Shown here piece by piece: positions 1 to 30,380 of a stretch of DNA of 30,380 bases. How positions within the stretch are numbered: position 1 is the stretch's first letter; every line of letters starts with the position of its first letter. Origin of the DNA: a virus; the IMG/VR virus record IMGVR_UViG_3300025840_000168, positions 1-30,380 of that record. One strand, written 5' to 3'. A program made the translations under genes and the position numbers. Under the pieces are notes generated by a model. It had not been told where the DNA came from, did no database searches, and was given only the letters and a program-made list of their open reading frames with translations.

Positions 1-29
1 CACTCGTTGATGCGGTCAAAGATCACCAT
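1..29 (-). CDS. 5' end of a further late gene, cut by window edge
   Basis: An ATG at 29 on the minus strand opens a frame (starting MVIFDRINE) that runs off the left edge. It overlaps the stop of the 65-codon gene before it by seven bases, the same overlap style used all through this operon. After a holin-like gene an endolysin or spanin would be a natural next gene, but nine residues cannot show this. A GTG start one codon later is equally possible. Confidence 0.35.
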
Positions 30-220
30 CGGACTCTTACTCCGGCCAGAGCGGTCCAGTCGCTCGGACTCGCGATGGAGCCTTGGGCGATGAGCGAGAC
101 CGCATCGTTGATTCTTGCAGCACTGTCAAGAACGCCCCGCACGCCATCAGGCCCAGCACTGAGCCCAAGGTTGATATGACCGCCAGGCTTTTGCGGTACT
201 TTTGCCAACGCACTGGTCAC
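23..220 (-). CDS. small hypothetical protein after the holin-like gene
   Basis: This is a 65-residue frame with a GTG start whose first four bases (GTGA) overlap the stop of the holin-like gene, a typical arrangement for translational coupling. There is no clear membrane segment or recognisable motif; it is fairly rich in Ala, Gly, Ser and Val. I do not recognise a family. Its place between a holin-like gene and the start of another gene suggests the lysis region, but this is position only. It could be a chance frame, although the tight overlaps at both ends argue for a real gene. Confidence 0.45.
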   Translation of the reverse strand: MTSALAKVPQKPGGHINLGLSAGPDGVRGVLDSAARINDAVSLIAQGSIASPSDWTALAGVRVRW

Positions 221-474
221 TCTGCTTGTGAGCTGGCTTGCTGCTTTCCCGCTTCAGTGACCGCCTGAGCGCCCATGAGCGAGGCTTTAATCTTGGCGCG
301 ACTATTGGCATAGGAAGCACCGCAAACGGCACTGAGAACGCCACCAGCGAGCGTAAGCCACTGATTATCGCCTTGCGACTGCTCAAGAGTTGCGATGATG
401 ATACCGGCAATCATGCCGACTAGGTTGAGCCAGAATTCACTGGACTTGAATCCATTGGTCTTGCCCTTAACCAT
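217..474 (-). CDS. holin-like small membrane protein
   Basis: An 85-residue protein with two hydrophobic segments, at about residues 17-31 and 39-56, separated by a short polar turn, followed by a charged and Gln/Ala-rich tail. The start of the type KT-x-SEFWL before the first membrane span and the two-span layout resemble small phage holins, which form holes in the cytoplasmic membrane to release endolysin. I chose the ATG at 474, which overlaps the preceding gene by eight bases; an upstream in-frame start would add an Arg-rich stretch buried in that gene. The position at the end of the tail genes fits a lysis role. Holin is inferred from size, topology and place, not from a catalytic motif. 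Confidence 0.6.
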   Translation of the reverse strand: MVKGKTNGFKSSEFWLNLVGMIAGIIIATLEQSQGDNQWLTLAGGVLSAVCGASYANSRAKIKASLMGAQAVTEAGKQQASSQAE

Positions 475-763
475 TGATACCCTCCTTGCGCGCATCATCA
501 AGCCCCCTGCGATACGCGGTGTATGTATTGAACTGCTCGCGAAACTCGCACAGGTCCCGATGGGTGCGCTGCATCTTGTCTCGCAAGTCCTTCACTTCAT
601 CTTCAATCCGGTCAGCCTGGTCTTGCATACGCTTGACGTTATCGTAGACCGTGCCACCATTTTTCTTCGCCGACCATTGGTCGAGAGCCGATGACGCTTT
701 GTTGATGAATAGAACGACCGCCCCGACAAGAGCGGCCATGGTTGCATGGTCTATCGCTTCCAT
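467..763 (-). CDS. membrane-anchored coiled-coil protein, possible lysis accessory
   Basis: A 98-residue protein with one N-terminal hydrophobic segment (about residues 8-23) and then a strongly charged helical stretch (about 42-78) with heptad-like spacing (VKRMQDQADRIEDEVKDLRDKM), suggesting a coiled coil. An N-terminal anchor plus a helical rod is the plan of inner-membrane spanins and of some phage membrane accessory proteins. The gene starts at an ATG overlapping the previous stop (TAATG) and its own stop overlaps the holin-like gene by eight bases, so the pair is probably co-translated. No lipobox or signal-peptidase site is seen. The family is not recognised; a spanin or holin-partner role is only an inference from topology and context. 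Confidence 0.55.
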   Translation of the reverse strand: MEAIDHATMAALVGAVVLFINKASSALDQWSAKKNGGTVYDNVKRMQDQADRIEDEVKDLRDKMQRTHRDLCEFREQFNTYTAYRRGLDDARKEGING

Positions 764-1101
764 TACGGCTCATCATCCGGCGGTTCGATATTGCCTGCCC
801 ACTCAGCCGCTTCGGGTTGAGTGTAGATAGTCCAGCCAGTTGCCCGGAATGCGTCTAGGTCACCGCCTGCCATGAGCGTAGGGCTGTTACACTTCCAGAT
901 AGTGTGAACGCCATCGCTCGCACCCAAGGCACAATTGGCCCGGTTAAACTCTGCCGAGGTTCGGTAAGTTGGATGCACCGTCACCGGCGGCCCTTCTGGG
1001 TCCGGATAGGTTTCATAATCATATCGAGTGACCGCCGATGGTAGGTCGTCGTCGAGGTTGCCGACTGGCACTAATACGTACACCCATGTTCCACTAGACA
1101 T
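763..1101 (-). CDS. hypothetical protein after the LamG adhesin
   Basis: A 112-residue protein without membrane segments, rich in Pro, Asp and aromatic residues, with an acidic, Pro-rich C-terminus (IEPPDDEP). Its ATG overlaps the stop of the large LamG gene by eight bases and its stop overlaps the next start (TAATG), so it sits inside the late operon between a probable adhesin and the lysis genes. It may assist or cap the adhesin, as small genes behind tail-fibre genes often do, but nothing in the sequence proves this. I recognise no family. Confidence 0.6.
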   Translation of the reverse strand: MSSGTWVYVLVPVGNLDDDLPSAVTRYDYETYPDPEGPPVTVHPTYRTSAEFNRANCALGASDGVHTIWKCNSPTLMAGGDLDAFRATGWTIYTQPEAAEWAGNIEPPDDEP

Positions 1102-3802
1102 TTTCTAATCCTTTTATGAGACGTAAATCGGAGTTGTAGATTTGCTCTATTTCGTCGTCAGACAATGGCCCCCGATAGAATCGCAGGCAAGCGATAGGCC
1201 CCGCGGCCTCATTGCTTCCGATCGGCATGTAATCGCCTATGGTTAGATCACTTAAAGCTGGTGACCCCGTTTGGGTCACACTTGTGTCTGTAGCGTTTAG
1301 AACTCCATCGAAATAGGCTTTACCCGTTGTCGGTGTCCCATGCGTGATTGTCGCGGCGTAGTGATGCCAATCACCATCGAGTGCCAATGTCCCGGTCTGA
1401 AGCCTAAGGCGGGTAGCTGAACCACCGCCGTCGCCCGCTTCAAACCATATTTGATTTGCGTTCGTTACGTAAATGCCGTTTTGATTTGCAGCAGCGCCAT
1501 CGGTTGAATAGTAAATCGTTGAGAATATCCCACGCTTTTGCAGACGAAAGAAAACGGACACCGTAAACCCGTCGGGATACTTTGGAAAGACTGATTCCTG
1601 AGCCGGAATAACTGCCCTTGAGTTAATCGTTGATGGGTCCCTAAAGAAATTCAAAACGCTCACACCCTTACGCTTCATCGAGAAGTCGCCCACGATAGTC
1701 GAGCCGCTGGCGTTTTCTGGGAAGGATGCGCCAATGGTTGTGCCCGACCCCGTCTGTACCGCATTCGCGCCGTTGCCGCTATAATCCTTAAACGCGGTTA
1801 GGTCGTCAGCTTTCCACCAACCCTTTAGGTTTGACGATTGAACCGTTGATACGTCCATACCTTGAACGCCTGAGTTATAGAGCGCCGCCACGTCTGAAGT
1901 GTCAAGTTCAGCATCCCAAAAGGCTACATCATTGATAAAGCCGTTCAATGGAAAAGGCGTACTGTTTGAACCCGGATAGACAAAGCCAGTTGTGATATTT
2001 GTAACTGGAGCGACTGCCGGGGATGATGCTTCAACACCATTAACCCAACATCGCCAATATGGAGAGGTGCTCTTAGTTGTGACGACGATATGATTCCATT
2101 CGCCTTCGTTGATATTTAATCCGCTATCATACTCAGTGCCTTTGTACATCGTAACGTCGCCGAAGGAGTTTATCCTTATATTGAGACTATCGGTTGCATC
2201 TATGACTTGAGCGATTGCGACAAGGTAGCTTGTTCTCGATGTGTCGCCCCAAAGAATCCAGCCTGATAAAGTTGCGGTTGTTCCTGGAGGTGTAACGGTG
2301 GCAACATACGATTGAGCGCCTGCGCCGGAGAAAAAAAGCCGCGTCGCACTCTGCTGCAATCCCAATTGCGGACACGGCACGGGTTGAGCGAAGGCCATAA
2401 GAGCCGAGCCCTTGTCTTCCGCTGGTTCGCCATCTGCGCCCATATCTTGGAAGTATCTGCCGCCGGTGCCGCCGGTGTCGTTGTAATCGCTGAGCGGGTA
2501 GTACCGTCGCAGATTGCTAGCACTAACGCCGGTGGGCAGGACTTGTTCGGGGTTGTGGTATAGCTCGCGGATTTGGGCTTGGGTTAGTTCTACATCGAAG
2601 ATTTTGAATCCAACTATCTTGCCATTGAATGGTTGTGACGGAGTGTTATTTCTCGCGCCTATCACAAGTTGATTTATTGTGAAGCCATGGCCGTAGGCAA
2701 CCGGAGACCCTCCGTCTACGCCATCTAAATAGGCTTTTTTTAAGCCGCCAGAGTCTCCGACAATCGCCAACATGTACCAACGCCCTGTCTCGATGGAAAA
2801 CGGGATATTTGTCGGACCATCCATCGCTCTTAGTATTCCGGCGCTAATTAAAGTCTGAAGCTGGTTTCTCGAATTGCTTGCACCGCCATTCACGAACGGC
2901 ATGGTTAAGCCAGCTGTCGTGTCGGTATTGAACCAATAAAGCATGGTTGTTTCAGTACCGCCGCCGTCGTAAGTGGCACCGATTAACCTGTCTGCGGTCC
3001 CATCAAAGTCAACGCACCTGCCCGTGTACACTTTCGCTTGAGCCGCGCCGCGTGCCAAATCAAGACCGCGTGGGAGTTGGGGTTTCGTCACCCCATATGT
3101 GACAGTGCCGCGATCCTCTACCGTTGTAGCATTGCCGGTAGAGTCGGTGTTATTTGCCGCAAGCTCAAAATAAAACTGGCAAGCCTGAATCGCGTTGACC
3201 TCTGCGAAAGTTTGCGCTCGCATGATTTGGCGCACCTGGTCTTCTGTAAGAACCGCATTGTAGAGAGCATACTTCGCCATATGCCCGCCCATGCTCAAAA
3301 CACCGGCGCTTGCGTTGTTTTGAAAGGTTGCGATGCCTGCGTCGGTTATACCGGACCCACTTGGCAAAGTAAGAGCTGACGCTGGTTGTGCGCTTAACGT
3401 TTGCTCAACTCCGTTGAGATAGCACTTAACCGCTGTCCCGTCTTGGCTTAATGTGAAACAAACATGATGCCACGACCTAGCCTCAAAAGCGTTTGCCACG
3501 TCGTAGCTTGCGCCTAGTTGTTTGCTATGAAATCGCAGTGTGTGAGCGCTAATACTGCCGAATGCAACTTGACCGAAGAAGCCATTATACCGCGTCGCAT
3601 TTTCGCCATTGTGCCACATCCAATAGGTGACGCTCAGGCCATTTGTAAATGTAAAGTCTGGGTCAAATTGAATCGCGTTCCCTGCGTTCTGTGTTGAGTC
3701 GAACGATCCATCACCGCAAAAAAACGGCTCACTCCGAAAACCCACGTCCGCCGTCAAGCCGCGCTTGGGGTATGACCTAGCTATGTCCTTTGGTGGTGCC
3801 AT
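1094..3802 (-). CDS. virion adhesin with four LamG-like domains
   Basis: A 902-residue protein made of four concanavalin A/LamG-type units at about residues 45-200, 265-415, 490-645 and 725-895. Each has the pattern of this fold: a strand with W/F-rich core, a WHHV or WYML or WNHI or WHHY strand, a short turn ending YLNGV, YLDGV, WVNGV or YFDGV, and a closing helix such as VLTEDQVRQIM, ELTQAQIREL, ELDTSDVAAL or PLSDDEIEQI. LamG domains bind glycans or proteins, so this is likely a receptor-binding or decoration protein on the tail or capsid. It lies after the tail-tip genes in the late operon and starts in a TAATG overlap. The units are clearly diverged from one another, so duplication is old. 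Assignment to adhesin is inference from the domain type and position. Confidence 0.75.
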   Translation of the reverse strand: MAPPKDIARSYPKRGLTADVGFRSEPFFCGDGSFDSTQNAGNAIQFDPDFTFTNGLSVTYWMWHNGENATRYNGFFGQVAFGSISAHTLRFHSKQLGASYDVANAFEARSWHHVCFTLSQDGTAVKCYLNGVEQTLSAQPASALTLPSGSGITDAGIATFQNNASAGVLSMGGHMAKYALYNAVLTEDQVRQIMRAQTFAEVNAIQACQFYFELAANNTDSTGNATTVEDRGTVTYGVTKPQLPRGLDLARGAAQAKVYTGRCVDFDGTADRLIGATYDGGGTETTMLYWFNTDTTAGLTMPFVNGGASNSRNQLQTLISAGILRAMDGPTNIPFSIETGRWYMLAIVGDSGGLKKAYLDGVDGGSPVAYGHGFTINQLVIGARNNTPSQPFNGKIVGFKIFDVELTQAQIRELYHNPEQVLPTGVSASNLRRYYPLSDYNDTGGTGGRYFQDMGADGEPAEDKGSALMAFAQPVPCPQLGLQQSATRLFFSGAGAQSYVATVTPPGTTATLSGWILWGDTSRTSYLVAIAQVIDATDSLNIRINSFGDVTMYKGTEYDSGLNINEGEWNHIVVTTKSTSPYWRCWVNGVEASSPAVAPVTNITTGFVYPGSNSTPFPLNGFINDVAFWDAELDTSDVAALYNSGVQGMDVSTVQSSNLKGWWKADDLTAFKDYSGNGANAVQTGSGTTIGASFPENASGSTIVGDFSMKRKGVSVLNFFRDPSTINSRAVIPAQESVFPKYPDGFTVSVFFRLQKRGIFSTIYYSTDGAAANQNGIYVTNANQIWFEAGDGGGSATRLRLQTGTLALDGDWHHYAATITHGTPTTGKAYFDGVLNATDTSVTQTGSPALSDLTIGDYMPIGSNEAAGPIACLRFYRGPLSDDEIEQIYNSDLRLIKGLENV

Positions 3803-4185
3803 TACTGCATGTCCAAGCCGAGCACGTGGCCATAAATCTGGTCAGAGCCGTCATTGGTAATATCGAACGCAATGCGGTCAATGTCGCCTACACCAGTGCT
3901 AAGAGTCGGTGCGATGCCAGAGTCAAATTTCGTACTGGTAAAGGTCACGGTGTACGAGCCAGAGCCACCCTGCACAAAGTCAACAACGACGCTCTTGCCT
4001 TCCCCGCTCGCTGGTCCATTGCTGAACGCCAAGGAAGTGACGTTGCCGGTTAGCGTAAGCTCTTGGTAATACCCATTGGCAAAGTCGATAGTCAGGGCAC
4101 CAGAGACGCTACCTTCTTGGTAGAACGTGCCTTCGCCCATCTGGCCGCCAGCGGCAGCCGCCGGAATTCTTACAACGTTAGGCAT
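3802..4185 (-). CDS. hypothetical virion protein, beta-rich
   Basis: A 127-residue protein with a strong ribosome binding site (AAGGGAG) before its ATG. The middle part (YYQELTLTGNVTSLAF, then a run ending FVQGGSGSYTVTF) has alternating hydrophobic and polar residues typical of beta strands and resembles short modules found in phage tail-fibre and pyocin-like proteins, where an L-TGN-T-L strand pair precedes a G-S-Y-TVTF strand. It sits between a 104-residue unknown protein and the LamG adhesin, so a structural role at the tail tip or as fibre partner is likely. No catalytic residues are seen. Its stop overlaps the LamG start. Confidence 0.65.
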   Translation of the reverse strand: MPNVVRIPAAAAGGQMGEGTFYQEGSVSGALTIDFANGYYQELTLTGNVTSLAFSNGPASGEGKSVVVDFVQGGSGSYTVTFTSTKFDSGIAPTLSTGVGDIDRIAFDITNDGSDQIYGHVLGLDMQ

Positions 4186-4196
4186 GATGCGCTCCC

Positions 4197-4511
4197 TTAG
4201 TAGCCGATGATCTCAGCCTTGACGACTGAGCTGGTTACCGCTGACGGGGTAAACTTCAGCACCGCTTTGGGCACTCTATAGTCAACATAAATCACCGTGA
4301 GGTCATTGGCTGTGACCGCTGCGGTACCAAGCAGACGGTCAGTGTCATCTTGGTCAGCATAGTAGAGTGACATCGTCCCGCCGACGCTCGCCGAGTGAAG
4401 ATAGGCAACCGCGCCGCGCTTGCTGTGTGATGTTGACTCAAGAGAAAGAAGCTCAACCTCATCGGTAGAGCTCGTGGTGACTTGGGTGGTCTTGCCGCGT
4501 GGTTGCGCCAT
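4197..4511 (-). CDS. hypothetical small virion protein
   Basis: A 104-residue protein, Ser/Thr/Val-rich and probably all-beta, with the ribosome binding site TGGAGGA nine bases before its ATG. It is the first gene after a 160-base intergenic segment that can form a compact RNA structure, so its translation may be controlled by that element. There are no membrane segments or Cys motifs. The small size, beta-rich composition and position next to the tail-tip protein suggest a fibre or decoration component. I do not recognise the family. Confidence 0.65.
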   Translation of the reverse strand: MAQPRGKTTQVTTSSTDEVELLSLESTSHSKRGAVAYLHSASVGGTMSLYYADQDDTDRLLGTAAVTANDLTVIYVDYRVPKAVLKFTPSAVTSSVVKAEIIGY

Positions 4512-4543
4512 AATGTCCTCCAGTTGCTTGCTGTTATTTCGAC

Positions 4544-4665
4544 TGGTTGCACCGAGCTGGATTCGGCAACCATTATCTAGAGCGCTACGATCAAGGCTGC
4601 TCCGACGGGGGGATCAAACCGTCATCGACGCTCACCTCAATCGTAGCACATAAGATCCCCCTGTC
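4544..4665 (-). promoter_or_regulatory. structured intergenic RNA with interlocked stems (pseudoknot order)
   Basis: In minus-strand RNA, stem A pairs 4654-4665 with 4604-4615 (8 bp, one A-C mismatch, 3 bp). Stem B pairs 4634-4649 with 4582-4597: 16 consecutive pairs, four of them G-U. The order is A, B, A', B', so the stems interlock as in a pseudoknot or exclude each other. A small hairpin (4620-4630) lies in the connecting loop. A third hairpin pairs 4544-4550 with 4566-4572 plus 4553-4555 with 4563-4565, just upstream of the ribosome binding site of the next gene. In plus-strand RNA the four G-U positions of stem B would be A-C mismatches, so the fold is specific to the transcribed strand. 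It lacks a U-tract, so it is not a simple terminator. Function unknown. Confidence 0.55.
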
Positions 4666-4671
4666 TATGCA

Positions 4672-7600
4672 TCAACGGTCAAGTTGAGCCGAGAAAATTG
4701 AGCCGATGCCTCGAATGACATTACCCGCTTTAAAAGTTGCTCCGAGATTGTCTTTGACTCTGATTCGAATTTGGTCACCCGCTTCAAGTGCAATAGGGCC
4801 ATCGAAGTGAGCGACCCCAGGTTGATCAATCGCGCCATAGTGCTGAGTGTCTAAGCGCCCGAACTGGTAAAGCGATGATCCATTCTTATCGAGATGAACC
4901 TGAAAATCGGTCGCTGAGCCGGTCGAGTAGAAGTAAATTGTCGTCTTAATCTCATAGATGCCTGACACCGGAGCCGTGGCGATGCCGGTTGAATTGTCGT
5001 ACCAGCTCCCAATGTCTACGAACTCTGTATCGAAGATCACGACATACTCAGAGATTGCCGTCGAGAGTGTAACGTTTGCGCTCTGATACGCATTGAACTT
5101 TGGCGAGCCCACTTCCATCTTTACGTCATCCACGAAAGTCGTCGTTGACGCACCCGTGCGAGCAATAAAGACACGAGCAAAGCGAGCATTGGTTGGTGCT
5201 GCGATTGCTCCGCCGATGCGCAGCCAACTCGTTGTGAGTGCTTTGGTCTGCAACACATTATTCGAGACCGTGCTTTTGGCGTAGTTATAGAAACTCACTG
5301 AGACTTCACCGCTAGGGCTGCCACTCGTTTTCTTCATCGCTGCGGTGATGAGATAGACCTCACCCTCAGCGATTGGGATGTAATCGCTCACGATGGCCGT
5401 TGATGCTCGTGTTGATGAACTTGGAAAGCGCAACGCATAAAGACCCTCGAGCACCAAGCTCTCACTCACGCGCTCAAGGTCGGTGTTCCAAGTCCCTGAA
5501 CTCATCGCCCAGTTGTCTGGTGGGTAGGCGTTGGCATGACTCCAAGCCTCAAAGCCACCATTGCGCAATCTATCAAAGCCGGTCGTGATGGTCTCACTCA
5601 ACTGCTTCGGACCTACTGAGCCAAGCCGAGCAATATCAAGCGTGCCAGCGACGCCACTGCCATCGGTCTCAACGTTTGAGAGCGCAGCATTGCGCGGGCT
5701 CTGAATCCCACCGTCGGCAGTCGTCACAATTGCGCCGGTGACTGAATCGTAACCGATGCTGGTGATGGTATCGGAAGGCAGCTCAATCTCTTCAACCGTT
5801 GAGACTGGCATTGATGAGCCATCACCGCGCATCATGACACCACGACCAATCTCAATCTCAAAGGAGCTTGATTGACTGGTGATGGTCGGTGGCAATGTAA
5901 AAGATGGTATGCCGCCACCCATGAAGGTCAGCGTTGGCCGCACCGGTATCAAAGCAACGTCAGGAATATCTACCACGTCGGCAAGCGATACCGCTGGTGC
6001 TGTTGAGAGTGAAACCTGACACGCGGTGAACTTCACTGAAGGCACATCGCTCGTGATGTCGAACTCTTTCTCAACGATCTCGAACTTGGCGGTGATGCTT
6101 ATTGAGTCATCATCGAAGTCAGCACCAGAGAGCAAGAGCTTGTCAGTCTCGAAGTCAACAAAGTCGCCAAGCTGAAGGTCAGCGTGACGCAGTGACGTCC
6201 TAAACTCGACAGTGATGGCACCGTTGGCGAATCGAGTGAGCACTTCATCAGAGAAGCGCTTGAGAATCGTGCAATCGATGATCTCCATGCCATCGGCACG
6301 ATCGGGATCATCAGCCTCATCAGTGGCGATGGTGCTGCCTGAGACCTGCGTGACGTTGAACTTGGCGTTTTGCACTGCCTTAATTGAATCACCGCCAGCA
6401 CTGCCATCGTCGTCAGTGTTGGCAAAGTGTGCCACTCGCTCCATCACGCCAGCATCGTGATAGTTGATACTCACGGCAGAGTTGCACTCACCAATCTGAG
6501 CATCGGTTGCTGACAATTTAGCAAAAGCCAACGTTGCCACTCTAGACGCGCTCAGAGCCGCGTGCGTTGCTGGTGTATGCAAGTAGCCATTGGTAGGCGA
6601 TGCGGTCACTGCAATCGAACCTCGCACGCCTGAGAAGCCTGTAATCATACCACCATCAAGCTCAACGGTGTACGTGGTAGGGTCAAAGAGCGTCGCACTG
6701 CCCACAAAGCTAATCGGTGCGAGATGCCCAGCGGTGACTTTGAGCGTTTTCTCTCCAAAGGTTGCCAGTGATGTCGAATCTTTGCGCCGATAGGTTGCCG
6801 ACTGTTGTGAGTTCTCAATGCCGACGATGATTTGATTGACTACACCACCAAAAGCGTTGGTTTGCTCAAGCTCGTCGTAGTCGTCAGCGGTCAATGTGCG
6901 AGCGCTCGCAGTCGTTGAGTCGTAGAGCTTCGCTCTGATTGAGCCAGTCTCATCAACGTAGAACGTGATGCCGCAAAACTGCGCGATCTCATCGATGATT
7001 GGACGCACTGAGACAAACTTCTCATCAGCCGTTGGTGCGTGCCCAATTGATTCGGTTGTCCCATAGTAGCGACCAGTGCGACCAAGACCCACCGGTGAGA
7101 AGGTTGTATCACTGCCGTTGGCCTCTGCCGAACGTGCCATGTCTGCAAGATGTTCATAGTAGGGCTTGATGCTCACTGACGTCATGTTGAAGTGAGAAAT
7201 TGACGTTGAGTAATTGGTGGGGTCGAAGTCTGCCGCTGTCGTTGCAGTCGTCTCAGCACCGTACTCGATGAGCTGCTTGGCTACCTCGAGCGGATGCTTG
7301 CTGATAAACTTGCCGCCGAACTTGCGACGCTCCAAGTTGAAGATCTCATCAGCGAGCTTGATCACGATGACACCATTGCCAGGCAACACTTCAGTGATGA
7401 CACCGACAAAGACCGTTAGGTAGTCACCGATAGCAACGCCATCAAAGCCGAGTTTGATGTAGACTTTGGCGTTAAAAAGCGTTTTGCGCCCTGCCCAGTT
7501 GCGGATGGTACCGTCATCGATGACTTCAAGTGTCATCGTACCACTCGAGGTCTTGCGCGTGATTGGGTCAACTTTGCGCGAGATGTTGGTCACACTGCTC

Positions 7601-7767
7601 AAGATGGCGTTGTTGGACTCACTCAAGCCGCTCAAGATGCCGCCAAAGTTGTGGATTCGGTATGTGCCGATAGGATTGGCATCAAGGTCGAAGTCAGCGA
7701 CCACCACCGGCGTCTGACCGCCCTGCGTTGCGGCATCTCGAAACGAAGCAGAGAGTGACAAGACCAT
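4672..7767 (-). CDS. tail tip / central hub protein with galactose-binding-like and C1q-like domains
   Basis: A 1031-residue protein. Residues 1 to about 600 look like a tail-hub or tail-associated protein that follows the distal tail gene in siphoviruses. Residues about 733-888 (starting LRNGGFEAW, ending VDDVKMEVG) match the plan of a CBM4/9-like jelly roll, and about 905-1031 look like a C1q/TNF-like head (FDTEFVDIGSWYD, APVSGIYEI, GDQIRIRV). Such C-terminal domains usually trimerise and bind surface sugars or proteins. I chose the ATG at 7767: it leaves four bases after the preceding stop and has AGGA upstream. A longer frame opening at 7875 would overlap the previous gene by about 100 bases and adds a basic, unlikely leader. 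Cell-contact function is inferred from domains and from the place after the tape measure gene. Confidence 0.75.
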   Translation of the reverse strand: MVLSLSASFRDAATQGGQTPVVVADFDLDANPIGTYRIHNFGGILSGLSESNNAILSSVTNISRKVDPITRKTSSGTMTLEVIDDGTIRNWAGRKTLFNAKVYIKLGFDGVAIGDYLTVFVGVITEVLPGNGVIVIKLADEIFNLERRKFGGKFISKHPLEVAKQLIEYGAETTATTAADFDPTNYSTSISHFNMTSVSIKPYYEHLADMARSAEANGSDTTFSPVGLGRTGRYYGTTESIGHAPTADEKFVSVRPIIDEIAQFCGITFYVDETGSIRAKLYDSTTASARTLTADDYDELEQTNAFGGVVNQIIVGIENSQQSATYRRKDSTSLATFGEKTLKVTAGHLAPISFVGSATLFDPTTYTVELDGGMITGFSGVRGSIAVTASPTNGYLHTPATHAALSASRVATLAFAKLSATDAQIGECNSAVSINYHDAGVMERVAHFANTDDDGSAGGDSIKAVQNAKFNVTQVSGSTIATDEADDPDRADGMEIIDCTILKRFSDEVLTRFANGAITVEFRTSLRHADLQLGDFVDFETDKLLLSGADFDDDSISITAKFEIVEKEFDITSDVPSVKFTACQVSLSTAPAVSLADVVDIPDVALIPVRPTLTFMGGGIPSFTLPPTITSQSSSFEIEIGRGVMMRGDGSSMPVSTVEEIELPSDTITSIGYDSVTGAIVTTADGGIQSPRNAALSNVETDGSGVAGTLDIARLGSVGPKQLSETITTGFDRLRNGGFEAWSHANAYPPDNWAMSSGTWNTDLERVSESLVLEGLYALRFPSSSTRASTAIVSDYIPIAEGEVYLITAAMKKTSGSPSGEVSVSFYNYAKSTVSNNVLQTKALTTSWLRIGGAIAAPTNARFARVFIARTGASTTTFVDDVKMEVGSPKFNAYQSANVTLSTAISEYVVIFDTEFVDIGSWYDNSTGIATAPVSGIYEIKTTIYFYSTGSATDFQVHLDKNGSSLYQFGRLDTQHYGAIDQPGVAHFDGPIALEAGDQIRIRVKDNLGATFKAGNVIRGIGSIFSAQLDR

Positions 7768-7771
7768 TGGC

Positions 7772-8719
7772 TTAAGTTCCTGAGCTCTTGAATGGTGGCT
7801 GCTCGATGAGTGACGTACCAAAGACGCGCTCAATCGGTCCTTGCAGTGGCAACGATAGCGTTGGCGACTCTGCAAGCATCAAGTAAGCATCGGGCGAAGC
7901 ATTGGACGGATTCTCAATCCAGACGATCGGCTTGGTGAAGTCATCAGAGTCATCAAAAGCCGCCTCAATCGCTGCCAGCTCGTTGGAGTCGGTGACGCTC
8001 TTGTTGATGGTTCTGAGTGCTTTGCCTCGGTGGTACGTGTAGCGCTGCGTCAATCCGCTCTTGCTTGCAAAGTCACTGACAAGCCCGGTCTCACTTTTGT
8101 CATCAAAAGGAAGGTTGGGATTGTGCATCAACTGACGACGCTGGCCAACCCATACCTCACCGATGGCCGGCTTGATTGTGGTGGTACCGTCTACATTTTG
8201 AAGCCTGACATTAAGCTTGCGGTTGCTGGTGCCAAGTGTCACGCGCTGCGGATAACTCGGTTTTGCGCCGCTGGTGTCGTAGAGGAAGGTGAAGACTAGC
8301 CGCGAGTTATCACCCGATGCGACGGTGATGGTGTCCGAGATTGTCTTGGTAACCGCTGCACCGTTAGCGACTAGATCAACAGTGATATCCGAGCCGTCAT
8401 TGGTAACATCGCCGAAGTTGTGACCCATAATCACCACCGTGTCAAAAGTGACATCAGAGCCAAAGGCAAGACGGAATGCTGGCGACGTGCGTGCGGTATC
8501 TGATGCCACCGTGAGCGCCCCGATGCGGTCATAGGCTCTCACGCGGGCATTGCTCACCACCGTCTCATCAGTGTCATCGGTGGCACCATTATACGCATCA
8601 AACCAACCACTCGATGCTTTAGTGATCTTGTCCGAGTTGTTGGTTGCCACCATCATCGGCTTGTCAGCGTCGTATGCGGTTTGCTCCCATGTCGCCATGT
8701 CTACCAGTGTCACGCTCAT
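7772..8719 (-). CDS. distal tail-like minor tail protein
   Basis: A 315-residue protein encoded directly after the tape measure gene (TGATG overlap) and before the hub gene, the usual place of the distal tail protein that joins the tail tube to the tip. The sequence is beta-rich with few charged clusters; a GEVWVGQRRQL segment followed by PNLPFDD resembles minor tail proteins of aquatic siphoviruses. No enzymatic motif is visible. The assignment rests on gene order and general character rather than on a diagnostic motif, so minor tail protein is certain enough but the precise Dit role is tentative. Confidence 0.65.
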   Translation of the reverse strand: MSVTLVDMATWEQTAYDADKPMMVATNNSDKITKASSGWFDAYNGATDDTDETVVSNARVRAYDRIGALTVASDTARTSPAFRLAFGSDVTFDTVVIMGHNFGDVTNDGSDITVDLVANGAAVTKTISDTITVASGDNSRLVFTFLYDTSGAKPSYPQRVTLGTSNRKLNVRLQNVDGTTTIKPAIGEVWVGQRRQLMHNPNLPFDDKSETGLVSDFASKSGLTQRYTYHRGKALRTINKSVTDSNELAAIEAAFDDSDDFTKPIVWIENPSNASPDAYLMLAESPTLSLPLQGPIERVFGTSLIEQPPFKSSGT

Positions 8720-10266
8720 CAGATCGCCCCTTGTGCCTGGAGGTCACGCATCGCGGGCATGATTGTCGAGCGCACATACTTCGCGACCTCTGTTTTATTC
8801 GGCAGTGCCTCGCTTCTGATGGTGATGTTAACGCCTCCAAGCGATGGAACTGGCCCAACGGTGCCACCGTTAGCAAAGCGCCCGCTCGAGTTCACACCAT
8901 CCATATTGGAGAACATCTGCCGCATTGCCTCAACTTGGTTGGTGTTCATGACGTACTCACCAGGCATCAAGAGAGCGGGCACTGAATCTTGACCAGACCG
9001 CCCACCGCGTACCATGCCACCCTCGGCCATGCCGGGCAGTTTAGCAAGTAAGCCCTCGAAGAGACCAAGCACCACACTCGTCACACCGACAATCGCAGCC
9101 GGGCCAAGTAGCGCCGCCGATGAGCCTGCCTTGGCTGCCGAGTCAATGGCGAACGCCATGACCGACTTACGCACAAAGTCGATGATCATTTGAAGCGATT
9201 GAGTAAGCGTAGCACTTAGCGCCGCACCGAATCGATTTTGGCCATCTTCAGCACTCGCAAAAGCAACACCGAAAGCGGTGCCAATCGTGTCAGCCGCTTC
9301 GACTGCTTGCGTTGCTGCGTCAGTGTTTAGCTCAACGATTGAGTTGTTGAGCTCTTTGACCTTTTCTGATGACTTCTCAGCACTTTCACCGAGTTCCTCA
9401 ACTGGTTTGTTGGCTCCAGCGGTAGCAGTGCCAAGTGCCTGGATGGCTTTGGTGCTAACGTCTCCGATGCTCTTGGTGATGGTGGTGGCTACCTTGCCAA
9501 CCTGGAACTCGAGAGCCGCTTGCTCTTCTGCGATTCGATGCGTTGCCTCAACCGACTCATCTGCCGCCTCAAGAAACGCCATCGAGAGACCATCAGCCGC
9601 TATCGCTGCGTCACTCAATCCCTCTTTGAGAGAGTCGCTCATAAACGGAATACCAGCGGCAAGCTCGTTAACCTTCCTGAGTAGCTCACTCACACCGAAA
9701 GCAATAGCACCGATGACTGAATTGACGCCTGCCTTGAGTGCTTCCCAAGACATCTGGAAGAAAGCGACAATGCGCGTTGCATACTGAATCGATGGTGCAA
9801 GCACGTTGACCATCGCGTTGGCTGCGTCTTGTAGAAACTCAACGATGCCAATCGCAAGCATCTGCTGATTGGCTGCCAGGAAGTCACGAGCACCCTGAAT
9901 CATCGGCTTAAATTGCTCAGTCACCGCAATGAAAGCGTTGAGTAAGACGTCACCGATACGGGCTGAGAGTGCATTGACTTCATTGGCTTGCTCTCTGAAG
10001 GACCGCGTGAGCTGGTCACTCTCACCTCTGAACTCAATGGCACGCTCAACAAAGCCAATCATGGCATCTCGAGCGGTCAAGATGAGGTCTTTGGTTGCCA
10101 TCAAGCCAGTTGCAGCCTGTGAGAATGCTTCTAGAGCTTTACCACCGATTGAGCCAAACTTGGCGATGGTGCTTGAGACGGTCTTGGCAGTCTTGCCGAT
10201 GCCCTTGATGGCCGCGCTGGCTTCATCTCTGGCGGTGATGGTGACTGGTACATCATACTGAGCCAT
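8719..10266 (-). CDS. tape measure protein
   Basis: A 515-residue protein that sets tail length and is ejected during DNA delivery. It begins with a typical tape measure start (VTITARDEASAAIKGIG) and continues with long Ala-rich helices and several hydrophobic segments (about 137-158, 176-192, 378-408). The C-terminal part has the Gly-rich motif common in this family: GGMVRGGRSGQDSVPALL followed by MPGEYVMN. It follows the tail chaperone genes with a TAATG overlap, as expected. At 515 residues it is short for a siphovirus, so the tail should be short for this group, if the usual length relation holds. There are no peptidase or lysozyme motifs. Confidence 0.85.
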   Translation of the reverse strand: MAQYDVPVTITARDEASAAIKGIGKTAKTVSSTIAKFGSIGGKALEAFSQAATGLMATKDLILTARDAMIGFVERAIEFRGESDQLTRSFREQANEVNALSARIGDVLLNAFIAVTEQFKPMIQGARDFLAANQQMLAIGIVEFLQDAANAMVNVLAPSIQYATRIVAFFQMSWEALKAGVNSVIGAIAFGVSELLRKVNELAAGIPFMSDSLKEGLSDAAIAADGLSMAFLEAADESVEATHRIAEEQAALEFQVGKVATTITKSIGDVSTKAIQALGTATAGANKPVEELGESAEKSSEKVKELNNSIVELNTDAATQAVEAADTIGTAFGVAFASAEDGQNRFGAALSATLTQSLQMIIDFVRKSVMAFAIDSAAKAGSSAALLGPAAIVGVTSVVLGLFEGLLAKLPGMAEGGMVRGGRSGQDSVPALLMPGEYVMNTNQVEAMRQMFSNMDGVNSSGRFANGGTVGPVPSLGGVNITIRSEALPNKTEVAKYVRSTIMPAMRDLQAQGAI

Positions 10267-11020
10267 TATCTGCGCCTCGCTTTCTTCATCGCTGCATCAT
10301 GCTCGGCTTGAGCTCGTCTTTGACGCTCTGCCTTCATGCCATCGATCTCGGTGCTGATGGTGTCGATTGCTTCAAACACAAACGCGGGCTCATCAAGCAG
10401 ACTCGATGATGCGTAGGGTAGGACACCGTAGGCTTTCCACTCGCGGTACCAACCGAGCAAGAGGTCAACTTCAGCATCAAGCTGAGACCAAGGACACCGG
10501 CGAAGGCTAGGAGCGAACTCGAAGCCAAGCGACTCGTTTGGCTTCTCGCAGCCTCTTGCTGCTCTGAACTGGTCACCCTCAGCATAGTCCTCGCCTTTGC
10601 ATTGTGAGCATCCCCAATCGAGGGCTTGGTGCCCGCTCGCTAAGAAGCGAGCGCCAAGCCTTAGCCTTTTTTTAGCCCTGACCTCAGCGTTGAGATCTCA
10701 GTGACTGCTGCATAGGCTTCATCGATGAGCGCTTGCTCGGCCCTATCCCAAAGCTGCTCGCCATCGCTTATCTCACGGTCAAGAATATCCAAGCACCGCT
10801 CAGCACGCACCACCCTCGTCTTGATGATGCGCTCAATCGATGCTTGCGCCTTGTGGACGTCAACCTTGCCATCACTCTTAATCGCTGAGCGATGCACCGC
10901 TCGAAGCTCTCCGCCAGTCATTGGTGCTAAGTGAAGCACAATCTGCTCGCTTTCTTCACGGTCTCGGTTGTTGTCCCACTCTGGCACGTAGCGCCGCACG
11001 TCTTCTTGCTTGATATCCAT
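10266..11020 (-). CDS. tail assembly chaperone, -1 frameshift fusion (lambda GT-like)
   Basis: A -1 shift at the run of seven A (10667-10673) joins the first 118 codons of the short chaperone to a 133-codon extension that ends at 10266, giving about 251 residues. The extension frame has no stop between the slip site and 10266 and reads sensibly: CSQC, a second Cys at RGC, then RRCPWSQLD and a helical LLLGWYREWKAYGVLP segment, and a charged C-terminus. It has no ATG or ribosome binding site near its beginning, so it is probably made only by frameshifting. The location between the tail tube gene and the tape measure gene is where lambda G/GT and related chaperones lie; the long form recruits tube protein to the tape measure. 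The CxxC and CP residues suggest a zinc-binding knuckle. Confidence 0.8.
10623..10673 (-). promoter_or_regulatory. -1 programmed ribosomal frameshift signal
   Basis: On the minus strand the slippery run is seven A (10667-10673), read in zero frame as CTA AAA AAA GGC. Six bases later comes a strong two-part hairpin: outer arms GGCTTGG (10654-10660) and CCAAGCC (10623-10629), inner arms GCTCGC (10647-10652) and GCGAGC (10635-10640), loop TTCTTA. The zero-frame stop TAA lies in the spacer. Slip site, spacer of six and stimulatory hairpin are the three parts of a classical -1 signal, and the -1 frame is open for 133 codons. Confidence 0.85.
10661..11020 (-). CDS. tail assembly chaperone, short form (lambda G-like)
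   Basis: A 119-residue, highly charged helical protein (many Asp, Glu, Arg) starting with MDIKQEDVRRYVPEW after an AAGGGGA ribosome binding site. It is encoded just after the tail tube gene and before the tape measure gene, the standard place of the short tail chaperone. Its last codons read Leu-Lys-Lys-Gly-stop, with the two Lys codons lying in a run of seven A that is the slip site for the longer product. The N-terminal region contains LAPMTGGELRAVHRSAI, similar in style to phage tail chaperones that start with a tube-like binding helix. Normal termination should give most of the product; the shifted form is the minor one. Confidence 0.8.
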   Translation of the reverse strand: MDIKQEDVRRYVPEWDNNRDREESEQIVLHLAPMTGGELRAVHRSAIKSDGKVDVHKAQASIERIIKTRVVRAERCLDILDREISDGEQLWDRAEQALIDEAYAAVTEISTLRSGLKKG

Positions 11021-11040
11021 GGTTTGATCCCCTTGTTGTA

Positions 11041-12237
11041 TTATTCGAACTTGATGACAATCTCATCCTCGCCCGCGCTGGTCGCTAGGGCTCGGAAGTT
11101 CATTGGCACCACTACTTCATCGCTCTGCGGTGTATCCACCGCCGCAACTTCAAACTCTGCATCATCTATTTCAACGATGAGCTTCTTGCCAGCGGTATCG
11201 CCGCAAGTGACAACGATGGCTTGAGTGCCAAAGTCTAGCCGCTTGCCGATCTCAATCGCGAGATCACGACGGCACCGGATAGAGAGCGAGCCAGTAACAT
11301 CGCGGAAGCCAGGCACATAATCACTCGTACCCGCAACAAACGCCTCATCAGCGATCCCCTTATTGTTGTTTGCAACCGTGACCTCAAAAGAGGTGATTGG
11401 TAGCGAGTTACCCGCCAAGGTCAGAGAGCCCAAGATGCCCGCAATCGGTGAGCCTGCCACGGTCTCAGTCGGTGCGAAGGGCTTGACCTCATCGTCATCG
11501 GTGAAAGTGATAGAACTATCAACGGTGATGGTGTCGTTACTGACTGACTCGACAACCAAGTCGGTGTCAGAACCAACCGAGATGACTGAGCCCGGCTTGA
11601 AGTTCTCACCCTCGCCAGCGTGAACATCAAAAGACGTCCCAGTACCAGAGCCATCGACGGTTGCAGTTGACTCACCCGCTGTGAGCTGCGCCGCGCTTGG
11701 GCTTGTGGTGGTCGGGATGTAAAGCCCTGAGCTCTCACCCTCAAAGGTCACCTTCGGCTCTTCACCACCTGCGACGCTGATGGTCATTGAGTTGACGTAG
11801 CAACCGGTGAGAGTCTCCATGAAGGTCTCATTGAAGAACTGCGTCAGGCTGAAGCTGCCAAGGTCTTGGTTGGTATTGAGCGAGTAGGTGACGCGAGTGC
11901 CACCACTGACGGTCTCGGTGCCCATTGCCCCCTTGAAGAGAGGACCAAGATCGGGTGCGGTGCCAGCGGTCCCGCTTGGCAGCACGTAAGACTCAACCGA
12001 CCACGTTGCCGACTTCTTGCCGGTGATTTGCTCCAGTACTGAGCGACTCGCACGCGCATCATCGCGCACCTTGCGCTCTTGTGCTGGTGTGAAGCTCGCA
12101 TTGAGAATCACCGCCGCATCGGTACCCGCTGGCTTGACGAAATCGGTGGCGACGTTTTCGCTGTCGATGTAGGTGGTTTCCTCGTTAACGTAGAACTTAC
12201 GATTGCGCCCGAGCGCATGTAATTGTGAGACTCCCAT
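11041..12237 (-). CDS. major tail tube protein
   Basis: A 398-residue, Ser/Thr/Gly/Val-rich, beta-type protein with a very strong ribosome binding site (AAGGAGG) before ATG, as expected for an abundant virion protein. It lies between a tail terminator-like gene and the chaperone gene, matching the tail tube position. The middle (about residues 185-260) is a Thr/Ser/Asp-rich insert, GSVISVGSDTDLVVES and neighbours, which may be a surface-exposed domain added to the tube core; the flanks (residues 1-180 and 265-398) look like a split tube fold, with the C-terminal half containing SLSIRCRRDLAIEIG. It is longer than simple tube proteins, which fits an added external domain. No Ig-like signature is certain. 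Confidence 0.75.
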   Translation of the reverse strand: MGVSQLHALGRNRKFYVNEETTYIDSENVATDFVKPAGTDAAVILNASFTPAQERKVRDDARASRSVLEQITGKKSATWSVESYVLPSGTAGTAPDLGPLFKGAMGTETVSGGTRVTYSLNTNQDLGSFSLTQFFNETFMETLTGCYVNSMTISVAGGEEPKVTFEGESSGLYIPTTTSPSAAQLTAGESTATVDGSGTGTSFDVHAGEGENFKPGSVISVGSDTDLVVESVSNDTITVDSSITFTDDDEVKPFAPTETVAGSPIAGILGSLTLAGNSLPITSFEVTVANNNKGIADEAFVAGTSDYVPGFRDVTGSLSIRCRRDLAIEIGKRLDFGTQAIVVTCGDTAGKKLIVEIDDAEFEVAAVDTPQSDEVVVPMNFRALATSAGEDEIVIKFE

Positions 12238-12247
12238 TGTGTCCTCC

Positions 12248-12703
12248 TTAGCTCGAGCTTACCGAGCGTTCGTATTGAATTTGAACCTGTGCCAAGACCG
12301 AGCCATCACCCCGCGCATCGGGGTCACCCTCATCAGTCTCGAACTGCACGAGCTTGGTATTGATTGCGTTGGTACCGCGTGTGGGGTCAGTGTTGAGCGC
12401 CGCAATCAAATCATCGATGAGATCGTTGAGCTTGGTGCTTCGGTCGCTCTGACTGTTGCCGCTGACGTGACCGATGACGCTGACGTTGAGCGTGCATCGG
12501 ATGCGGTTGAAGGGCTGATACTCGACCTGCTCAGCTTGTGGTACGTAGCCGATAAAGGGACGCTCACCAGTCTTGACGTCAGCATAGCCGCGAGCGAGCG
12601 CTTGCACTTTGACCACCGTGGTCTTGTACCCATTGGCGACGGTGATGCTCTCGAAGGTCGTTTGAAGATTGCTCAAGATGAGCTTGCGAGCTGGTGTTGC
12701 CAT
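12248..12703 (-). CDS. tail terminator-like protein
   Basis: A 151-residue protein located just before the tail tube gene and after the gp10-like tail completion gene, the usual place of the tail terminator (lambda U / minor tail protein). It has the expected mixed alpha/beta pattern: an N-terminal helix (ARKLILSNLQTTFESI), a strand region IRCTLNVSVIGHV, a helix KLNDLIDDLIAALNTDP and a C-terminal strand pair with VLAQVQIQYERS. These features resemble terminator proteins that cap the tube, but no diagnostic motif is known to me, so the call rests on order, size and secondary-structure pattern. The ATG overlaps the previous stop (TAATG). Confidence 0.65.
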   Translation of the reverse strand: MATPARKLILSNLQTTFESITVANGYKTTVVKVQALARGYADVKTGERPFIGYVPQAEQVEYQPFNRIRCTLNVSVIGHVSGNSQSDRSTKLNDLIDDLIAALNTDPTRGTNAINTKLVQFETDEGDPDARGDGSVLAQVQIQYERSVSSS

Positions 12704-13299
12704 TATTCGGCACCTTCCTCGATGGCGTCCTCAACCAGACCGTCAAAGATCTCATGAATCTCAGGCAATGCTGCCTTGACTGCTGCGCCAATGTAATACT
12801 TTGGAGGCATCCGAACGCTTCGACGCAAGAAGTAGGCGACCTGGCCCTTGTCGTCTTTGAGTGTGCCGGTCTTCTTGTCGAGCCACAACAGTCGATTCTT
12901 ATCTGCTGGCAAGTCTCGAGGGCTTGGAAAGTCTCGATTGCTGCCGCCAAAGAAGTCGGTGTTATCATGATTTGGGATTGCGAGGGCTTTGGCTCTCGTT
13001 GGCTTAATAACACCGCCGCGATCATGGATTAGCGCGTAAGGTAAACCACTGAAGACATCAACCGAAGCCTCATCAGAGTCAGCAAAGTAGACACCGCCAG
13101 CTTTCCAAGAGCCTCTCAAGCGACCGGTGTGCGGTCCTTTCTCAAGTAACCGGCCAGTGCTGTCTTGGAGCTGGCGCACCATGACCTGAGACGATTCGAT
13201 AAGAGCATTGGTGACGCCTGCACCGTACTTCTCAACGAAGCCACGAGCGAAAGCCTCAATGCTGCTCGTGTCCATCTTTGCCTCAAAGTCAGCCGCCAT
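12703..13299 (-). CDS. tail completion / HK97 gp10-like protein
   Basis: A 198-residue protein starting at the ATG at 13299, one base after the stop of the connector gene. A longer open frame reaching 13575 exists but would overlap the whole end of the connector gene and has a Ser/Arg/Thr-rich leader, so I reject that start. The sequence has the pattern of the virion morphogenesis group: a helical N-terminus (ALIESSQVMVRQLQDSTG), then TGRLRGSWKAGG, LPYALIHDRGG and a helical end. The motif Y-x-x-I-H-x-R-G-G is typical for gp10-like proteins, which act at the head-tail joint. An internal insert (about residues 108-150) is Asp/Lys-rich. Confidence 0.72.
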   Translation of the reverse strand: MAADFEAKMDTSSIEAFARGFVEKYGAGVTNALIESSQVMVRQLQDSTGRLLEKGPHTGRLRGSWKAGGVYFADSDEASVDVFSGLPYALIHDRGGVIKPTRAKALAIPNHDNTDFFGGSNRDFPSPRDLPADKNRLLWLDKKTGTLKDDKGQVAYFLRRSVRMPPKYYIGAAVKAALPEIHEIFDGLVEDAIEEGAE

Positions 13300-13300
13300 C

Positions 13301-13705
13301 TCAGTCCTCGTTGTTCTTGAACTGGTCGAGCCTAAATGGTGCCAGTGGTGCGTCTGAGTTGTTGCGGATTGACTCTTTACCAGCGATAGACCCACCACCA
13401 AAGAACACGCCGGTTGAGCCTCGCGCCGCCTCTGCACGCAACTCTTTGAGTAGAGCTTGGTAGTGGGTCGTCTTTTGAGATCGTGGACCACCAAGCCCCA
13501 AGGCTTGCCGGTCGATCTCACGTGCGAACTTGCCAAGGATTGCTTCGATGCAATCGATGGACGTGAGCACAACATCGTTTCGAATTGTTAGAAGGGCGGT
13601 GATCGTCTCATTAGAAAGCAAGACCTCCTCGCTATCGGTGTCACCGATGCGAAGCCGTACTTTGTCGAGGTCGGTGCTCAGATTCTCATCAAAGGAAAAA
13701 CTCAC
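13301..13705 (-). CDS. head-tail connector / adaptor protein
   Basis: A 134-residue mainly helical protein, starting with GTG in a GTGA overlap with the preceding gene. The region KVRLRIGDTDSEEVLLSNE followed by a helix ITALLTIRN matches the start of small adaptor proteins (gp6/gp15-like), in which LR-IGDTD and LSDE-type segments are typical and which bind below the portal. The place between the capsid gene and the gp10-like gene supports this. The C-terminal part has a Gly-rich stretch (GSTGVFFGGGSIAG), consistent with a flexible tail. There are no membrane segments or enzymatic motifs. Confidence 0.7.
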   Translation of the reverse strand: MSFSFDENLSTDLDKVRLRIGDTDSEEVLLSNETITALLTIRNDVVLTSIDCIEAILGKFAREIDRQALGLGGPRSQKTTHYQALLKELRAEAARGSTGVFFGGGSIAGKESIRNNSDAPLAPFRLDQFKNNED

Positions 13706-13890
13706 CGCTTGCCACCCTTCGGTTTAGCTCGTCGCTTAATGCTCTGCGACAAGAGCTCATCTGGTACATCAATGAGAGTCCCGTTTTCCAGCATACGCCG
13801 GAAAGCGGGCCACTCACGCGCTTGAGGGAGCGGGGTCCATGGTTGAACCTCGCCCCCTTCAAGTTTCAGCCGTTTGGCTGCAAAGATCAT
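13702..13890 (-). CDS. small hypothetical protein after the capsid gene
   Basis: A 62-residue basic protein. I set the start at the ATG at 13890, which overlaps the capsid stop in a TAATG junction; a TTG four codons earlier is possible. It contains Pro-rich and Trp-containing segments (VQPWTPLPQAREWPAF) and ends with a very basic tail (SIKRRAKPKGGKR). Small proteins at this place between capsid and connector genes are common in siphoviruses and often carry a short binding segment. I do not recognise the family; the basic tail could bind DNA or the acidic surface of a partner, which is speculation. Confidence 0.6.
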   Translation of the reverse strand: MIFAAKRLKLEGGEVQPWTPLPQAREWPAFRRMLENGTLIDVPDELLSQSIKRRAKPKGGKR

Positions 13891-14852
13891 TAAGTCAAGC
13901 AACTCGTAAAGAAAGCGCCTAGCTCGGTGCTTACGACTTTAAAGTCGAAAGCCGCGAGCGCTTCAATACGCTGGCTGTGCTTGTGATCAATGCGGTAGTT
14001 GAGAACGCGAAGCCCTGAAGCATTGCCACCCTCAACACCGGTGAAGTTGAACATGTAGCCCGCACTTGGGGTCATAAGACCTGGTGCATCTGGCACGTAG
14101 TAAAGAGCCGCCTTAGCGTCTCCAAACACGAAATCCAGTGAATCAGTCGCACCTTGCACTGCGCTGTTAACGATTGCGCCAGGAACGTGGACACGAGCAA
14201 CACCAAACAAGCTCGCCATCAAGTCAGTCGTAAGCATACCGGTTTGGGTATACTTGACGCGCTGCAAGAGGTCGTCAGCATTTGCAAGTGCTGTATAGGT
14301 GTCCTTAGAAAGCACGAGAACGTTAGGACGTCGCCCGGTCTTGCTCTCTACAGAGTCAATCTGAGTTCTAATGTCATCAATTGGGGTCGCGTTTGCTGCG
14401 TCCCACTTGGTGCTAGGTGTGATGTCACTGCCAGTTGTTGAACCGGTCCACAAGCCAGTTGTGAATGCAGCACCAGCAAAGACTTGCTCACGCTTCAGAA
14501 GCAACTGCTCAGTGATGTACTGAGTGGTTGAGACTTCGATGTTGAGCGCTGCATCAGCATTACCAACAACGTAGTCATCGAGGTCCATATGGACGCCGTA
14601 CTGGTCGCAACTGAAAGTGTCAGTTGAGAGAGTGTAGTTGGCACCAACGGTCTCAGAACCGGTCGCACGCAAGTCAGCGATTGAGCGGAGGTAGTTGCCC
14701 TTGTCAAAGACAAAGTACTTGTCGGTCAATTTGGGACTTGGGATTGATGGGAACACCTTATCAGCGATAAAGCGTGTCTGCTCTTGGGCATAGGCTACTG
14801 AGATGTTGCTCAACGCTTCATCAACGTGAACCTGTGAAGTAAGTAAAGGCAT
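13890..14852 (-). CDS. major capsid protein
   Basis: A 320-residue protein preceded by AAGGAGA, a strong ribosome binding site. The N-terminus has VDEALSNISVAYAQEQTRFIADKVFP, a start common in one large group of HK97-fold capsid proteins, and it continues with helix and strand segments, a GRRPNVLVLSKDTYTAL motif in the axial region and a C-terminal LRVLNYRIDHKHSQRIEALAAFD. It follows the scaffold and decoration genes, as expected for this gene block. The sequence does not show a long N-terminal delta domain, so scaffolding should come from the separate 303-residue gene. No cross-linking motif was looked for reliably. Confidence 0.85.
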   Translation of the reverse strand: MPLLTSQVHVDEALSNISVAYAQEQTRFIADKVFPSIPSPKLTDKYFVFDKGNYLRSIADLRATGSETVGANYTLSTDTFSCDQYGVHMDLDDYVVGNADAALNIEVSTTQYITEQLLLKREQVFAGAAFTTGLWTGSTTGSDITPSTKWDAANATPIDDIRTQIDSVESKTGRRPNVLVLSKDTYTALANADDLLQRVKYTQTGMLTTDLMASLFGVARVHVPGAIVNSAVQGATDSLDFVFGDAKAALYYVPDAPGLMTPSAGYMFNFTGVEGGNASGLRVLNYRIDHKHSQRIEALAAFDFKVVSTELGAFFTSCLT

Positions 14853-14877
14853 CGTTTTATCTCCTTTTGATAGTCAA

Positions 14878-15255
14878 TTAAGTGTTAAGGACAGGCTTGC
14901 CACAATCGATGTAGCAGCTAACGATCTCATCTTGAGCGCCAGCCGCCTCGATTGCTTGACCGCAAACATACTCATCAGCCGCGATGGTTGATGATGCACG
15001 ACCGTCAGAGTCAACTGCACCGATGGCTGCGCCTGATGCAATTGCCGCATTGGCTTTGACCTTAGAGACGCCGGAAACCATGATGGAAGCCGCTTGTCCT
15101 GCTGTTGGTGCGTTCTGGAGCACGCCGATCGGTTGCATGTTTGCACCGCCCGCTGCTGCCTTACCGCTTGAGATAACTACAAAGCGGTACTGAAGGCTTG
15201 AAAGATCAGCCGCCGCTTCTAGAGTGATGATGTGCCCTGGTAATTCGTAAGCCAT
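14878..15255 (-). CDS. DUF2190-like capsid decoration protein
   Basis: A 125-residue, Ala/Gly-rich beta protein with AAGGAGA upstream of the ATG. The pattern LSSLQYRFVVISSGK, then PIGVLQNAPTAGQAASI, VSGVSKVKANAAIASGAAIG and a final strand is that of the DUF2190 family, whose members coat or cement the capsid surface, as known for related phage decoration proteins. The gene sits between scaffold and capsid genes, a normal place for these. Role is structural, probably trimeric cement; the trimer is family knowledge rather than sequence evidence. It has three Cys near the C-terminus (VCGQ, VSCYIDCG), unusual for this type and perhaps a metal or disulfide site. Confidence 0.75.
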   Translation of the reverse strand: MAYELPGHIITLEAAADLSSLQYRFVVISSGKAAAGGANMQPIGVLQNAPTAGQAASIMVSGVSKVKANAAIASGAAIGAVDSDGRASSTIAADEYVCGQAIEAAGAQDEIVSCYIDCGKPVLNT

Positions 15256-15267
15256 CGCTTTTTCTCC

Positions 15268-16179
15268 TTATGAGTTACGCTTTGCCGAGTACTCGGCGTA
15301 AAGCGCTGGGTTGGTTTGAATTGTTTTCGCAATTGCTGAAGCCATAGAGCCGCCTGACTTTTGGACTTCCTCATTTGCGAGTTGCTGGATGCGCTCCCAA
15401 GCGTCACTTGGTGCTTCAACTGGTGCATTGCTGCCAGCCTCAACCAGTGTCGCGCCGCCCTTCATCCCATTGGATGCAGCGGTGAGAGCTTTCTCGATAC
15501 GAGCACCAAAGTCTTCATCGCGTGCCTTAGCTTCAAGCACGAGATCACAGACCTCTTCGAGCGAGTGACCTGGGATGTTACAGAGTGACTTCTCACTCTT
15601 AGCAATGAACTCACTGCGCTCACGCTTGGCTAGTTCTTGCCCTAGTTCACTCTCGAGCTTCTGGCTCTTCTCGACCAGCTCCCGATTGGACTTCCAAAGA
15701 GCTTCAACGGCTGCTCGTGCCGCGTCAGGAAGTTCACCAAGTGACTTCTTGAGCTCTTCTTCTTCGTCTTCTTTCTTCATCTCTTCGTCTTCATGCTCAG
15801 CTTTCTCAGCTTCTTCTTCTTCAGACGCTTCGATTTCGACCTCGACCTTTTCACCGTTAGCAGTGCGAAGCGCTTGCAACGCGTCACTCACCGGCATCAT
15901 GTCAGAGAAAGACTCTAGGAGCTTCATAGCTGCCGAGATTGCCGCCTTGGCGTCCTCTGGCAGTTCCATTTTCTCCATGTCTTCTTCTAGCTTTGCGATT
16001 GCTTCCGACCGTCCTTCGGCCTTCAGCACTTCGACAAGAATGTTTTCCATCTTCATCGTGTTACCTCGTGCCGCTTTCATAATCGGAAACCGGCGTTTTA
16101 GATTGGCACCGCTCTCGACGAGTGAGACCTCATGGGTCCTAACGTCTTTGAGCGATGTGACGCGGCGCTTCTTTGCCAT
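15268..16179 (-). CDS. scaffolding protein with protease-type N-terminal segment
   Basis: A 303-residue protein rich in Glu, Lys and Ala with long predicted coiled-coil regions (about residues 47-110 and 150-205) and a strongly charged stretch SEEEEAEKAEHEDEEMKKED between. Those traits and the place right before decoration and capsid genes fit an internal scaffold. The first 35 residues (RRVTSLKDVRTHEVSLVESGANLKRRF) match the N-terminal segment that XkdF-type prohead proteases and their fusions often carry, here separated from the protease gene itself. The scaffold is likely cleaved by the protease during maturation, which is inference. The ribosome binding site GAGGTGA is close to the ATG. 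Confidence 0.72.
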   Translation of the reverse strand: MAKKRRVTSLKDVRTHEVSLVESGANLKRRFPIMKAARGNTMKMENILVEVLKAEGRSEAIAKLEEDMEKMELPEDAKAAISAAMKLLESFSDMMPVSDALQALRTANGEKVEVEIEASEEEEAEKAEHEDEEMKKEDEEEELKKSLGELPDAARAAVEALWKSNRELVEKSQKLESELGQELAKRERSEFIAKSEKSLCNIPGHSLEEVCDLVLEAKARDEDFGARIEKALTAASNGMKGGATLVEAGSNAPVEAPSDAWERIQQLANEEVQKSGGSMASAIAKTIQTNPALYAEYSAKRNS

Positions 16180-16226
16180 CGTCTCACCTCGACTTGTTGT
16201 TGATTGATTGCCTACTCGGCTGGTGC

Positions 16227-16278
16227 GCGGTCTGCTCGACCGCTATTCGTATCGTATCAGAGCACTATGCCCGGTCAA
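16227..16278 (-). promoter_or_regulatory. candidate internal promoter with 5' hairpin before the capsid block
   Basis: On the minus strand TTGACC (16273-16278) and TACGAT (16251-16256) lie 16 bases apart and resemble a -35/-10 pair. Just downstream, at about the expected transcript start, is a perfect 6-bp hairpin with a 5-base loop: GCGGTC (16238-16243) with GACCGC (16227-16232). The 95-base gap that holds it is the only sizeable one in the head gene block and precedes the scaffold, decoration and capsid genes, which need high expression. A 5'-end hairpin can protect mRNA. The match to consensus is only moderate. Confidence 0.35.
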
Positions 16279-18071
16279 CCCTGCGCGATAAATTCAACCT
16301 CGGGCATCTCACCTTCTGCCATGTCTTCACGCTGACCATAGCCGCCGATTGAGAAGCCATTCAGCTCACCCGACTGCACACGACTCCAGAGCTCAGGGGT
16401 CAGCTTCACGCCAAGCACCCAAGAGCCAGAGCGCACCACGTCATCACCGAAGCTCTGAGCATAGGCTTTGTGTGGTTTGCCCTCGATAGCTGCTTTGTAG
16501 TCCTCCGGTGACGGGTAAGGCTGAATCCAAGACTCTACAACCTTCGCACCATCGGCTGCACCATTATGGTCGAGACCTACCACCCGCGACTCGCTCAAGA
16601 AGTCGTGCGCGGTCTCTTCAATGACTGCCGGGCTCAGATAGTCGTCATGGGCATCGATGATATAGGGGTCCAAGACAACACCGTACACGATGCGCTTGGA
16701 TTCATCGGCTTTGTAGATGCCGACTCGCTTGCTTGCCTTCTCGCGCTCACGCTCGCGCTCATAGCGCTCGTTGATGGTGTTGGCCCACTGCTGGCCAGAG
16801 TCGCCACCCCAAAGAAGCCAAGCAATGCGACCCGCGCCAGGATAGCCCGGTGCGCTGCGGTCTCGATTCTTTGGCACCGTCATGTCTTTCTGATGCCTCA
16901 CGAAGTAATTGACCATCCGCTTAATCGTACTGATAGAGACCCGCCGACCGTTGGCCAGGTCACGAGCTCGAGCAACACCGACGGCAGTGCCGCCCCTGCG
17001 ATGCTCACGTCTTAGCTCGAGACCTCGACGGGCTGCCTCTTGTACGCCCTTCGGTGGCAAGAAACTGGTCTCAACCTTTTCAATCAGCTCATCGAGGTCA
17101 CTGATGCGACGCTCAAGAGCCTCGGCGTGCTGCGCTTTCCTGATGGCTGCTGGGTGAGGCAGCGATAGGTCTGCGGCTTTGCCCAAGACCTCACGGGCTG
17201 CGGTGCCGAGCGCGATGACTGCAAGCGGCTCGTCGTCTTGGTGATCACCAAGCTCACCGAGGTCGATGACATCAACCTGCTCACGCTTAAGCCCTACGGG
17301 CTCCAGATAGCTCTTGGCGAAGCGTTCACCGCTTGGGCCGCACAAGTGCCTGCCTCGGGCAACATCGAGCCCTGACGGCGTGCTCACGACGAAGAGCAAG
17401 CGCTTCTCGGTCTTGCTCGAACGTGGATGCTCAGCGGGCAAAAGGTCATTATCGCCGGTGTACTTGGCACTCTTAGGCTTGCCGGTGCCTAGTAGCTCCA
17501 AGAACGCCTTGACGCGCCCAAGAGCCCACTGGTCACGGCTGCCAACGCTTGGGCGATGACTCACCGAGAAGGCACCAGCACCACGACGAAAGACCGCCTT
17601 GAGCTGCCCAAGGTCTGCTTGCTTACCTTCAGCGGTGTAGCGCTCATTGTGCTCATCGCGTAGGTTTTCGAGTGCTTTGATGTTGGCGTCACTGAGCTCA
17701 ATACCACCGCGAGACCCACCGGCAGAGCCCTCGGGGTTACGAGTTGAGCCCGTGCGCCGCTCGCTGGGCTTTGCTGGCGTGCTGGGATCGTCTTTCTGCT
17801 TGCCAACGCGAGCGGTGGCGGTTGCCGCTGCAAGCTGCTTGTTGCCAGTGCGCTCCAAGATGGCCTCATAGATGGCGTCCCATGCTGCTGAATGCTTGCC
17901 TGGTCCTGGCTTCTCAACTAGCTCAAGACCATCGTGTGACTCGACAACCTCAAACTCGTACTCAGCCGAAGCGCCCTCGTGCGGTGTATAGTCACCGACC
18001 ATCAGAGCAGGACCGCCAGCGGTGTCCATCCAGTGATACCCTTCCGGTGCCTCAATCTTAATCGTTGCCAT
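16275..18071 (-). CDS. XkdF-type prohead protease with internal uracil-DNA-glycosylase-like domain
   Basis: A 598-residue multi-domain protein. Residues about 125-216 carry a phage-head module (LKAVFRRGAGAFSVSHRP, then KYTGDNDLLP). Residues about 222-316 resemble a family 4/5 uracil-DNA glycosylase core: LLFVVSTPSG, CGPSGERF, VIALGTAAREVLG and the LPHPAAIRK segment. Residues about 341-437 are a second head-associated module (GLELRREHRRGGTAVGVARARDL, ending WLLWGGDSGQQWA). The C-terminal 455-590 is an XkdF-type serine protease: LDHNG with His502 and GFSIGG with Ser574 as the probable catalytic pair. It should cleave scaffold and capsid. The start ATG lies close to GGGGGAG and overlaps the portal stop by 14 bases. 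Whether the glycosylase part is active is unknown: it is short, and the first motif (VVSTPSG) differs from the usual GEAPG. Confidence 0.75.
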   Translation of the reverse strand: MATIKIEAPEGYHWMDTAGGPALMVGDYTPHEGASAEYEFEVVESHDGLELVEKPGPGKHSAAWDAIYEAILERTGNKQLAAATATARVGKQKDDPSTPAKPSERRTGSTRNPEGSAGGSRGGIELSDANIKALENLRDEHNERYTAEGKQADLGQLKAVFRRGAGAFSVSHRPSVGSRDQWALGRVKAFLELLGTGKPKSAKYTGDNDLLPAEHPRSSKTEKRLLFVVSTPSGLDVARGRHLCGPSGERFAKSYLEPVGLKREQVDVIDLGELGDHQDDEPLAVIALGTAAREVLGKAADLSLPHPAAIRKAQHAEALERRISDLDELIEKVETSFLPPKGVQEAARRGLELRREHRRGGTAVGVARARDLANGRRVSISTIKRMVNYFVRHQKDMTVPKNRDRSAPGYPGAGRIAWLLWGGDSGQQWANTINERYEREREREKASKRVGIYKADESKRIVYGVVLDPYIIDAHDDYLSPAVIEETAHDFLSESRVVGLDHNGAADGAKVVESWIQPYPSPEDYKAAIEGKPHKAYAQSFGDDVVRSGSWVLGVKLTPELWSRVQSGELNGFSIGGYGQREDMAEGEMPEVEFIAQG

Positions 18072-19446
18072 CGTCTCCCCCTTGCCCGTAAAGCCCCTCT
18101 AGGTCTTCCATGCCTTCGCCCTCTGGTGCCTCTTGCACTCGAGCAGTCTCGCGCTCAACTGGTGGCAAGCCTGCGAACTCTCGTGCGTGATCTTCAAGTG
18201 CATCGTCTGGCGTGACAACACCAGCACCGACGAGAGACGCGATGCCGCTTGCGAACTCGCTCAGCTCTGGAAGCTCAACGTCTTCATATCTGAGAGTAGG
18301 TGCGAACTCGTAAGGGATACCGTTTAGCTCCAAGAGCTGCGGTATTGCGTGCGCGTTGAATTGAGACGCAATTGAGTCGAGGTAGGTTCCAAGTGACTGA
18401 GCGAAGAGCGAGGTCTTGTTGCTTACCAGCGAGTAAGAGCCATGACCATCGAGCCCGGTGATTAGGAACTCCGCCATGACTGAGATTAAGATGCGCGACT
18501 CATAGCGCTTGATGATTTCGTTGACATCGATGGGACGCCGACCACCAGCACTCAAGAGCTTGAGCCTGAAGCCTGACGGTGTGCCATCGCTGAGCGTCTC
18601 AGAAGGGATCACAAGACCTTCGTACTCATCACGGCCAACACGTTGAATCATATCCTTCATCGATGCCAGCACGCTCTTCTCTGCGGCACTTGCATTGCTC
18701 GAGAGCATCTGAAGCGGAACCTCCATGCAAGGCAAGCCCGCAAGGTCACGGCTCACGCCGATGGCTTCGTAGGTGGCGATCTTCTTCTTGTAGTAATACG
18801 AGATGTAGGCGTTACGAAGCACTGAGCGACCTTCGGGGTTGTTCTTGTGCGCTTCGGTTCTGAAGAGCAGAAACTTGTCTGCCGGGATATAGCGCCGGTT
18901 GTAGTTAGGTGGCGCGACCTGGATGACACCGCGCACCGCACCGTCATCTTGGTCGAGGTCCCATTTCTCAATTGACTCTTGTGAGCGTATTGGGAAGCCA
19001 CGGAAGCCGATGCGGTTGTCATCGAACTTGGAGCGGTAGAGCTTCGACTCGTGCCTTGGTCCTTTGCGAAGCTTGTAGGTGATTTCATGTACCGAGAAGC
19101 CAAAGACTAGAAAGCTCAAAATCTCGCTGATTGTGTCAGTCCAAGTTCTATCAAGATCTTCAAAGAGCGCACCCTCTACGAACTCAGCCACCGCACGCGC
19201 CTCATCGTTGTCGGCACCTGGCTCAACCGTCCAATCGACTTGTCGCACCAGTGTCTTGATAGCGTACAAGAACGCGCCAACGATGGCATCGTTCTCAGCC
19301 ATCTCGCGAAACATCCGCCGCCCTTTGGGGTTCTTGAGGTCATTGAGAAACTCCTCAGTGATCTCACCGCCCATCGACTTGAGACCGGTCTGACCATAGA
19401 GCTCAAAAATGTCTATGGGATTCTCGTTTTCGTTCTCGTCACTCAT
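18058..19446 (-). CDS. portal protein
   Basis: A 462-residue protein of the DUF935 / Mu gp29-like portal group: a helical start (RRMFREMAENDAIVGAFLY), AIKTLVRQVDWTVEP, then FSVHEITYKLRKG, YIPADKFLLFRTEAHKNNPEG, and a helical stem region ending with Gly-rich acidic residues. Portals form the dodecameric ring at the capsid vertex through which DNA passes. It begins with ATGA overlapping the Mu F-like gene and overlaps the protease gene, showing tight coupling. In most related phages the portal gene comes before the Mu F-like gene; here it is after. The last 30 residues are acidic and Gly-rich, likely disordered. Confidence 0.85.
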   Translation of the reverse strand: MSDENENENPIDIFELYGQTGLKSMGGEITEEFLNDLKNPKGRRMFREMAENDAIVGAFLYAIKTLVRQVDWTVEPGADNDEARAVAEFVEGALFEDLDRTWTDTISEILSFLVFGFSVHEITYKLRKGPRHESKLYRSKFDDNRIGFRGFPIRSQESIEKWDLDQDDGAVRGVIQVAPPNYNRRYIPADKFLLFRTEAHKNNPEGRSVLRNAYISYYYKKKIATYEAIGVSRDLAGLPCMEVPLQMLSSNASAAEKSVLASMKDMIQRVGRDEYEGLVIPSETLSDGTPSGFRLKLLSAGGRRPIDVNEIIKRYESRILISVMAEFLITGLDGHGSYSLVSNKTSLFAQSLGTYLDSIASQFNAHAIPQLLELNGIPYEFAPTLRYEDVELPELSEFASGIASLVGAGVVTPDDALEDHAREFAGLPPVERETARVQEAPEGEGMEDLEGLYGQGGDDGND

Positions 19447-20333
19447 ACCAACTTCCCTTCTGCTTTAAGCTGGCGGATTCTCGCCCTGCTTGGTCTTCTA
19501 ATCGTACACCGACAATTGGCGATGTGCTTGATGCCTGCGCCTCTACTGTTATCACCTGGCCATCGCATCTCTGAGCCATCGGGCAAAGTGAAATAATCGC
19601 CAAGGCGTCTCACGTCTCGATTGAGTTCTTGATGACCACGACCACCATCGGTGAGCGATGATGACCACTCGATGTACTCAACACCACTCGCTTCGAGCGC
19701 TTTGAGATTGCCTTGGTTCTGCGCTTGCATCATCTCGGTACGTGCGATGAGCGATGAGCGCCCCCAGACGTTGCGCACAATCGCAGGCCCACGCTCGAGC
19801 GGTTGCAGAGCGACCTTGGTGGGCTTCTGCCCTGGTGCCAAGACCTCAGCGTCATCGAGATAGGTCGAGAACCTGATGCGCCGCGCAAGCTCGCTGGCAG
19901 TGATGCCGGGCTCTTCAGTCATCCACCGACCGATTTGGTTTCCCATATTGCGCTGGAACTCTTCGCGCACTTGCTCAACCAAGCCAGTCGCCAGCACCGT
20001 CTTCTCACGCAAGAACTCTTCTTGGAAGGTCGGTGGTATGATGAACTTCTGACCGGCACCCATCGAGCGGTTCCCAGCGTCTTGCACTTCTCTCAAGCCG
20101 CCGGTCTGAAGTATTGCGATGAGCGCGTTGATTGCTCGCTGCTCTGCGCTCTCGATGGTCTTCTTGACCACCGCGCGTACAAGCCTCACCTCTTCATCGA
20201 CGAGCTCTTTGAGGTATCGGTCAAGCACTGCCTTGATTTGGCCAGCCATCGCCTTAGAGCGTGCCTCAGCCTGCCTTGCTCCCGGTCCTGCTCGTGTGCC
20301 TCTAAAGCTCGGCTCTGGTGTTCTCATAACCAT
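19443..20333 (-). CDS. Mu F-like head morphogenesis (minor head) protein
   Basis: A 296-residue protein. The C-terminal part (about residues 190-285) has the Mu F / SPP1 gp7 pattern: an ARTEMMQAQNQG helix, IEWSSSLTDGGRGH, a turn LGDYFTLPDG, and the final HIANCRCTIRRP with the conserved NCRC-type end. The N-terminal half is helical. Such minor head proteins sit near the portal and are packaged in a few copies. The gene starts at an ATG (20333) ten bases inside the end of the terminase gene; another ATG two codons later is possible. Between terminase and portal the order is unusual for this group. Confidence 0.82.
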   Translation of the reverse strand: MVMRTPEPSFRGTRAGPGARQAEARSKAMAGQIKAVLDRYLKELVDEEVRLVRAVVKKTIESAEQRAINALIAILQTGGLREVQDAGNRSMGAGQKFIIPPTFQEEFLREKTVLATGLVEQVREEFQRNMGNQIGRWMTEEPGITASELARRIRFSTYLDDAEVLAPGQKPTKVALQPLERGPAIVRNVWGRSSLIARTEMMQAQNQGNLKALEASGVEYIEWSSSLTDGGRGHQELNRDVRRLGDYFTLPDGSEMRWPGDNSRGAGIKHIANCRCTIRRPSRARIRQLKAEGKLV

Positions 20334-21649
20334 ACTTGTGCGCCTCTGCTGCCCTCGCTCGGGTTGATGGATATGATTGGCATTGTGGACTCATCAAGCT
20401 CAGTCACCGCCCACACCAAGGCGTCTAGGCGGTCGGGCGATTCTCGTGTCATCGATGGGACGTAGTTGCAGAGCTGGTCTTCAAGTCGCTCAAAGATGCC
20501 GACGTGATGCACGCGGGCTTGCTCGTATCTGGCACCGACGGGCTCAGCTCGAGCTTGCTTACCTCGCGATGCGTGAACGCTCTTAATCGCAACCGTCGGG
20601 TTGATGCCTTCGATGATTGTGCGCCAGGTATCACCGCCCTGGTTTGCCTCGACTACGATTCGGTCTGCTCTGAAGTCGTTGTAGGCTTCGATGGCTCTGC
20701 GGCAGACCTTCTCCGGTGTACCCTTAAAGCTAAGGTCAGCCAGTACGTAGAAGTCACGGCCAGCCATACCCACAACCACGATGCCACTCTCATCACTGCC
20801 CTCTTTGCTCGTTGTTGCGGGGTCGATTGCGACCACGATGCGTTGCATTGCTGGCGCATCTTTGCACCGGTTCTCTTCGATGTCTCGACGTGCGAAAAGA
20901 GCACCGGGCAACTCGCTCAAGAGCTCACCTTCGAGCTCTTGTCTTCCGAGCGTGCTGCCTGCGTAGCGGTCATGTATTGCGGTGATAAACGACTCCGCCA
21001 GGTTGTGTACATTGTCGCTCGTGCGCCCTCGCGTCACGTGCGTGTCATCGGCATCGGCTAGACGCTTGAGAGCGGTGAGCGGTCGCGGTGTAGTGGTGAC
21101 GATGGTGCGGGGGTTGTCACCGAGTCGCATCCCAAATTGAAGTTGGTCCCACGAATCCCATCGCTGCCAGGCTGCAAGCTCATCGGCCCAAGCAAGGTCA
21201 TGTTGTGGCCCTCGGAGCTGGTCAGGTTTGTCGGCTGAGTATGTCGAAGCAACCGCACCATTGGGCCAAGTGAGCCGCCGCTTGCTGGGCTCGTACTCTG
21301 GGCGGAAGTCGTCAGGTGAGCACGCCAAGATGCCGCTCTGACCCTCAACCATGACGTCACGGCAGTCGGCAGCGGTACGACCAACGAGCGCCACGCGCTT
21401 GGCTCTGCCTTGACGCACTTCGTCAATTACAAACTCGGAGCCGCATCGAGTCTTGCCGAAACCTCGACCAGCCATGAGCAACCAAGTCCTCCACGCGGTA
21501 GTTGGCGCGAGCTGCTCCGGCCTGGCGGTAAAGCGCCAGTCGCTCATCAAGAGCGTGATCTCGTCATCGCTAAGCTCACCGAGAATCTCAGTCCTCTTCG
21601 CTTCGCTCTGCGATGCTAGCCAATCGAGCCAAGAGCTGCTCACGGGCAT
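20324..21649 (-). CDS. terminase large subunit
   Basis: A 441-residue packaging motor of the Terminase_6 group. The ATPase has GRGFGKT (Walker A, residues 61-67) and LAWADE (Walker B, 152-157); the C-terminal RNase H-like nuclease has candidate metal ligands Asp276 (VVAIDPATT), Glu334 (IVVEANQGGD) and Asp409 (DRLDALVWA). I set the start at 21649, with AGGA eight bases upstream; it overlaps the small subunit by 62 bases. An upstream start at 21679 would only add a short unusual stretch. The protein threads DNA into the prohead via the portal and cuts it. It follows the small subunit and precedes the head genes, the normal order. Confidence 0.92.
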   Translation of the reverse strand: MPVSSSWLDWLASQSEAKRTEILGELSDDEITLLMSDWRFTARPEQLAPTTAWRTWLLMAGRGFGKTRCGSEFVIDEVRQGRAKRVALVGRTAADCRDVMVEGQSGILACSPDDFRPEYEPSKRRLTWPNGAVASTYSADKPDQLRGPQHDLAWADELAAWQRWDSWDQLQFGMRLGDNPRTIVTTTPRPLTALKRLADADDTHVTRGRTSDNVHNLAESFITAIHDRYAGSTLGRQELEGELLSELPGALFARRDIEENRCKDAPAMQRIVVAIDPATTSKEGSDESGIVVVGMAGRDFYVLADLSFKGTPEKVCRRAIEAYNDFRADRIVVEANQGGDTWRTIIEGINPTVAIKSVHASRGKQARAEPVGARYEQARVHHVGIFERLEDQLCNYVPSMTRESPDRLDALVWAVTELDESTMPIISINPSEGSRGAQVWL

Positions 21650-22040
21650 CAGTTGTTTCCTGTTTAATTGGGCCACCATCTGGGCCGCTGAGTTCTTGTT
21701 TGACTGTTTGCGTCATACCTCGACGCCGCTCGAGCTTCCAAGCCGCTGCTTGCCAAGTACCGTTTCGGGCTGCTTCCTCGATGACCGCCAGCCAATTGGA
21801 AGTTGCTTCGCCCTCAACCTCTTTAATGCGCTGTTTAAATTCCATCAAACGTCCTGAGCGCTTCGTTTTGCCTTCGTCTGCCTCAACCATCCAACCATAG
21901 AAAAGAGACTCTGAGATGCCCGCACAACCGCACGCATCCTTAATAGGGCAGCCGACTCGGATGGCATCAAGAAACCGTCGCTCCATCTCTTCGGTGAGCT
22001 CTTTGTGCTTCCTACCTGGTCCCTTCTTTTTCTCAGCCAT
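21588..22040 (-). CDS. terminase small subunit
   Basis: A 150-residue protein with an N-terminal basic region and a helix-turn-helix segment at about residues 25-56 (AIRVGCPIKDACGCAGISESLFYGW) as in small terminases that recognise the packaging site. A further helical part (SNWLAVIEEAARNGTWQAAAWKLERRRG) is also common to the family and helps oligomer formation. The ATG at 22040 forms a TGATG junction with the previous gene. Being directly upstream of the large subunit with overlap makes the assignment secure. A pac or cos site was not identified here. Confidence 0.8.
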   Translation of the reverse strand: MAEKKKGPGRKHKELTEEMERRFLDAIRVGCPIKDACGCAGISESLFYGWMVEADEGKTKRSGRLMEFKQRIKEVEGEATSNWLAVIEEAARNGTWQAAAWKLERRRGMTQTVKQELSGPDGGPIKQETTDAREQLLARLASIAERSEED

Positions 22041-22330
22041 CAAAGCACCTCCACGATCGGCTCTCTCGGTTTTCCGTCTTTATAAACCCACACCTCTTTG
22101 CTGACTAGCTCACCGCACTGGAAGGCTCTGAGCCTCGCCATCTCCGCCGAGCCTGGCCGACGATTGCACTTCACCTGAACAAGCCTCGTATCGCTGGCAC
22201 CGATCGCGATGATGTCCCACTCACCGAGCGACGCCGCGGCTCTTGTGCATCGGTAGCCAAGCGCCTCGAGCTGCTTCATGCACCGGTGCTCGGCCCTGGT
22301 GCCCTTGGCTTTGCAATTCTTCACCGCCAT
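22040..22330 (-). CDS. PD-(D/E)XK nuclease, Holliday-junction-resolvase-like
   Basis: A 96-residue protein with the layout of the small archaeal-Hjc-like resolvase fold: Gly-x-Arg-x-Glu (Glu14), a helix with LEALGYRCTRAAAS, then GEWDIIAIG (Asp39) and LVQVKCNR with Gln52 and Lys54. Gln takes the place of the usual Glu in the catalytic E-x-K, a variation known in this superfamily. It is encoded just before the small terminase (TGATG junctions on both sides), so it might resolve branched DNA before packaging or serve the terminase as an accessory nuclease, as HNH nucleases do in many cos phages. The ATG at 22330 was chosen over an adjacent TTG. Confidence 0.65.
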   Translation of the reverse strand: MAVKNCKAKGTRAEHRCMKQLEALGYRCTRAAASLGEWDIIAIGASDTRLVQVKCNRRPGSAEMARLRAFQCGELVSKEVWVYKDGKPREPIVEVL

Positions 22331-22542
22331 CAATCAGCCTCCACATCGAAAGCGTCATAGAGCGCCGCGACCTCTTGAGGGATGTACATCTGAACCTCAG
22401 TCCTCGGTCCCCATAATTGACGCAGAGAGTCATAAGCATCTTCGAGACTATCATGCAGCGCCGACACTGTGCGCCAGTGATGACCTGGCCCTGGTCGGTA
22501 CTCGAGCACGAGCCACGGCTTTTTCTTCACCCCTCCGAGCAT
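22330..22542 (-). CDS. small hypothetical protein before the resolvase gene
   Basis: A 70-residue protein with an AGGGGGAG ribosome binding site directly before its ATG. It contains aromatic residues, an Asp/Leu-rich helical section (LHDSLEDAYDSLRQLWG) and an acidic end. No family is recognised. It is joined to the resolvase-like gene by a TGATG overlap, so they are probably translated together. No membrane segment or Cys motif is present. Its start is overlapped by the end of a 49-codon frame of doubtful status. Confidence 0.6.
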   Translation of the reverse strand: MLGGVKKKPWLVLEYRPGPGHHWRTVSALHDSLEDAYDSLRQLWGPRTEVQMYIPQEVAALYDAFDVEAD

Positions 22543-22676
22543 AGCTCCCCCTTATGCTCAATCCTGCCTTTGAGATCCGCCGTGGTCAACGCCACCAGTA
22601 ATTTGATGCGATTAAAGAGTTGACGTTGACCGGTCGGCGAACTCCGACGGCACCAGCATCGCACACTTCGCACCAT
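22527..22676 (-). CDS. possible 49-residue small gene in the gap after 22692-22913
   Basis: The 150-base gap between two small genes holds a 49-codon frame from ATG 22676 that ends 16 bases inside the next gene. It is in the same frame as the upstream gene, just after its stop. Its second half (KLLVALTTADLKGRIEHKG) reads like a small helical phage protein, and a CWC pair lies near the start. No good ribosome binding site is seen, so translation would depend on coupling. A competing GTG frame of 27 codons begins at 22695. Treat as uncertain. Confidence 0.25.
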   Translation of the reverse strand: MVRSVRCWCRRSSPTGQRQLFNRIKLLVALTTADLKGRIEHKGELCSEG

Positions 22677-22691
22677 CAACGCCAGCGGTGC

Positions 22692-22913
22692 TCACAATTC
22701 TTTCAATGGCTCGAATCGATAGAGCGCCCAAAGCTCGGTGCCGTCCTTTGTCTCACCAGCGAGCTCGAAGCTGATTGAGTCGTGATCGTTCACGAGCTGG
22801 GCAAACTCCCACCGACGGTAGAGCCCTGGTATTCTCCGCCACTGGCTCAAGTCCATTGGACCGGCATTGCGAAAGGGATCATCTTTGCTCTTGAGTAAAT
22901 CTTTGATTGGCAT
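22692..22913 (-). CDS. hypothetical protein, first gene after the repeat/terminator region
   Basis: A 73-residue protein with an ideal AGGAGGTGA ribosome binding site before its ATG. It begins with a Lys/Asp-rich part (MPIKDLLKSKDDPF) and has a probable beta section (SISFELAG then TELWALYRFEPL). It is not recognised. It is the first gene leftward of the terminator at about 22.98 kb and so may be the start of the packaging and head transcription unit; a weak promoter might lie in the 60 bases upstream (TTGAGA about 15 bases before TAGTTA), not convincing. Confidence 0.6.
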   Translation of the reverse strand: MPIKDLLKSKDDPFRNAGPMDLSQWRRIPGLYRRWEFAQLVNDHDSISFELAGETKDGTELWALYRFEPLKEL

Positions 22914-22971
22914 CTCTTCACCTCCTACTAACTAAACGCGGATTTCATCTCTCAAGTGGGACACCGCACGG

Positions 22972-22995
22972 ATAAAAAGCACCCCGAAACGGGAT
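22972..22995 (-). terminator. candidate rho-independent terminator for the primase operon
   Basis: On the minus strand 22981-22995 forms a 6-bp stem (one G-T pair) with a TTT loop, CCCG TTT CGGG at its core, followed two bases later by TTTTT (22974-22978). It lies downstream of the primase gene and its G-rich repeats, and upstream of the ribosome binding site of the 73-residue gene. The stem is short, so termination may be partial. Confidence 0.5.
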
Positions 22996-23007
22996 CAATT
23001 TAGGCAT

Positions 23008-23189
23008 GGGCAAATAGGGGGGCAAAGGGGCACACCCTAAAGGGTGTGTGCCCCCCTTGCCCCCTTGGACACGGAAAGGGGCAAATAAGGGGGCAAATAG
23101 GGGCAAGCCCTCTTGTAAGTCATTGAAAACACACGGCCAGTCATTTGCCCCCCTTTGCCCTAAAGGGGGCAAACCCCCCTTTGCCCCCC
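23008..23189. repeat. GGGGCAAA repeat cluster, candidate origin or G-quadruplex region
   Basis: Variants of G3-6CAAA (or the complement) occur at 23008, 23017, 23078, 23089 and 23100 on the plus strand, with GGGGCAC at 23027, and in the other direction at 23144, 23154 and 23180, plus a direct unit at 23165. The cluster contains perfect hairpins: CACACCCT with AGGGTGTG at 23031-23048, and GGGGGCAAA (23165-23173) with TTTGCCCCC (23180-23188). Both strands have G-runs suited to quadruplexes. It starts at the stop codon of the primase-helicase. Iteron-like origin is an inference from the repeats and the neighbour gene. It could also slow transcription before the terminator. No convincing gene lies in 22914-23188. 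Confidence 0.6.
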
Positions 23190-25177
23190 TAGGGTCTTGA
23201 GAGCCGAGAAATATTCAAGAATCCCGCCCACTCTTCATCACATACCGACCACCCAACGCTCCTAGATTCGATCAAATTCTCCTCAATCAAAACATTCAGC
23301 AGACGGCCAGTTTTTGAAGCCTTCACCTCGCTCTCAGCCGTTGACGGTTTAAGTCCCTCGGTGTTGATGAGCCACTCTCGAAGCTGCCTCGAGCTAAGCC
23401 ATGGGCGTCTATCGGGGTCCAATGGGCAATCATTGTCTTGCCATGCTCGAGCAAACCTATCTTTCCTTATCGCAAGTTTTTCATTGACTGGTGTATAGTT
23501 TGCTTCGCCCACGATTGCTGAGTGCACTGGTTCACCGTCCTCATCGAACCAACCAGGGATCACTACTTGCTGAAGCTCACACTGGTGACTCATCGCCAGC
23601 TCGGCGTCTTTGCTCTTACGCTGCACAATCTCAATCGGCTTATCACCTTTGGCGGGCACCACGCTCACCTCGATGTCCAACGCACCGCGCCAGGCACTTG
23701 AGCCTCGAGCTCGGTGCTGAGCGTCATCACTGACACCGGTGTGATGCACGAGCAGCACTGAGCAGTCGAAGGATTCCATTAGATTGGCGCACGCATCCAA
23801 CATGGTCTTGGCATCTTGAGCGCTGTTCTCATCACCGAGAAGGAAGCGATGCAACGTATCAACCACGATGAGCTTGGGCTTAGTCGGTAGCTCTCGAAGG
23901 GATTCGCTTACCTGGTGGTAACCGGCTTCGGTGTTGAGGTCACAACCTGCACGAGATAACCACATGTCGAGATCATCAATTTTGTGGTGATGTAACCATG
24001 CGGCAATCCGTCCTTTGATCCCATGGTGGCCTTCCCCTGCTAGATAGACAACAGACCCATCCTTAACCTTATGACCTCGCCAGTCTTTGAGCTTTGAAGC
24101 TATCCGCAGGCACCAATCCAGAACAATAAAGGTCTTGCCGCTGCCTGATGGCCCATGCACCATCATAAGCGCATTCTCTTGTACCCATGACTTGACCAGC
24201 CAAGCGAGCGGAGCTGGTTGCTGCGCATAGTCGATTGCTCTGACAAGGTAATCACTAGCCTTGATGGTTAAGATCTCAGATAGGTCATTACCCGCATTGT
24301 GGTAATCGTTGGCGTCTCCAGGTTCTGGAGGTATTGCAATGTGCGCCCCATGCCTTGAAGCCGCTTGATTAGCTTTGGCGAGACCTACACCGCCAACGTC
24401 ATTGTCTGCGACGATGACAATTCGCTGACCAGCTCCGAAAGTCTCTCTGATGATCCCGGTTACCGTGGGCAACCCATTTGCGGAGAACGCTACCACCACC
24501 ATCGAATCCGTAAACTCTCTAATGGTTGCAGCGGTAGCAAAACCCTCCGCAATGTAAATGATGTCACTAGGCATCCCGAGTGTGTGATAGCAACCGCCAA
24601 CCTTCCCGCCTGGATGATACTGCTTTTCACCGCCTGGCGAGATATATTGAATCGAGCTTAATTGAGATGCCTGGTTATAAATTGGCACCATCAACCGACC
24701 ATCTTGGTTCACTCTTGTTCCGTGTGCTTTGATCTTCTTTCTTTTGAGGTAATCGTGATCATCATTGGCCTCGAGCCCTTGCTCCCAAATCGCAGTAACC
24801 TCTCCACGGGTTTCCTCATGCCTTCTCTTTAACTCTTGCTCTCTTACCTGTTTGGCTCGCTCGATGGCGGCTCTGCTTTCACGCAACTCCTCTGGTGTGA
24901 GCTCACGTCCGATATCGGCCCGCCAATTCCATTTAGCACCAGCTCGCCAACATCCGAATGAGCCCGAAGGCACGCCATCCGGATAAGCGACGTACCATCC
25001 AGCCTTGTCACCCTTTTCGTCACTATCAAATCGCTGAATTTCGCCATCAATCTTGATGACCTCCGGAGGGGTCAATCCCTCCTTTTTTATGGCTTCCCTT
25101 AGTTGTATTTCTGGTGGCTCAACGGCTTTTGTCGCAACCTTGAAAGGCCCGCCGAAGATCTTCGATAGATCTGTCAT
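23189..25177 (-). CDS. Toprim primase / RecA-like helicase fusion (replication protein)
   Basis: A 662-residue protein. Residues about 1-95 are an N-terminal region (PPEIQLREAIKKEGLTPP, then DKAGWYVAYPDG) common in phage primases; residues about 135-300 contain a Toprim domain with Glu211 (IAEGFATA) and VIVADNDVG (Asp258, Asp260). From about residue 325 a RecA-like ATPase follows: HGPSGSGKT (342-349), LIVVDTLHRF (Asp440), LLVHHTG (475-481). The C-terminus has a winged-helix-like part. It should prime and unwind DNA in phage replication. No CHC2 zinc finger is present, so template recognition differs from DnaG. The ATG at 25177 follows the RHH gene by 22 bases with a G-rich binding site. Confidence 0.85.
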   Translation of the reverse strand: MTDLSKIFGGPFKVATKAVEPPEIQLREAIKKEGLTPPEVIKIDGEIQRFDSDEKGDKAGWYVAYPDGVPSGSFGCWRAGAKWNWRADIGRELTPEELRESRAAIERAKQVREQELKRRHEETRGEVTAIWEQGLEANDDHDYLKRKKIKAHGTRVNQDGRLMVPIYNQASQLSSIQYISPGGEKQYHPGGKVGGCYHTLGMPSDIIYIAEGFATAATIREFTDSMVVVAFSANGLPTVTGIIRETFGAGQRIVIVADNDVGGVGLAKANQAASRHGAHIAIPPEPGDANDYHNAGNDLSEILTIKASDYLVRAIDYAQQPAPLAWLVKSWVQENALMMVHGPSGSGKTFIVLDWCLRIASKLKDWRGHKVKDGSVVYLAGEGHHGIKGRIAAWLHHHKIDDLDMWLSRAGCDLNTEAGYHQVSESLRELPTKPKLIVVDTLHRFLLGDENSAQDAKTMLDACANLMESFDCSVLLVHHTGVSDDAQHRARGSSAWRGALDIEVSVVPAKGDKPIEIVQRKSKDAELAMSHQCELQQVVIPGWFDEDGEPVHSAIVGEANYTPVNEKLAIRKDRFARAWQDNDCPLDPDRRPWLSSRQLREWLINTEGLKPSTAESEVKASKTGRLLNVLIEENLIESRSVGWSVCDEEWAGFLNISRLSRP

Positions 25178-25199
25178 GATGTTCCCCCCGATGAGAAGA

Positions 25200-25445
25200 T
25201 TAGCGCTTCTTGGCTTCTATCCTTTGGCGCACGGCCTCCAGGTTTTGATTCGTGTTCTCTATGCTTTTTCTAAGATGATGCAGACCAACATCTAAAGCTG
25301 ATCGAATTAAATCTGATCTCTTGAGATCCTTAACCAGCATCATGTCAGGCTCCTGGCTCCCGGTCCTCAACTTAAGTAGCTCCAACAACTCATCCAGCTC
25401 TTGGATTACTTCCTCTTCAACATAAACTCCGATTGTTTTTTTCAT
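25200..25445 (-). CDS. small ribbon-helix-helix-type regulator (RHH1)
   Basis: An 81-residue protein. It begins with a strand-like KKTIGVYVEEEV, then helices with KRSDLIRSALDVGLHHLRKS, as in ribbon-helix-helix (Arc/MetJ/CopG) DNA-binding proteins, which act as dimers on palindromic operators. The insertion in the middle (about residues 20-41) is longer than in the smallest members, and the C-terminus (IENTNQNLEAVRQRIEAKKR) is helical and charged. It has a perfect AGGAGG ribosome binding site, which can pair with a sequence right after the upstream leader ORF. It is followed directly by the primase gene and may control it. A similar RHH gene lies upstream, so they could be an old duplicate pair. 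Confidence 0.65.
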   Translation of the reverse strand: MKKTIGVYVEEEVIQELDELLELLKLRTGSQEPDMMLVKDLKRSDLIRSALDVGLHHLRKSIENTNQNLEAVRQRIEAKKR

Positions 25446-25450
25446 AGAAT

Positions 25451-25533
25451 TACCTCCTGGCTCAGTTTTAGATCCTGATGCGCATTCCTGTAAATAACTT
25501 TTATAATTTTATCACGTTTAATCAGGGGAGGTA
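25451..25533 (-). promoter_or_regulatory. Shine-Dalgarno sequestering helix before RHH1
   Basis: On the minus strand TACCTCC (25527-25533) is the exact complement of the RHH1 ribosome binding site GGAGGTA (25451-25457). The next six bases CCTGAT (25521-25526) complement ATCAGG (25474-25479), so both parts of the helix lie in the same order and give 13 pairs with a 16-base bulge. The upstream arm begins two bases after the stop codon of the 28-codon frame, so a ribosome terminating there would cover it and free the binding site. Confidence 0.5.
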
Positions 25534-25534
25534 T

Positions 25535-25621
25535 TTATCTTAAACAAAGAACATCCAGCAGCTCAACCGGTCTTGGTTCCGCATTGAATTTCCCACCGAA
25601 AATCTTTATTAAATCACTCAT
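25535..25621 (-). CDS. 28-residue leader peptide or remnant copying the primase N-terminus
   Basis: The frame reads MSDLIKIFGGKFNAEPRPVE and eight more residues. The primase starts MTDLSKIFGGPF and has AVE at matching distance. The similarity also covers the ribosome binding region: plus-strand bases 25618-25637 and 25174-25193 are nearly the same (CATCGGG, GGGAAC, ATGA on the minus strand). So this is a duplicated primase start that was cut short. It has a good binding site (GGGAGGGA) and probably is translated. Its stop lies two bases before a sequence complementary to the RHH1 ribosome binding site. It may be a relic of duplication, a working leader peptide, or both. Confidence 0.5.
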   Translation of the reverse strand: MSDLIKIFGGKFNAEPRPVELLDVLCLR

Positions 25622-25671
25622 TAGTTCCCTCCCGATGGCGTGTCCAGAATCCAGCCCTGGGCGCGCTGTCA

Positions 25672-26109
25672 TCACTCTGCAATCTTCCCGAACTCTTCCC
25701 AATCCGCAAACCGCTCAACCTGCATAAAGGTAGAGCCCTTGTACTGAAAGCAATCAATCTGGATGTCATGCCCATGCTCGCAGTGAAAGCGCAACTTGGT
25801 CGAGTAGCGCCCATCACTCGGCGAGTCAGTATGATCTTCAACTTTAATCAAATGCAAATACTCACCTTCGCACGCCGGGCATGTGATTTTCCTGGTATCG
25901 GTATCACCAAAGCTAAAGTCCCCAATCATCTCACTGAGGTCATAGTGCTTTGCGGGTCTATCAAGCGTATTAAGACCGCGTACGATCAACGTGCGTATGA
26001 GCTCTGAGCGTGATGCACCTTTGCAATTTGCCGGAAGATAGTCCTCGGACTCATCAATATCTTTCAAAAGCTCATCATCGAGACTGAATCCAACTATTGG
26101 TTTTCCCAT
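25672..26109 (-). CDS. RHH-type protein with zinc-ribbon-like C-terminus (RHH2)
   Basis: A 145-residue protein. Residues 1-50 have the ribbon-helix-helix plan: KPIVGFSLDDELLKDID, then ASRSELIRTLIVRGLNTL. The second half has CPAC (Cys77, Cys80) and FHCEHGH (Cys110, His112, His114), possible zinc ligands of a zinc-ribbon-like module. It is the first gene leftward of the divergent control region, with AAGGAG before its ATG, so it is a good candidate for the regulator of that region. Direct repeats there are possible operators. Zinc binding and repression are inferred. The zinc module might sense a ligand or interact with a partner. Confidence 0.65.
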   Translation of the reverse strand: MGKPIVGFSLDDELLKDIDESEDYLPANCKGASRSELIRTLIVRGLNTLDRPAKHYDLSEMIGDFSFGDTDTRKITCPACEGEYLHLIKVEDHTDSPSDGRYSTKLRFHCEHGHDIQIDCFQYKGSTFMQVERFADWEEFGKIAE

Positions 26110-26149
26110 TGCTTTTTCTCCTTAAGTACTTTTCTTCAAAAAAAAGAGC

Positions 26150-26215
26150 CTGTTTCTTTAAAACATATAAGCCAACATCTTGTAAAGATCTAGGGAATTG
26201 TTTTAAAACATAACT
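26150..26215. promoter_or_regulatory. divergent promoter region with repeated palindromic operator-like sites
   Basis: The AT-rich gap 26110-26253 separates divergent units. It holds the 11-base direct repeat TTTAAAACATA at 26157-26167 and 26202-26212, 45 bases apart, the second inside the perfect palindrome TGTTTTAAAACA (26199-26210). On the minus strand TTTACA (26181-26186) is 17 bases from TTTTAA, and on the plus strand TTGTAA (26180-26185) precedes TTAAAA by 17; both are weak promoter-like pairs overlapping the repeats. RHH proteins bind such small palindromes, so autoregulation by RHH2 is plausible. Confidence 0.45.
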
Positions 26216-26253
26216 GTCGCAGAGACGCGACGCGAAACAAGGAGAAACAAGAA

Positions 26254-26457
26254 ATGACACACCTTACGATTCACCCACGATTCATCAAGGACAGATCAGG
26301 CTTCCGAAGTGTCGAAGAAATAGATCAAATTTTCTTTGCCCTCAAACCATGCGAGCGCTTCACCTATGAGCAAAGCATGATGAATTGCTATGCTAAGCGC
26401 GCTTTCATTGCTGTCGTGTGTCGCAAAACCTTCAAGTATTTGGGTTACATCGTTTAG
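26254..26457 (+). CDS. first rightward early gene, hypothetical
   Basis: A 67-residue protein with an AAGGAG ribosome binding site nine bases before its ATG. It has several Cys, Phe and Tyr residues and a basic, hydrophobic end (CRKTFKYLGYIV), with no clear membrane span or catalytic motif. It is the first gene of the rightward unit and so is probably expressed early after infection, when phages often make small host-modifying proteins. I recognise no family. The sequence around its start, GAAACAAGAAATGACA, is repeated exactly at the next gene. Confidence 0.55.
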   Translation: MTHLTIHPRFIKDRSGFRSVEEIDQIFFALKPCERFTYEQSMMNCYAKRAFIAVVCRKTFKYLGYIV

Positions 26458-26480
26458 CATTCGCCATCAATCAACCGCCC

Positions 26481-26499
26481 GCCCGGAGCGCATCCGGGC
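26481..26499 (+). other. perfect GC hairpin between first two early genes
   Basis: GCCCGGA (26481-26487) and TCCGGGC (26493-26499) form a 7-bp stem with loop GCGCA. No T-run follows, so it is not a usual terminator. It lies 46 bases before the start of the next gene and could guard mRNA or mark a processing site. The rest of the 26458-26545 gap shows only an A-rich leader. Confidence 0.4.
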
Positions 26500-26545
26500 A
26501 CCGCTCACGATACGAGCACAAACAAAGAAACAAAGGAAACAAGAA

Positions 26546-26983
26546 ATGACATACGAAGAGAAACTCACCCAGATCGGTGAAGACCTACAACGCAACGACC
26601 TCAACTCACTGGCGCTCTACATCGCTGAACTCATTGATGATAACTTTGACGAGTATTGTGATGACGAGTGGGATCTCTACAGCGACCCTGCTGAGGTTGA
26701 AGAGGTCATCATTCAAAACCTGACCGACTTGAGGTTTGGTTTGATTGGTCACGGATTCGGTGAGATGCAAGACGAATTCTGGCCCCGCATCGATAACTCT
26801 GAAAACTTCAAGCGCCAAGTCTACGATGCAACCAAGGTTCGCAAGTACTGGCTCAGCGATGACAAGCAAGCAAGCTTCGGCTCTTGGCCGCTTAACTATC
26901 TCGATAGTGAAGTCTGGGCAGAATTGAGAAAGCAAGGTCACGACCTAACTGGCACCATCCGCGTCGGCGAGTACTCAGAATGA
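26546..26983 (+). CDS. acidic hypothetical early protein
   Basis: A 145-residue acidic protein. Residues about 28-52 are especially rich in Asp and Glu (ELIDDNFDEYCDDEWDLY), and Trp/Tyr residues are spread along it. I took the ATG at 26546, which has AAGGAAAC upstream; an upstream in-frame start would add an unrelated basic leader. Its stop overlaps the next start (ATGA). Not recognised. Small acidic early proteins in phages sometimes mimic DNA to block host nucleases, but no fold evidence supports this here. Confidence 0.6.
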   Translation: MTYEEKLTQIGEDLQRNDLNSLALYIAELIDDNFDEYCDDEWDLYSDPAEVEEVIIQNLTDLRFGLIGHGFGEMQDEFWPRIDNSENFKRQVYDATKVRKYWLSDDKQASFGSWPLNYLDSEVWAELRKQGHDLTGTIRVGEYSE

Positions 26984-27219
26984 ACGCACGCATTGAACTG
27001 GTCCACCGCGACCACACCATCAAAGCAGAGCCCCAAGCCATCGAGACCGATGGTGGTGGCTTTTGGAAAGTATCAATCGAGGAACCTGGTGGCCGCTGTG
27101 TCCATTGGGACGTTGAAATCATCACGAGCATCGAGGGTATTGGCAAAATCTTGTCAGACCTCTGTGCGAAGGTAGACGAGCTCGAAGAGCTCACAAGTGA
27201 AAACAAAGAAAGGGATTAA
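26980..27219 (+). CDS. small hypothetical protein before the Sak4-like gene
   Basis: A 79-residue protein that starts in an ATGA overlap with the acidic gene. It has a beta-like first part (ARIELVHRDHTIKAEP, GFWKVSIEEPGG, HWDVEIITS) and a helical acidic end (LSDLCAKVDELEELTSENKERD). Not recognised. Three bases separate it from the ATPase start, so they are likely co-expressed. Confidence 0.6.
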   Translation: MNARIELVHRDHTIKAEPQAIETDGGGFWKVSIEEPGGRCVHWDVEIITSIEGIGKILSDLCAKVDELEELTSENKERD

Positions 27220-27222
27220 ACA

Positions 27223-27885
27223 ATGGTTAAGATAACAAGAACCAGTGACACCAGTCACCAGCATCTCAAAGTGCTGACATACGGAGCAGCAGGCTCGGGC
27301 AAGACCACGCTCTGCGCCACTGCCAAAGACTGCATCATCATCTCGGCTGAGAGCGGGCTGCTAAGCCTGCGAGGTTACGACCTGCCAGTCATCGAGGTGA
27401 CGAGCCTGGTGGAAGTCCAAGAGGCTTACAAGTACTTGACTGAGAGCGATGAGGCTAAGTCTTACCGGTGGGTCTGCATCGACTCGCTCAGCGAGATTGC
27501 GGAGGTCGTGCTTGCTGCCGAGAAGAAGGCAAGCAAAGACCCACGCAAGGCATACGGCGAGCTGCAAGACCGCATGGCTCAGCTCATCAGAGCTTTTCGG
27601 GACTTGCCGCGCAACGTGTTTATGACTGCCAAAGCTGAGCACATCCAAGACGAGAGTGGCGCGATGCTCTGGATGCCGACGATGCCCGGCAAAAAGCTCC
27701 CTCAGTCATTGCCTTACTTCTTTGATGAGGTCTTTGCGATGCGAGTCAAGGAAGTCGATGGCGAGACCAAGAGAGCCCTTCAGACGTCAAGTGATGGCAT
27801 CTGGACGGCAAAGGATAGAAGCGGCGCTCTGGCGCAATTTGAAGAACCCAACCTAGAAGCAATCTACAACAAAATCATTGGATAA
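27223..27885 (+). CDS. Sak4-like RecA-fold ATPase (single-strand annealing recombinase)
   Basis: A 220-residue ATPase of the AAA_24/Sak4 type, compact RecA-core proteins used by phages for recombination. Walker A is GAAGSGKTT (21-29), Walker B lies in WVCIDSLSE (Asp87), and an NVFMTAK segment (131-137) follows, typical of this family. It lacks the extra domains of full RecA. The following gene is a DUF669 protein with SSB-like features, a common partner. Together with the later nuclease this forms a phage recombination set that can join or repair replicating DNA. Annealing activity is family knowledge, not shown here. Confidence 0.8.
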   Translation: MVKITRTSDTSHQHLKVLTYGAAGSGKTTLCATAKDCIIISAESGLLSLRGYDLPVIEVTSLVEVQEAYKYLTESDEAKSYRWVCIDSLSEIAEVVLAAEKKASKDPRKAYGELQDRMAQLIRAFRDLPRNVFMTAKAEHIQDESGAMLWMPTMPGKKLPQSLPYFFDEVFAMRVKEVDGETKRALQTSSDGIWTAKDRSGALAQFEEPNLEAIYNKIIG

Positions 27886-27898
27886 AGGAAAAACCATC

Positions 27899-28345
27899 AT
27901 GGCAACAATTAACTTCAACGCAAACAACTATGACTTTTCACAAGAAGACCGCCCAGCATATGAACCACTGCCGGAGGGCTACTATAACGTGATCGCCATC
28001 GAATCAGAGATTCGCGAGACAAAAGCGGGCACTGGTAATTACCTCCAGTTCAAGTTTGAGGTCCTCGATGGTGCGCATAAAGGCCGCTACATCTGGGACC
28101 GCTTCAACCTGCGCAACCCGAACCCCAAAGCGGTCGAGATTGCACAAGAGAACCTGGCTAGGTTCTGCCAGTCTGCTGGACTCAAGAGCATCAGCGACTC
28201 TTTTGAGCTGCATCACCGCCCGGTCAAAGTGAAGGTCGCGCATCGTGAGTGGAACGGTCAGACTCAAACTGAGATTAAGGGCTACCGCAAAGCAGACCTT
28301 GGCAATGCTTTCCAAGCACCACCAAGCAATGACGCCCCTTTCTGA
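27899..28345 (+). CDS. DUF669 single-strand-DNA-binding-like protein
   Basis: A 148-residue protein with the DUF669 start MATINFNANNYDF, then PLPEGYYNVIAIESEIRETKAGTGNYLQFKFEVLDGAHKGR and RFNLRNPN, an OB-fold-like set of strands. The C-terminus NDAPF looks like the acidic tip of bacterial SSB proteins, which recruit partners. The ATG at 27899 has AAAGGA upstream; a start seven codons earlier would overlap the ATPase gene. DUF669 proteins are often next to Sak4 ATPases and probably coat single-stranded DNA. The overlap of 17 bases with the following gene suggests coupling. Confidence 0.8.
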   Translation: MATINFNANNYDFSQEDRPAYEPLPEGYYNVIAIESEIRETKAGTGNYLQFKFEVLDGAHKGRYIWDRFNLRNPNPKAVEIAQENLARFCQSAGLKSISDSFELHHRPVKVKVAHREWNGQTQTEIKGYRKADLGNAFQAPPSNDAPF

Positions 28346-28733
28346 TAATCAAATAATCGCGCTGGCCCGGTCTGCTCCGGTGGTCTCGGGCTGGCGCTTT
28401 CTTTTGGATGTCTTCAAACTTCTATTTCGGGATCTAACAATGAGAAAACCAAGCGATGAAGATCTACTATACTTCGGAGCACTCAAGCGGCTGACGGTCG
28501 ATTTCGAGTGTCTGAGAGTAAGCATTGAGGTCAGAGCAAGAAACAATCGACCAGAGCACATCATGAAAGGCACACGGCTCAGGAGCTGGTACACGTATGA
28601 CCTAAGAATCGGTGACGATACTTGGAGCGGCAAAGACCTCAACGAACTGATGGAACAAGCATACACGCACCATGGCAAACCTAACCCCAAAATCGGAGAG
28701 CTCTACAATGCGAACAACGCTGCAAATTCTTGA
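28329..28733 (+). CDS. hypothetical protein between SSB-like and nuclease genes
   Basis: A 134-residue protein if it starts at the ATG at 28329 inside the end of the SSB-like gene; an ATG at 28440 gives a 97-residue version. The main body (LKRLTVDFECLRVSIEVRARN, RLRSWYTYDLRIGDDTWSGK, LNELMEQAYTHHG) suggests an alpha/beta fold. There is a hydrophobic patch at residues 18-35, not a clear membrane span. I recognise no family. Overlaps on both sides place it in the recombination operon. Confidence 0.6.
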   Translation: MTPLSDNQIIALARSAPVVSGWRFLLDVFKLLFRDLTMRKPSDEDLLYFGALKRLTVDFECLRVSIEVRARNNRPEHIMKGTRLRSWYTYDLRIGDDTWSGKDLNELMEQAYTHHGKPNPKIGELYNANNAANS

Positions 28734-29556
28734 TGATAGGATGGAACGCGAGCAGGACACCAGCCACCGCCCTCACCTTGGAGCATCTGCCATCGGTGGC
28801 GAGTGCGAGCGCAAAACCTGGTACTCGTTTCGGTGGGCTCTGGAGCCCGACTTTACCGCTGACGTGCTGCGCAAGTTTCGCGATGGTCATGAGAGTGAAG
28901 AGTTGATCGCCCGCGAGCTTGAGCAAGTCGTTGAGCTGATGGGTAGGCAAGCCCGCTTTCAAGATGGTCACTTTGGTGGCTCAGTCGATGGCATCATCAG
29001 AAGCGGGCTCATCGAAGCACCAGACACGCCGCACATATGGGAACACAAAGCAGTCAGCGACAAGCGCTTTGACGAGCTGCATCGATTGCGCGAGCGTCAC
29101 GCTCTGCTCGATGATGAGGGCTCGGTGCTTCTTAAATGGATGCCCACGTACTACGCGCAGGCTCAGATTTACATGTACAAGTTGAAGATTGATTGGCACT
29201 ACATGACCGTCGCATCGGCGGGCTCTCGTCGGCTGCTCAGTCTGCGCACGCCGCTCGATGAGTTCTATGCTCGAGAGATTGAAGACAAGGCACACCGCAT
29301 CATCAAATCACTTGAGGCACCGCGCAAGGTCTCGCCTGACTTCGATTTCTGGTTGTGTCGCTTCTGCGACTATGCCGGGCTTTGTCACGGCAATAACCAG
29401 CCTGACAAGTCATGCCGCTCGTGTCGCTATGCTGAAGCGCTCACCGATGGTCGCTGGCGCTGCATGTTCTTTGAGAGTGAGCTGGATGATGAGAAGCAGA
29501 AACGAGGCTGTGAAGAACACCGCCGATTTTTAGACGGTGGCACCATTCTCGATTAG
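28708..29556 (+). CDS. Cas4/AddB-like PD-(D/E)XK nuclease with probable Fe-S cluster
   Basis: A 282-residue RecB-family nuclease. The catalytic core has GSVDGII (Asp94), IWEHKAV (Glu112, Lys114) and QAQIYMY (Gln151). Cys33 near the N-terminus (GECERKTWY) and CRFCDYAGLC (Cys217, Cys220, Cys226) form the split C...CxxC-x5-C pattern that holds a 4Fe-4S cluster in Cas4 and AddB. An additional C-terminal group, CRSC, C252 and C268 with His271, looks like a separate zinc site. I chose ATG 28708 with GGAGAG upstream, overlapping the prior gene by 26 bases. It probably makes 3' ends for the annealing ATPase. No other CRISPR genes are present, so an adaptation role is unlikely. Confidence 0.78.
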   Translation: MRTTLQILDDRMEREQDTSHRPHLGASAIGGECERKTWYSFRWALEPDFTADVLRKFRDGHESEELIARELEQVVELMGRQARFQDGHFGGSVDGIIRSGLIEAPDTPHIWEHKAVSDKRFDELHRLRERHALLDDEGSVLLKWMPTYYAQAQIYMYKLKIDWHYMTVASAGSRRLLSLRTPLDEFYAREIEDKAHRIIKSLEAPRKVSPDFDFWLCRFCDYAGLCHGNNQPDKSCRSCRYAEALTDGRWRCMFFESELDDEKQKRGCEEHRRFLDGGTILD

Positions 29557-29587
29557 ACTGTAGAAAACACCACCAGAGGGGGAAACA

Positions 29588-29782
29588 ATGGACGGACTAG
29601 ACTTACTTTTGATTGCGATGCTTTTGGGCTTTGGCTTCGTTGTGGCTATCGCTGGCATGATCTTCGAATACGCACTTGAGAAGCGTGAGCAACGCGCTCT
29701 GCATCGTCACGTATGGGGCAACGTTGTCGATCTCAAGTCATGGCGAGACTCGCGCAAGCGAGCATCAGGCATTCGGCGGTGA
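29588..29782 (+). CDS. small single-span membrane protein
   Basis: A 64-residue protein with AGGGGGAA before its ATG. Residues about 5-29 are one long hydrophobic helix (LLLIAMLLGFGFVVAIAGMIF), followed by a charged, Arg/Lys-rich cytoplasmic-type tail (ALEKREQRALHRH, SWRDSRKRASGIRR). Not recognised. The stop overlaps the methyltransferase start in a TGATG junction, so both are likely translated together. A membrane-anchored early protein could act in superinfection exclusion, but this is only a guess from type. Confidence 0.65.
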   Translation: MDGLDLLLIAMLLGFGFVVAIAGMIFEYALEKREQRALHRHVWGNVVDLKSWRDSRKRASGIRR

Positions 29783-30380
29783 TGCGTGAGTTGGCTCTTT
29801 TCGCGGGCGCTGGTGGCGGCATACTCGGAGGCAAGCTGCTTGGATGGCGCACCGTGTGCGCTGTCGAGTGTGACCCCTACGCTGCCAGCGTCTTGGTTGC
29901 CCGACAAAACGACGGAACCCTTGACCCTTTCCCGGTCTGGGATGACGTGCGAACGTTTGACGGCAGACCATGGCGAGGCATTGTTGACGTCGTTTCGGGC
30001 GGCTTTCCTTGCCAAGACATCAGCGCAGCAGGAAAAGGCGCAGGCATCGACGGAGAGCGAAGCGGGCTCTGGTCAGAGATGGCGCGAATCGTCGGCGAGG
30101 TACGACCTCGATGCGTGTTCGTGGAGAACTCACCGAACCTTGTTCGACGAGGTCTTGCCAGAGTCCTCGGTGACCTTGCCGCTCTCGGGTATGATGCGCG
30201 GTGGCGTCGTCTATCAGCCTTGGAACTTGGAGCGCCTCACCGAAGAGATCGATTGTGGCTCGTTGCTACCGACACCAACCGCGACTCAATACGGCACGAC
30301 GAACAACGGCAAGCGGTCAGACGGCACGACCTTCGCGACTGCGGGCACGCCAAGCCTTCAAACGATGGCCGCTCAGAATC
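29782..30380 (+). CDS. C5-cytosine DNA methyltransferase, 3' end outside window
   Basis: The frame is open from ATG 29782 to the window end (199 codons). It shows the ordered motifs of C5 methyltransferases: ALFAGAGGG (motif I, AdoMet), VECDPYAA (II), WDDVR (III), VVSGGFPCQD (IV, catalytic Cys77), VENSPNL (VI, ENS in place of the usual ENV), and APHRRDRLWLVA (VIII). After this comes a polar, Arg/His/Asp-rich stretch where the target recognition region should begin; the last motifs are cut off. It likely protects phage DNA from host restriction enzymes by methylating cytosine at an unknown target. No restriction enzyme is encoded nearby. Confidence 0.85.
   Translation, partial: MRELALFAGAGGGILGGKLLGWRTVCAVECDPYAASVLVARQNDGTLDPFPVWDDVRTFDGRPWRGIVDVVSGGFPCQDISAAGKGAGIDGERSGLWSEMARIVGEVRPRCVFVENSPNLVRRGLARVLGDLAALGYDARWRRLSALELGAPHRRDRLWLVATDTNRDSIRHDEQRQAVRRHDLRDCGHAKPSNDGRSE

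Follow-up and report, generated by a model that had tools for sequence, protein, structure and literature searches.

A conserved intergenic block behind a phage tail-tip gene borders an exchanged C1q-like domain and may hold an internal late promoter

Our data indicate that a 91-nt block directly behind the tail-tip gene of an uncultivated phage is a conserved intergenic cassette that would combine two roles, an internal late promoter and a right-hand anchor for the exchange of the C1q-like domain that ends the tail-tip protein. We give this combined reading, which rests on comparison of sequences, a probability of roughly 60%. The block lies within the window, i.e., the whole stretch of 30,380 nt analysed here, a 30-kb virus record (IMGVR_UViG_3300025840_000168) that is a partial genome. 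Its role as a border is the best-supported fact about the block and lies beyond what a first, sequence-only reading of this DNA could see. That reading had described a compact RNA fold in the minus-strand gap between the tail-tip stop codon (TGA, 4672-4674) and the ATG (4511) of a 104-aa gene. The features are listed in Table 1.

Results

Conservation of the intergenic block

We found that a pattern of stem B and stem A (Table 1) matched six further IMG/VR contigs, including L007, which shows no difference from the window in the tail-tip gene or the gap. The alignment set, i.e., the window, L006, L008, L009, L010, and L011, comes from one phage group and amounts effectively to five or six sequences. 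The block is 91 nt long in all six, and pairwise identity within it is 88-100%, with 88-97% over the first 33 nt and 98-100% over the last 58 nt, which carry at most one change. Across pairs, the 300 nt upstream of the block are 41-95% identical, and the 50 nt downstream are 100% identical for the same type or 63-69% for a different type; in block flanks of different type, identity falls to 41-69%. L006 and L010 are 100% identical over the 50 nt downstream and 47% identical over the 300 nt upstream. The sequence-only reading had proposed a functional non-coding segment here, and this held, with the block kept in every relative found; its downstream edge falls where the 14-bp core of stem B ends.

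Three further pattern scans of viral contigs returned the same six contigs together with chance matches inside unrelated sequence, and the genome contigs scanned for block patterns gave no match or chance matches. The phage and plasmid records searched yielded short matches of 20-27 nt alone (E at least 0.4), and the tail-tip protein had no match among the phage records searched. The terminases nearest to that of the window are about 50% identical and belong to phages of varied hosts. In the distant relative L053, whose gene ahead of the tail tip is 31% identical, the ORFs show quite different genes following the tail tip. Every record that holds the block has one copy of it, the records being partial genomes. 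Just behind the block (4532-4573, minus strand), a very short frame from ATGGTTG reads MVAESSSVQPVEI in the window and MVDDLSSLQPAEI followed by a stop in L010, with several silent changes.

Table 1. Features of the block, its surroundings, and the second promoter-like site (positions in the window)
Feature	Position	Strand	Evidence or remark
Tail-tip gene with C-terminal C1q-like domain	4672..7770	minus	Pfam C1q, 8.5e-07
Exchangeable C1q-like domain cassette, about 144 codons	4675..5105	minus	Sharp pairwise identity drops at both ends
Left border of cassette, conserved GATGACGTAAAGATGG coding DDVKM	5115..5130	minus	Alignment
Conserved 91-nt block	4584..4674	minus	Tail-tip TGA (4672-4674) to end of stem B 14-bp core (...CGTAGC)
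Putative -35, TAGACA	4662..4667	minus	Promoter scan; invariant in all copies
Putative extended -10, TGCTACGAT, 16-nt spacer	4640..4648	minus	Same motif at second site; invariant
Predicted transcription start	4633	minus	7 nt after -10, at foot of leader hairpin; from spacing
Alternative leader fold, GAGCG/CGCUC + CGAU/AUCG	4580..4633	minus	Promoter-born RNA; -20.4 kcal/mol, z -2.0
Stem A, GACAGGGGGAUC with GAUCCCCCCGUC	4665-4654 with 4615-4604	minus	8+3 bp, one A.C mismatch
Stem B, GUGCUACGAUUGAGGU with GCCUUGAUCGUAGCGC	4649-4634 with 4597-4582	minus	16 bp including four G.U pairs
Stem A 5' arm, GACAGGGGGATC	4654..4665	minus	Overlaps putative promoter -35/spacer; two variable positions
Stem B 5' arm, GTGCTACGATTGAGGT	4634..4649	minus	Contains putative -10
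Stem A 3' arm, GATCCCCCCGTC	4604..4615	minus	Invariant in all copies
Stem B 3' arm, GCCTTGATCGTAGCGC	4582..4597	minus	Final 2 nt outside conserved core
Small hairpin in connecting loop, CGUC-GAU-GACG	4620..4630	minus	Constrained fold; invariant in all copies
Third hairpin, before ribosome binding site of next gene	4545..4571	minus	Fold and alignment
Ribosome binding site GGAGG of 104-aa gene (4197-4511)	4517..4521	minus	5 nt before ATG (4511)
Second putative late promoter, TTGACC-N16-TGATACGAT	16251..16278	minus	Kept in relative G001
Leader hairpin of second promoter, GCGGUC-GAGCA-GACCGC	16227..16243	minus	GCGAUC/GAUUGC in G001

The block borders an exchanged C1q-like domain

The tail-tip genes of the aligned sequences have two backbones (window, L008, and L011; L010, L006, and L009) and three C-terminal types, referred to here as a (window and L010), b (L008 and L011), and c (L006 and L009). 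Codon-wise identity between the window and L008 is 78-98% until about 144 codons before the stop codon, 31-61% in the final domain, and 94-100% in and behind the block; for the window against L008 and L011, identity runs at 80-82%, then 54%, then 100%. On the other backbone, the profile of L010 against L006 is of the same kind: identity stays at 91-100% ahead of the break, apart from 78% in the first 20-codon bin, falls to 31-61% across the last domain, and is 100% over the 50 nt past the block. The codon-wise breakpoints lie at the stretch coding DDVKME on the left and at the stop codon and block on the right. Matches of the exchanged unit to the C1q family exceed the curated cut-off for the window and L008 (type b) and fall below it for L010 and L006. 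These comparisons make it highly likely that the block is conserved and forms the right-hand border of the exchanged domain. Because it is near-identical in phages that otherwise differ in sequence, the block would act as a right-hand homology anchor for domain exchange.

We propose that the C1q-like domain is swapped as one unit at the block, probably through Sak4-type recombination genes of the phage itself. Genes for a Sak4-like annealing protein, an SSB (DUF669), and a Cas4-type exonuclease lie in a row at 27223-29556 (plus strand), a plausible phage recombination module, and these genes of the window would suit such exchanges. In a test for the target of a diversity-generating retroelement, in which a hairpin behind a variable gene goes with a reverse transcriptase and adenine-directed changes, the variation proved to be replacement of the whole domain, and no reverse transcriptase was found among the genes scanned in the window, itself a partial genome. 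Another exchanged module is seen in the tape-measure gene (8719-10266, minus strand), which is 34-51% identical in relatives whose adjacent gene (7772-8719) is 86-97% identical.

Several contigs stop at or close to the block, and in one record, of 32 kb, the sequence breaks off immediately before the stop codon. Assemblers would be expected to produce such ends when a single shared stretch has more than one set of neighbours within a sample. Together with the clear cassette exchange that ends at the block, these contig ends are consistent with a recombination linker only, whose similarity would come from frequent exchange without selection on a function of its own. Recombination alone, however, explains neither the 16-bp complementarity nor the promoter match described below, nor why similarity between the window and L010 stops downstream at the stem B core though both flanks have diverged. 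We consider this explanation quite improbable.

A putative late promoter in the block

A generic scan returned TAGACA-N16-TACGAT with an extended -10 TG at 4667-4640 on the minus strand; a single match of this kind in 700 bases is unremarkable alone. It agrees with 9 of 12 consensus positions plus the TG. A strict scan of both strands of the window (spacer of 16-18 nt, at least 4/6 in each hexamer, score of at least 10) left two sites only, at 4667-4640 and 16278-16251, both in minus-strand gaps directly at a stop codon; laxer spacing added a few matches inside genes. The motif TNGAC-N14-TGNTACGAT, defined after inspection of both sites, has two occurrences in the window, whereas 100 shuffles gave none. 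The relative G001 has TTGACC-N16-TGCTACGAT at the second site; both boxes are kept, whereas much of the spacer is different. The leader hairpin there differs by one compensatory change from G-C to A-U and one change from G-C to G-U. Leader hairpins begin 7-8 nt past the -10 at both putative promoters. Furthermore, all six variable positions in the 5' half of the block fall outside the -35 and the extended -10. Conservation of the 58-nt leader half exceeds what a promoter alone would need.

These data make it fairly probable that the block holds an internal late promoter, TAGACA-N16-TGCTACGAT. The promoter would drive the downstream small fibre-like genes from a start at about 4633, which would place the foot of a stable leader hairpin at the 5' end of the transcript. 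The closing stem of this leader can persist as GAGC/GCUC in L010 and L006 despite the different downstream sequence. Control of the downstream fibre-like gene had been suggested from the fold by the sequence-only reading, and the block probably does bear on fibre gene expression. The 5' arms of the stems coincide with the putative promoter.

Two interleaved stems exceed chance on both strands

The two long stems are present, interleaved on the minus strand in the order A5-B5-A3-B3, and go beyond chance. At -51.1 kcal/mol, the best interleaved pair of stems outscores all 500 shuffles, whose mean is -27.4 and whose best is -40.5, and a 16-bp helix was reached in none of 2000 shuffles, the best of which gave 15. 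RNAfold gives z = -3.1 for the 151-nt region. The small hairpin in the connecting loop and the third hairpin were both confirmed, as was the absence of a U-tract. A terminator match is also absent, and an intrinsic terminator, which calls for a G+C hairpin with a U-run, is ruled out. No tRNA was found, which rules out a tRNA or tRNA-derived attachment site. By estimated energy, the pseudoknot (about -41.5 kcal/mol) and stem B with a nested inner stem (-41.4 kcal/mol) are level in the window, leaving aside any steric strain between two stems that each exceed one helical turn; the comparison is similar in the other copies except L008, where the nested fold is better by about 4 kcal/mol. Stem B is, by these predictions, robust in all copies. 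Strong predicted folding is also seen in a gap near the end of the gene at 22334 (22334-23188, minus strand), with dense GGGGGCAAA / TTTGCCCCC repeats, and a strong hairpin, GGCTTGGcGCTCGCT...AGCGAGCgggcACCAAGCC, occupies the gap between two tail-region genes at 10586-10660 (minus strand).

The claim that the fold is specific to the minus strand stood only in part. Stem B is indeed reduced to 8 bp on the plus strand, but stem A gains there, forming 12 continuous bp as its A.C mismatch becomes G.U; the interleaved pair scores -41.8, and RNAfold z is -3.9 for the plus strand and -3.5 for the minus strand. The further step, from strand specificity to RNA rather than DNA function, was not borne out: the plus strand is about equally exceptional, pairs changed on both sides number zero in the six sequences, and the 5' arms coincide with promoter-like sequence, which would be a DNA function.

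The search for compensatory changes proposed with the fold was thus negative, and variation is also too low to reject the structure. Pairing survives at three of the variable pairs, through a change from A-U to G-U in stem A, from G-U to A-U in stem B, and from U-A to U-G in the third hairpin. Another four pairs do not hold in every copy: stems A and B have five variable pairs, of which three are broken in some copies, and L010 and L006 lose one CG pair of the third hairpin. All four differences in the stem B arms are compatible with G.U pairing on the minus strand and lean towards RNA. Overall, the pairing evidence for an RNA fold is suggestive rather than decisive. None of the 4227 Rfam covariance models matched at the gathering score or at E 5. 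HDV-like ribozymes have two interleaved stems in the same strand order and a hairpin in the connecting loop. Despite this similar topology, we reject an HDV-like ribozyme: the details misfit (stem B of 14-16 bp, a 4-nt linker, and a 3-nt hairpin loop), and no Rfam model matched at E 5.

We asked whether the block could be a purely RNA element, i.e., an interleaved late-mRNA fold behind the tail-tip stop that would protect the message before it, stop ribosomes from running on, or regulate the gene that follows, with the promoter match being coincidental. The stem complementarity above all shuffles, the end of the conserved block at the stem B core, and the G.U-compatible arm differences, in which A-to-G (two copies) and G-to-A changes retain pairing, all point this way. 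However, besides the broken pairs and the lack of any pair altered on both sides, the 5' arms vary within the block and the 3' arms do not, the plus strand folds equally exceptionally, and the promoter motif recurs at a second, conserved gap. We regard a purely RNA element as possible but doubtful.

The strength of the inverted repeats on both strands and their overlap with the putative promoter also suit a DNA-level control site, in which the two repeats would be operator half-sites of a phage or host regulator across the promoter, e.g., for looping. Their centres are about 50-52 bp apart, near five helical turns, and a repressor-like gene lies within the window (25672-26109). Such a site is unlikely: the arm sequences have no further copies at other gaps, the arm differences lean to minus-strand G.U pairing, and the sequence between the arms is as invariant as the arms.

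Putative roles in read-through and promoter-born RNA

The 5' arms of stems A and B lie on the promoter strand and the 3' arms in the transcribed leader; therefore, only read-through RNA, which continues from the tail-tip gene into the leader, could form the two stems. There, a strong hairpin or pseudoknot would stand 6-10 nt past the tail-tip stop codon as a likely barrier or 3' shield. We suggest only tentatively that stem B or the pseudoknot acts in read-through RNA. The idea of a switch between two alternative folds survives in changed form, with read-through and promoter-born RNA folding differently.

The same placement 6-10 nt past UGA, with a frame open for 26 codons in the window, would fit a stimulatory pseudoknot for stop-codon readthrough or frameshifting that adds 26 residues to the tail-tip protein. 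This is highly improbable, as all six substitutions in the frame alter the amino acid (C/G, R/T, I/V, L/F, C/Y, E/K), a slippery site was not seen, and the following gene has its own ribosome binding site.

In its fullest form, our reading is that the -35/-10 strand of the promoter is complementary to its own leader, such that the two transcripts of the locus would take up mutually exclusive folds: read-through RNA would make an interlocked fold closing the tail-tip message and promoter-born RNA would carry a protective leader, while the block would also be a fixed anchor for receptor-binding domain swaps. Each newly gained domain would therefore land before working expression signals. We offer this full form as speculation that is unlikely to hold in every part.

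Discussion

Our data suggest that the conserved cassette behind the tail-tip gene would serve as both promoter and anchor. By analogy, its closest known kind is the PeSL (promoter early stem-loop) cassette, and the block appears to work like one. PeSLs are mobile regulatory cassettes of T4-like phages that are reported to mediate gene shuffling between related phages (PMC4503421, citing Arbiol 2010 and Comeau 2014). Like a PeSL as described there, the block is a short intergenic promoter (here putative) and stem-loop common to phages with different neighbouring genes, and flanking sequence is exchanged between relatives at it. In contrast to that description, the phage is not T4-like as far as seen, the putative promoter is late rather than early, a terminator is absent (no U-tract), and the stems join promoter and leader. 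Furthermore, the block borders one receptor-binding-type domain and is present in a single copy per record (partial genomes), whereas PeSLs are many in their shuffling regions. Because the terminator and multiplicity of a PeSL are absent here, we do not file the block as a PeSL.

Two other systems share part of its design. Stem-loops at the 5' end of the leader stabilise bacterial mRNAs of the ompA/papA type (references in PMC3997798), and RNA from both putative promoters would likewise have its 5' end at, or adjacent to, the base of a stable hairpin. By contrast, the leader of the block is unusually invariant, and the start sites here are predicted. The autoregulatory pseudoknot of T4 gene 32 (PMC3014915) resembles the predicted fold in being an mRNA pseudoknot of a phage that precedes a start codon by some tens of nt. 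Unlike it, the block has stems of 11-16 bp and lacks both A+U-rich repeats over the ribosome binding site and an A+U-rich stretch between that site and the predicted pseudoknot, and the gene downstream is fibre-like, with no family match, rather than one for an ssDNA-binding protein (PMC3014915).

Overall, our data tie a non-coding regulatory block to a clearly visible exchange of a likely receptor-binding domain in uncultivated phages. Its sequence also offers an exact DNA tag with which metagenomes can be searched for further domain variants of this kind. If the combined reading is true, the idea behind PeSLs, that regulatory cassettes act as recombination anchors, would extend past T4-like phages, to late genes and to a likely host-range module.
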